A DNA stretch of 64,000 bases, taken from Roridomyces roridus. Its lineage: Eukaryota; Basidiomycota; Agaricomycetes; Agaricales; Mycenaceae. A model generated the notes under the pieces. That model saw only the letters and a list, made by a program, of their open reading frames with translations. It was not told the origin of the DNA and made no database searches. This document shows, piece by piece, positions 1-64,000 of this stretch. Numbering within the stretch: the first letter of the stretch is position 1; each line of letters opens with the position of its first letter. The DNA lies in NCBI GenBank assembly GCA_029378245.1, contig JARKIF010000006.1:434001-498000 (forward strand), given 5' to 3'. The position numbers and the translations under genes are program-made.

Positions 1-3000
1 TTGTACGTTGAAGCCGAATAACTTGAGCCGAGTTGCCGTTGGAATAGTGAGGTGCTTGTTCCATATAGATTTCTTCGTCCGGGCTGAATTCGCCGTTTAA
101 GAACGCCGCCGAGAAATCAAATACTTTGATATCCCAGTTGTAACGCGCGGCTATTGCGAGAATCGTGCGGAGTGATGCCAATTTGGCTGTCGGTGAGAAT
201 GTTTCGAAATAATCTACGCCAGGGACTTGAGTGAACCCACGGGCGACGAGTCGAGCCTTGTATTTGTCGATTTCGCCGTTGGCTTTGCGTTTGATCCGTA
301 AAGCCCATTTGGATCCGACCACGTTCCGATCAGCCGGACGTGTGACTAAGCCGTCACCAAACGTGCCTGTCCTCTTCATCGCCTCCATCTCCGCGTCCAT
401 TGCGGCCTTGAATATCTCGTCCAGTAACGAGTCTTCCGTGGCTGCCAGGTGTGCGGCCGTGCGCCGTGTTCTGGTGCCTTCCACAATGTTCTTTGGGTCG
501 ATATCACCACAAATATCGCGCGGAGCGATTGTCTTCGGCCTTTCTGGTGTACTTGGGGGTGTCGAGAGTGGAGATTCACTCGGAGGAATGGGATTGGGGT
601 CTTCAAACTGAGGTGCGTGCTGAATGCTCTGTGACTCCTTCCTTTGCTCATTCTCTCCATTCTCCCCCTCATTCAGCACCCGGTACAATTCGCCTCCGCT
701 TCGTTTCACGTCTGGAAACTTCACACTGCGCTCTACGCGGATGGCGCGTGTGTCTGGGTAGTAGATCCGGTGGCCGTCGATGCTATCCGGGTCAAACCCT
801 AGCCATCATCCGTCCCGCGATCTTCCGTCGAGCTTGCCCTTGTCGTCTACGTGTACGGCGACGTGGCAGCCCCATTCGTGGATATGGCGCAAGTCTGGCT
901 TCGCCTTGTGGAATACCTCGTAAGGTGTACGTCCGCCAAGAATCCGTGTTGAGGTACGATTCTTCAGCCAGACTGCATGCTTGAGTGCTTCTCCCCATAG
1001 GTTCTTCGGCAGTTCTGCTGCGTGCAGCATTGCCCGCACCTTCTCGAGAAGCGTGCGGTTAACTCTTTCGGCAATTCCATTGTGCTCGGGAGTATCGTGG
1101 ACGGTGTACCGTCGGCGTATTCCCTTCTTTGCCAAATACTCATCGAATTCCCCATTTTTGTATTCGCCACCGTTATCCGAATGCAGTATCTTGACCTTTA
1201 TTCCGTGCTCCTTTTCCCATCGTGCGTCGACATCTTGAAATGCGTTCAGAGTCTCGTCCTTTGAGTGCATGAGGACGATGACGGTGTAGCGCGATGCGTC
1301 GTCCGTGAACGAGGAATAGTACTGCTTCTTCTGGGGTGTTGCGAGTGGCGCTGGTCCCCACACGTCGGTGTGAACTTCGTCGCCAACCTTGGTCGCTATC
1401 TCGCGTGGAGTAGCCTTCGATATCGCCTTGCGAGTCATCTTGCCGTGCAAGCATGACTTGCATTCCTCCGTAGAGGTACGTATCCTCTCATCTAATTCAA
1501 TTCCGTTGACGTTCTTGACTAGATTCTTCGCCGCTTCGAGGGGTATGTGTGCCATAAGTCGGTGTAACTCGTCCGCGGTCGTAACCAATGGACCAACGTC
1601 CGCGAGATTTGCTTGTCTCGTGGCTGTTGCTGTATTGACTGCGTACAGTCCGTGCGTTCGTGGGATTGCTCCAAGTTTTCGGTGTTGAGGGTCATAAATG
1701 CGGCACTCCGCGTCTCGGAATTGGACCGCGTAGCCCGCCTTGGTGATGCACCCAATCGAAATTAGCGTGACACCCATTCGAGGTACGTACAGCACGTCCT
1801 TCAATAACACCCTTGTTGACCTCTTCCCGCCGTCGGGAACCTCAATATGCATTTCCCCGATTCCAACTGCCTGCAGCAGCTTGTTGCCCGCGGCGACAAT
1901 ATCGCGTGGCGCAATTGCACGGAAATTGAACAGTCGATCTCTCGACGCCGTCATGTGTTGGCTGGCGCCGGAGTCGTAAAGTTCCCGCTCTTGTATCCGG
2001 GTGGTGGTGACTGTTGCTGCGACGAGTTCGTTCGAGGTAAGTGACATAGTTGCTGTTGACTCGCCCTGTTCTTCTTCGCTACCCCGCGGCTCGGCGTCCG
2101 CACTCGATGTCGTGGTCTCCGGCAGAGCCAACCTGTCGTAACAGTCGCTCTCCATCTCCAACGCATCGTTCTCTTCTTCAAAATTCAGGTCATCCTCCAA
2201 TCCCCGTTGGAACGCCATCCAGGCCGCTTCCAATTCGTCGGTAACCGCCATGTTTGCTCGGTTCCGATTCTTCTGATGAGGGTTCTGTCCCTCCTTTCCT
2301 CCTCCCTTAGCCCAACATTCCTTCATCATATGTCCCTTCTTGTGACAATTATAACATTCCACCATCGTCTTCTTCGACTTCGACATATACTTGTTGCCGC
2401 CCGTTCCGTAGAACGCGGCTTCCTTCTCGCCCTTCGACGTAGGTCGTGCACCCTTGCGATCGGCCTCGTCACTTATTCCTTGCAATACAGTGTCGGGATC
2501 GAGAGTCTTGCCAAGAAGCGTGGCGGCGCCCGTGAGCGCCGATAGGTATGTTTCGTACGATGCTGGCAGGGATCCGAGGACGATAGCGACAAAGTTATCG
2601 TCTCCGGGGTCGGCGGCCATAGCGACTAGGTCCGCCCGAATGGTTCGTAATTTGTTGAGGTGAGCCTTTACATCTCCCCCTTCTACGCAACGCTCGTCTT
2701 GGAGCTTACGTCTCAAATCCACCGTAACCATCTTCGACTTCTTCTCGAATTCATCCTTCACCCTCTCCCACATTACCCTTGCACTTGCCGCATCCTTCAC
2801 CTTCAAAAATAGCGAATCCGGAAGGACGGAAGCCAAGCCTTGCTTGATAATAGCCTGCTCCGATTTCCAGACACGCCGACGTGCAAAATACGCGTTCATA
2901 GCTGTCGTTTCTGCCGTCGTTGGTGCTGCAGCATCAGCAACGGTCGGCGCTGTTGGTTCCGCCGCCGTGCCCAGTGGTCCTGCATCAAAGTGGTCGCTGA

Positions 3001-3133
3001 GTCCCGCCGCATCCAATGCGAAGAGAAAGCGATCACGAAAGAAGACCCAGTTCGTTCCGTCAGCCTTGCATCCAGGGAGCTTCGTAAAGTACTCGCCTAG
3101 CTTCGCCGTCGAGGACAGTGTGTTTGTTGACAT
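1..3133 (-). pseudogene. copia gag-pol polyprotein, one nonsense codon, 3' end cut by window
   Basis: The polyprotein makes the capsid and enzymes for retrotransposition in cytoplasmic virus-like particles. From the ATG at 3133 it shows a UBN2-type gag (about residues 60-210), a CCHC zinc knuckle (CYNCHKKGHMMKEC, about residue 260), a protease active site (LYDSGASQHM, about 390), the GAG-pre-integrase region (HRLMAHIPLE, CKSCLHGKMTR) and the integrase core (HTDVWGP, then LHSDNGGEY and EHNGIAERVNRTLLEK). The frame stops at a TGA (806-808). Reading through it, the same frame continues without another break to base 1 and includes the copia RT signatures KARLVARGFTQVPGVDYFET and FDFSAAFLNGEF. The stop sits where relatives have Arg (DGRxRDG-stop-WLGFDP), so a CGA to TGA change is the simplest explanation. 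That last step is inference. Confidence 0.9.
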
Positions 3134-3324
3134 AGAGAGGTAGGTCCGAGAATCAAAGTATATCTATAAACGAAGGTGAGTAATCAAAAATCGGTCGTCG
3201 TCGTCGTATACCACGTGTAACGACGTGCGCTAAATCAAAGTCAGTTCTTGAACGATTCAGGCTGATGAGGATGATAAGGCACAGGAGGACCGTCGATAGG
3301 TATCAGCGTCGGGGGCCAATAACC

Positions 3325-3564
3325 TGTAGAAATATATCTGTAGCAGCTTGGTACGCAGATGGATGAAAGCACTTGATTGCATTAGGGTAAGAACGCTGGG
3401 GCTTTTATACCCAGCGGTACAATGACGTATGTACATACTACGTAGTTGGAATGAGGCTCGGGGATGGCTCGGTCTCCCCTCGGGCAGGGTTCGGGCATCG
3501 GCCAGCAGGTTGAACCCGAGCTCTACGTCATAGCCTCGTGTTCGGTTTGCTCTCAACTCCAACA
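3325..3564 (-). repeat. copia 5' LTR (about 240 bp)
   Basis: On the minus strand the segment starts TGTTGGAGTTGAG and ends TTTCTACA, giving TG...CA ends. A TATA box (TATAAAAGC, complement of 3402-3409) lies inside it. Immediately internal (3324 downward) is GGTTATTGGCCCCC. This resembles the complement of the anticodon arm of initiator tRNA-Met (GGTTATGGGCCCA), as in elements primed by a half-tRNA. The boundaries are tentative because the second LTR is not in the window. Confidence 0.6.
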
Positions 3565-4065
3565 AATGGTACAGAAGAGAAACAATATTAATAGCAACCT
3601 TGATTCATGTAATAGTGTTCTCTGCCAGAGAAGAAGTCGTGGCACAAGTGGACTGATTATTCCCCGGCAGCAGAACTCAAGTTGGAATCTGCGCCCCGTT
3701 TGTTCGGAGACTGACAAGCAACGGCATTTCAAGTCGTGCGGCCCATACAATTCATTTCATCCTCGACCTGCTCTGCTGCAGAAAAACACCTGGCACACTG
3801 AGACGGTGATTTCACCAGGCACTGTGGCACTACTTCCTGAACTACCGAACGACTCGCAGTATCCATCCGTTTACACCGAAGTTGATAGATCAACGGCGTT
3901 CTGCTGCCGTTTACACCCAAGGTGATAGATGAAAGGCGTTGCTGCCGTTTCACCGTTGGTTTCCCAATGGAACGGGATGTGTTCCCACTCCCATTTGACA
4001 TATAAGTCGTGAGGGTTCGGACCCTCTACCTATCCCAGGTACACACCAGCGGCCGTATCGCAAGT
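3565..4065. other. intergenic, between LTR and DUF6534 gene
   Basis: I see no gene here. The stretch contains a short tandem repeat at 3867-3956 and is otherwise unremarkable. It should include the promoter of the plus-strand gene that starts at 4066. Confidence 0.5.
3867..3956. repeat. short tandem repeat, 2.3 units of 38-40 bp
   Basis: Units begin with CCGTTTACACC at 3867, 3907 and (as CCGTTTCACC) 3945. Each carries a GTTGATAGAT or GGTGATAGAT core followed by GGCGTT and GCTG. It lies 110-200 bp upstream of the DUF6534 start codon. Confidence 0.7.
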
Positions 4066-5737
4066 ATGCCGGCTCTCTTTGACGTCGGTCCCACATTAGG
4101 CGAGTCTGAGGAGATATTCTCTGCAACCCATGAAATGCTCATCCCCGAGAACCCTCAGGTGCCTTGGAACTCGGTGTCCTTGTATCCTACCTCCTCTTCG
4201 GAGTCACGACGATACAACTGTATATCTACTTTACCCGATTCCCCGACGATAACTGGAAGCTTAAACTTCTGGTATGTGCGCCAGCCGAAACGAAACAACC
4301 CAGCTTATACATGGATGACTTGCCAGGTTGCATTTGTCTGGTGCGAATCCCCGCCCGTTTCAAGACGGAGTTCCTCCTCTCAATGAAGGCTTTTCGCAGG
4401 ACATGCGAGGCTATCCACTCGGCGTGCGTCGGGCACTCTCTCTACGTGTATACCATCTCAAACTTCGGAAACGCCGAGCGATTGATCGAGGCTCTGCCAT
4501 TCACATTCGATACCGCGGTCCTGTTTGCTAGTCCCATCACCACGTCAGGTATGTGGGCCAATCCTCGCTGCCGAAGTCACATTTATACTTTCTCTTCAGT
4601 GCAGGGATTCTTAACGTACAGAATCTACATCGTGGGAGGAAATCGACTCATCCTGCCTGGGATATTCTGGGGCATTGCCACGATCCGCTTGATTGGATGC
4701 CTCGCGATCTTTGGTACCGGCGTCCAAATGAGGTCCCTGCTCGTGTTTGAAGGGCAAACGGGATGGCTGATGACTAGCCTCTGGGCGGTTGCATCCGCGA
4801 ACGATATTGCGATCACAATATCGTTGGTCTATTTGTTGTTCAGACAGCGAAGCGAAATTCAGCAGCGGTGAGTGTTTTCAACCATTTAGCATCCCTAACA
4901 ATTCAACTAATTCACCTTGATTCAGCACGGTTCCTTTGGTGGATAAACTCATCATGTGGACGCTAGGCATGTGCTCTGCCCGTTATTGGCCTTCCCTGCT
5001 CATTAACCCCAGAAACGGAAATGATGACCAGGTGACATATCCTATATCCTTCTTTCCGGTGTCTTCGTCGTTGACTATTTAATGCACCAGTGCCTCGGGC
5101 CTCTTGACCTTGATCTTCGTGCGTATTTTCGATCATACTTACTTGTCTCACATCCGCCAGTTCGCCGCAATGGAACACAACTGTAGGATCAAGCCTTCGA
5201 TTCCAGGGAACGCAACTGTGCACTCATTTATTTCTCAGTTGTCTGGCTGGCAATCTATATTATTGGCACCAGAGGTAGATCTTTCGTTTGCGAATCGCAC
5301 CCAGATAATCATACAATGAACAGTGTTCTCAAATTCGTTGCTTGCAAGGTGTGATGACGAGCCTTGTGCCTTTCTCCACGGCGTTACAGCCTGAGGTTTT
5401 GCCACACGTGTTCTAACTCGGAACCTAGTTTGAACGGGAGATCAACTCTGCGCCGAATGGAATCTGAAGCACCCATGTCATTGGTCAGACAAAAGAACTC
5501 ATACTCTGCGGCATTGAATATAGCTGACATGTTGCGCAGATGTCCACCCGGATCCGAATCGCCAACACTGGGGGTGATAGTACAACTACCGGAAACTCAG
5601 AACAGGACAAGGCGCAGGACTTGGGCGGAGCGGCGGGGAGGTTGGTTTTGAGTCTGTTTTGGAGGATGGTGCTGGAGATTGTGAGGCCCCATGTCTGGTG
5701 TGGGATTCAAATTCAGATGATCAGGTGTACCAGTTGA
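4066..5737 (+). CDS. DUF6534-type multi-pass membrane protein
   Basis: This is a member of the large Agaricomycete family of 6-7 TM proteins with a C-terminal DUF6534 domain; its function is unknown. Splicing 13 exons gives the family hallmarks in order: LGALELGVLVSYLLFGVTT, YIYFTRFPDD, VAFVWTCEAIHSACVGH, VQGFLTYRIYIVGG, SLWAVASANDIAITISLVYL, TVPLVDKLIMWTLET, ASGLLTLIF, FSNSLLASLNGRSTLR. Two introns have GC-AG ends: 4100-4158 and 4967-5012. The others are GT-AG, for example 4272-4326, 4341-4399, 4549-4599, 4868-4925, 5032-5090, 5119-5160, 5183-5238, 5275-5323, 5349-5428 and 5484-5539. The last exon and stop (5735-5737) are the least certain part. The 3' end overlaps the convergent MFS gene on the other strand. 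Confidence 0.85.
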
Positions 5738-7776
5738 AACATGCATGCGGACCTGCGCAAAGGCCCGCGTGAATGTGAACAACGCAAGCGCACTGGCCGC
5801 GCGGGACGTCGGCAGCGGCGCCAGGATGGGGAATATTGGGCCCACAAACTAAGACTCGAGGTCGTCACGCTGGCCCTCGAGGCAATAATGTGTACTTACA
5901 ACAACTCCCACACCCATAGCTGCGACAATCTGATAGCAAACCCACTGTACTGTCGGCGTGTCGCTCGAATACGTGCTGACCAGTCCGAAGCCAACGATCA
6001 TAGCGACCCAACCGATCCAGTTCACAACGCGATACTTTCCCCAGACGGACACGGCGATTCCGGCAATGAGGGAGGTGGGTGCGGTTATCAGACTCCCTGG
6101 AAGGAAGTCCACTGATGAACGGATTGGGGAGGCGCCAAAGCATGCTTGAAAGAAGACTGAAAGGAACAGGTGAGTTGTGCCCGCATGTAAAAGTGTGCCC
6201 ACCTGGGAGGTAGTAAATCAACGCTGAAGCAGGGTGGTCAGATTGTCATCGAGTTGACCTTGAGAATGAAGGCGCACAAATGCTAGTGATCCCATGGACC
6301 GCGGTCGTTAGCAGCCTAATTCAATACGTCAGCAGTGGACACCCCCTGTCCAAGCAAATCACATACCCAACGAGGGACGTGCGATTGCCAACAATATCGG
6401 GTGGGACTGTGGGTGATGTGGCTACTTTCGCTTCGTACAAACCACCGGCGACGAGAACAAACAGGCCGACAATGAGAGGTGCGACAACTTGCACAGAGGA
6501 CCAAGGGTATCGGACGCCTCCCCAGGTCAAGCCCAGGATGGCCAACGCGGTGCCGAGAACGATGACGAAGTTACCTCTGTAGGGTATCAGATCTCGGACG
6601 TCGTAGAAGGAAGGATGATTGAAAACGCACATCCAATCGACCTTGGCCAACTTTCGCCTAACGGATCCTGTTGGTGTTCTCACCGACAGAAATAGAGCGA
6701 CAAGGAGAAACGCAATGGCGCAGAGCGGTAGGTTGAGGACTTGATCAAGTTGAAAGGACAGAACACAAGCGAAAGGAATCAAAATAGCCACCGCCATGTC
6801 TTGACTCCGTGAGACGAGAGCGCACCTCCCTGGAGCAAGGATCAGCTTGTAGATGAATATGAATTCGCCACGGACAATGGGCGGCCCAATGAACTGCAAG
6901 TAAAACATGAGCTGGCGAAAAAAAAGGAAGTAACAATCTTACAGAGGCCAAGCACCAGACCAACCCCAGGAGGCCCTGATAAATCCCACGTTCAGCGAGT
7001 GGGACCAAATCCGTTGTGATTATTTCCGCGAGCGCTATGATCCCGCCCCCACCGATGCCTTGAATACCTGGCAATATGAGCGCTTTCCCGGCTCCGCTGA
7101 AGAAACGTACTGCGACCCAAAATCATCATCGACTGGAAGCCCACATGTGCAGTTAGATGTAGTTCCGTCTTTCATTCAACGAAATCGACGCACCATGTTT
7201 TGCGCTGCTCCGGCCAACGTGCTTCCAATTGCGAACAAGACGATACTGCACAACATGATCGGTTTTCTTCTGGGCATGAGTGGCATAAAAGGAGGGAACC
7301 TTCAGGCGGACCTTCCGAAAACATCCGCGAGATTGCCGCTCAGCGGGATGAACGCCGTGCTAGACAATGCGTACGCAGAGCCCACCTACAGCTTGTAAGC
7401 ATTCTTCAAATCTAAGCATCTCATCACAGCTTGAAGAGCGCACCCATATGTAGTTTCCGCTCGTATCGTTCAACGCCTCCGCTATGGTGGGCAGCGCCGT
7501 CCCAATCGCTGTCAAGTCCAAAGCGCCGAGAATGTCGGAGAGCATGAGCGCGATGATACAGAGCCAGAAGGCCTTGCTCTTGGGTGCGGGAGACTTCGAC
7601 TCGCTCGTTGGGGTGGAAGCGAGTCCAAGTTGGCTGTCGGACTCGGAGATGCGGAGAGGATTGGGGTCCATGTCCAGGAGGGCATCGGTGCTGGGAGTGG
7701 ACATGGGCATTGTAGAGGCGGGGACGCCAGGGACGACAGGATAGCTTGTCAATAATGGTCTGCTATCAACTGGCAT
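5485..7776 (-). CDS. MFS multidrug-type transporter (DHA2-like), C-terminus abnormal
   Basis: This is a plasma- or vacuolar-membrane proton-coupled transporter by family; the substrate cannot be read. The N-terminus is a hydrophilic tail, then the first TM (FWLCIIALMLSDILGALDLT). Motif A (GNLADVFGRRKPIM), GIGGGGIIALAEII with RGIYQGLLG, FIGPPIGGAL, TWRWLF, LNLPLCAIAFLLV, HGITSISLIYYLPVF, FLPGSLITAPTSLIAG and FTFTRAFAQTWGLTISS follow in normal order once about 13 short introns are removed. One needed intron (6740-6780) has GA instead of GT at its donor; without its removal the frame stops. After LQNRLKTNLPAA the usual last TM and tail are not recognisable. The frame then runs antisense through the end of the DUF6534 gene to a stop at 5485. 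It could be functional, or a gene in early decay. Confidence 0.8.
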
Positions 7777-8760
7777 TCAGACGCGGGGGTGACAATGGGG
7801 GACCTGGCGCTAATAGAGTCGTCCCTGAGTTCCAGACTTCCAGTTAGAGGGTGCCACTCAAGTGCCAGGCGAGGCGGTTCCTGTAAGCCGCACGTAAGAT
7901 TCCACCGAGCGCCAATGTAGCGATTTGTCCATGATGGAAACGCATTGAAGGTGCGAGCCAGGTCGACGTACATAAGTACCTGGACGCATCGTGTTGCTCG
8001 CTGGATGTCAATTGGATGTGGTAGAAGTCAAGAGGTGTTGATCGTTGATCGTTGATGTTGATCCGCTCGATCGGTTGCCTCACAGCCACGGCCTCGTGGT
8101 TCTGCCAGGAAGTTCCAACTTCTCGGCGACGTTGGCTCATTCAAGCTCGCTTGATCACTGAGAAATCTAAGGAAACAAAACGAGGTCATCGGCGTATGCT
8201 GCGCGGCCGATTCGAACGTCTCTTCGACTCGGACGTCTGCTCAAGATTCAAGAGTGGGTACAGAACTTGAACTCAATGCCATTACCCAACCCTCAAACCA
8301 CTGAAAACCTCGATCGCGAAAAAGGAGGTACCAAAGCTTGTATCTAGGCTGGAAAGGACCCAGATTCGAATCGAACGAATCAACTTCTGCTTGTATGCCC
8401 AGGACTACTTTATGGTCATCATCCGCAGACGCGCACCTCGCGCAACAGGATCCTCTATCCCAAGTACTGAGCCAAATATGTGGTTGCGAAATATTAACAC
8501 CCTTCGGCTTGCAAACTAGGCCAACCAAGGCGGTTGGGGATGCATCACGGAGTGAAAACTTGTGTAAAAGATAGGAAACAAGGCCAATTGGCTAATAGCT
8601 CCGGTGCGAATCGAACGAACCGGAACATTGAGGTAGTTTCAAGTTGTGCCAGTATGATAGAGTGTCATGCTAATTCTCAGACCTCCTTGCTCAGACTACA
8701 TACACAAGTGTCCGTGGTTTAGAAAAATTCGCGTGTTCATGTGCTTCTTTCATCTCATGA
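7777..8760. other. intergenic with tRNA-like fragments
   Basis: No coding gene is supported. The stretch holds the tRNA-like element at 8356-8453, a weaker B-box-like fragment near 8600-8630 (GCGAATCGAACGAACC on the plus strand), and a short sequence around 8137-8175 (AAGCTCGCTTGATCACTGA) that recurs near 13880. Confidence 0.5.
8356..8453 (-). repeat. tRNA-like element, copy 1
   Basis: On the minus strand the ends can pair as an acceptor stem (GGATCC with GGGTCC). TCTGC and GCAGA can form an anticodon stem around an enlarged loop of about 34 nt, and there is a Pol III B-box-like arm (GTTCGATTCGAATC). The D arm is collapsed and the anticodon loop lacks U33, so it is unlikely to be a working tRNA. 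It is strongly conserved with 39161-39255 everywhere except the loop insert, which suggests a tRNA-derived repeat (SINE-like) or a tRNA pseudogene family. Confidence 0.5.
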
Positions 8761-9326
8761 TCAAATCCCCGTAATATCAATCCCTGTCGAGATGCTCCCA
8801 ACCGTAATGACAATCTCCCCCGTCGGCCCATCACGCGCGAAAAGGTCGTCCATCCGCACCGAATACGTCGCGTTCGCGTCGTAGAACCAAATCGGCAGCT
8901 ACATAAAATCAACTAAGTCACGGAGAAATGGACACCGAAATCAATGCGCACCGAGAGGGACAACTGGTCCTGCGGTGGGGACCTCGACGTATCATAGGTC
9001 GTGCGTCCGAGGAAGATGGGCCCGCCGATATTGTGCGTGGAGACGCCGTCGATGTAGTATTCCAAGAACGTCGGCGTGTTGCCCAGTTGGACTGCGCAAG
9101 TCAAGTTGGCGGTGATGGTGAAGAGCTAAAAAGAATGGGGCGATAAGCATGGGCTGAGACGCATGGGTCAAAGAGGCTTGCGTACCTGTCCTGGGGCGAC
9201 ATTCTTTTGTGAGAGGCTGAGAGAGCCGAAGCGTGCAGCTTCGGAGCAGAACGCCTGGGCGCTGACTAGGGTCGCGAGGCTAGCAAGAGCGCCCGTCAAG
9301 AGGAGGCTGAAACGAGTGAACTGCAT
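8761..9326 (-). CDS. small secreted protein (about 150 aa)
   Basis: Three exons give a protein with a clear signal peptide (MQFTRFSLLLTGALASLATL, cleavage likely after VSAQA). It continues through SLSLSQKNVAPGQ, LFTITANLTCAVQLGNTPTF, YYIDGVSTHNIGGPIFLGR, DQLSLSLPIWFYDANATYSV, to GEIVITVGSISTGIDITGI at the stop (8761-8763). Introns are 9127-9185 and 8899-8951, both GT-AG. The beta-rich, Thr/Ser-rich mature part and low cysteine content do not point to a family I can name with confidence. It is presumably an extracellular or wall protein. A TATA box lies about 50 bp upstream of the ATG. Confidence 0.75.
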
Positions 9327-9376
9327 GATGGTTTGGGTGGGGATTGGTGCTGTGGCTTGCTCACTCATGCCCTTCA

Positions 9377-9382
9377 TTTATA
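9377..9382 (-). promoter_or_regulatory. TATA box of small secreted protein gene
   Basis: The minus strand reads GCTATAAATGAAGG, with TATAAA at 9382-9377, about 50 bp upstream of the start codon at 9326. Confidence 0.55.
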
Positions 9383-10667
9383 GCTTTTCGGAACGGGGAT
9401 GGCTGCCCGTAGTGGAGCACCTATGCATACCACCAAGTGAAACAGGAGGCGGACGGTACAGCGGCAGGAGCCGTGGAGTACGGCACAGCCCCCTCCATAT
9501 GAACGTCGGGATGCTGTAATTCAGGCCGTAATTTCGGTGAGGCGGGAGAGAAGGTAATCGGGCTGGGTGTGAATGAGCTTTTTGTTCTCGGTTTCAAATT
9601 GTTCATCCGGCAGGATTCTGGTGTATTCTGGATTCCCGTGCGACTTGAGCCGAGAGAGGAAAAGAGAACATTAGATACTTGACTGTCACGAAAAAGCTAA
9701 CCGATAAATGGTCGCGACAGGGCGCCCGTTGCACCTGTGCAATTTATTGCGGCTCGCTACAGGACCTTGGCGCGCCAGCATCCCACTGAGACAGCTTAGT
9801 ATCCAGTGGGACATATGCGCATCAGCGATCCGTCGGCCTACGACGGCGCGGGAGACGGCACAGAGAAAAAGAGAGATTAGAGATCTCAAAGCCAGAAGGC
9901 GTGCTCGACAGCCAAGATATGCCGAGTAGCAGACTGTGAGAGAGGCAACGAAGAGCTGCCCAGTGGTGGTGGAGGGTGGTGCATCAGGAAAACCAGGGGA
10001 CACTGCATAGCACTGGAGAGTGCTGCATAGTGCCATAGTGCTCATAGACACATCCCCGCTATGCAGCACTATGCAGCACTATGCAGTAGCTCCTTGCCGA
10101 CGCTTAATCTGGACAGGTCCAAAATTAAGTCGTTCTCAAATCTTTCTTTGGATTCCCGCACAGCGCAGCTGCGCAATATGCCGGTGAGGCAGAAGGGTAG
10201 AAATGGCAATGTATGAATTTAACTATATAATACAGTGTCCTCAAGAATCTACAACCAATCTACAACGCGCAGTTGGCGCACGGGAACGATATGAACAAGA
10301 TAGCATGCAACTAGACGAACCTCAAGTCTTGACATGCGGGCAGTAATACCACGGTACGTCGTCAATCGAACGCACTCAACGGCCGGGACGTGAACTCATG
10401 TAGTTTGAAACCAACTGCTCAGGACTCGGAGTCAGCGGGTACTCACAAACGGGCACGGATGGACGAACCTAAGCAAGTAGCCGCGGGAATTGGCGTCAAA
10501 CGCGTGCTTGAGGGTGGTGGAGTCGAAGAAGTTGGGAGGAGACTCGGGGAAGGTGGCCCAGGACACGAACTCACTACTTAAATAGCTGCCAGGCTTGTTG
10601 TGGCAGCCGTGTCAACTCGAAACGGACAATATGTCAAGCCACGAAGTGACAGAGATGCCATAGTGAC

Positions 10668-10709
10668 CCATAGTGGCCATAGTACTACACAGTGCTATGG
10701 CCACTATGG
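10668..10709. repeat. perfect 15-bp inverted repeat
   Basis: CCATAGTGGCCATAG (10668-10682) is followed after 12 nt by its exact reverse complement CTATGGCCACTATGG (10695-10709). Extra partial copies of the CCATAGTG unit lie just upstream (10658-10666). Confidence 0.85.
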
Positions 10710-10925
10710 CAGCTATGGCTCGCTTGGTGTTTTCCTGATGTGGTGACTTGGTGGTGACTGGAAAAATCGGTGTGATCGGGATCGGCGATCAACGCGGTAA
10801 ATTTGGCCTGACATCCTTTGCTTTGTCACTTCCAATCAATCCGTCGGAACATCACTCTACTGCGATTCTACTGCCGGTCATACCTGGATTTCACCGCGGT
10901 GATATAGGCCCTATCTAGGGTGAGA

Positions 10926-11880
10926 CCCAGTGAAAAGTCAATGTGATCGCTAGGGTTAGAATGGGATGAAATGCGGTCGGTGACAGCAGGTGACAGCTAA
11001 CGGCGTTTCATCGCGAAGGAAAGCAATCCATCTGAGAATCGTACCAGATTCCGCTACTAACGGGCTTCGAAAGGGATGGAATGTGAAGCGTCGCTTACAA
11101 CGCGCTAAGCGCTGCCAACCTGGTGTTCAAAAGATTTCGTTGGGGTTCGTTGGGGTTCTCTCCCCAGTCAATAAAAGGGGTCAGAAGTAGTCGAAAAAAC
11201 TTGCCACGGCCCCCGCTCCGTTTTCTTACTTGCTAGCTCTGCTTATTTACTTCCTGGTGTCTATTCTTAACTACATTTTACTGACTGCTTGTGAACGACT
11301 TGAAGATGACTTGGCTTAAATCAGGTGGGCTTAATAATATTGGGCGCTGGAGGACTCGAACGGGCAACCTACGCGCGAGAGAAAACTTAGAATCCGACGA
11401 GACTTACCTCTGAACAAACTGGACAATTCTTGCTTCCCAAACTTTCACTTCCAGAGGTGGTATTCCGTGTGCAATTGACCATCTGAAATTCTGCAAGGCA
11501 GCCCTCAGCACCTCTCATACATGTCCTTCGGTGGTACTTCCGGGCAAAAAACAACAGTATTCAGCAACATGCATTGTGAATGAGTGAAGCTTGCCTGCAC
11601 ATGGTTCCGTTGCTTGTCCACTGCAGTCAGATGGGCACAATCCGTCTTTTGAAGAATTTGAAGGGTAGAGGACGAATGGCATCTTGCCATTTGCGCGTTG
11701 CGATCGTTGCGAAACGGGTGGCACGAAGAGTGGATGTAAAGGGATCGTTTGGGATTGTTCACACACCTGCTGATGGGTACCCACATTTCATCTCAAACGA
11801 TCCCGAATCATGGACTCTCGGCTATCCGACCGCATTTCATCCCATTCTAACCCTAGCGATCACATTGACTTTTCACTGGG
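10926..11880. mobile_element. non-autonomous DNA transposon (955 bp), hAT/KDZ-like
   Basis: Two perfect 55-bp terminal inverted repeats, 10926-10980 and 11826-11880, both begin CCCAGTGAAAAGTCAATGTG when read inward. They are flanked by the direct repeat GGTGAGA (10919-10925 and 11881-11887). This extends to 8 bp (GGGTGAGA) if the outermost G of the right end is assigned to the duplication. The interior has no transposase-like frame, so it would need an enzyme from elsewhere. A 7-8 bp target duplication and a CAGTG-type end suggest hAT or a KDZ-type superfamily, but I cannot decide from ends alone. The TIR identity suggests recent activity. A degenerate tRNA-like arm is present near 11340-11370. 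Confidence 0.88.
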
Positions 11881-12042
11881 GGTGAGATGCCATCGCGAGG
11901 ATACAGAGTCCAGACGCCCTTCGTACAACTTACAGGTCCAGACATCTGACATTGATCTGACACTGATCATCTGTCAATGCGGCCCTTCGGACAAACCGGC
12001 TGTGCCTTTCTTCCTCCCCTTCCACCGCGCGGGACGCCCGCC

Positions 12043-13517
12043 ATGAGCGTTGTCATCGTCGACGACCGTGACCCTCGCATTCAATATAGCCCGTCCACTG
12101 GCTGGAAGCAGGGCTCTCATTTCGAGCAGTACCTGACCACCACGACGGTCGCGACCGGCACTGCCATTGATCAGACGGCGACCTTTTCTTTTCAAGGTGC
12201 GCAACGTGGCCATTTTGAGTGCAGCATACTGAGTCTTGGGCCGGTCATTAGGGACTTCTCTCGCGGTCTATGGGACGGTCACTCAAGGGAGGTCGACCAT
12301 GTCGTTCTCCCTGGACCAGGGAGTGCCCTCGGTATTCGATGCCTCATTTTCGAGCTCCGGCACTGTCCATCACAAACTTCTCTTCGCGTCTGGCACCCTC
12401 ACGGACGGCCAACACACCCTTGTTATGACGCAGACATCCGGTACCAACTCCATCTTCCTGGACTATCTCCTATCCAATATGACATTGTCTGCGGGAAACA
12501 CACTCTTTTTCGACGACAGCGACACTCGATTGGAGTATTCACCGGGCTGGAACGTGGCCCCCGGCTCTGAACAGTATCTTCAGAATACGGCGCGCAGTTG
12601 TGGGTTAGACCAGTGTACGGTGGCTTTGGATTTCGAAGGTGCGTGTCTATCCGTTTCAGTTGTCCTCATCTGAACTCACCGGAAGGCAATTCGCTCACTG
12701 TGTACGGTGACTTTGCTGAAGTAAACGTCACCACCACTCCTCCGAGTTTCAACGCATCTATCACTGTCGACGATGGCCCACCGACACCCATACAGTTCTC
12801 TGTTCCATTCGGCAAGCCGCAACCGACCTCCAACTTCGCGATCTACAGCACCCAATTAACGCCGGGGTCCCACCGAGCCGTCCTCACTACCCACCAAACC
12901 GACCAATTCCTGCTCGACTATTTCGTCGCCGAGGTTCCCGCGGCTCCGGCTGTACCCACTACGAGCCCAAGTACCAGCATCCAACCCACCGGAAGCGCCA
13001 GTGGACTCCCAGACACCCATTCACCTTCCCCGTCGCGCTCGAGCTTGAAGGATCTGGGAAGCTCGAAAGTACCGGTGGGAGCCATAGTCGGAATCGCCGT
13101 CGGCGGTCTGGTGTTCTTGATCGTGCTGTTGGTCGCAATGCTGCTTTGGAGACGGAGAGCGAGACGGCTGGATGAAGACGGTGCCATCAGACACGGTGAG
13201 CATGACACTTGCATATTGCACCCCTTCCTTAATGCTTGCTTGCTTCGAAATCATCTATCATGTCACCCGCGGGACGTTCGCTCATCTATTTCACAGATCC
13301 TTCAATGTCTGTCGGACAGGAATCGTTCAGCGCTCTAGCCCCACCGTCATTGTACCAACCGTCCCGCCCGCTGAGCTCTTTCAGCGTGGCGAGTTTGGCG
13401 ACGTACGTGGAACCTTCTGTGGACGGGTCGATTTCGGAGAAGGATGGACCTGTCAATATCGAGGCGCGCAAAGGCCGGCCTGCGTCGAGGTATTTGTATT
13501 ATGAGTCTGACAGTTAA
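12043..13517 (+). CDS. single-pass membrane protein with two lectin-like repeats
   Basis: Four exons (12043-12196, 12252-12638, 12686-13195, 13297-13517) encode an extracellular region with two similar modules. Each module opens with a D-D-x-D motif followed by a GW-containing strand (VDDRDPRIQYSPSTGW and FDDSDTRLEYSPGWN) and later has a TSLAVYGTV or NSLTVYGDF strand. A Ser/Thr/Pro-rich stalk follows, then one TM helix (VGAIVGIAVGGLVFLIVLLV), a basic stop-transfer (WRRRARR) and a cytoplasmic tail ending RYLYYESDS. This architecture is common among uncharacterised Agaricomycete surface proteins, with jelly-roll, probably carbohydrate- or surface-sensing, ectodomains. There is no cleavable signal peptide; the N-terminus starts directly with the first module. 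Function is unknown. Confidence 0.85.
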
Positions 13518-14223
13518 TTAGTAGGGGCCTCGGGTTGGTTCGTTGTGTTATCTTTATGGCTCCGCGAGTTCGGAAGCACTTACATATGTTCGCAATTAAT
13601 TCATACACGGTTAATTCTTATATCTTTGGAGTGCGAACGGGTATATATCCCTCCTCAATGCATCCCGGCCCGCACACCGTGAGTCAATATATCCATCTCC
13701 TCTTTGGACAACATCCCCTTTTCGGTGTCGATGGTAGCGCTGCCCTTCGCGTGCTCAAGCTCAGGTTCAAACGTTCAAGTTGCACGCCGACACACCGAGT
13801 ATCCCGTTCTCGCCATCTCAAAAGTCACCTCAATTTGTGGGATGCCCTGGGAACGTATTGAATCGGGGCTCATCCACTACTCAAAGCTCGCTTGATCACT
13901 GAAAAATTTCAAGAAAAAAGAAAGTCAAAGTTGTCGGATTTGAACCTGCGACGTCCGCCCCGACTCCGCGCGCCGCCCGGCCGTTAGAGGGTTTTCTGCG
14001 ACTGCGTGTAACGAAGAAGCATTGACACACCCGTATCGTCGAACGTACTAGGGTCTGCTTCGAGACTACCGCCTTGCAATTGCACTTGGGACAATCTTCC
14101 TTCCTTCCACGGTTGTTCTACTCTGGTTTGAGTCCGGAATCCGGATCCACTCTGGGTTGACAGTATTTGATATGCGCACTTGGGACATATCTTTCTTCCT
14201 TCCTTCCTACATATACACTTTAT
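13518..14223. other. intergenic with Hsp70 relic and tRNA-like fragment
   Basis: Apart from the Hsp70 relic listed separately, 13927-13990 on the minus strand has a B-box match (GGTTCAAATCC) followed by a T-run, but no matching acceptor stem. 13880-13915 repeats the short AAGCTCGCTTGATCACTGA sequence seen near 8140. Confidence 0.5.
13665..13875 (-). pseudogene. Hsp70-like C-terminal fragment
   Basis: The minus-strand translation gives [35 protein letters not shown] and THGVRAG, followed shortly by a stop. This is clearly the same segment as the end of the Hsp70-like gene at 21461 ([40 protein letters not shown]). It is frameshifted in the middle and lacks everything upstream. It keeps the same early stop after VRAG, so the missing lid domain is ancestral to both copies. 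Confidence 0.85.
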
Positions 14224-16263
14224 CTACACCCATGACCCCCGAGACATTAACAACATATCCTCACTTCCCTTTGCCAGATCAGCCAATTTCCTTTGGATTT
14301 CCGCTGCATGATGGTCTGCGAGGATCTTTCAAAGAGAATGCAAGCCTTTTCCCAAAGTTTCTCAGCTTGGTCCATTCTTCTTGCCCTCATGGCTAATTCA
14401 CCCAACCGTGCCATGCATTCAGCCCTGCTGCAGTGAACATCCATTAGAGTAAAACCCTCCAGGGCTACTTGGAACAAGGTTTCCGCAGATTCATAATGAT
14501 TCTCAGAGAGAAGCACATCCCCGAACAGCGGAGTGCTTTGTGGATATCCAGTTTGCTTTTATGCTTGACAGAAAGGACAAGATAAATGACAGTGTATCTC
14601 GATGCCCAGGGCAGATCAATGTAATTCCACAGTGTGGTGTCCGCCAATCTTTCCAGCACATAAAACATCAGTTCTGCACTCTGGGACCATGATGCCTGTA
14701 AGCATTCTTCAAACATGGTCTTGGCCTGGATCCAATTATTTTGTCTAAGTTGTAGGCTCGCAAGAACTGCCTGACAAAGATGCAACCCGAGCTGGGATTG
14801 AACCTCACTGAAGTATTTTTGAGCAGTGGCAATATGGAGTTCTACATCAGCTTCCTCAAGGTTCCCGATTTCGACAGCAATTTGAGCAACATTGAGGGCA
14901 GCATAAGCATGATTTTCCTCGTCCACATTGTTAAGCATGAGTGGAATAAACACATTTCGTGCCTTCAGATATTCCGATTGCAAGCGGTATATTTCCCCTT
15001 CTGCCTGTAGGCTACAGAGATAGTATGCCCTATTTGGTCCACATAGTTCTGAGTTCTGCCTGGCTCCTTGTAGATCAGAAACAGCCTGATTATAGTCTCC
15101 TAATCCCTGAGAGCATTGACCAGAGTAACCCAGTGCATCTGCTTCAGCGCTCAGGTTTCCAGATATGTTGGCAAGTCTCTGGGCTTCTTGTGCATTGATT
15201 TTGCCTACATCATATTGACCACATCTCCAATGTATGTTGGCAATTGATCCAAGAGCTTCCGCCCATGCAACAAGGTCCCCTGCCATTTTTGCAGTTGCTA
15301 CAGCCTTCTGAAACCAAGCCATTGCCTGTTTGAAACCATCATCATTATGCCGGCAGTAATATGAACCAAGGGCATGATAAAGTGAGGCTGGTGGTTGAGT
15401 ACAATTACAAGTCGCGTAAGAGAGAGCATGAGTTGAAAAAAAGAAAGACTTACATTCAACTCCAGGATCATTGAAACACCGCAGACAATCTAGAGCTTGT
15501 GCAATCAGACTTTGTGGTGACTGCATTGCCTGGTCTGTTCCCCATTGAAATACAGTGGTGATGTATCCCACCTGAATTTTGTGATCAGGTTGTTGGGACA
15601 ACAGTTGCTGAATTTTCTCCATCATTTTCAACTGCTCATATCGGGGTATGACCCAATATTGAATGAGCAAAAGGGTGCATTTGAGATGCCGCTTTCAATC
15701 TGGATTTCCTGCGTCCAGTCCCAACCATACCAACTTTTTGATATTCCCAGCATTCTGGTGAATGTCTGGAAAAACTGTTTTTGCCTCTGAAAATCCACGA
15801 TATTGTTCAAACATATTGAATGGACCATGGAACAGATGATGCTGAATTGGCCTTGCCAGTTGGTGTGAAATTGGATGGAAATGGTGCATGTGCTCTTGAA
15901 TAGGAACCAGGGATTTGAGTCTCCCTCTTGCACTGATGTATGCCAGTGATGTTGCCGATAAAGCAGCTCTACATGACCACACATCATGAGGAAATCCAAT
16001 TTCTTGGAGTTGGCTATATGATAGTCCATCTGGAAGGACTGACAAAAGACTCAATAGGTCCATTGTACCTGGTACTCCGGTGAAGCGGGGGCTCATAAGT
16101 GAGCTGTTGATGGACATATCCAGATTTGATCCTCGGTCATATCCTCTGGAGAGAAAAGTAGTGTGCTCCACCTCCCATTGTGATAACACACTGGGGCATC
16201 CATCACAATCTACTAGGTGTGCTATGAGATCAATGGCAAGAGGCATATTGCCTGTTCTCTATG

Positions 16264-16937
16264 AGGTCATTTATCACAAAAAGATAAAAGGTTTCAAAAC
16301 CGTGCTTTGTATGTGAGATTTCTGCCCGAATCCCGAGGTTGAGCTCCACCGAACGTGTTTCCCAGCCAAGAATGATGATTTGAGGCATGGTTGAGTTTTG
16401 TGGTTTGAGGTTTGTGATCTCAGTTTGAACCTTTGCTCATCCTCAAAAATAGTGTTCTCTACTGTGGAACGTGGTATTAGACACTCGGATCAATGCCATC
16501 ATCCACGGCTAGGTGTGATGCCGATGTCGGGGAAACCGACTCGGGACGTAGTGCAGTGAATTCGAGGGAGTGAATGCATGAGCGGACAAATTTCAGGGCA
16601 AGTGTGCTGAGGTGAGCCCGTTTTTTTTCCTCTGAAAATGCCTCTAGATTCCAAGTAACTCTCAGCAGCCTTGATCAGCAAAAATGGTGAATTGATTTGA
16701 CTTCTGTCACTGATGGCATCCTAAGGATCACCTCGCACTGATCCAGGTATTTGGCGTGTGTCCTGCCCATTTTTTCAAGGGAGTCCGGGGGATAAAATGA
16801 TCCGGGAAACCATGTAGTTCAAAGCTTAAAGCTCATCCTGATCTGGAACCACAAACCATCATCGCCAAATGTCCGAAATCACAACACTCAAAGCTAGTAC
16901 GTGAGACACGTCTTATTTGGTGAAAATTGCTTTTATA
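16264..16937. mobile_element. 674-bp insertion in the NLR, unclassified
   Basis: The NLR frame breaks off after VNKVLH and resumes at TGNMPLAIDL. The intervening sequence is flanked by imperfect direct repeats: GTTCTATG at 16938-16945 and GTTCTCTATG at 16254-16263. Removing the insert with one flank restores a continuous frame (VLHRTGNMPLA). I found no convincing terminal inverted repeats and no coding capacity, so the class is open. A very long intron is the alternative, but other introns here are about 50 nt. Confidence 0.6.
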
Positions 16938-18253
16938 GTTCTATGCAGAACCTTGTTGACTTCCATTGGATCATGAATGTCATCAGCAATATCTATGAAC
17001 ATCTGTTGAGCTGCAGAATCTGACAGGCGCTCCAGAGGTTTAAGGAATGGCCTTGTCCAGTAGACCTTGCCAGGTCTTTCTGCACCTCGCATTGTGATCT
17101 GTGGTTGGTTATTAGCACAAGTTTGATTTTTGAGTTGTTGGAAGAGGATTTCTCACAATCAATGAAACATGGTCTATCTCAGTCAGAAGTGCCAGGAATT
17201 CTTCAACACCAGTCCGCACAGAAAGTGCATCCCATGCAGTTTCCAGGTTGTCCAAGATGAGAAGAGACCTTGGTTGTTTCTTCAAAGCTTGTATGACACT
17301 TTTGATTGGACTGTTTCCTGCTTTGAGACCAAGATGAGCCTCAATGAGGGCAGCTATGCCAGAACCTGTGGTGATACATTCACACGGAATGAACCACCGT
17401 TGAGTATATAAATCAACCACCCTGTGATCATGCAGAGCTGCTGTTGCAAGTGTTGTCTTTCCTATCCCACCTGGACCCAGGATTGCGATCCGTGCAGGAT
17501 TTACCACCTGAGACAACATAATGATGATGTTCGCAAGCTCTGAGTCTCGGCCTCGGAATATTTTGGGTTTGGCAGGCAGAATTGAGGTAGAATTGCAACT
17601 GTGACCAGTCATCATGAATGAGTGGACTCAGTGGAGGGATCATGTCAGATGAATTTACCTTGAAATTGAACCCTGCATTGTACTTGGATAGACCTGTAAA
17701 GAGTTGCAGATTGCATCATTACTGGGAGCTAGCCTCAAACCAAAGATGAGTTATCCGACTCCATTCCTTGGTGAGACATGTTTTCAATAATGTCAAGCAA
17801 TTCCTGGTGTTTTCGCCCAGAAGTTGCCTTGATCTCCTGACTTGATTCCTGGGTCACGGCTTGAGATTCAATCTGAGTGATATAAATGAGATTCAATGTC
17901 TGAGATCAAATTGATCAATCACCTTGAACACAGTCAGCGCATCCGCCATCCCTGTGTAGCATTTTTTCAGCAGAGCCTTCAGCTCATTTTGCTGAAACCA
18001 TTGCTTGACCAGGTTTGCTTGTTGCTGGTCTTCAAGAAATGCATGTATGTGGTGCAGTGTCCTGAAGCAACATATGTAAGAGAAGAAAGAAAAACTCGGC
18101 CAATTGTAATGTTTACTTCATGAAAGTTCCAATGTGATCCAGAGTTGCCACAGGCAAGCTTGCTGGAGTGTTTGAGGTGAGGAAAAGTGAGGCGATAGCA
18201 TAAAGGACTTGATGGATATTTTCCATCAGTCCGATACAATGTTCTTTGTTTTT

Positions 18254-18430
18254 CTTAACCAAACTTTCCGGACCCCTTTCGTTGGAGCAATTTTGAACAC
18301 CACATCATCTTTGATATCTGTGAACATTGACCAAGTAATTGCCGTAATTCCTTACCACAACTTTTGATATCAAAGATGATGTGGTGTTCAAAATTGCTCC
18401 AACGAAAGGGGTCCGGAAAGTTTGGTTAAG
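18254..18430. repeat. perfect 65-bp inverted duplication of NLR coding sequence
   Basis: Arms 18254-18318 and 18366-18430 are exact reverse complements, separated by 47 nt. Read on the minus strand, the upstream arm (18430 to 18366) is the genuine NLR exon segment (LNQTFRTPFVGAILNTTSSL). The second arm is the same sequence flipped, placed directly before the exon that continues with KKNKEHCIGL. Transcription of the NLR would therefore give a 65-bp perfect stem with a 47-nt loop. Confidence 0.95.
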
Positions 18431-19020
18431 TTCTTCGAGAAGAGCAACAGCTGGTTCAAGACAGCTTATGATGGTGGTGAGCCAAGGGGCACCAAAGATA
18501 AGAGATCAGCACATCACCTCGAATTTCTTTTTTCAGCCAAATTGGCAGACCCTCCCCCCCTCTATAAAAGGAAATTTCCTTTTTGGGATGCATCAAATGA
18601 CATTATTTTGGGTATTTTGCCCCCCCTGCTGCCTGTACATGCCTCCCAAGGGCTTCCAGTCCATTCTATCAGCTCTGGAGCCCAAAATCGGGGTTTTCCG
18701 TCGAAATTCTGAGTTGGCAAAGGTCCGCATGTGACCGGAGCACGTGACTAATCGGACATGTGACCAAGTCGAGCCCATGTACTGAAAAAATTGAGAAAGT
18801 TCACTGGGGCTCTATTAAGTGGCCTACTATGCAAACAGAGCCTTTCCAGTGTCTGCAGAAATTTGGTACAAAACTTTTTTTTTTCAGCCCTTGGAGGGAC
18901 CCCCCCCCCCCTCCCCTCCTATAATAGGAAATTTCTTATCTTTGGTGCCCCTTGTGGTGAGCTGAATTGCAGTGTTGTTGGGCAAGTGGGGCATCTTGGA
19001 ATTAACAGGAGATGTGTCAA
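18431..19020. other. NLR upstream region with repeated and inverted motifs
   Basis: Two direct, diverged copies of one sequence lie near 18525-18590 and 18870-18940: a T-run and CAG, a C-run, then TATAAAAGGAAATTTC or TATAATAGGAAATTTC. Separately, AAGGGGCACCAAAGATAAG (about 18484-18502) is repeated in inverted orientation at about 18935-18955. Three CATGTGACC/CACGTGACT-like E-box motifs occur at 18728-18766. No gene is seen. Confidence 0.55.
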
Positions 19021-19484
19021 CGACAGCGTCTAGGCCGGCTTGCCGGGTGATCGGATCAGACGCGGAACGGCGTGGGTGACACGGCCGGGTACGACGAGAA
19101 GGTCGGCGAGCTCGAGAACGTCGAGAGGAGACGAGTCGAGCACAACGAGACGAGTTGAGTCTCGGCGAATAGGCGAGTCGGGTTGTGTCCGTGAGGGAAG
19201 GGAACGTTGAAACGGTGCACCAACGTGCAGCAGTGAAATCGGACTAATCAACGAGCTAGACAATGTCAAGCTCTCAAATCCAAAACCAACTACCACTAAT
19301 CAATGCCGTGTGTGTGTGTTCGGGGAGGTGGGTCAGGTGTATCGACCGTCAATTCAAATCACACAAGGATATTCCGAGCAGGTAAAACCAATGTATTTTA
19401 TAGCGTAGAGCTACTACCGCAATCAACCACCAAAGTTGGGCTCTCGTGACCTTGCCGTAGGTATTCAACTAATTCACACAGAGG

Positions 19485-19725
19485 ACTTCAGGATATATAC
19501 AGCTCGGTCTTTCGACTTCAGGACGTCCACAGCTCGGTCATATGCAACCAATCGAATTTAACCACACCGAATTCCAGTAACCTCAGAGAACCCACAGCTC
19601 AGCCCAACCTGAATGGACCTCAGGGCGCTCACAGCTCAGCGCTGGAGAACGGTCGAACTCAAAAAGGACTTCAGGGCACGCGCAGTCAAGCCGACGTTGC
19701 AATAATCCCACAGCTCAGTCAAAAT
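19485..19725. repeat. degenerate short tandem repeats (ACAGCTC units)
   Basis: ACAGCTC-G/A-G-T/C motifs recur at about 19499, 19529, 19593, 19631 and 19709. Each is preceded 10-15 bp upstream by CTTCAGG, CCTCAGG or CTCAGAG. Unit length is about 30-40 bp and the array is strongly diverged. Confidence 0.6.
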
Positions 19726-20700
19726 GAAGTTCGGTCGTATGTTATGCCAACAGAGGGGAGGGGGATTCACTGTCCTACACTAATTTACATGCCCTCTAAT
19801 ATACTGACTACGGCTTGTAATTGTTCCGTGTTTAACATCAACTTGATCTACTATCATACTCTAAAGCGCCGCCGGGGGAGGTCTCTTTGATCTGTATCCT
19901 GACTCTGCCGTGTAATGGCCGAGTAACCTTCTGAACATTCTGGCAGACTAAACCCGCCGGCAGTGGCTTTTCATATTCCTATCAGCACTGCCGGTCATGC
20001 CGAGCGTGTGAACTCGATGTGAACCACCGGCGGTCATGCCCATGGCATTCATTGTGCTTCCGAGACATTCCGAGTAATTTCCGAGATGTCATGATTCCTA
20101 TCCAAGTGACTGAGTTCAACTCGTGCGTAGTTCATGTAAATTCCAGTTGAACCATGGGTATCCCTTTAGCAAATGCAGCATAGAATTCCTTCCAATGTCC
20201 CAATATGTTGAATGGCCCCGCGCCGTTGCATGTACTCGAACTCGGCGGCATGGCGGCCGAGCTGTCATGATACTTGCATAGTAGCCGTGATATGTGTGTG
20301 AATAATGATGGGCGGCATTCAAACGCGTCGGCGGCCTTAGTGCGCGATCCTGGGAGCGATCCGCACTCTCTGATCTCCTTATTCACTGGTTTAATCAACC
20401 GATTAGATTGAAAGGTCACATGAATTCGATTTATTTCAGCCGTGGTTGAATCCACGACTCATCAACGTAACCCGTAAGCCAAAGTAGCGCTGGAGATTAG
20501 ACGAGGTAGAATCTACTGTACATGAGATTCTACCCAAGTATAAATACTAAATCCCTCAGGAGCGTTCTCCTGTACGATCGGTCCCTGACCCTTAATTACC
20601 CCTACGCGGCTCCTCTCTTAATAGAGTTAAGTGGAGCGTCCCCTGTAACCCTATAGGTTACCCCTCCTTGGCATGATCACTGGATCATGCCGAGAATGTT

Positions 20701-20907
20701 GTGTGACTGTGTTTGAACCCCTCGTCGAATTCTAACACGGCGCGTCGGGTTCTGTCCTAGCAGCCCTTCCCGCGCTGGACAAGTACTGTTGTCCTATCGT
20801 TCGTGTGTGACTGTGTTTGAACCCCTCGTCGGGTTCTAACACGGCGCGTCGGATTCTGTCCTAGCAACCCTTCCCGCGCTGGACAAGTACTGTTGTCCTA
20901 TCGTTCG
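20701..20907. repeat. 104-bp tandem duplication
   Basis: Units 20701-20804 and 20805-20907 begin GTGTGACTGTGTTTGAACCC and end CCTATCGTTCG. They differ at about four positions. Each carries an internal GGACAA...TTGTCC dyad. Confidence 0.9.
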
Positions 20908-21460
20908 AGTGACAGCGTTGTCCTCCTTACTCGGGCGGGTGACATCCCTCTCGAGGGACTTGTCGTGCGTAGACCGAGTGTACGTTTGTTGATAACAACG
21001 GATCTTCTGATCCGTAACTGATGGCGGTGATGGCGGTGATGGCGCATCAGCGGATCCGTCGGCAAGCGCTGGTTTCATGACAAGATGCATACAGGCTTAT
21101 ATACCACCGGTGAGATAGCACATAGGTTCATTGCAACCATGTTTAATTTGAACTCCGAGTCGTCCGTGGATCAAACCGGAAGGTACCAGCCCTGTTACTC
21201 TGTTCAACGCCGAATTTACAACCAGGTGGTGTAGTTGGCGGTTGTCCCCGGTCGACTGGGGTTTGACAGAGTAGGGGATCAGTCATGATGCATGATTGTA
21301 CATAATTCTCAGAGTCGTGTTGGAGAAACCAGAGTTCGTTGAGCTGTTTCCTCACCATATTTGGTTTTCTGCACGGATGTAGCACATAATTGTGTGATCT
21401 GAAGTAGGCTACAACCACTGGTTGCGCGTAATCAAATATGCTCCCGTTTCGTTACATATC

Positions 21461-24400
21461 TCAATATCCCCCAGCCCGCACAGCGTGAGTCAAACGATCT
21501 ATCTCCTCTTTGGACAACCTCCCCTTGTCGGTGTTGATAGTAACACTGCCCTTGGCGCGCGTCCTCAAATCGCAAGCCGATACCCCGAGAATTCCATTCC
21601 CATCAATCTCAAAAGTCACCTCGATCTGTGGGACGCCTCTAGGAGCGTACTGGATTCCGGACAGGTCAAACCTGCCCAGGAAATTGTTGTCTTTGGCACG
21701 CAAGCACTCGCCCTCGTATACCTCAATGCTGACCGCCGTTTGGTAGTCATTGACTGTCGTGTAAACGCCACTGCGCTTAGCTGGGATGCTGGTATTGTGG
21801 GGAATCAGGATGGCTAGGTGACCATGGGGTGCTACCTCCATACCGAGCGAAAGCGAGCTGATTTCGCGGAGGGCAAGGCCTGCATTGGGACTGTAGTCCA
21901 CGCCCAGGTCGTCGCCCACCGGAGTCCCAAAAACGCTGCTCGCATCAACCGACCCAGATAGGATCGCAGCGTCCACAGCAGATCCACAAGCAACAGCCTC
22001 ATCAGGGTCGACACCATCAAAATTCAACTTCCTGCCGTCGAAGAACTGAGACACCAGCGTTCTGATGTACGGGATGCGCGTCGAGCCACCGACGAGGACG
22101 ACTTCGTGCACGTCGGACTTGCGCATGTTGGAGTCCCGCAGAAGTTTGTCTATGGGCTGGAGGATCCGATAGAAGAGATCCGCGCAGAGTTCTTCGAAGC
22201 GTGCCCGGGTGATGGAAGAATGCAAGTCGAATCTGTCGGAGAGGCCGTCGATGTCTATGACCGTTTGCGGTTCGGTAGACAGCTCGCGCTTCACTCGCTC
22301 ACACTCCGTGCGGAGACGCCTCATGGCGGACGCATCCGTGGAGACATCTGCATCCGAGTCAATTCCAGTCAAGGAAGATTAGGACAACACACCTTTGTAA
22401 TTGTTGTAATTGATACGCCTGAACTCGGCCGCAAAATGCTGAACCAATCGATCGTCAAAGTCCCTTCCACGCAAATGTGTGTCCCCAGCGGTAGCCTTGA
22501 CCTCAAAGACGCCATTCCGGACGCTCAAAAGAGAAACGTCGAAACTCCCAGCGCCGAGATCCAAAACAAGGACGTTCTGCTCGCCCGCGTCGGCGAGCTT
22601 CTTGTCGAGACCATACGCAAGGGCAGCAGCCGTCGTCTCATTGACGAGGTGTAGCACTGTAAGGCCGGCGATTGTAGCAGCGTCCTTTGTCGCTTGCCGC
22701 TGCGAGTCGTTGAAATGAGCGGGAACAGTGATCACTGCGTCGGTTACGCGTCTGCCTAGATAAGCCTCCGCTATGTCTTTCATCTTGAGCAGAAGGGTGG
22801 AGCAAACTTCCTCCGGGGACTTTACAAACATAGGCGTGAGACATCAAGGAATGTAATAATGCAGAGAGGCGGACGCACCAATTCCTTTTGTTCGCCCGAA
22901 TGATGGATGCGGATATACGGTCTATTGCCCCTCCCTACAACTTCGAAAGGGAGACGGCTAATATCAGCCTGCACTTCCGCGTCATAGAACTTGCGACCAA
23001 TGAGGCGTTTGATATCGAATACTCTGTCGCAGTTTCATAAGAAGGAACTTTGCAAGAAGAAAAAGGATCACATACGTATTAGCTGGGTCCGCCCCGCCCT
23101 GGTCCATCGCAGCCTCACCGACGAAGCGCCCGTGATCCGAGAACGAGACTATAGCAGGCGTCGTCCGGCTACCCTGATCGTTTGCAATAATCTTGAATTG
23201 ATCGCCTTGCCAAACCCCAACACGGCTGTGGAGTTGAAACTCATCAGGCCAAAGGTTGGCGAGATAAGAGCGCATGTCCATACCAATAAGCAGTCCCCAA
23301 ATCAATCCCTATAGCCTCCGCTGGAATGTCCTCATACACAGTCGGCTCTGATCCCGATACCGAGTCGGAGACCCGACGTTGATTTGGGCCGCTGCGGGAA
23401 GGGGCTCTTTGCTCTCGCTCCTGGTACTCTTGGGGTGCGGGTCCTGCGCAGGGTGCCTCTTCAATCGTCTCTAGCGCCTCGTGTCCCAGCTCCGAGGCCG
23501 AGGACTCTGACCCACGCAGAGACGGCGCCTGTTTCATCAACGTACATTTCGGGGACGTAACAGCAACGCATACTTACCTGCTCTTCCCGTGGAGTGCAGT
23601 CCGCGTCTTCATTCCAGCTCGATTCGGATGCCACTTCGAGCCTCTGCGGTGATACCGAGCTTTAGATATCGCGTCGGCTCCAGGCGATCAACGTACCTCA
23701 TCCACAGAGTGGGCGGAACAAGGAGTGGAATTGGGACTCTTGCAAACAGAAGCCGTTTCCATTTGCTCGCCACAATCCGACCCACGCGAAAACGCCTGTT
23801 TCGAAGAACGATGAGCAGGCATTTCGAAGACGTAACAACAACGCATACCTCATAGCACGCCTGTTCTTCGCGTGGAACGCAATCCGCGTTGGGGCCAGCA
23901 TAGGATTCCGCATCATCTAACCCCGGAGATTCGGAAATTGGATGCTCCTGTAATATCGGAAGTAGGCTTGAATGAATACTCCAAGTGAGCTCCACATACC
24001 TCCTCTTCCATAAACGGTGGGCAGGAAGGGCCAACGGAGCGCGTTTCCAACTCCTCGCACTGGTGCCCTTGGGCAGAGGGCGAGTTAGACCCGCATATAG
24101 ATGCCTGCAGATATCGTGGTTTCCATCCTGAAGGAGCAGCCGCGGCGTACCTTGTGCAGATATTCTTCATGCTCGGGGTATATGGTGCCGGTTTCCGATT
24201 CTTCGTGATGTCCCAACTCACGTGGTGTCGCCTGGTTCACAGCAAGTACGATAAGTGTTCACACATTTTGGTGTAATAATGAGATTGGTACAGTACCTTG
24301 GAGAACGAACGCGCCGCTTCTTGATGTAAGATGGGTACAGCAGGGACACATTCCGTCTTGGGATTCAAATGATCGGAGCCAAGAACAGAACGCCGAGAAC

Positions 24401-25232
24401 TCCCATTCTGAAACAAGGATCAGATATCTCGTTGAAGTGGGACTTGACTTGCACGTACTTCATTCGGAGATGGACATCCTGCAATGGAAGGAGCGCACTC
24501 AAAGTCCAGGCGATGATTGGCTGTGTCAATGGGCGGTTCAAGCCCAGGCGAGTCGTACGCAGACTCGCGAAGATGGAGAGACGTCTGTGTAGGAACAGCG
24601 ACATCAGTCTACAGGCTGAAGGAAGTCAATGTGTAGCTCACCTCATGCGCGTTGGACTCCACTGCAATGTGTGCTTTCTCCGAATCAAGTTCCTGCCCGA
24701 ATTTAGCACGAGAAAGTATCATCCATACTCTGAGCCTACCTCATCGCGACATTCCGTCCGAACGTCCGTCAAAGTCGAGGCAACCTGCTCCACCAAAGTC
24801 ATCTCAGGAACGACTGCGTCCAATATCTGCAAGGCGAGCTCCGGCTTCACCACAACCCAGAGATTCAGAGGCATAACGCACCTGGGACTCGTCCATAGGA
24901 GTGCATGACATCGGCATCCACTCGTCTGGTAGAGCGAGTGCAGCGAATTCCGGGAGTTCGAGGTGAAACTCGAGTGGGATGGCGTCGTCCTCTTCGGGCC
25001 GACATTCAATCCCTTGGACTTGGGTAACGATAACAGGCTCCTCCGGCAAAGAAGGCTCCCGAGCCCGAGCTTCCTCCAAATTCAAGGTAGGCATGGAGCC
25101 GACGACGGTCGAGTGCGAAGTCAGGGCCTCAGCTTGGAGCACATGCGGATGCGCATCTCGAGCCGGTCTCGAATCGTGAGAGGAAGCAGAATCTCGCTTT
25201 CCTCGACCGCGAAAAAGACAAAAAAGCGGCAT
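21461..25232 (-). CDS. divergent Hsp70-like protein, long N-terminal extension, no lid
   Basis: The ATPase domain starts [19 protein letters not shown] and includes [70 protein letters not shown] and [12 protein letters not shown]. The substrate-binding beta domain ([25 protein letters not shown]) is followed almost at once by the stop ([17 protein letters not shown]). The helical lid and EEVD tail are therefore absent. Relative to canonical Hsp70 (GTTYS, DLGGGTFD, LGGEDFD, NEPTAAA) it reads [19 protein letters not shown] and NETTAAA. The last change removes the allosteric proline. An acidic, low-complexity N-terminal part from the ATG at 25232 ([15 protein letters not shown]) is joined through many small exons and was modelled with phase-compatible introns. 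Whether it belongs to the same transcript is likely but not proven. Chaperone activity is doubtful; a signalling or regulatory role is possible. Confidence 0.75.
23500..23920 (-). repeat. tandem exon-intron duplication in the Hsp70-like gene
   Basis: Two units spaced about 270 bp apart share the end of one exon (ADCVPREEQ and ADCTPREEQ), an intron (23796-23848 and 23529-23577) with similar internal sequence (TATGCGTTGTTGTTACGTC against TATGCGTTGCTGTTACGTC), and the start of the next exon (AFSRGSD against APSLRGSE). The gene has thus grown its N-terminal extension by duplicating an exon-intron-exon unit. Confidence 0.75.
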
Positions 25233-26394
25233 CGTTGGTCTTCGTTTGGCGTGGATGGCAATGTGGATGGAGAAGAGGAGAGGAGCGGCGCTGGATGGTG
25301 CACCAAAGCCGGATCACAGCAGCGTGGGCTTTACACGTAAGGAGGTGACGGTGTCGGCACATGGGAGGAGAGTAAAGAAGTGGCCCGGCGCTTGTTTTTC
25401 TGCATGATCGAGCCCTCGTCAGCTGCGTTAACCCGGAAGAGAACTTCGAAGAAAAAATACTTGCATACGTGCCACATGGGAGTTAGGAGCAAGTCGTATC
25501 TGATTGATGGACAATTTCTGGCCAAATACACAGCTTTTCGGAGCGGCATCATTGCCGTCAATACTCATCACTGTTAAATCACTGCCAAATCACTGCTGTC
25601 TCTCTGGACTCTCGCTCCCATGGCCAGCAACGCTCGTGCCACGGATCCCCACCTCGCCACTCAAGCCCCCCTTTGTGTTTACGTCCGCCTCTTCACTCAT
25701 GCACATGCCCCGCCTAGCGCCGCTCAGGGTCGCTGGCACCGCCACGCAGGCGCGGAGCCTTGTCGGTCCGACCTTTCCGGCTCACCGAGGAGGGACGGCC
25801 TTCCAAATTTCCGGTAATTCTGTCTCCGTCCGGACGCTAATAGGTATGTCCTACTTACATGCGTCTGTTTCGGCACCGCAGTTCGAGGAGACTATTTCGG
25901 CCATCCACCGGTGACCACGGAAATGCCAGAATCCATACGATTCGCGATTATCGAACGCCACCAATTGCTAGTGACGGACACTTCTGAGAAGCACAAATTT
26001 TTCAAAGGGGAATCCATGGAATCCCGAAATGCGCAGCGATGCCAGTTCGATTCTCCAAGATTGCATCCCGACTCGCACTAGCTCCCACATAATCTTTTGG
26101 CCAAGAGTAAGCATTCGTCCTCAATCTTCCGCACAAGAAAATTGAAGAAATTCCGGCGCGCAGCCCACGCGCAGCCCACGCGCAGCAGATCTCGCAGTCC
26201 GCAGTGATGATTGATCTACCGGGTCCCCGATAAAAATAGAAATAGACTGTGGTTATCCCATCACGCCGACGGTGATCTGCTTGTCCGTCGGAAATATTTG
26301 CATTGCCACCCTTCATCCACTGCGCCGCCAAAGCCCTATAAGGCCTCGACGTCTTGCAGACGTCTCACACATCCTTCGCCTATCCGAGTCCCCC
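25233..26394. other. divergent promoter region
   Basis: This lies between the 5' ends of the minus-strand Hsp70-like gene and the plus-strand 7-TM gene. No coding gene is supported. There is a direct repeat of CAGCCCACGCG near 26160-26182. Confidence 0.5.
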
Positions 26395-27414
26395 ATGTCC
26401 TCCATCGACTACGCCACCTTGTTTGGTTATCACTCCGTCGCCGCCGCCGCCGTCTTTGCAGTAGTCTACTGTGTGATGGGGGCGTGGTACGTCAGGCAAT
26501 CTCTGAAAAATACGACACGAGTGTACATCGTGCTGACTTTATTCTGCGCGAGTGCGTATCTTTGCCCTCCCTTCTTCATCTTGGGACTGGACTGACTCTT
26601 GCACTTGTCCTTTAGTACGCATAACAGCATTCATCATCCGAGCCATCGAATCAAATTCCGTCACGGAGGGCTCGAATTTGAATCTATTCATCGGCGACCA
26701 AGTGCTGTTCGGTGTCGGATTCTTCGCACTCCTCTTCTCGGCCTTCACACTCGTGCTCGACCGGTGCGTCCCCAAATCAATTGAAGTTCAACACTCATAT
26801 ACATCTCGGACCACAGAAACATCCTGGCAGGCGGACCTGGCGCTGATGGCACCACCCTCAATCTCCTTCGTAACAGCCGCGTATTCCGCCTCCTCCTCCT
26901 CCTCGGCGTCATACTCAGCATCGTCGGTACCACCGACATCACGAGCTCCAACCCCAACACCGTCTCTACGGGGGAGAGTCTCCACAAAGCATCCACAGCC
27001 ATCTTCCTCGTCCTCACCTTGGTGCAACTCGCCCAGACAATATACTTCTTCCAAGATACCCCCAGTGAGTAGTCACTTTTTGAACCAATTCTGCTGCAGA
27101 AACTCACCCACCTTGCAGTCAACGCGTCGAACGAAGGAAATCGCTGGGGCTCCCGCCACGCCAACGTCCTCCTCCTCGGCATCAGCCTCATGATGCTCCT
27201 CCGTGAGGGCTTCCTCACCGCCACGATTAACGACAGTACGCGCCAAAATAACGAGCATTTATGGTACCCGCTCGTTGCGGTGCCCGAATTTCTTGCGGTG
27301 GTGTGTTATTCTGTGTCGGGGCTAGTGCCTACGAGGAGGGCAATTAAGGAGATGGAGTCTCAGAAGCCTGGGCGTGGGCAGGAGCAGTATGGGATGATGG
27401 GTTCGAGAGTTTGA
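26395..27414 (+). CDS. fungal 7-TM protein (DUF7702-like)
   Basis: Four exons encode a protein of about 290 residues with seven hydrophobic helices. It starts MSSIDYATLFGYHSVAAAAV and includes RVYIVLTLFCAIRITAFIIR, GDQVLFGVGFFALLFSAFTL, RVFRLLLLLGVILSIVGTTD, ASTAIFLVLTLVQLAQTIYF, ANVLLLGISLMMLLREGFL and LVAVPEFLAVVCYSVSGLVP. Introns start at the donors in GCGA-gtgcgt, GACCG-gtgcgt and CCCA-gtgagt and all are GT-AG. The layout, with an RITAFIIRA motif in TM3 and an EFLAVVCY motif in TM7, matches the fungal DUF7702 family as I know it. The molecular function is unknown. Confidence 0.8.
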
Positions 27415-29423
27415 GTTGTGGTTGGGAATAGGGCCGGGTGGCTGGGTGTGGTACGATTGAGCAAGGGGCGCGCGATGATGATTTCGTGTAGTTCGCAGGG
27501 ACAGATACCAGCGGAGATTAAAAGCACATCAGATCGTGTTCGTTGAAACTTGAGTACGTTCGCACTCCTGACTTTCCGCCTCACACGTGCCGCTCGATAT
27601 GGTAATTTGATGGGGGCAGTGCGAGGCGGTGCTCTCGGCCAACTCTCGGCCATCCTTTCGGCCGTCAATGGTCTGTTTGTCGCACACAAACACCCTGTCA
27701 GTCGTTCTCACCGCCATCCTCCCTCGATGCTGCCCGCTCATCGCTACCCCGCCCGGCGCCGCCCGTCGCAACCGCTCGCTTTCGCCATACCCTATCAGCT
27801 TCGCGTCATGTCCTCTTCCTCGCACACTCGACGCCAACTTTCGTTCCACCTGCCCCTTGGGCTTTCACCAAGGGCCGTATTGCGCCCACGCCCGTCGTAT
27901 GGCGCTCATAACCCGTTTGCAACACACGCCGGCCCCCACATCTCTCGCACACCCACACCATGACGCTACACCCGCCCACGAGCTCTTGACTGGACCGTGC
28001 GCCACCACTCGCCTGCACGCCCGCCCAATCGCTCGTCACACCTCGCTGAATTGCTCCCCCGCGGATTTCGTCACACATCTTCATCCTGTCCATTCCTACT
28101 CGCACTGGGGTTGTCAAACCGCCTGGAATCCAGGTACCCACAACCTGACTTCCCACATTCAGCATCCTTTGACCTGAAATGAGTTTCAGGTACTTGAGAT
28201 TCCAGGTAATTTTTTCAGGCACATCTCAGGGCTGAATGGACATCCTGAAATTCACCAGGTTTGAACATGAGATTCTCCGCGCAATTCCGAGTCTTAAAAA
28301 TTTATTTTTAAGCTCGGTCTTATCGGCCCGCTTTCCGCCAAAGTGGGGTCCAATTTTTGATCGATGACGTCTTTGACTAGTCATTTGTGCTTAGTGACAA
28401 ATACGGATATCTCCCGGTTTGCTCCCGGTCTTAACGATCTCCACCGACGGGGGCAGCGGAACGGCAACTGGCCACGGAATTCTTTTTGACAGCCGCTGAC
28501 AGCGGCCGCGCGCCTCTTGCTTCACACCACACAGAAGTAGTTGAACATCTCCGTACCACTTAATATCCATTTCTGTTGACTCTCCCCAGACTCCAGGCAT
28601 TCAAGTTGAACTCTTGCACTTTCCCTTTCTAATCTCGAGACTGTACCACTTCAAAATTCCCAGCCTTGCCGTGTCCCAACCTGAACCTGAGTACTTACTA
28701 CTGTCCTTATGGTGAATTTGCTTGAATACAATCTACTGATTATTGATCTCCCCTCCAGAGCCTCCTCTCAGCCTTTGTCTCGGTGTCCTTGTCACTTGAA
28801 ATGGATTATTGCACTAGTAAGTCCCTCGTCGGAATCTATTGTTCTTGCTGCTATACAAATTCAATACCTTGGGCCTTCCCTTCCTGTCTCCACACCCCCA
28901 GACTCGGATTGCCATGTGCTAGCAATGGCCCATAAAAGCAGGTTTAACTAGTACTAGGCTACACCGGCGCGACAACAAATAGATCGTACCAGTCACCGTC
29001 GCTAGTGGAGTGCCGAGAGCTGGAGTGATACGACAGACCGAGGTAGCGTTGAGCGTTCGTATCAGGCTCATTGCTCAAGTTGGGCCGGACGGTGCGCACT
29101 TCTCCGATGCCGGCAGTGTGGAGCACCATGATGTAAGACTTACATCATCATTTCTTTCTTCTTTCCGTCCATCCCACTTGCCTCTCTCCCCTTGCTGCCT
29201 CTCCACCGCCAAGGTGGCCTACGGTGTCGTCTTCTGTGCAGCATGGACTCGTCCGATCGCCATCCCGACCCCCGGACTACAAGGAGCAAGCTGTGCGTGC
29301 CGGCACGCTCCATCGACTCCATTGATTACTAGCAGCTCCCCAGAGAATATAAAGCCTGAGCGTTAGAGATGCAAGACACCCCCCACCCACACCCGCAGCT
29401 CTCCTTCTAACCGCGCGAACACC
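27415..29423. other. intergenic, no supported gene
   Basis: Open frames exist on both strands between 27550 and 28220, but they show no conserved motif, no splice logic and mutually shadow each other. Around 28170-28260 there are short inverted CCTGAAA/TTTCAGG and CCTGGAAT/ATTCCAGG repeats. The sequence near 28310 is AT-rich. Confidence 0.4.
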
Positions 29424-30025
29424 ATGTCGGAAGAACCAGGGTCTCGCACGTATCCCAGGTGCGTCCCCGGACATTGTCCCACTACCCAACATTCACCTCC
29501 TCCCAGCTCAGTGGAAAGTCAAGCTCGGCTTCATGTGCTTCGGACACTGAGACGAATCTGCCGGGAGGGTGAGATTCTCACGCCGTCGGAGCCAATTTGC
29601 GGGATGTCGCTTGCAGTTGGGCGGCGCAGACGACTCTTGGGTGTGTGATGTGCCGTGTTTCATTTCACCGGACTGAAGGTTTTGGCAGGTCGCTGTCGCT
29701 GTCGCCACGGTCGCCGTCATCGTCGTCGTCGCCGGTGGATGTGGAGTTCCGCGCGCACATTGTCCCAAGCATTGTCCTGTCCCTGCGGCATATATCACGG
29801 TGCGCAAAACCATGGTTCTCTCTTCACGGCAGATCTGCTCATCCACATCGCCTCCGACTCGTCGCACGTCGCTCCACTCTCCGCCACTGGCTCCTGCATC
29901 CAAGTGCCACATCCTCGCTACAAGTGTACGACGCTGGTATACGGGCCATGACCGATAGGGGAAGGGGGCAGAGTTGTGCGGAATTTGAGGAGTTTGTCGA
30001 CCAAGTACGCGCCACCCAGCGGTAG
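29424..30025 (+). CDS. hypothetical protein (about 150 aa)
   Basis: From ATG 29424 (MSEEPGSRTYP) four exons can be joined with GT-AG introns in compatible phase through SSVESQARLHVLRTLRRICRE, LGGADDSW and a Ser-rich stretch, then DVEFRAHIVPSIVLSL, to FEEFVDQVRATQR and a stop at 30023-30025. I recognise no domain. The model rests only on splice signals and an unbroken frame, so it could be spurious. Confidence 0.35.
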
Positions 30026-30684
30026 AAAATGATGTGCTTTCAATGTAAATTGTTTGAGAATTCAGTATCTTTCTGGGTGATATTCATGGGTGTCGATACT
30101 TGACTATGTGGTGTATTCAGCTTGATGTAGGCGGGAAGTCAGGTCAAAGCCTCGGGATGATCAAAGCTCGATCAGAGAGCAAGCAGTCGAGCCGTGTGCG
30201 GCAACATGGCGGTGTGGTGTTTGGCTGACAAACACGACGAATCAGTGATGTGGCTGTGCTGTGCTCGCTACTTGCTCTGGACGGCGACGACCCCGCAAAC
30301 GGGGGCGGTGAGGAAACATTCCGTGGTCTGCTTCGCGTATCCAGAACTTCTCGCACCTTACGCTCTCTGATTTTACCCCCCGCTGGCGACTGTACCTAGA
30401 GAAACGCTTGCTAAGTGCTTCACACTCGCAGCGAGTGACTCACCCCGACGTTCCGCCCGGATCGGCATTTCAGCGAATTTGTACGCGCATACCGTTGGAA
30501 ACCTCCACGAGGCCGCTTTCCACGAAAAGAAAAAAAGAGCTGGTTCCAGCGGTAAATGGCATGCGGCATTATGTACTTGGACACGACAAGACCGGTGGCG
30601 ACGGCGGAGTCAGATAAGCTCGATGTGCTGGCAATGGTCCCAGCTTGTCCTTTTCCTCCATCTTGCGCGACGGACCTCTGCAGG
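30026..30684. other. intergenic upstream of MYND gene
   Basis: I see nothing distinct here. An in-frame upstream ATG for the MYND gene occurs at 30556, but the conserved start is at 30685. Confidence 0.45.
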
Positions 30685-32691
30685 ATGCACCCCGATCTCC
30701 AGCTGCGCGCTTTGGACCGGCTTCCCCTATCCATTCGGGTGAGAACGGGTCGTCTCTTCGTGCCTCAGAGTCCTGACTACAAACAGCGGATCGCTACCGA
30801 GGCAGCGAAACCTACTCGCACCTTCGATCAAGTCAATCGCGCCAGGAGCGCCATGGACAACCCCGCATTGACCGAATCTCAACGGCTCGCCTCTCTCTCC
30901 CTCTGGTTCCTCATTCTCGACCCAGCACGGATTCCCACCCCCGAGGTCCTTGAAACGCTGGATCCGAATGACGGTCGCGCTGCCGTGGATATCTCGTGCG
31001 CCGCCATCGCTCTTCATTGGGTATTCAAGACGAGATGCACCGGGAGCGTAGGAGTGTATTTATGGTCCCATTTTTGGCCGTGGGTCTACTTCATCCACAC
31101 CCATTGGGAGTTTCTCGAGGGAAGGTTCCACGGGCTCAAGGCGCAACAAGATTTCTACCTCAGCTACGGACCGTGCGTTGGCTCGTTTCACGACCACTCG
31201 GAAACGTTCGCGTTAATGTCTTCTACGCCATCATTCTGGTCGACCATCGGGAAGCTCTGGTGGTTCGTCACTTGGGGCGATGTTCCGGGTGGCCGCGCAG
31301 GGATGCTTTATGACATCTTGCGGTTTGTCTTGGACGCTCAGGTCCCTAATCATCCCGAGAGGCTGGACGAAATCGTCGAGGGAGCTGGGGGTTCCGTCGA
31401 CGACATCGGCTCCCTCGTTACGGCCTACATGCGCACCGTGCTCCAAGAACCCTCTCAATACACCATCGGCCACGTCCACTGTCTAATTTCATTGATCTAC
31501 AGAATCAATAGCCAGTGGTCCACCTCATCCGCCCCAGCAAGAGCAACCTATGGCTGTCAGAGTTGCTGGAACGCGGGCTGCTTCGCGTGCTGGTGTTGAT
31601 GGCGATCAAGTGCGGTACCAATGCCCAGTTGAGAGATCATGTGGATTTCTTTCTGGGTCCGGGATTCTCTGGTGCCCTTGTTTATTACCACGCGGTGGTG
31701 GCGTTGCGGACTGCGCTTCCTCTCGTCGAGGACCTGGTGTCCACACCTACTTTCAGGGAGAACAAACGGCTGTCCGAGCAGTGGGATGCTTTCTTGAACT
31801 GTATCGGTGACAATCTGGAGGCTTTGGAGGACTTTGATCAGTCCTTTGTCGCATACAAGGCTTGTGATAACACGGAGGTCTGGTTTTTCGCATCGAATTT
31901 ATACCGGTTACTGAGCGTCAGTTTCAGTGCGGCACTATAAATCACTCCGATTCCGTGGCTGGCCGGTGTTCCGGCTGCCATGCCTTTTACTACTGCTCGC
32001 ACCGTTGTCAGCGTATCGACTGGAAAACCCGACATCGTATGTTTTGTTCCGAGCACAAACAACTTCTCCTCAGTACGTGGTGTTCGATTTATAATCTATC
32101 GACTGACTCGCGTCAGCTGCGAGCTCGTGCTATCTTGAGCACAGGGAACGTCGGTACATCCGCGCTTTGGTTCATCACAGTTATATGAAGCATCGCCGAA
32201 CCATCTGGGCAAAACAGATCAAAGTCCTGGCATCGTGCGACTCCCAGTCGAGATGCGTCTTATTCACCCTCTTCGACTACGAGCCCTCTCCTCCTGTCGT
32301 CGAAGTCTACAAAATCGACCCCACAGCTCCCACGCGCATCGAACTGCCACCCACATCGATATTGCCACCCACATCAATTGACCCGACGGCTCCATTGCCA
32401 ATCGAACCGCCACCCCGCTCGATATTACCAGACAGCGCCGAGTGGAAGGATTTGCTTTCACGTGTGGAAGATAGTGGGTTCATGCAGTTGCACGGAATAC
32501 GTCTTCCTGAATCCGACGGTGGTCATGTTTTCGTTGTGCCCCTGCGAACGAACAGCGCAGCGCTATACGAGGGCTTGGTCAACCTTGCGGAGCGTGTGCG
32601 TGCCCGGGCCAGCGAGTTCACGGAGGAAGAGATGATGGTTGGGGTGGATTTGCTCCTGGCTCAGAATACCGACATTGTCGAGATTCATTGA
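30685..32691 (+). CDS. MYND-type zinc-finger protein, with an apparent frameshift and internal deletion
   Basis: This belongs to an expanded Agaricomycete family with a long helical N-terminal region, a MYND finger and a C-terminal domain. The start MHPDLQLRALDRLPLSIR aligns with MHRDLHIRNLERIPFSIR of the paralog at 62055, and an intron (30739-30786) follows at the same place in both. The finger is intact (CSGCHAFYYCSHRCQRIDW, then H and C), flanked by introns 31878-31921 and 32073-32116. The C-terminal part reads YIRALVHHSYMKHRRTIWAK, VLFTLFDYEPSPP, FMQLHGIRLPE. Near 31500-31520 the frame changes by one base between LIYRINSQ and VVHLIRPSKSNLWLSELL. About 60 residues present in the paralog are missing there. 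Either the gene is damaged or I have missed unusual splicing. Confidence 0.75.
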
Positions 32692-34004
32692 TTTCTTCGA
32701 GTGGTTGTATGGGGTGAAGTGGCAAGATCGAGATAGACAAAATGTGACAACCTGCGTAGTACGAAGAAAAAATGGCTAGCATGAAGCGGCTGTCTCTGAC
32801 GCCAAGTTCGTTCGACTCGAGCTGCGTCCACTTACTCGGGTTCTTCTAATATTCTTTTCATCTCTATTTCAACCACCCTGAGCAATGTTCAAGTCCACGG
32901 TATGTATGTAGTAGGTTCATTTTGAATCCAGATTTTTGACTCGTGTTCCGACTACGAGAGCCCGGTGCGGAGCTCGACCAAGAAGGAGCAATTCAACAAC
33001 TTGGAGGCAAGAGGCCTGATCCTAAGTTATGTAGTGATTAGTGACTGGCATCCCGCAACGGGCATCGGCACTTCTGGCGTTGTCGTCCAGTTCGTGGACC
33101 TTGACGGCCACGGGCAGGCAGAGTGTTGAGACATCGAATATCAGACGAGTGCTGCTTGAATGGGTGTCAGACGTAGGACAGGGTTGTGCTGCGGCCAGGA
33201 TCTCACATGATCTAGCCCTCTCGTTCGACTCGGGATTCAGACATGGAACATGCCGATCTCGGGCTCTTTTAGTAGTTTTACTCATTCTGAAGGTTGGGTA
33301 AATCTTGGCAAACACATATCTAAAGTTCAGCGGAGGGAAATGGAACGCCTGAAGGCATTGCAAGCAACGCAACCCACACAAGTATTGCACAGGACGCGCT
33401 CGTTCGACTCGTGCTCTGTCCACTCACCCGCATCCTTCCTGCTTTTTGTACTTCCCTGTCGATGGGCCGTGCACTTGTCCGCCGAGCCATCTGCCAATGT
33501 ATCTGTATGCATATTCATCTTGAGCTTCATCGGAGGGAGGTTTCGTAGGGGGCGAGATGTGGGAACTTGTGTTTATAAGTTGTGTCGCCCGGGCCGACTT
33601 GAATCTCGGGAGCGGTGGGGACAGAATGATGGAAGTCGACACGGATAGTATTCACCGGTGTGGAACGCGGTAGATAGCGATGAGCAGGGATAACCAAACG
33701 CAAGGCCGACCGACACGCAAGCAGTTTGGGCGATGGGAAGCCAAGTATCAGAGAACACGCCAGGGAATGCCAACGTGAAGAAGAAGTCCAGACGCCGGAG
33801 ACTCGGATTGTGGGACCCAGCCTTGGAACCAGAGGGTGTCGCCGAGGAGGAAGTGGAGTTGGGGGATCATGCCGGTGCTGTTGGCGAGGGTCATGCCGTC
33901 GTCCATGGACTGTTTGGAGTAGTCCGTTAGAAGAAATATCTGGGTGAAGAGTAACTGATGTGACTGCCTGTGACCCGTCGCCCTTGACCTCCTCCTTTGC
34001 TGCG
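32692..34004. other. intergenic with a diverged short repeat
   Basis: No gene is supported. CGTTCGACTCGAGCTGCGTC (about 32808) and CGTTCGACTCGTGCTCTGTC (about 33398), each followed by CACT and a C/T-rich stretch, are diverged copies of one sequence. A third start (CGTTCGACTCGGG) is near 33223. Confidence 0.45.
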
Positions 34005-35972
34005 ATGAGCGACGTTGGCAAGCCCGTGATCCCAGAGGTCCTGCTTCCGTACGAGTCCTACACCCTCGATCCCAAATGGCAGATACGGTTCACGGCCATG
34101 TGGTGTGCTGCACTCGGTCTGTTCGTCCTCCTCGCTATTCCTCATGCGTTTGGGCTCCGGAGTATTCGGGAGAGTGCGGTGGGATGGCTTGGTATACGAC
34201 TGCGTGGTCTGTATGAGGAGGTGCCACAGGAGGAGAAGCAGGAGAACGCGGCGCCGAGAGTGTGGCGCGGGAATGCATTGGTCACGATGGGGCGCGTCTT
34301 GGGTTGTGTACGTCTTTGGAGTCTTCCGGGAATTCCCTTGAATGTAGGTCAAAGTGCGTTTCCTAGTCTCTTCTCTTTGTGTTCCATCTAATCCGTTCAG
34401 TGCTCATCGTGGCTGGTTACGCCGTCTTTGCACTTGTCTGCATCGTCAAAGATGTCCCGCTCATGACAAGTCCCAATCGTGCCGGTGCGTCCCCCCTCTG
34501 AAATCTCCTTATCTCTCCAATCTGTCCGCACAGGCTTCATTGCTCTCGCCCAACTCCCACCCGTCTTCCTCTTTGCCTCCAAAAACTCCCCTCTGACCGC
34601 TCTGCTCTTGGGGCCCGGCGTAGACTACACGAAACTCAACTACATCCACCGCTGGGCCGGCCGCGGTCTCTTCCTCGCCGCCGCCGTCCACGCCACCATC
34701 TGGATCAACAACCACATCGTCTTCGATCTCCCCATACTGACGCAGCAGAAGGAAGGCTCCGGCGTAGGCGCATTCGGCGCCCTCTGCGTCCTCGTCCTCA
34801 CCAGTGTAGCGCCCATCAGACGATACTGCTACTCCCTATTCCTCGTCGTGCATTACCTCACCTTCCCCGCGTTCTTCATCACAATCTGCTACCACACAAC
34901 GTACGCCCCGCCATGGATCTTCCCGCCCCTCGCATTCTACGCCTTCGACCTCCTTTTACGAATCTTCAAATGGCGTGTGGTCGTTGCCCGCATCGAGCCT
35001 CGTGACGGGGGAATGTCCCTCATCCATATTCCCGATGCCCTCCAGGGATGGCGCGCAGGGCAGCACGTGCAGGTCCGTGCGATGATCGGTGCACGTGCAT
35101 GGGAGTCCCACCCACTCAGTGTGTGCTGTGCGCCGCCCAATGTGAGCTGCCTGCGTGCCCCTGATGGCGGGCGGCTTGGGATGCTCCTCGCTGCGCGTGC
35201 GTGTGGAGATTGGAGTCGGTCTTTATACGATTTCGCTTCTACGCCAGAGGAGGAGATGGACGTCGTCGATGCTGCTGCTGCAAAAGCACACCCATGCGAA
35301 GCGCTGCTTCCCGGGCGGGAAGCCCACCTCATCCTCGAAGGTCCATACGGCGGTCCTACACTCCGTTCCGCCGACTACGAAACCGTCCTCCTCTTCGCAG
35401 GAGGCAGCGGTGCAACCTTCACACTAGCCGTCCTCGACGAACTCGTTGGTCTCCTCTCCTCCTCCTCCCCAGACCCAGTCAAAACGAGGAGAATCGAATG
35501 GCACTGGGCCGTCCGCTCATTCGGCGCCATCCTCTGGTTCGCACCCTACCTCCAACAAATTGCGTCCCGTGCGCATCAGTGTGGGAATGCGAATGTGGAG
35601 CTCCGCATCAAGATTTTCGTGACGTGTTTGTGCGACCCCGAGGCGATACCGCCGATTCGGGGATGTGTGGTTAGCGAGGCCAAGCCGAGTGTGAGTGGGG
35701 TTTTGAGGGAGTTGTTGGATCCGGATCTCGTTTCGGGTGAGGAGAGTTTGGATGTGCGGGAGGTCGCGGCCGTTACTTCTGATCAAGATGCGGAGAAGGG
35801 CGTGAGTGCGTACGCATACGTACAGGGACGGGACGGTGTCGCCGTGTTTGCAGCGGGTCCGGGGAGGTTGATTAGGGAGGCGGGGAATGCTGTTGTGAGA
35901 GCTAATTTGCTTGGTGCGAGAGGGCGGAGGGCTGGTGGGGTTGCTTTTTGTGCGGAGGAGTTTATTTATTGA
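34005..35972 (+). CDS. ferric/cupric reductase transmembrane component (FRE type)
   Basis: This flavocytochrome moves electrons from cytosolic NADPH through FAD and two haems to extracellular Fe(III) or Cu(II). Three exons are seen, with introns after GRVLG (GTTGTG donor, acceptor before VLIVAGYAVF) and after TSPNRA (gtgcgt). The ferric-reductase TM domain includes YIHRWAGRGLFLAAAVHATI and LFLVVHYLTFPAFFITICYH with the expected paired histidines. The FAD-binding motif is SHPLSV, the NAD-binding motif LLFAGGSGATFTLAVLDEL, then VFAAGPGRLI and the C-terminal VAFCAEEFIY. Length is about 620 residues, normal for the family. The first intron's donor is weak, so the N-terminal junction is less certain. 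It probably takes part in reductive iron uptake; no permease or multicopper oxidase partner is next to it. Confidence 0.9.
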
Positions 35973-36965
35973 GCATTTTTGCTTATGGATGTACTACGAA
36001 TTTAGGATGGTTGATCGTCTTGCAAGGGAGAGAAATTACATCCTTGAAGAAGCAAGTTTGCATTCGGCATCGATAAAGTATGGAAAGAACAAGACATCCA
36101 CTGGTGAATGACAGTTCTAGGCACTCCTTTCATCTCGGAGTCTGTTCGCATCTGGTTCGAGTCTGGTTGCGAGCTTTCGAGGGATCCACGCGGCTTTTTT
36201 TTTACGCGTCGAGAGGTTTCACCTTTTCCCATATATGTAGCTCTACCTTCTAACGTTGAAACTCTCACACTCTGAGATAAATAAACCCAAGCGCCCAACT
36301 ACACCAGAACCACCTCCGCGGAGAACTTGCCCTTCTCCACCGACTCCGATTTGCCGTGTTCGTTACCAGATGGATCTGCTTAGAGTGGAAGTGGGGGCGT
36401 AGCAATGCCAATGCATGGGGAGCGCAGTAAGAATTAATACTCTCGGAAAATGAACAGTCGCATTACGTCCATGGCTCACCGTTCGAATCCGGGCACAGTG
36501 ATGTACGGTGGGCCGGGGACCTTTTTGTTCTCTCTCTAGTTGCTGATCATGCGGGAGCTGCGCCACCTTTTCGACTATCCAATCTGTTGATCTGCACACC
36601 GCGTTTTATGCGGAGGAGTTTACTTGTTGAGTAGATATGACCGACCGATGGAGGATTTGTTGTATGGATTTTCACTGATGGATGGATGTACTACGAATTT
36701 ATGATGGCAAGGAGAGAAAATTCGAACCATCCCTTTGCCACCATGACGATGGATGTATTTGTGACGAGCAAAGAAGTGTGCATTCGACATCCGCTAAGTA
36801 CAGTCCAAGACATGGAACGGTCACTGACAGTTCTTCTCACCGGGATGCAGTCAAGATGAATACTTGAGTCCCTAGTTTGCGGCTGGTTCGAGTCTGGCCG
36901 CGAGCTTTGCAGCGTTTCGAATTGTTACCTTGACAAAAACTTTTTTCTACGCGTCCAGACTCACA
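35945..36965 (+). repeat. duplicated 3' end of the ferric reductase gene
   Basis: 35945-36210 (last codons and 3' flank) is repeated, diverged and slightly longer, at 36605-36965. Shared blocks include the last codons GCGGAGGAGTTTA with a TTGAG end, GGATGTACTACGAATTTA, GGCAAGGAGAGAAA or the like, GACAGTTCT, GGTTCGAGTCTGG, GCGAGCTTT and TTTTACGCGTC or CTACGCGTC. The copy still carries the equivalent of the stop codon. The 36460-36520 spacer contains a tRNA-like arm (CGTTCGAATCCGGGCA). Confidence 0.85.
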
Positions 36966-37689
36966 CAGTCAGGATGGAGTCCCCGAGTCGAGGTTTTGAA
37001 CGACTTTCATTCACCTTGAAAAGTTGCAACTTGCAAGTGAGCCCGGACGCCGGAAAAAACAGGGTTAGAACAGGTTCCGTCATATGTGGTCCCGTCCCGG
37101 TTCGAACGGGTGGCGAGCGCTCGGCGCCGAGGACTGGCTAGCGCCCTTGACCCTTGGAGTCGATTGTATTCCTCGCTGATCAACCCGAGTCGGTCTGCGC
37201 GCTCGTGGCAAATGGGATGGCGCGTCTTCGGTGTTGCACAAGCATGTCAAGCATCTTGAGCCATCATGAGTTGGGAACTGTACCCGTGGTCCTCTTGAAC
37301 GAGGATCGTTGGGACATGGGGCGTTGGCACTAGCTGGATCAAGATGTGTAAGCAGGGACCGATCTATTCCTGGTCCATATAAATCCGACAAGTAACCGGA
37401 GGCATTAATAGCAGACGTTGAGGCTGCTTATAAATGAGCGAAAGCCGGAGCGAAGATGGACATTCCCAATCGGAGCAAGAGGCCAGCTGTGTTTCAATTT
37501 GACTGGGATCATTGATGCAGTTGTGCTCGACTCACAGTCTGCTCTCAACGACGACGACCGATCATCCCAAACGCGGGCGGAGACGGGCGGGGGGCTCGCG
37601 GAAGGCGGATCGTGAGGCTCGGGGACTGAACAAATATCCGCCAGCTCTTTATGAGCGCGAGGACTTCTTTGATCCATACCACCACCACG
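36966..37689. other. intergenic upstream of SDR
   Basis: No gene is seen. A tRNA T-arm-like sequence (CCCGGTTCGAACGGG) occurs near 37095-37110 but has no other tRNA parts. Promoter signals for the SDR would be here. Confidence 0.45.
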
Positions 37690-38760
37690 ATGTCCACCCC
37701 CACACGAGTCTGGTTGAGTGAGTATCTGGAGTGGCCCTTTGCGCCGAAGACTCAGCTCCATTTCAGTTACGGGCGCCTCCTCAGGCTTCGGCCGACTCAT
37801 CACCGAGAAGGTACTCGCAGAGGGAGAGATCGCAGCCGCCGCCGTCCGTACACCGTCCGCGCTAAACGATCTCGCTGTCGCCCACCCCGATCGCTTGCTC
37901 GTGGTGAAATGCGATGTGACCAAACCAACGGACATCCACGCCGCGTTCGCTGAAGCCACAGCCAAATTCGGGCGCGTGGACGTGGTATTCAATAACGCGG
38001 GGTACGCGATAGCGGGAGAGATTGAGGGCCTTCCAGAGGATGCCTCGCGCGCTATGTTTGAGGTCAACTTCTGGGGTGCGTTGAATGTGAGCAAAGAGGC
38101 TGTGAGGGTGTTTCGGGATGTCAATCCCCCGAACGCGGGCGGAAGGTTGTTGAATGTGAGTTCGGGGAACGGATTTTGTGGGGTTCCGGTGCTGGGGATG
38201 TATTCTGCTAGGTGCGTCACATCCCACTCTCACTTGACTTTCACTTACAAATTCGGCTGGCAGTAAACACGGTATTTGCATTGTCTCCCTGGTTGATTAT
38301 CTTGTTTGACCCCATCTCAAAGCCCTGGAGGGACTCACTGAGTCGCTCCATCTCGAGATGGACCCTGCTTGGAATATCAAGGTCCGAAAATCACCTCTCC
38401 TTCCTTATCCTCTAACTGATCCATCCCTCTCAGATTTCGATAATCGCCCCGGGCGCATTCAAAACCGGCACCCACAGCGACCCGGCTCGGACACCCGTCT
38501 TCCCCGCACCGGAAGCCTATCATAAAGACCTTCCCTCGCACGCAGTACGCCACTGGTTGCAGGATGGATCGGGCATTCAAGGCGACCCGCGTAAAGCCGT
38601 CGATGCGATGTTCCGGTTTTCCAAGTTGGAGTCGCCGCCGCTGCGCTGGGCGGTGGGAAAGGATTCGGTTGGTGGGACGAAGGCCAAGTTGGAGAAGATG
38701 GGTGGGTCGTTGGTAGAGTTTGAAAGCTGGTCGGATGATTTGGAGATCACGTCGGTGTGA
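37690..38760 (+). CDS. short-chain dehydrogenase/reductase (classical SDR)
   Basis: This is an NAD(P)H-dependent oxidoreductase; the substrate is unknown. Five exons are joined by GT-AG introns, starting MSTPTRVWLITGASSGFGRL. The first intron splits Ile of LITGASS, and later introns follow MYSA, SKHA and WNIK. The cofactor motif TGxxxGxG (TGASSGFG), the NNAG motif (VDVVFNNAGYAI), the catalytic Ser (LLNVSSGNG), the catalytic Tyr-x-x-x-Lys (YSASKH) and the ISIIAPGAFKT loop are all present and in order. Length is about 285 residues, usual for the family. It ends at the TGA 38758-38760. It looks intact and functional. Confidence 0.92.
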
Positions 38761-40054
38761 TCCGGGTGGTTCTGGCAAATTTGTTGAAGAATTCGAGGCG
38801 CCGGCTTCTTCCGATAGCTTTACGGGTGTGATTGGACTTTCAATCAACAAGCTTTATCAGTGAATAAAGAACGAAAAAAAAATGGGCAGTGCGAGGAAGA
38901 TTACTGTAATGATGCGCGTCCGACTCGAACGTCCGCGCGCCGGTTTTGGACTCGGAAGCGTATGCATGAATGGAATGTACAGCTTGCACTGGCACTTTTG
39001 CGGGGCCGCACACATGCCTCAGGAGCTCATGTCATTGAGTGTTTTCTAGGCAGTGGGATCTCGGGCCGATATCAACCCATCATGAATCCCTGATCATTGG
39101 CATCGAACCATCAAAGTCTTCCTACGAATAAAAATCGCATTTGACAACAATGTTTGGAATGGACCCAGATCCGAATCGAACGGATCAACATCTGCTCATA
39201 GAAACGAAATGGAGACAGCATCATCCGCAGACGCGCGCCTGGCGCAAATGGGTCCGGAATACCCACCGCTGAACGAGGATATCCCACTACATACAAAAAA
39301 TGACTCAATTAGTTTACTGTGGTGTATGTGCACTGTACATGTGATGCCATCATCTGCCGTTTCAATTTATGCCGTTACCCAAGGGCTTGGTCCAGCACTT
39401 GAAAACGGGAGTGAAAATGGGGCTCCAGCGTATCTCTGACAGAACTCAGTCGAGGCTGGGGAGATCATGGGAGCGCTTGAGAGTTGACAGGCGAATTATT
39501 TGTGCCTGTTAACCTTTGATTCGTGTGGCGCTCCTCTTTTGCCTTTTCTCTCTCCACGCCCGTCTCTCAGTTCCCACAAGATGAACCCGTGCATTCACTG
39601 CAACGAATCTCCTATCTTGTCCCGCGTGCCCTGGCTGCCCAGGGACACTCCGCATCGAGCAGGGCCGAATTATCCATCCTTGCACGTCTGTGTCATCCGA
39701 GTCGTCGTCGACTCGTCGACACATCGATGAGATGGCGGATGTCCCATTCTCACACGACTTTCCGTCTTTTCACATCCCGAAACGACTCATGGACCATGGC
39801 GGACTTTATCGAGGTCCCCACCAGTGTCTTCTCAGGTCCACGAATGCATCATCCGCAGCGGCTTCACGTGAAAGAGGCCCCTGCCGTAGGATTTCCACTG
39901 CTGTCGAGGCTCAAGTTACAATAGAACCCCGCCTCGGCTGGATATCCGCCTAGGGGATGCGGGCTACATCGTCATGTTCTGCTTCTACGATCTTTCTGGC
40001 GTTCGATAGTGGCAACGATGGAGAAGGTGTGAGTGCAGTCAAGTTTCTCAAGCA
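38761..40054. other. intergenic with tRNA-like element
   Basis: The main item is the tRNA-like element at 39161-39255. Near 38918-38965 is a further B-box-like piece (CGACTCGAACGTCCG). Open frames around 39500-39960 show no recognisable protein and no consistent splicing. Confidence 0.45.
39161..39255 (-). repeat. tRNA-like element, copy 2
   Basis: On the minus strand GGACCCA and TGGGTCC form a perfect 7-bp acceptor stem. GATCCG and CGGATC form the T stem around TTCGATT, and TCTGC/GCAGA form an anticodon stem with a loop of about 31 nt in place of 7. The D arm is short. It matches 8356-8453 closely outside the loop insert. The stem covariation (compensating C/G and T/A changes in the T arm between the two copies) suggests that structure has been maintained. 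Confidence 0.55.
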
Positions 40055-40577
40055 CGGGTGTCAGAATAGTGCCGTACTGCCCAGCGGCATGGCAGAATGG
40101 CTGGCAGAACGGCAGTATCAGAGAGGGTCTGGCAGAATCTGGCAGAAAGCGAACCGGGCCGGGCTGCCGCCGGCGTCAAAGACAAGCATTTGGTTCGTGC
40201 CGCCAATACAAAATCTCATTGTTTGCCCAAATCAGCGGAAGACGTCAGCGGCCAAGTGGCTGAAATTCCCATTGTGCCTCTAGTGTATCGGCCACATCGG
40301 GTCCGTGATCGCCGGAGATGAAACCATTACGCCGTCAAGCGGCCTTTCGGTGCAGAAAGACAAGCCCCACCCTGCTGGTGGGCCTACGAGGGTCATCGGA
40401 GCCATAATCAGCCATTGAAGCCTCGAAGGATTCCTTGGAAGCAATTTAGAAGACAAACAGCTACAATTGATCCCAACTTTGATGGATTGATCAGCCAGTT
40501 CTGCCGCATTCTGCCGGCGTTCTGCCTGCCGTTCTGCCATTCTGCCCGGCAGAATTGTCCCTAAATCATTCTGCCCA
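40055..40577. mobile_element. non-autonomous DNA transposon with GGCAGAA subterminal repeats
   Basis: The left end reads GGGTGTCAGAATAG, then TGGCAGAATGGCTGGCAGAA and further GGCAGAA units up to about 40148. The right end, read inward, is GGTGGGCAGAATGATTTAGG, then GGCAGAATGGCAGAACGGCA and more GGCAGAA units. Clusters of one 7-mer in opposite orientation at both ends are what transposase-binding subterminal repeats look like. The interior (about 350 bp) has no transposase frame. The exact ends and target-site duplication are not resolved. Confidence 0.65.
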
Positions 40578-41949
40578 CCACACTAGGTGTAGGTCTGACT
40601 TTCCATGGTTCATGTTCTAAATTCCGATCGGGGGATTTTGAAATGGGGGTTGCTTTGTTTGCTCACTCGGCCCGTCACATCTTTTATCTCGGCGAACCTC
40701 TTCTCTCACCCTGATTGCATGGTCGTATCACTGTCCGAATCCGCAGTGCGTTCTATTCTATTGCTGATCTATTTTGGGGCTGAAACCGTCCGTCCAGATA
40801 TAAATAACTGTTACTAGCCCCTGCTTCCGAGTTTCGATACATCAAGAGTGTTCAGTGCGACTTGAGAACATTGGACCAAAGACGTGTAGCGACTGGCATC
40901 AGTAGGCATCATTGGCTCACGTCTCTCAATGGTTTCACTGCATCCTATCCTACAGGCAGCACGCATTGAACCAGTATTGTACCTGGTGAGCATACAGCCG
41001 GGCCACTAATGACGTCAAAAGAACCTTCAAGGCACGCCCTTCGACCTGCGCTGGCTTTTGGCCGCCGTGTGAAGACGATTCGAATCTCTGGAACTGCGGA
41101 CGATTGGGGTACGCAATTTTATTCAGTTTATCGCGAGTACTACTGACTCACACTCATTGGTGGGATTCTACCTTAATACCCACGTCCATGCGACGACTGG
41201 CAGGCTTATGAGAAGTACATTGAGTCTTTAGTTGCCACCAAAAATGACGGTTTCAGACCTCAAGTTTGGAAATCGGAAGTCGTCAGGCATGGTCAAAAAT
41301 GCAAGTATACTGACGCCAAAATCTCGACCCATTCCCTCAGAGAGTAGGCCAGACACTCTATGCTCACTGGCACTGTAGGTACCTTGCTATTTTTTCGTCC
41401 AACCCAGGGCGCTCGTCACGGGTCAGCGCGCCGCTGATCCAGCGGCATGTTGTAAAGTTCTTTCATTCCTATCGGACTTGTTCGGACATTAATGCCTGTC
41501 GAATAGATGGCGACTTGGGCAGGAATCTTCGACACATGGACCTACTCGTGACCAAATTGTCAGGCTTCTTCGCAGTACTCGTCGAGATATCCGGAGGTTC
41601 CTCCACCGGGCGACGAATTTCGAACCGCTTAAAAAGGCTTCCGGCTGGATTCCCCCGACCTGCCAAAATCTTTTCGAGGGTTAGTGGTTACTTATTCTTA
41701 TGTACCAACCGGCTGATAAAACTGATCGAGGAAGATGGTACATACATCCGATTGGGCGCACACGGAGTTGTTGCGACCCTGTGATGCCCGCCAAGACAAT
41801 CGCCTGGTCAACTGGTCATGCGAACGATGGGTCAACAATTTACTCGCGACTATCCATCTCGGTGCCTTGTGCCTCATGTTCTACGTGGACAGAGCACCGC
41901 GCTGCCTGCCTGATATAAAGCGGCATCGAGGGGTGGGCTTCTCAGTAAC
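40578..41949. other. intergenic upstream of GH71 gene
   Basis: No coding gene is supported. A TATA box for GH71 is at 41914-41919 (TATAAA), 31 bp before the ATG. TATAAATAACTG at 40799 could be another promoter but no frame follows it. Confidence 0.45.
41914..41919 (+). promoter_or_regulatory. TATA box of GH71 gene
   Basis: CTGATATAAAGCGG contains TATAAA 31 bp upstream of the start codon at 41950. Confidence 0.5.
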
Positions 41950-44560
41950 ATGCTCCTCCGACTGAATCTACTCGCAGCGGTCCTCAGTGCAGCGCTCTTG
42001 GGCGCGGCGTCGTCCGTCGACAAGCGCCAGAGCTTCCCGCGGATGGTGTTTTGCCACTTTATGGTTGGTGGCCGTCTGATTATTGCCTCAAATGTCTCAC
42101 AGACCGCCGTGTAGATTGGGATCGAGAGCGATCGTACGAGTTCAGCGGACGTGTGTATCTAGTTCTTTGCCCTGTCCGTCCCGCTGAGTGTCCCACCCAG
42201 TATGATGCTGATATGATTCGAGCCAAATCGTGGGTCGTCTGAGCCGTCTGTCAGGTCCCACTGACCTGCCCCTCCCAGTTATGGGATCGATGCGTTTGCT
42301 CTGAATATGTACGTGTCTCTGAACCCTCCCTTGGATGTTCGATCTGACCGCGACGCACAGCGGAGGTTTGTTTTCTTTTTGAATGCTCGACCAACGACTA
42401 ATCAGTCCGTCGGTAATCCAGTCGACACGTACACGTGCGCTTTTCTGGCTTTTCCGTAGCTTCCTTTCTCATACATCGGCAGAGATCAACAACGTATGGC
42501 CATCTCATTGGGTTGCACTATTCTCTAATCTCCAAGATTCTAGTCGGTTTCGCCTACGACTCGGCCAACAGGAATGGCATGAAGGGTCTGTCTAATCAAT
42601 CTCGCGTTCGTTCTATTGGGCTGACTCTCTGTCAGTTTTCATCAGCTACGACTTCAATTGTGCGTTTCTCATGTCAAACTATCCACTGGCATCGCTACTC
42701 AACATTTACTTCAGGGTGGAACACCGACCAAGGTGCTCAGATCGGCACGCACATGGCGGGCTACGCGGCTCTTCCGGCACAGCTGTTCATCAACGGCGCG
42801 GTACCATATCTTTATTACTCTCTCGTCTCTCTCGTCCAATCTCATCTCCTCCCGAGGCCTTTGTTTCCTCCTTCGCCGGTGACGGTGTGGACGTGAACGC
42901 CATGCGCTCCGCCGCCGGCCGTCCCATTATGTTCGTACCCAACTTCCACCCCGGGCAAGGCAACTTCGGGGCAATAGATGGAGCACTGAATTGGGTGGGA
43001 TGGTAATTATGATGTCTTCACTGCGTCACCAAAGCTGAATAAATCTCAGGCCGAGCAACGGAAACAACAAGGCGCCTACGCCCGGTGCAAATGTCAGCGT
43101 CGCAGCAGGCGATTCGTCGTACAAGTCTGCTCTCGGGGGTAAGCCGTACCTCGCCCCGGCTAGCGCTTGGTTCAGCACGCACTACGGTCCCGAGGTTTCG
43201 TACTCGAAGAATTGGGTCTTTCCTAGTGATCTACTTTAGTTCACCCGCTGGAACGATTTACTTGCGCTCAAGCCCGAATTTGTCGAGATTGTGACGTGGA
43301 ATGACTATGGTGAATCGCACTACGTCGGGCCCCTCAGTAGCAAGCATCAGGTGTGTCTCCTTCGTCGTTTCTGGTTCTCCGAGCTAATGTTATTCAGGAC
43401 GATGGCGCGTCAAAATGGGTCAATGATATGTAGGTTGTCAAATTGGTTGCTGAAACTCAATCTCACCATTCACAGGCCGCACAACGTGAGATTCCACATC
43501 CCTGTCCCTGTTGGATCTAATTCCATTCCAGGGGTGGCTCGACATGGCAAAACCCTTCATCGCAGCGTACAAAGCTGGCGCTTTGTCCCCGAACAGCTTC
43601 ATCACGTCGGACCAGATCATCTACTGGTACCGTCCGACTCTGTCTACTCTCAAGTGCGTGTTGCATGAAGGGAATCGGAGATATCTAACGATTGGATACA
43701 GCTGCGATGCCACCGATACTACAGCCAACACTCCTGCCAACAACGGTAGCGGAAACTACTTCGAGGGTGTATGGCGCTCGTTATTGGCTTAGCTTCAATA
43801 TTGAATCTCTGACGAATCTCGCAGCGCCCCGACGGTTGGCAGACAATGCAAGATGCCGTCTTTGTCGTCATGCTTCTCACCAGTGCCGGAACACTCACAG
43901 TCAACTCTGGAGGCCAGACACACACGTTCAATGCGCCCGCCGGCGCCTCTTCGTTCACGGTCCCCATGGCCGTTGGCCAGCAGAGCTTTGCCCTCGCGCG
44001 TAACGGCGTCAATGTGCTCGCTGCAAACAGTCTCAAGGATATTTCGAACGTCTGTCCATGCGGGTGCGTATCATGATCTTCACTCATTTCTTGTTTTTTT
44101 GATTGCTGGAAATAGCTTGTACAACTTCAATCCCTACGTCGGAAGCGTCCCAGCCAACATAATCGACCCCCTCGGTCCTGATGGGCTCAACAGCCTCGTC
44201 GCGGGTCTTCACGTTCAAACTTGCTTCCCATCGCCCTCCCTCCCGACTTCCGCGCCGCCGTACACCGGCCCTGGCGGACAGCCCACTGGTCCGCCGACCA
44301 CTACACCCCCGGTACTTTCACGCTGACGACCACTCCGCCTACCACTACTCCGCCTATCACGACCCCGCCCACCACGACCCCGCCCACCCAGACCGGCAGC
44401 TGCACGATCACGGCTTCGGAGCAGATCCGTCCTACCAACTGCCTCCAGCCGTGAGTCTAAATATTCCCACCAACTTGAAAAATGCTCATTCGTTCCTTGT
44501 AGTGGCTGCGTTTGGCAAGGTCCCGCTGGTCAGGGTTCACCGGATCACTGCGACGGTTGA
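41950..44560 (+). CDS. GH71 alpha-1,3-glucanase (mutanase), secreted
   Basis: The enzyme cleaves alpha-1,3-glucan of fungal cell walls. The protein begins with a signal peptide (MLLRLNLLAAVLSAALLGA) and a Kex2-like site (VDKR), then FPRMVFCHFM. About a dozen short introns separate exons that give IGIESDRTS, YDADMIRAKSYGIDAFALNI, FAYDSANRNGMK, FISYDFNW, NTDQGAQIGTHMAGYAALPA, GRPIMFVPNFHPGQGNF, the hallmark EFVEIVTWNDYGESHYVGP, GWLDMAKPFIAAYKAG, ITSDQIIYWYRPT and LYNFNPYVGSVPANIIDPLG. The C-terminus is a Pro/Thr linker followed by a short Cys-containing tail (SCTITASEQIRPTNCLQP, GCVWQGP), seen in other fungal GH71 enzymes. The linker is interrupted by an 80-bp GT-AG stretch (see findings). Likely roles are wall remodelling or attack on other fungi. 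Confidence 0.9.
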
Positions 44561-44664
44561 AATATGAGGTTGAGCGGGTGATTTCATTCTTCGGTGTCCT
44601 CGTTATTGGGTGAATGTCGGCGTCAATGTATAGTTTCTGTAGGCTGTTTACATTCTTGTAATCC

Positions 44665-46329
44665 TCACGCCGCTATCAATCGTGTTTTCTTGTTCTCGCT
44701 GCCCCCCTGTGGCGCAGTGTCCTCGGCTTTACGCTTCACCTCCACAGTCACCTGCGCGGAATTCCCAGCGTCCGTTTGCAGCGAGCGATAGACCTGGTGA
44801 TCGAATCCCCGGCACTGTAATCCGTAGCAGAACGTCTTGATTTTGCCGTCCGGAAACCATCTCTTGAACGCCGCATCCTCCCTCTGCAAGTCTACCAGCT
44901 GCATGATTGCGTCTTCGGACTGGAATGGAATATTTATTAGAGATCTTTGAATATGAGCGATATGTGAACATACCAGGTCCTTTGGGATGATGGATTCCGC
45001 GGGGTGGACGCACTCGAGGTCATGCACTAGGTAGTTTCCCGCGTAGTAATCCTTCCCTCCTTCGTTGACGAGGAGTTCGAAACTCTCACCCGAGTCGCAT
45101 GCCCAGCCCAAGCCGATAAACTTGGCCCTGAACACCCCGGAAAATTCCCAAGGTGGCATTGGGAGGTACAACAGCGCGTGTGTCTTGGATCCGTCGTTGC
45201 ACCAGTGTATGCAACCGGGGTAGTACATGCAGCGTCTAAGAAACCAGGTGAAAATTTGGGCGAAACTTGAGTGTGGAGGGCGAACTTTGCTTTCTCACCC
45301 GGTGGCCCAGAAACTGTGAAGACCGTGGCCTCCGATGGCAAACGGACGGGTTCCAATGTCGAGAAGGCAGGTCGATCAAGAGGTTGCGATAGAGCGTCCA
45401 TGAATGCCCGCTTCGCTGCAAGAAACTGGGTATAATCAGCAAGCAGCATTCATTTTAATGAGAGGGAAAGCTTCAAGTGCGTACTGTAAGATCTGGTGCC
45501 TGAAGCCCCGATGGGCGGTGTCCATTCGATTTCCGAGGGCGCACAAGATGAATGAAATTCATGACCACCGCCTTGTGTTCCTCGACCGACGCTAGAGCGT
45601 CGTCCCGTTCCTGTTCCAGGTCAGGTTCAAGAGCCAGTCCAGAGACACGAACGCACCGTGTTGCCCACCTCGAGATTTCGAACTCGGTCTTCTAGCCTCT
45701 TCTCAAGCTCATTCATGCGGGATTCGCGCTGCTCAACCGTCTTTTCTCTCGCATGGACTGCATCCTCCCTGGCCGCCAGCGCCGCGAGTCGGGCGTCGAG
45801 GTTCTACGATGAGCATCTATTGGGTTTGTTATAGGTCATGAATTGACAACACACCTTCTGTCTCTCCCGCAACTCTTGCCCCTCGAGTCGTTCCTTCTTG
45901 TACATCTCATGGATTCGGGTCACTTCGGCATGGAGACTGGCGATAGTCTTCAAAGAGGTATCAGTGGCACTGGTCGTGGCTTATGAATGGTAAGGTAAGC
46001 TCGCACATTCTCGGCCGTCGCAACAGGAGTCTGCATATCGCAGGGAGCGTCAGCGAATGTGGTGGGAGTGCCTGGGCGCGAAAGAGACGCACCTCCCATT
46101 CTTGTTGCTCCGATTGGACGATAAAGGAGGATCCGGGTAGAACTTGCGATAGTTGTTCCGTGCCAGGACCGGTGACGCTTTGCGGGATATCCTCCATGTC
46201 GACGGAGGAGAGAAAGGCGTACACGTGTTCGGGCCCTTGAGAAGTCTCTTCGTGGGCGATGATCCCACGCGTACGTTGTGACGGGCGGGAATATGGACTA
46301 TCTCCTACTATCTCCCATGTTGCTCCCAT
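44665..46329 (-). CDS. coiled-coil protein with DUF6697-like C-terminal domain
   Basis: From ATG 46329 (MGATWEIVGDSPYSRPSQRT) the N-terminal third is polar. Introns then separate TPVATAEN, a strong coiled coil (TIASLHAEVTRIHEMYKKER, RLAALAAREDAVHAREKTVE, MNELEKRLEDRVRNLEV, RDDALASVEEHKAVVMNFI) and a globular C-terminal domain (CMYYPGCIHWCNDGSKTHAL, LPMPPWEFSGVFRAKFIGLG, FELLVNEGGKDYYAGNYLVH, DLECVHPAESIIPKDL, FKRWFPDGKIKTFCYGLQC). It ends with a basic tail (VKRKAED, NKKTRLIAA) that may be a nuclear localisation signal. The YYAGNY-x-x-HDL core resembles DUF6697 of basidiomycetes, known mostly from hypothetical proteins. The function is unknown. It is tail to tail with GH71. Confidence 0.72.
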
Positions 46330-47034
46330 GGCCAGGGTCCCGTCGTCATGTGGGTTCGAGATAGTCTCACGGAGCCAGGCCTAGTGTCATCGACGATGCA
46401 ATCAATAGCCGGCTCTGCCGCAGGACTCCTTCCGGCCGGCGCGAGTCTTGATAACGAGTTGTTCGCGAGTCGAAGTCATTGGGACGGCTTGAATACAATG
46501 CACCAGTCTTCGGAGACTGGGAGCTGAGAGTGCAACAACCTTGGCGGAGATCATGGTGGTCGAGAAGAGGGGATCATTGTTTGGCGCCGATGCCGCTTAT
46601 GATCACGTGAAATGACGTGGCCTTTCTGAAGTTCTCCTCGGCGCTCGTTCCTCCTTGCTTGCTCCTTGCTTTTCTCTCGGCTCCCTTCTGTGTCGTCGTT
46701 CGACACAACATCTAGGATTGACTGCACATCCATTCAAGCTCGCGATCAACATGAAAGGTAGCTACTACTATAGCACTGCGTGCGCGTCAGACGCGCGTCT
46801 TGGAGTTCTTTATGCACCTACTGGCAGCCAAATCACCGGGCTATCTCGTTCGCTCTGTTCGGCATCTGCAACCTGTTTCTAGGCTCGCAGCCGTGGACCT
46901 CTGAGCATCTGCAATTGCACAAAAACATCTCCAAGATACGAACTCGAGTCGACCGGGAGCGTCTATACACTATCACATCGGCTCAAGAAGAACAAAAGCG
47001 AGACTGGGTGCGAGGACCTTTATGCCGACATAAA
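46330..47034. other. intergenic, left copy of a duplicated segment
   Basis: 46480-46760 is a diverged direct copy of the sequence that flanks and follows the CACTA-like element (51230-51299 joined to 52199-52460). No gene is seen, although an ATG at 46751 lies just after the shared CATTCAAGCTCGCGATCAA stretch. Confidence 0.55.
46480..46760 (+). repeat. segmental repeat, copy without the transposon (empty site)
   Basis: GAGAGTGCAACAACCTTGGC followed by GGAGATCATGGTGGTCGA corresponds to AAGAGTGAAACAATCGTGA (51281-51299) joined directly to CGGAGATCATGGTGGTCGA (52202 onward). Downstream the copies share TCTCTCGGCTCCCTTCT and CATTCAAGCTCGC. It is therefore a natural empty site for the 899-bp insertion. 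Confidence 0.85.
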
Positions 47035-48012
47035 TTACACATTCGCCTTCATAACCTCCTCCGAATGCTTCAGCAGCGCCCTACTCTGCTCACTTGACCC
47101 ATGCCCATGCACAGGAGGCGTGTCGACATCGTCCGACGTTTCCCCCTTGCCGTGTGCCTTTCCGGGTGAAGCAGTGAGGAGTGCGTACAGCGTATACTCA
47201 CCCGCATCGGAGATGTTTCCGGCCGTGTTGATGTCGAGAACTGGGACCAATTTGACTGCGACGCGTGCGAGGGGGGTGTCGATGAGCCCGGGGTATGTGT
47301 GGGTGAAGGCGAGGGTCGGGTGTTGGGCTGCGAGTTCCTGCAATCACGATTCAGCATCGGCCTGGGAGTGATGGACAAGAGAAGACCAACGTACCTCGTT
47401 CAGCAGATCCACGTAGGTCACACTCTCGCCCATCGCTCGCTGTCCCGTGTATCCGTGCTTCAAGCCCAAGTTGTCGATCTCAATCGACGTGCCGCGTCCC
47501 GCCGCAAGGACATTCAGCACGCTCGCAGGCTGGCCCGCCTTCGCCGCCGCCTCGAGTGCAGGAAGGAGTTTGATCATGGCCACGGCGCGCGCGTAGTATG
47601 TCACCGCGAGCTTGATATCCAGACCCTCTGGCGTCTCTTTCCTGTCATCAAAGCTGAACATCCCGCACGAGCAAACGAGGAAGTTGACGCGTGGCAGACG
47701 CGGGAGCAGAGACGCCAGGGTTGCGTTCACGTTCTTGATGAGAGAGACGTCGCACTCGATGAATTCGTGTTTCCAACCCGACTCGGTCGAGGTGGGTTTA
47801 GGGAAGGAGGAGAGGATGGAGGTGGCTGCAGAGGCGTTGCGACCGATGAGGATGATGTGGGCGTTACCCCCCGTGTAACGCGCCAAGGCTTCAGCAGTAC
47901 CGCGCCCGATCCCGGAGGTGCCGCCGAGGAAGACGGCAACGGGGAGATACGAGGCTTTGAAGCCGGCGTTGGAAGTCTGAACTTGGGAGAGAGAAGGCAT
48001 TGTGCTGCCCAT
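47035..48012 (-). CDS. SDR-like NAD(P)-binding oxidoreductase
   Basis: The first exon starts MGSTMPSLSQVQTSNAGF and has a Rossmann motif (AVFLGGTSGIGRGTAEAL), a cofactor-adjacent strand (AHIILIGRNASAA), DVSLIKNVNATLASLLPRLP, NFLVCSCGMFSF, and LNVLAAGRGTSIEIDNLGLK. An intron after YVDLLNE leads to ELAAQHPTLAFTHTYPGLID, then ARVAVKLVPVLDINTAGNI and the C-terminus SEEVMKANV. The catalytic Tyr-x-x-x-Lys is not in its usual form (YTGQRAMGES), as in the fungal subfamily of this type that I associate with retinol-dehydrogenase-like SDRs. A canonical reductase activity is therefore uncertain. It looks complete, at about 310 residues. Confidence 0.82.
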
Positions 48013-48425
48013 GTTGGAATCACATCGGTATTTTTATTGTTCAAACATTCGGCTTGAGGTCAGCACATTCACAAAGTCCATTACTCAGACCTCAGTCAGC
48101 ACTGACAGCAATCGCTATTGAATCGACATGAGAGATTCCCTCCACGACCCCGTCAGCCAATGGATGCTCGCAATGTGCTCGAGTGACAAAGGAACGGATA
48201 AACGGATAAATTGGACCGCGCATTTCGGGATGGGAACACCGCCGTCCCCGAGTGGATTGAACATTCACTTAGGCGTCGAACTGACTTTGGCAGCCATCCG
48301 TGAACAATCTGACTCGAAACTACCCCTGGAATTGGCCTGACTGCAAGCTCCAGCATCCAAGTGACTGCACGTAATTTGACTCGAGACGAATTCCGGAATT
48401 TCCATAAATAATCAAAGATGTTGAC
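48013..48425. other. intergenic, nothing recognised
   Basis: This is the region between the 5' end of the SDR-like gene and the 3' end of the membrane protein gene. No frame or repeat of note is seen. Confidence 0.5.
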
Positions 48426-51087
48426 TCAGCCAGTCAACGTACCTATCTCCCGCTCCTGCGTGAGAGCCGGCATACCGCCCAAATCCACCAACGCGATTCT
48501 CGTATCCGCCGAACTATCCGGGAAATACAACCCATCACCCATCTTCTCCCCACCATCCCGTCCACGCGAAGCAGCCATAACAACGGTAGGGAGATCGTTG
48601 TAGTCGAACACGGGAAGCGCCAACCATCCGCGAGTGCGCCACAATTCGACGAGGAAGATGCACAAAACGAGGGCGTTGAGCGCACCTATTGCGGCGATAT
48701 ACCGACGTTCGCCGATCCGCATCGCTGGGAGGATCTGCTGCGTCGAAACGGCGGTGATCATGGACGAGGACGAGAGAGCCCCGATTTCGAGCTGCGCGCT
48801 TCCAATGCCGACGAGGACGTCGTCGATCATGGACTCGAGCGACGCGGCTACGGCTGCCATGACGGTATCGGTGTCGTTGACTGCGGTGCTGTGTTCCGTG
48901 GCGAGGTTTTCGATGCTCGTCATGAAGACGGTGCCGAGCGCGGAGGTGTAGAGATTAGTGTTCATCATGGAGAGGAAGGTGACTTGGCGCATCGTAAGCT
49001 GCGCGATACTCCCAAGTCCAACGCCGAATTGCGAGGAAGTGGGATCCATGTCCTCGACCGAAGACTCTGGGAGGAGCGTGACGTTGATAGCACGACTCGT
49101 CATGTTGACGGAGACGTCGAACTTGGAGGGATTGAACTGCACCTCGCATTGAACCTGGTTGAGGACATTGTACGGCCCGTCCCCTGTGGCGAACGCGAAA
49201 ATGTTGCTCGGTGGGTGCGATAAGCCAACGAGAGCGACGATTTGGGAGTCGTTACGCAGCCCCACCGTGGCGTAGTCCTCGACTGAGATCAGCGAGGTGG
49301 TTGGGTTGATTGGGCTATTGGGTAGGGGACCGATTGCGAGGTATTCGTTTGGATACGTTCCGTCGGCGCTGATATATGGCACATATACTGTAAAAAAATT
49401 ATTGGGACTCATTTGGATGGCATGTGCATATGGTAACCCGGGTTTCGAGCACAACTCCAGGTTGGTCGACGTTTGGAGTACAACATTTCTTACGGTTTCA
49501 ACTTGGTTCCAACAACTCCCCGGATTTCAACCTCCATGGTGTGGTGTAGTGCCGTTAGCTAGAATGCCGATTGATTGAGTATCGGCAGATGTGATGGTGC
49601 AGAGGTTCGGTTCAAAAGATAAATGGCAGATCAAAATATTCAGTTGGCTTGCACTGCCAGATTTGATGCTCTGCCTCGTATGAATTTTCTTAAAAGACTC
49701 AGGGAAGCATCATATCAACTTCCAAAGTGGTTGGGCATTAGGTGCAAGACAGAGAAAGTAAGCATTCCAACAAGTTCGGAATACTTAGCCTATCAGTATC
49801 GCATCACTGCCAACATTATCGGCACATCGGCAGAATCACGAAGACTCTTTTTGAAAAGGAGTGAATATCCTGCAGATGTTATCCAAGACGCGACCCCCCA
49901 AGATGGGATCCAAACACCAAATTACAATTGAAATGCGACCCAGAGCCTGCACTCTGAAAGGGATGTAATCGTAGTAATTATTTTACAGTATATCGCCCAT
50001 ACTGATATTATGAGTGACAATCGTCCACAGAGAGCTCGCGTTCCTCGCACACGAGACAGTCGTGGAGTAGCCGGTCTCCTGGTAGCTGTAGCTCAGGACC
50101 GATGACGTCGTGTTGGAAGATGCCGCGGAGAGGATATCGAAGAAGCCGTCCCCCAAGCCGGCGGTCGATCCGACGCCGAAAGAGCGCCCGACGTAGGTTA
50201 ACCGACTGTTGTCGTTTTTGGGATGCCCGTCAGCTCTGCTCGTCGCCGTGGACGCAGAGTTCAAGATTACGCCCTGTAGAACGGGGGCGGGCGTGTAAGA
50301 GAAGGCACCCCGCGCGTTGCGCGTTACTGGCCACAGGAAGTCGCTAATGGTCGCCGTACTGGAGTGATTCCAGAACTGACTCTGTGGGTCGGGAGCGTAT
50401 ACGGGGATTTGTATGGAGCCGAGTACGGATGCGGTGGAGGAGATTGGTGTGATGGCCCCGGTCCAGAGCGCGGAGGGCAAGAGATGAACGATGATGTAAA
50501 GGCCAGCAATGATGATGTGCCGAACCGGCATCGTCCACGCTATTTGGGCGGAGGCAATCGACTGCCAAAGACGCAGTTCGGCCAGGGAGACTGAGCCTCG
50601 GCTCAATCGAAGGCGGGTCGATAGATTGATGATCGAGGTGAGTGTGACCAGTTGGAGGAGGCCCAAGATGTGTGAGATTATCGTGATTACGACCTGAACC
50701 CCTGTGCGATGGGCGGTGACAAAGGAATACAGTCCTGTGTGGTCGCGCCTGGATTCCGCTGCCACGGCGGCGGTCGCGGCTACCGCAATAACCAAGCCAG
50801 GGATTGGACGGAGTTTCGACTGAAAGGTGGCCCGGTAGGCTATTCGAACTTGCATCAGCATAGCGCCGGTTTCAATGAGAGAAGCCCCTACCACTGGGAG
50901 CGTTGTTAAGCCTCAGCATGGGGGCGGTGAAGAGGGAACGTCGCATATTCGCCCCAGGTTTTAGTTCGACGTTGTTCGGGCACGCGGGCCCGGCCGCTGT
51001 ACAGTAACGTCGGTCTCGTCCACGAGCGCAGATAGCTACCACGTACACTAGTAGTCTGCCGGTGTCATCGTTGACATAGGGTTGCAA
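48426..51087 (-). CDS. multi-pass membrane protein with large extracellular domain, interrupted by a MITE
   Basis: In N to C order: hydrophobic helices (PGLVIAVAATAAVAA, GVQVVITIISHILGLLQLVT, HIIIAGLYIIVHLLPSALWT), an extracellular domain with N-glycosylation sites (NHSST, NTTSSVLSYSYQETGYS, CARNASSLWTIVTHNISMGD), its continuation (YVPYISADGTYPNEYLAIGP, CEVQFNPSKFDVSVNMTSRA, FLSMMNTNLYTSALGTVF), a C-terminal TM helix (IAAIGALNALVLCIFLVELW) and a cytoplasmic tail ending at the stop 48426-48428. This resembles a family of large uncharacterised Agaricomycete membrane proteins. Between GDI and YVPY lies the 601-bp element 49388-49988. A GT-AG intron 49388-50002 would remove it in frame. The true N-terminus upstream of 50900 is not resolved; an extra 5' exon or a frameshift is needed. 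Confidence 0.65.
49388..49988. mobile_element. 601-bp MITE with TA target duplication
   Basis: The ends, read inward, are CTGTAAAAAAATTA (49388 onward) and CTGTAAAATAATTA (49988 backward), 13 of 14 identical. TA flanks both sides (ATATA before, TATAT after), as for Tc1/mariner-type elements. Removing the element plus one TA leaves the host codons GAT ATA TAT GTG in frame, so the insertion point is exact. Inside, on the plus strand, is an AT-rich open frame 49623-49931 (102 codons, starts MADQNIQLACTARFDALPRM), which I do not recognise; it is not a transposase. Confidence 0.88.
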
Positions 51088-51299
51088 GTGAGCGCTAGTG
51101 AGCGCACATCTGATACCTATTGGTCCCTAGGCCGTTCTGTGTGGCCGCCAAGTTCCAACTGAGTGTTTATTTATTTCGTGTGCACCGGATGGTTTCTTGT
51201 TCTGGGGCGGGATTCCACTGTAGACGAGCAGTTTGAAACCATCGAACAGGCTGCCGGAGCCTCAGAATTCGACGGGCGCTAAGAGTGAAACAATCGTGA
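51088..51299. other. short flank left of CACTA-like element
   Basis: This is part of the duplicated segment. 51230-51299 matches 46480-46545. It ends with the TGA target duplication (51297-51299). Confidence 0.6.
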
Positions 51300-52198
51300 C
51301 ACTGGGCGCAAAGCTATCGACATGTCACATCGACATGTGCTCACAACATGTCGCCCCCACTCCCTTCCCACTTGCCTCGACATGCGGAAAACACGTGGCT
51401 CGGCAGCATGGCGATTTCCTTCCCATTAGCTTCATTATTCTCACGAAGCATCTGATGGAAGGGATATCTCGATGGTCAGAACACATCCACGCCGAGATGC
51501 CGTGCATCACATCCGCACATTCCTTTTGCATAGAGAGTACTTGTTTCAGCAGGGGTCTAAATAATAAATTTCTCTTTGTATCACATAAGAGGGAAATTCA
51601 CCTCACGATGCATGTGTCTAAATTGCACAATCTCATGTTCCTCATCTCGTCCGTGCCTGATGCTTCCGAGCTGGAAAACTAAGTGCTTAAGCATTCGATC
51701 AAAGATAATGATGAGCAAAGAATCAAAATCACACAGAATTTTCCTGGTCCGGGCCAACCCCTCATAGAGGTTGGGAATTTTTGTGCTGCTAAAGCGCAGT
51801 GCGATTCCCGGTTGATAATGATTATTCTGCTTGTTGCCGTATGCACGGCACAAAACCTATTGGAGATCGATGGCAGCTGCAATCAGACCATCAATTACCT
51901 CATTAATGGACACTGAGTTGGGTGAATTCAGGCATATGTACATTCAGGGAAGCAAGAAAAAAACAGAGCCTCAGATGGAAAGCGGGCAAAAAACATTCAC
52001 AAGAATATGGGTTGTGATGATCAGCTGGCCGGCGATGAGGATCACAATTTTAGATGCCGATTTGTGGGTACCAATTTGAATCCTCCCACATGTGATGTCA
52101 CAGAACGACACGAGGCTAAAGCCACATGTCGAGTGCACTGGGAGCGACATGTTGTGAGCACATGTCAAATTGACATGTCGACTTGTTTGCGCCCAGTG
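51300..52198. mobile_element. CACTA/CMC-like non-autonomous transposon (899 bp)
   Basis: The ends are inverted. 51300 inward reads CACTGGGCGCAAA, then GACATGTC, then GACATGTGCTCACAACATGT. 52198 inward reads CACTGGGCGCAAA, then GACATGTC and the same GACATGTGCTCACAACATGT. A 3-bp duplication TGA flanks it (51297-51299, 52199-52201). A CACTG start, 3-bp duplication and subterminal GACATGT repeats are typical of the CACTA (EnSpm/CMC, including Plavaka-like) group. The AT-rich interior has no transposase. The paralogous empty site at 46545 confirms both boundaries. Confidence 0.92.
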
Positions 52199-53202
52199 TG
52201 ACGGAGATCATGGTGGTCGACAAGTGGTCGAGAAGAAGGATGATTGTTTGGCTGATGCGTGTCACTGTCACATGACGCGGCAATCAATCAAAGGACGTGT
52301 CCTTTCTTGCCTTTCCTCCAGGCCTCGCTCCGACTCGCCGCCGCTCCGCCTCGTTCCTCTTTTCATGCACAGGAACGATTCTCTCGGCTCCCTTCTCGGT
52401 TTATTCGCTTGATTCGACACGGCCTTTGAAATCCCCTTTCGATCCATTCAAGCTCGCTATCAAGAAGCGATTCATTGAAGGAAAAGAAAGAGCAGTGTGT
52501 CGTCGCACCAGCCGCGCTTCTTTCAGTTGGACCCTTTGTACTCCTGTTCCTGGATCAAATCTTTTCTCTTTCAATACCACGTGCGCCGGGAAAGCATCTC
52601 ATCAATCTGAATGGGCCTTTTGCAAGCACAAAGGTGGCGCCGGCAAAAGGGTCAGACTCATTGTCCACTGTCCTGTAGACGAGTCTTTATCGACCTCCTC
52701 TTTGTGTTGTGATTTCATCGCAGAATGACGTTGGAGACTTCGTATAAGATGTTGAGGCTTCAAGAGTGTTCTTTGGCCTGGGGCCTGGGCACCGCTGGGA
52801 GCGACGATCTCACTCGATAAACCCTCGACTCTAGCTGAGATTTCCGGCGATGATTCGGCTCTTAACTCGATACTTATCCATCTCCAGGTACATCCTGGCC
52901 ACAGTCGAACAAAGGGCGGACTCCCGCCGCACACTGATTTCTGTCAAACTCGACACAATGCGCGCCAGCTAATGTTTGTGTACGCTCAGTCTTTGTCTAC
53001 GCGCCTCGTGTGTCCGGTCGTCGGGCAGTGCCACTCGGGGGTCTGGTGTATAAAAGGCGGGTGAATGGGGGTCCAACTCATCCCATAACCCCACTCCATT
53101 GCATCTATCGAAACCCAAAACAGGTATGTCCCTCTTAAAGTCGAACACGTCTGGCGTGCTAACTCTTTTTGGTACAGAACCCATCTATCAATTCTTCAGA
53201 GA
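52199..53202. other. right copy of duplicated segment, then promoter of coiled-coil gene
   Basis: 52202-52460 is the downstream half of the segmental repeat shared with 46546-46760. 52460-53040 shows no supported gene. A TATA box (TATAAAAGG, 53049-53057) precedes the gene at 53203. A 5' UTR intron is likely (about 53125-53178, gtatgt to acag). Confidence 0.55.
53049..53057 (+). promoter_or_regulatory. TATA box of coiled-coil gene
   Basis: GTGTATAAAAGGCGG lies about 150 bp before the start codon, with a probable 5' UTR intron in between. Confidence 0.55.
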
Positions 53203-54189
53203 ATGGTGAGTCGACATCTTTTGTTCTGCGATGTCTCAACACTACTCGCTCACACAGAGAGACAAGCGCAAGAGAGCGCCATCCCCGCTGAGACCGAAGG
53301 TTCGAGTCTGCTACCTTAGTTTCGCTCCCATCGTGCTCATTTTTCTTTTCTTCACATAGTCCGACGAGAACGCACGTGGACAGTATGACCTAAATAGTAG
53401 CAGCAAGGTTCGTTCGCATATTATCAGCCCCGGCATCGAATAAAGCATATATCCAGCCTGCGAAGCTACCCCGTGTGACCCCAGCGGGGAATAAACGCAA
53501 CATCTTGGGTCTCAAACAGCCCGCACTGAACTCGCACCGGATTGGAGCGCCGGTGGCTACGGTGAGTGACCGTGCTGCCCGGATTCCGACAATGACTGTA
53601 ACCTGCACGCAGGTTCATCGGCCAGCGGCCGGAATTCGCGATAGACCTATGCCCAAGGAACGTGCCGATACGTTGGACGCGCTGGCGAAACAAGACCACG
53701 ATGACAGAGAGAGTGTGTGGTTCCGGGAGACGGTGCGCTTGCTTCTTTGTCCAGAGATTCCTATCTCACAGCAATCGTATCAACGTATAGGAAGAGGCTG
53801 ACCCCAAAATTAACGTGCAAGCCGTGTTGGACTCTGCGAGGCCACCGGCTACCGACCAGGAGGAAATCCGCGCACTGAAGGACAAGATCGAACAACTGGA
53901 GAGGGTAAGCCCGCCCATTCGGACATTCCATCATTCCGGTATGGTATGTTGACTCAAGCTTCATCTGTTAGGACTTGTCCCATGCCAACGCAAGTTTGTT
54001 CAGTGCTGAGGCGATGCTCAAAAAGAGAGAGAATGAAATCAGGAGACTTAACGCCGAGCTCGAAGCATCCCAGAACTCTGAGCCGAAGAAACGGCGGCAG
54101 CAGGGGTCAGTTGCAGTTCTATTCTGGTCATTTTGAGTCCGATGGACTGACTGAACGAAAGCCCCGCCATTCCGACTAGGAAGTATTGA
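53203..54189 (+). CDS. small basic coiled-coil protein, probably nuclear
   Basis: Eight short exons joined by GT-AG introns are all in phase. The first coding exon ends right after ATG (53203-53205), then RDKRKRAPSPLRPK, SDENARGQYDLNSSSK, LPRVTPAGNKRNILGLKQPA, VHRPAAGIRDRPMPKERADT and EEADPKINVQAVLDSARPP follow. Next comes a coiled coil (DQEEIRALKDKIEQLER, DLSHANASLFSAEAML, KKRENEIRRLNAELEAS) and a basic tail (EPKKRRQQGPAIPTRKY). About 200 residues. Basic clusters at both ends suggest nuclear localisation. I do not recognise a named family. Confidence 0.7.
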
Positions 54190-57100
54190 TAAATGACCGA
54201 AGATTTCGCAGGTACGTCAGCCGTTCTCGTCTACGTCGAAATTCAGCTGATCATTCGCAGTGAATAGATGCGACGAACTTTTTTTATTGTGGCGTTTTTC
54301 CAGTTTCTTTGTCTGTATCGATAGCTATGTTTACATTATGATATTATGTTCATGCCATGTACTGCATCATCTTAAGACGGGAAACGGCAATTGGGCAAAT
54401 TTTCCGTACGAGAATCAGCATCCCGAGTACCCAGAAAGAAAGCATCAATCCCGATAAGGCCGGACTCGCGCCAGAAACATGCTCGCAGGGCATTCGTGAA
54501 CTTCAAATCTAAGACTTGGGCCAGCTGGCGCCAAGAGTTCCGGGACTTTATCAAGGAATCCCGAACGAGCCGCAGAGTTCTCAGTCAAACAAGTATCCGC
54601 GAGGGAACGAGAGGCGTCTTTACCCCTAATCCATATTTCCAGGACAGAACTTCTCCGCCGAGCAGATGGCATCTGTGATGAAGCATCGGCAGAAGATCAT
54701 CATCAGCATTCGTTGGACGTCTAGGCGACAGAGGGAGCGCAAAAGGCGCTGCTGACCCCGGTATCGGTGTCCTACTTTTGACTACTCGGTGGCATTTTCA
54801 GAAGGCTGGAATGCAGTCGGCGGAGAAGGTAAAGTTTAAACTGAGGATCGATCAATGGCGACCGGACGTTCGTCGTTGGCGGCAGGTTGGGTTACATTTA
54901 ATCTATCGATGTTTGAAGCCCAACCGATGTTAGACGCCTTCAATCCATCCAGACGCCTGACGTGGGTCCTTTCGGCGCACACCGGAAACAACAGCGCGGG
55001 GGTGAAATTGACACCTTCGGCCCAAGGCCTGGCATGATCCGGGCTGTTTTTCCATCTGGCAGCCGGAGAACAATGTAACTATAACACAGCTCCGCGAGCA
55101 TGCTGCCGTCGACACGTAGATCAATTTAAGTGTCCCTCAACCCGGGCGCATCACTGGCCACTTGGGTATCACCGGGCTGCCACTCACGCCGTGAGACGCC
55201 GTTGCGGGCGGGAACATCTCTTAAATCAGCCGCTGTCAGCGGAGAGGAACAAGTGTTTCGATTCCGAATGTTGGAGATTCCGCCGACCCGGACGATCAGT
55301 GGAATGCCGGAAATCCCCAAGCGCTTGAATATTAAGAGTGTCGGCGTCCCCGACAACATACTGAAGGCAGAATTTTTTCGTCCGACTCCCGAGCTCGAGT
55401 CCAGACCGCCCTTAGTCCCAGGTTGCAGCCCCTTGCTTGGCATGGCATATTACTTGCATTTACTTGGCGCACGCCGAGGGTCCAGACCGGAACGTTAATA
55501 ACCTAAATAGTGCTTGTTTAGTGTCCCTCGGAGGAGCTTGGCAATGTTCACAAGAAACTAATTGCGCGCCGCCCTAGCAACCGGAGTTTATCTGACTCTG
55601 AGGTTGTGGTTGAAAAACGCATAATCCCTTGGTGATGACCGAAAATGGCCGACTGAGTGGTGAACATCGGTACTGCTGCCGGCCGATGCTTCCCAATATC
55701 TTCTCGAAGTCATGTCATGTATGCTGAGCACTTTGTCGAAAAGAGTGTACATGCTGGATGTCCCGGCTGACACTGACCAGAGCAATGATCCGCCCATCGC
55801 AGGCGCCGAAATGTGCCTGAATCAACGGTATTACGGCCAGTCAACGCTCCGTCGGAATTCGACTAGTCGATTCAACACTGGATTGGTACCGCGGTGCTAG
55901 TCTGACAGAACTCGCTGAGGTAGCAGGCAACCTCAGATGGCGCGTCTCGAGTCTCGACCCACCGGCATGGGCACAGCTGTCCAAATTCCGTGCTTGGCTC
56001 CCGTTAAATTCAATTGAATGCTTCATGCCAACTCACATGGATGCATTCTTATCCAAGGCTTTCCCACAGGCTCTCTATTGCACGGAGCCGCTATTGGTTG
56101 CCTTCCGGTGTCGCCCATTCACTACGCAAACCCTCTGGGTATGGCTCGACATTGGTTCGACAGGGGCCTCGGTCGATGATGCAGACTCTTGGCGTGTCCC
56201 ACACATTGAAGTTTGCATTTCTCCCAGTCGTTCTAGGCTCTCTAATGAATATTCCGAGAACCTCGGTATGTATACCTCTGACCAAGTTGCTTCCGGTGTC
56301 GAATGTTCCTCTTGGCTGGACGTTCTTTACATATTCTGCTGCCGGAATTGACTGGCAGTAGAATCAAATTGCACGCGCTGACTGGATTTTGTGGTTATCA
56401 CTGAGTCTGAGCTAAAATGGTGCACTTAGGTTGCTCAAAGATGGTCAAGTCGGGAGGCCGGCGGTTGCACTGGCGGGTGCAATCCACGATACACCGCCAT
56501 GGCCAATATCAAGGGAATTACTATCACCGGAGCCTAGACACCACTGTTGGTGATCCGAGGCCCGGGGCCAAATTCAACTCCCGTCTGTTTCACTGTCCGA
56601 CCTCTATGAGTATGAACTCGAACTGAATTACATGGTCTAGGCTCCACGGAGGCTGGGGGCAAGTGTTTCGCCGCTACCGCACGCTCAACTTCCACTATCT
56701 GGACCCCGTGGAAACCAATATCCACGGAGGAGTTTGGGGATGCTCCAGGTGGTACTGAGGTTATGAGATGCTACTGATACATCCCAGCAAGTAGCCCACG
56801 CACTTGACAAGGACTGGCACTGGCGAAAGCACAGAACCATTCACATGGAGTTGCTGGATTTCTGCGAGCGGCGAATGGTCCATTGATTTCACGGCGCTGA
56901 GAACATTCTCGGCGATCGGAATGTTGGATGTACAATGTTGGAATCCACATATCCCAGCGGGCTTTCCGGGCATTGAGCTGTTGGATCATATTCAATACTT
57001 GTCCACTCGGATACATTTCGTGGGCGTGGTCTTCTGTGTGGGAAGTAGACATGTAGCCCGAGATGCCATTGAAATCACGAGCCGCCGGGATCGCCTGTTT

Positions 57101-57612
57101 CCAAGCATCCGGGGATCCGGTTATCAAACAAAATCTTTGACATTTGATTGCCGCCTTTTCACTCTTGACTCGCTCCTTCGTCTTGCTCCGAGTGCTCCCT
57201 TCACCCGCCTCTTGCCACAGATGTGCTTGAACCTCCAGCCAACTCCTTCTCCGGCTCCAGTGGTGCTAGCAGGAGCAACCACTCGGCCGCTGAGTAGCAT
57301 GGCGGCTGGCCCGGACTCCATCCCAGATTCTTGCCGGTCCTTGACGCCGTTCATACTCAGGCCAAAAGGGGACAATGCCGAAGGCAGCGACACATCCTCT
57401 CACCGCCGCTGAATGCCTGCGCGGAACTGAAATGAAACTACATCATGTCAGCATAGTCTAGGTACGGCCCGGGTAGAACTAACATTGGACAGGCACAAAT
57501 GTCTTGTCCCGGTTTTGCTCTTGGTATGAACACTGCATTTTCAAAGAAGGTATAAAAAGGCCAGGCTATGGTCGTCTTTCCTCACTCCAATTTGCGACGC
57601 CCTCCATCCAAG
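54190..57612. other. long stretch without a supported gene
   Basis: Several frames of 60-200 codons are open (for example 55130-55498 and 56804-57412 on plus, 56771-57127 on minus). None shows a motif, a signal peptide or a splice pattern that extends it, and they overlap antisense. The sequence is probably old, decayed insertion or gene material. A TATA box for the glyoxal oxidase is at 57551-57558. Confidence 0.4.
57551..57558 (+). promoter_or_regulatory. TATA box of glyoxal oxidase gene
   Basis: AAGGTATAAAAAGG places TATAAAAA about 60 bp upstream of the start codon at 57613. Confidence 0.65.
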
Positions 57613-59633
57613 ATGCGTTCTTCCAAGCTCTTCGCCCTCATTCCCTTCCTGCGTCTTGCGGTCGCACAGAACACCTGGACTCTCGTACAGCAAGGCAACA
57701 CAGGGATCATCCCCGTCGAGTTCATCACCCTCTCGCCGACGCTGGGGCTGATGTATGACCGTCCATACGTCAACCCGCTCAAGCTTCCCGATGGCCAGCC
57801 CGCCTGGGCCGCTCTCTGGCATTTTGACACCAACACGGCGACGCCGCTCGAGGTGGAGACCAACACCTTTTGGTGAGTCCCAACTCGTCTTCCAAAACCC
57901 CGTTGCTTATTCGATGACTCCAGTGCTGGGGGTGCCTTTATTTCTAACGGTACACTTGTTGCTATTGGCGGCCAACCGCTCGATGCCATTCCCGGATGGG
58001 GAAATGCTACCGACGGCACCATGGGCATCCGCCTCTTCGGTCCCTGCAACTCGGCGGACGGCACCGGCCCAGGATGCACGGTTTTCGAGGACCCGCAGAA
58101 CATGCACCTCGTTGTAACGCGTTGGTACCCGACGGCTCTGAGAATCCCTGACGGAAGTCTCTTCATCATGGGCGGCAGTGATATCCTGACGACGTTCAAT
58201 GGTGCCGACATCGCCCAGAACAACTACGAATTCTTCCCCCCGCGTAAGGGTGAAGTGGGCAAGGTCAGACCTAGCAAGTTTTTGAACGACACTCTCCCAG
58301 CCAACCTTTTCCCTCGGTGTGTCCTTCGTCTTTTTTCTTTATCTTACTCATGCAATCTAGTTCAATGCTCCTTCCGTCTGGCCACGTCCTCATGATGGCC
58401 AACAACCAGTCCATGATCTACGACATCGAAACCGACACTGAACTTCTCCGGCTCCCGGAGCTCCCTAACGGTGTCCGCATCGGTGTTCCCTTCGACGGTT
58501 TTGCTCAGTTGCTCCCTCTCTCCCCCCCGCTGTACGAACCAACTGTCCTTGCGTGCGGTGGCTCCAACAAACCGGACACCATCACCTTGGAGGAAATGAA
58601 CACCCAGGATGTTGCTACGACTCAGTGTCAGCGCATGACATTGACTCCTGCCGGCCTTGCCGCTGGCTGGCAGATCGAGCACATGCCGGAGCCGCGGATC
58701 ATGCCTGAGACTGTCATCTTGCCCACCGGCGATATCGTCATTCTCAACGGCGCCCATTCTGGGTGAGTTGCAATCTAATTCGCGGTGGAGCCTATATTCA
58801 TTATATACCAGCTACTCGGGGTATCCCTCCGTCGGCAATTCGGCGCTCACCGGCACCAACGGGGCTAATCCTGCAACCCGTGGCATCATGTACCGGACCA
58901 CATTGCCGGCCGGTCAAAGGTAGTCCCTTGTACGACTTCCGTAATTGTCTTATTCATATTTTTTCGCAGACTCACTCAGACCGGTCTCCCCACGAGCAGC
59001 ATTCCGCGGATGTACCACTCCGTTGCGACGCTCACTGCGAAGGGGTACGTGGGCACACTCACCAGCTCATAGTACGTTGTTGACATTACACAGAAACATC
59101 ATGATCGCTGCATCCAACCCGCATCCGTTTGTCCTCACAGCTGACAACAACCCCAACAATCTGTCATTCCCCAGCGAGTACCGCGTAGAGTACCTCAACC
59201 CCGACTTTATCACTCACAACTTGCCCCGCCCGGTGATCACCCACTCTCCTTCCAAGCTGGCGTTCAACGCCAAGGGCACCATCACGGTCACTATCCCGCA
59301 CAGTCTTGCTGCCGGTGAACTTCAGGGTAAGGTTTCCCCCTGCACATGTGAGCCCAATGCTAATGCACGCCTACAGTCTCTCTGATTGACATGGGCTTCA
59401 TCACCCACGCCTGGCACGCCGGCTCCCGCCTCGTGTTCCTCGACCACAAACTTGTCGGTAACCAGCTCACCATCACCACGCCCCCAAACGGCAACATCTA
59501 CCCCCCTGGCCCCGCTTGGATCTACGTCGTCGCCGACGGCGTGTGGAGCGAGGGCGTCCAGATTATGATTGGTGATGGCGGCAACCCTCCTCGTCCTGCT
59601 CAGGGTGTGCCGGTGCATATCAACAGTCTTTGA
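57613..59633 (+). CDS. glyoxal oxidase-like copper radical oxidase (AA5_1), secreted
   Basis: The enzyme oxidises small aldehydes and reduces O2 to H2O2 outside the cell, supplying peroxidases in lignocellulose attack. Seven exons: 57613-57872, 57924-58316, 58361-58762, 58812-58919, 58970-59044, 59094-59326, 59377-59633. A signal peptide (MRSSKLFALIPFLRLAVAQ) is followed by the kelch-type propeller. It has FCAGGAF (the radical-site Cys, with its codon split by intron 1), TRWYPTALRIPDGSLFIMGG, LLPSGHVLMMANNQSMIYD and PETVILPTGDIVILNGAHSG. The copper-ligand motifs are RMYHSVATL and THAWHAGSRLVFLD. The C-terminal DUF1929 domain is FNAKGTITVTIPHSL to GPAWIYVVADGVWSEGVQIM. The family usually has THAVHMDQR; here the second motif is THAWHAG, so substrate preference may differ. 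It appears intact, at about 560 residues. Confidence 0.92.
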
Positions 59634-59864
59634 GGTGGCGTTCAACCAAATCAAACTAATAACTTCGCATTCGCGACGAATCAAAGTAATACTCCCTATT
59701 TTATTCTTTCTCTCTCTCCTTGGTCGGCAGGTTTCCTAGTGTATTTGGGAATCTGTATACAGTACAGTTTGTTATTCTGAAATCTAATATTATATGTGAT
59801 CCAATTCCGTCTCAGCGAGACTCTCAGGGGCAAGGGAGATGTGAGCGCCATGTGGATTAGTTGA

Positions 59865-62055
59865 TTAGCAGAAGTATATTGCAGAGCGTCCTGCGGACAG
59901 GGTTGGAATTTCTAATGAGAAATCAATATCATGCTCGCTAGATGGAAGAAAGAGAAGAACTGACCGAAGATCACATTCCTTTCTAATGGATCTCCTGCCC
60001 ATACTCCCCAGAATAACATCAATCTCCCCCAGAACCCCAGTTTCCTCGACCTGTCCCGCGCGCACTCGACCCGCCAAATCACACAAACGCTCATATCCCT
60101 CCGCACTCTCTGACCGCAAAGGGATGACGCACATACGCGATGTACCCTCCAGAATACGGAGCCATGCAACTGCATGCGCCCCTCGCTCCGTCGCGCCCGC
60201 TCGATAAGATCCTCCCACTCAGGGCTCGTCGTATCTTCAAACTCGTCGAGTCCACAGTCCTCTACGTCCGCGTCGTACACTTTGATGAGCGGCGGGGACT
60301 GGCAAAAGTCGAACAAAGTAAAGAGCACGGGCGACACGCTGCTCTTGCCGGGTTGGGCTGCAAAGATATTGACCTGCTGGACCCATATCGACCGACGCTC
60401 CTTGACGTATTTGTGATGGATGAGATGCCGCAGGAATGAGCGCTCGGTACAACCCAAGTACGGTTCCGGAGCAATTTTAGCTTGAAATACAGGTCAGTTT
60501 ATTCACTGTGAAATAGATATGAATGCACTGAGTAGAAGGCTTCGATAGGGGTCGCAGACGCCGCGATGCCCCGCCTTCCAGTCCACTTTCTGGCACTCGC
60601 GGGAGCCATAGTAGAATCCCTGGCACTCGGAGCAACGCCCGGCGCTGCCACACTGAGAGGATTCAGATTCATAGAGAGTGGAGTTAACAGTCACGTACCC
60701 GCAGGTTATCGCATGCTTTGTACGCAACGGTCTTGGCAGCAAATTCGTCGCGAGCGTCGAGCCGCTCTTGCATAGTATAGGTCAAAAACTGTTGCCATTC
60801 TTGGTACAGCGGGGACCGCTTGAACCGATCGCCAGACATCAGGCCGCGAACCTTCTTGAGGGACTCATCGAACGCGCCCAGTGTGTGATAGTAGACCAGG
60901 GCGAGAGGAAGTTGACCCTGCAAGCAGAAGCGTACCCAATATTCGATCCACCAGCCGTGCGACTCGCACTGGGGTGTAATGAGCACGAGAGCCCGCAGTA
61001 GTCCACGTTTGAGCAACTGCCCAGCCCAGGCTGCCGGTGAGGACATAGAGGTCATCCGATAGATCAGTTTCATGCACTCATCGATTGCGTACGGCGTGTC
61101 TTCGTGTGTTTCGTCATTTTCGCAATAGAAGATGACGGTGCTGACCAGCTCCACCTCGAAATTGAACTCGTACAGAGTGCGACCCAAAGGCCCGACAGGG
61201 ATGCTCGACCATTCGTGTTCCCGTTCAATGGGAAACGCGTCGGCGTGTATGATGAAGTTGATCAGATGTCGGATGCACTGGAAGTACAAGTTGGGATCCG
61301 GGGACGGGTGTTGGATACAGCGGCGAAGGTACCCCAAGAGAAGGGGAGCAAAGTCGTCTATCGAACCGCCGGCTACGTTGATCATCTCCTGAAGTCGCTC
61401 TGCGTGCGAGCGCACCCCAGAGTCGGCAAGGAAACCTCCAACGTTCAGCAGGACGGCGGGCAAGTATTCTTCGTCGATAATATCAGTGTCTTGACCAGCC
61501 AGCTCCAGAAACTTGGCGATGAGTCTATGAGTGCATAGGTCGGTGGATCACGGTGGAAGGGACCACAGAAACACATCAAGTCCGTGTAGAAGGTGATATC
61601 TGCTGGGAGCAACCTGCAGAAGATCTCGGGCAGGACTTTGCGGTTCATGTGAAGGAAGTCGATCCAGGCCACAACACGAGGCCAAAGGGACACCCCCAGA
61701 TCGCCACGGAGCCGCATGCCGAAAATGGCATACAAAGATACCACCGCGCATCGGGCATCATCGACCGCCGCCGGATGACGGACGAGTTCCTTGACTAGGG
61801 ATGCAGCGGGCACCTCGTCAGGATCAAGATTGGCGTAAAAGATAGGCAGGAAGGCCATTTTTTGATCCTCCGAGAGCCTGGAGTCATCCATGAGATCCCG
61901 AGCACGCTTCACAGTGCTAAAAGTCCTCGTCGGCCCCACGGCGGCCGAGACGACACGCTGGCTGGAGTCAAATGCGTGACGGAGGTTTCGGTGGTACTCA
62001 CGCGAATGGAAAACGGAATCCGCTCCAGATTGCGGATGTGGAGATCGCGGTGCAT
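59865..62055 (-). pseudogene. MYND-finger paralog with frameshifts and a lost zinc ligand
   Basis: It is the same family as the gene at 30685: MHRDLHIRNLERIPFSIR, an intron at the same position (61958-62001), RVVSAAVGPTRTFSTVKRAR, SLWPRVVAWIDFLHMNRKVL, YLRRCIQHPSPDPNLYFQCI, GQLLKRGLLRALVLI, LVYYHTLGAFDESLKKV, VAYKACDNL, the finger, FLRHLIHHKYVKERRSIWVQ, and VCVIPLR-like sequence in its C-terminus. The frame shifts near 61470 (between KTLILS and EEYLPAVLLN) and again near 60165 (between MQLHG and LRILEGTSRM). In the finger, YYCS of relatives is YYGS (FYYGSRECQKVDW), removing one Cys ligand. It retains about 60 residues that the other copy has lost. An upstream in-frame ATG at 62112 is an alternative start. 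Confidence 0.8.
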
Positions 62056-62207
62056 GCCGAATTGATCGCACCAAGTTAGAGGCTTTATGACGTCGTCCCG
62101 TACTCCCGGCATTGGCAAGACATAGGTTTGGGCGCACTGCTATTTCCTAATTGACGTACGTGAGGATCCGTTCGCGTAGGAGTGAGGAGGCGTCCGCCGA
62201 CCTGTCG

Positions 62208-62851
62208 CTATCGTTGGGCCTCGTGAGCTAACGAGGAAGGGTGAACGAGTATTAGTACCACGCACATGGCTAATACTTTAGTTGGAGCCTGAAACCAGCC
62301 GCTGGATAATTTGGGTTTCTCGCTGCTAACGTAGACTCTGGAGGGGATGAGCTGAAGGTCAAAAAGTGGACAACGAGCGACACGCACCTGCGGCTCTTGA
62401 CCAAAACACCATCACTTTCCGATCCTGGATCATCGACAACGGCCGCGCAAGCGGCTTTGCTGTTTTCGTCGTCGAGAGTCTCCGCCTTGCGCTTCTTGCT
62501 ACCAAAGGAGATCCAGTGAGCTGACAAAATCAAGTGGCGGACCCCTGACACGCACCTGAGGCTGCTACCCTCCTCCGAGACCTTGGCTGCGTCTCCCAGG
62601 AAATGATTCAACTCGTTCCTCACTTTCTGAGCTGACGTGACGAGGGCCCTCTGCCGCCGCAACTCCGCGTCCTTCTCCTTGAGCTCCTTTTTGAGGCTCG
62701 CAATCTCGCGCGCTTGCTTGGCAATAAGGGCTTTCTGTTCGTCGCTTTGCTTTTGAGGTTGTCTAGGCCGCGTTGGACGAGAGCATGTGAGTCCATGGTC
62801 GGTGAGTCGGGAGATGGTGGTGGTTGGTGTGTGAGAGAGAGTGATCGCCAT
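62208..62851 (-). CDS. small coiled-coil nuclear-type protein
   Basis: From ATG 62851 (MAITLSHTPTTTISRLTDHG) a polar N-terminus leads into a coiled coil (EQKALIAKQAREIASLKKEL, KEKDAELRRQRALVTSAQ, KVRNELNHFLGDAAKVSEE). A 57-nt intron joins SSLS to KKRKAETLDDENSKAACA, where KKRK is a likely nuclear signal, then an acidic stretch (DDPGSESDG) and VKSRR. A second intron with an identical GTGCGTGTC donor leads to VYVSSEKPKLSSGWFQAP; the stop I place at 62208-62210 is tentative. The family is unknown. Confidence 0.6.
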
Positions 62852-63095
62852 CAACCTATGATCCGTCTCAGGAGGATTCCCACGGGGAGCTATCCCAACA
62901 TCTCGATTTTCCTAAGCCGAATTCCTCCTGATGCGGCGAACCGCGATCGCAGCGTGTAATCTAAGAGTCTCTGTCGCTTGAAAACGCTAATCCCTCGCGC
63001 TCCTGAACCAATCGGGTCGCTGCGTCTTTCCGAAGTTGAACAGATACACTTCTCGTGATGGGTTGCTGTCATGTATAGGGACTTGGGTCGACTGA

Positions 63096-63359
63096 CTCGA
63101 CGAGGCGGAGGCTGGCAAGAGGCTGGAGCGGATTCGGGCGCAGGCTCAGTTACTTCCGAAGCGAAAGGAATTGCTCGGGGACGAACGCCCAGACACATTG
63201 GCGGCGATGGCCAATCTTGCATACACGTATTTTCTTCTGGCACGGTCTTCGGAGGCCGGGCAACTTCTCATCGCCGTCAAAAAGGGTGACCGGTGAAATG
63301 ACCATCCGGATGCGATTCAAGCGACGGAGTGGTTGATGAAAGGATGCCGAAGAAGGTGA
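63096..63359 (+). pseudogene. kinesin-light-chain-type TPR fragment
   Basis: The plus-strand frame reads LLGDERPDTLAAMANLAYTY, then LARSSEAGQLLIAVKKG, an in-frame TGA (63294-63296), then NDHPDAIQATEWLMKGC. This is the consensus of kinesin-light-chain TPR repeats (LGxxHPDTLxAMxNLAxTY, EDHPDTIQATNWL), which in fungi usually follow NB-ARC or patatin-like effector domains. No upstream domain is present, so it is a broken remnant. Confidence 0.75.
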
Positions 63360-64000
63360 AACCGGCGCTATAGACTTGGGTGGACGGTATCGAGACGAGT
63401 GAGAGACGCCGGATGATTGGAGGATACGCACATGTAGGACCACTGTTACACGAGGAATTCGAAGACATAGTATCACTCAGCGTCGAGCGAATGTCCACGA
63501 GAGCGATTTGTTTGACCGTCGGGGTGGCACCTGATTACGGGCATGCCGGCTGCGTTGGTCGGACATGGCGAACGAGGAACCGCACATGACGATGGTGGTA
63601 CAGGTCAGAGATGTGTTGATGGGGTGATCCGATCGCGCCTGACATCAAGGTGGCACGTGAAGATCCAAGGTCGGCTGAGTTCTATCCCGAGTCCCGGCCG
63701 TCAAACTGTTGTCCATAATTGTTGGCCTGGCTGTTCTGCGGGGATCTTCACGCGATGACTTCGCGTGGGATACATATATCGGAGTGCACAATCTTTCTAT
63801 CTTTTCCATCAGGCATTCGTTTCAGTTCGTTTCGCTGCTCGCGATGTCGCGCAAATCGCCTGTCGGCGATCCACGAATCTGCTATCGAGATTAGATTATT
63901 TGCGACATTTTCCCGTGAGTCCAGATATTCGTTCGTCTGAGACCCGGGCTCAACTCACGGTGGCAGGTCCCGAGTCCTCACGAGTCCCGGGTTCGACAAG
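63360..64000. other. end of window, nothing recognised
   Basis: No supported gene. The last 60 bases contain a T-arm-like GTCCCGGGTTCGAC, too little to call a tRNA because the window ends. Confidence 0.4.

Follow-up and report, generated by a model that had tools for sequence, protein, structure and literature searches.

Transposons of the IS3EU type at large carry TA..TA ends and target-site duplications (TSDs) that are usually 6 bp long, according to the available part of PMC10045372, and an excerpt of a second paper describes 6-bp TSDs and TAYGG..CCRTA ends for the IS3EU elements of rusts (PMC12730594). Introners have been reported mostly from aquatic lineages, and those of ascomycetes are without terminal inverted repeats (TIRs) and TSDs, as far as the accessible text of PMC9860276 goes. 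In metazoa, SOS splicing cuts transposable elements out of mRNAs, according to a review (PMC13247085, partial text). Among the literature matches listed, no title or abstract opening on IS3EU elements acting as introns was noticed, and the one paper that names Roridomyces roridus does not, in its title or the start of its abstract, deal with the genome of the species.

Here we describe an element inserted in a gene of R. roridus, within a window of 64,000 nucleotides (the whole stretch of DNA analysed; coordinates are those of the window). The sequence-only reading had presented it as a 601-bp MITE with 13/14-matching ends and a TA duplication, lying exactly between ATA and TAT in the coding frame of a membrane protein, and had inferred that it is spliced out and could be an intron caught at birth. 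The features of the locus, as revised by our analysis, are as follows.

48426..50912, minus strand: host membrane-protein ORF, stop to stop, 617 codons once the element and a single copy of the TSD are removed; the public model starts at 50855.
49375..50001, minus strand (the host sense, with the T-tract at the element's 3' end): non-autonomous DNA transposon (MITE) of 627 bp with IS3EU-type ends TATGG...CCATA, its boundaries taken from the flanks of sister copies.
49369..49374, no strand: target-site duplication CTGATA, copy 1.
50002..50007, no strand: target-site duplication CTGATA, copy 2, whose first plus-strand base is the G of the host-strand GT donor.
49975..50001, minus strand: 5' TIR on the host strand, TATGGGCGATATACTGTAAAATAATTA, which contains a possible donor GTAAAA at 49986 and matches the other TIR in 23 of 27 columns.
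49375..49401, minus strand: 3' TIR on the host strand, ending in TTTTTTTACAG followed by TATATGTGCCATA and containing the proposed acceptor AG at 49388-49389.

The inner ends that had defined the 601-bp unit, CTGTAAAATAATTA and CTGTAAAAAAATTA, do match at 13 of 14 positions, but sister copies extend the match 13 bp beyond either end of that unit, and boundaries read from the flanks of 30 loci give a true length of 627 bp with host-strand ends TATGGGCGATATACTGTAAAA...TTTTTTTACAGTATATGTGCCATA. The break had been placed between ATA and TAT because the shorter boundaries were wrong, and its apparent precision is an artefact of them. The TIRs of the full element are imperfect, with similarity that fades beyond 27 bp. 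The supposed TA duplication is replaced by a TSD of 6 bp, as seen in the sister copies: among 75 copies distinct by flanks and length, taken from 89 paired ends in the loci examined, the TSD is exactly 6 bp in 53, 7 bp in 3 and absent in 19, the latter including nested copies and chimeric pairings. A Tc1/mariner-like TA duplication, implied by the earlier description, is ruled out by these 6-bp TSDs. The duplicated sequence shows some base preference, its first base being C in 26/55 cases and its last base G in 26/55.

Paired ends of the family lie between 615 bp and 6.8 kb apart. One long relative, of 6837 bp (L032:1070-7906), has the ends of the window copy and a 6-bp TSD, and two of the nine ORFs scanned in it carry an rva_4 integrase domain (PF24764; E 1.6e-31 and 2.2e-22). 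This relative sits inside a copia-type retrotransposon and is a candidate source of transposase. Both IS3EU traits, the 6-bp TSD (in those 53 of 75 distinct copies) and the TA..TA or TAYGG..CCRTA ends (here TATGG...CCATA), are found in the family, and the element is filed as an IS3EU-type MITE, an assignment made by ends, TSD and long relative rather than by a tree of the transposase. Elsewhere in the genome, among the matches listed, related ends have CTGTGCAA / CTGTACAA instead of CTGTAAAA with at least 17 outer bp in common, and likely represent a sister subfamily. A second inverted-repeat element of about 899 bp lies nearby at 51300-52198, with ends CACTGGGCGCAAA...TTTGCGCCCAGTG and TGA on both sides, read by eye as a 3-bp TSD; it is presumably CACTA-like.

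A BLAST search of the species' own genome (90.8 Mb, 501 contigs) gave at least 43 matched places, fragments included, of which at least 22 were at 98-100%; the copy count is a lower bound, 40 of 67 candidates having been scored. The window copy differs from each of four sisters (L002-L005) by 1 mismatch in 627, an identity from which the insertion appears to be very recent and the MITE family young. No empty allele or paralogous empty site was found within the assembly, where the host flank (1001 bp) matches only itself. Some copies on different contigs have identical 45-bp flanks, namely L014/L016 (C158/C57), L009/L011 (C168/C346) and L017/L020 (C224/C82), which suggests that the assembly has kept haplotigs or holds segmental duplications; unlike these, the window locus has no partner copy sharing its flank. 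Even if it is not spliced, the window insertion is a clear example of an IS3EU MITE family that is young and has transposed recently.

The host is a Mycenaceae membrane-protein gene in R. roridus. A Pfam search of its protein returned no family up to E 0.1, and seven relatives were found besides its own public model (P0001, FB45DRAFT_828647), five of them named Mycena. That a MITE interrupts the coding frame was correctly seen in the sequence-only reading, since the 617-codon ORF is open at the empty site and the segment around the insertion is encoded unbroken in 6/7 relatives, in a comparison of proteins in which an intron of the relatives at this position would not show. The comparison with the orthologous locus that it had proposed is thereby borne out in part, on proteins only and with the exception of P0004, a public protein of Mycena maculata without this segment. 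P0004 misses the same conserved stretch as P0001, perhaps through a gene-finder artefact or an insertion. When read unspliced, the frame of R. roridus takes up five element-derived codons (MGDIL) and then meets a stop at codon 309.

Taken as a whole, the locus is probably a recent, disruptive insertion of an IS3EU-type MITE into a gene, with incidental splice letters. On this reading, a non-autonomous element, whose mobilisation in trans would have relied on the rva_4 DDE integrase of a relative, has very recently entered a coding exon of the membrane-protein gene and duplicated 6 bp; unspliced transcripts would carry the MGDIL codons followed by the stop, and the allele would most likely be loss-of-function or truncating. 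The GT and AG letters around the element are most likely by-products of the TIR and the target sequence, and not evolved splice signals. The repeated element itself is beyond chance, and a frame-keeping GT-AG pair is not: 7/20 GT-AG pairs in the ranges tested restore the frame, and when insertions into this ORF were simulated (400 per class), one or more such pairs appeared in 94% of them in sense, 96% in antisense and 93% with a mononucleotide-shuffled element as control. Therefore, the frame-keeping pattern alone is no evidence of splicing, and the general lesson is that such pairs are nearly guaranteed around any insert. The idea that the insertion is tolerated because it is spliced out is left without support by a public model that differs, by the lack of CTRAY in the 100 nt before the acceptor and by a copy 1 nt from four sisters, and tolerance cannot be inferred at all from a copy so young. 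The intron caught at birth is likewise unsupported, as P0001 uses another junction and the public models at two other loci, L016 and L037, do not cross the element.

Splicing from the TIR donor GTAAAA at 49986, either to the AG in the TSD at 49369 (618 nt) or to a host AG at 49315 (672 nt), is unlikely. The second version is that of the public annotation.

49315..49986, minus strand: intron implied by public model P0001 (FB45DRAFT_828647), 672 nt, GTAAAA...CCTACCCAATAG.

Both pairs keep the frame, the 618-nt version with all host residues retained plus MGDIL, and the existence of P0001, which reads ...HNISMGDIL and then PINPTT... across its junction, counts in favour of this splicing and against a simple disruption of the gene. 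However, the P0001 junction drops 18 host residues, from a stretch present in 6/7 relatives, while adding the five of MGDIL, and could be a gene-finder's compromise. Fungal donors usually have a G at +5, which GTAAAA lacks, and the same donor is held within the TIR stem of the predicted RNA fold, where ACAG and GTAAAA are covered by 13 bp of TIR pairing (z -2.6, none of 20 shuffles as low). At L016 and L037, where the element is oriented as in the window and the TSD ends in G, the public proteins start only after the element; the L016 frame contains a stop before the element is reached, and in L037 the element falls at residue 45 of an ORF measured stop to stop, so that an intact coding exon is not assured at either locus. 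No consistent junction emerges among the public models of the three loci, and the window locus is a caution on gene models that span transposable elements.

Also quite unlikely is the intron that the sequence-only reading had put forward, in which the spliceosome would use GTATGG (the TSD G plus TATGG) and TTTTTTTACAG, giving a protein with six more residues.

49388..50002, minus strand: hypothetical intron of the earlier reading, 615 nt, GTATGG...TTTTTTTACAG, frame-neutral, +18 nt relative to the empty site.

The 3' TIR does supply TTTTTTTACAG on the host strand as described, and GTATGG is present where an exonic donor had been seen, but only its G belongs to the host (as part of the TSD) and TATGG is the end of the element. 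The splice from GT (50002) to AG (49388) is 615 nt long and in frame, as claimed; it does not remove 12 exon bases at the cost of four codons, but leaves 13 element bases plus the TSD, which amounts to 18 nt, or six codons, more than the empty site. In favour of this splice are the presence of both dinucleotides, the preserved frame and its geometry: for a TSD with a final G (26/55 TSDs), a GTATGG donor and an ACAG lying 13 bp inside the opposite end leave 18 nt at any element length. Moreover, the accessible part of PMC9860276 reports introners whose 3' splice site is their own and whose 5' site the TSD provides, as well as introners that add codons. Yet the exact 50002/49388-type pair keeps the frame at 20.5% of random simulated sites, and an intron of 615 nt would be much longer than the others, put at 42-80 nt in the earlier reading. 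Fungal spliceosomal introns generally have a GT donor, a CTRAY-like branch site, a YAG acceptor and a short length, and although GT and CAG are in place here, no CTRAY occurs in the last 100 nt before this ACAG acceptor in either orientation. The predicted fold also pairs the TIRs over ACAG and the donor UAUGGG with the exon, and P0001 has a different junction. Among ORF-based donor candidates, a noisy set, GTATGG occurs in 3/62 clusters, a point against the incidental origin of these letters. The ORF pairs themselves gave 572 GT-AG candidates, not above four control dinucleotide pairs (599-882), with CTRAY in 16.6% against 14.3-18.4% in the controls; because neither is commoner than in controls, no local consensus was drawn. 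The available part of a Cryptococcus paper (PMC11913375) yielded no branch consensus.

If the window intron were spliced, the family could be a basidiomycete proto-introner, a reading that we regard as very unlikely. A G-ending TSD would create the GTATGG donor, the TIR would bring the ACAG acceptor and exonic insertions could be neutral from the start, as splicing would always add 18 nt regardless of element length, orientation and host frame, at the 26/55 insertions whose target ends in G. At the level of the family, the median length of the spanning ORF is 149 aa both at 52 insertions and at background positions within those loci, and spanning ORFs of at least 250 aa occur at 15% of insertions vs 21% of background (n=52), so that this proxy, which uses ORFs and not annotated genes, shows no exon enrichment of the 52 copies. 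Sense orientation is not favoured (15/25, 6/12 and 5/8 at the three ORF cut-offs). Junction donors (n=51) were found in 14/25 vs 10/26 at 150 aa, 9/12 vs 15/39 at 200 aa (p 0.046, uncorrected) and 5/8 vs 19/43 at 250 aa; the 200-aa figure speaks against incidental splice letters, but the effect is absent at 150 and 250 aa, and enrichment in orientation and junction donors was dropped. In the four longest spanning ORFs, one of them a copia-type retrotransposon, the element is always oriented as in the window and a GT is present at the junction, which favours the 615-nt intron and weighs against a purely disruptive insertion. The count of copies by sense that had been suggested brought, with ORFs as a proxy for exons, further copies and these four fitting ORFs, but neither exon enrichment nor orientation bias. 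In a Pfam scan of 10/14 listed spanning ORFs, 4 of 10 had matches; L014 and L037 were searched otherwise and L033 and L065 were left out. Should RNA show the 615-nt junction at the window locus as well as at further copies, the family would be an incipient introner, a TIR/TSD-type introner in a mushroom and a DNA transposon with an insertion made frame-neutral by geometry.

Non-spliceosomal excision from the mRNA guided by paired TIRs, by analogy with animal SOS splicing, which is itself guided by TIR pairing, would fit the 13 bp of TIR that pair in the predicted fold, but is barely credible here, as the known system is animal and works with the RTCB ligase, and the tRNA ligase of fungi is a different one.

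As in the TSD/TIR introners of Symbiodinium and Aureococcus (PMC9860276, accessible part), the TIR could give a 3' site, the TSD a 5' site and codons could be added, but the window family is without long-ORF enrichment, splicing is only hypothetical here, and among the three public models examined the junction does not recur at another copy. Ascomycete introner-like elements share a fungal host with our element; in the parts available of PMC4457414 and PMC9860276 they are multiplied introns, said in the latter to be without TIRs or TSDs, whereas the window element is a cut-and-paste MITE. The rust (TET+) families of IS3EU/GingerRoot are reported with TIRs above 30 bp; in the window element TIR similarity covers 27 bp (23 matches) and then fades, and the window copy is non-autonomous. 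With IS3EU/GingerRoot the family has in common its 6-bp TSDs, TATGG...CCATA ends that match TAYGG..CCRTA, and an integrase-type transposase in a long relative.
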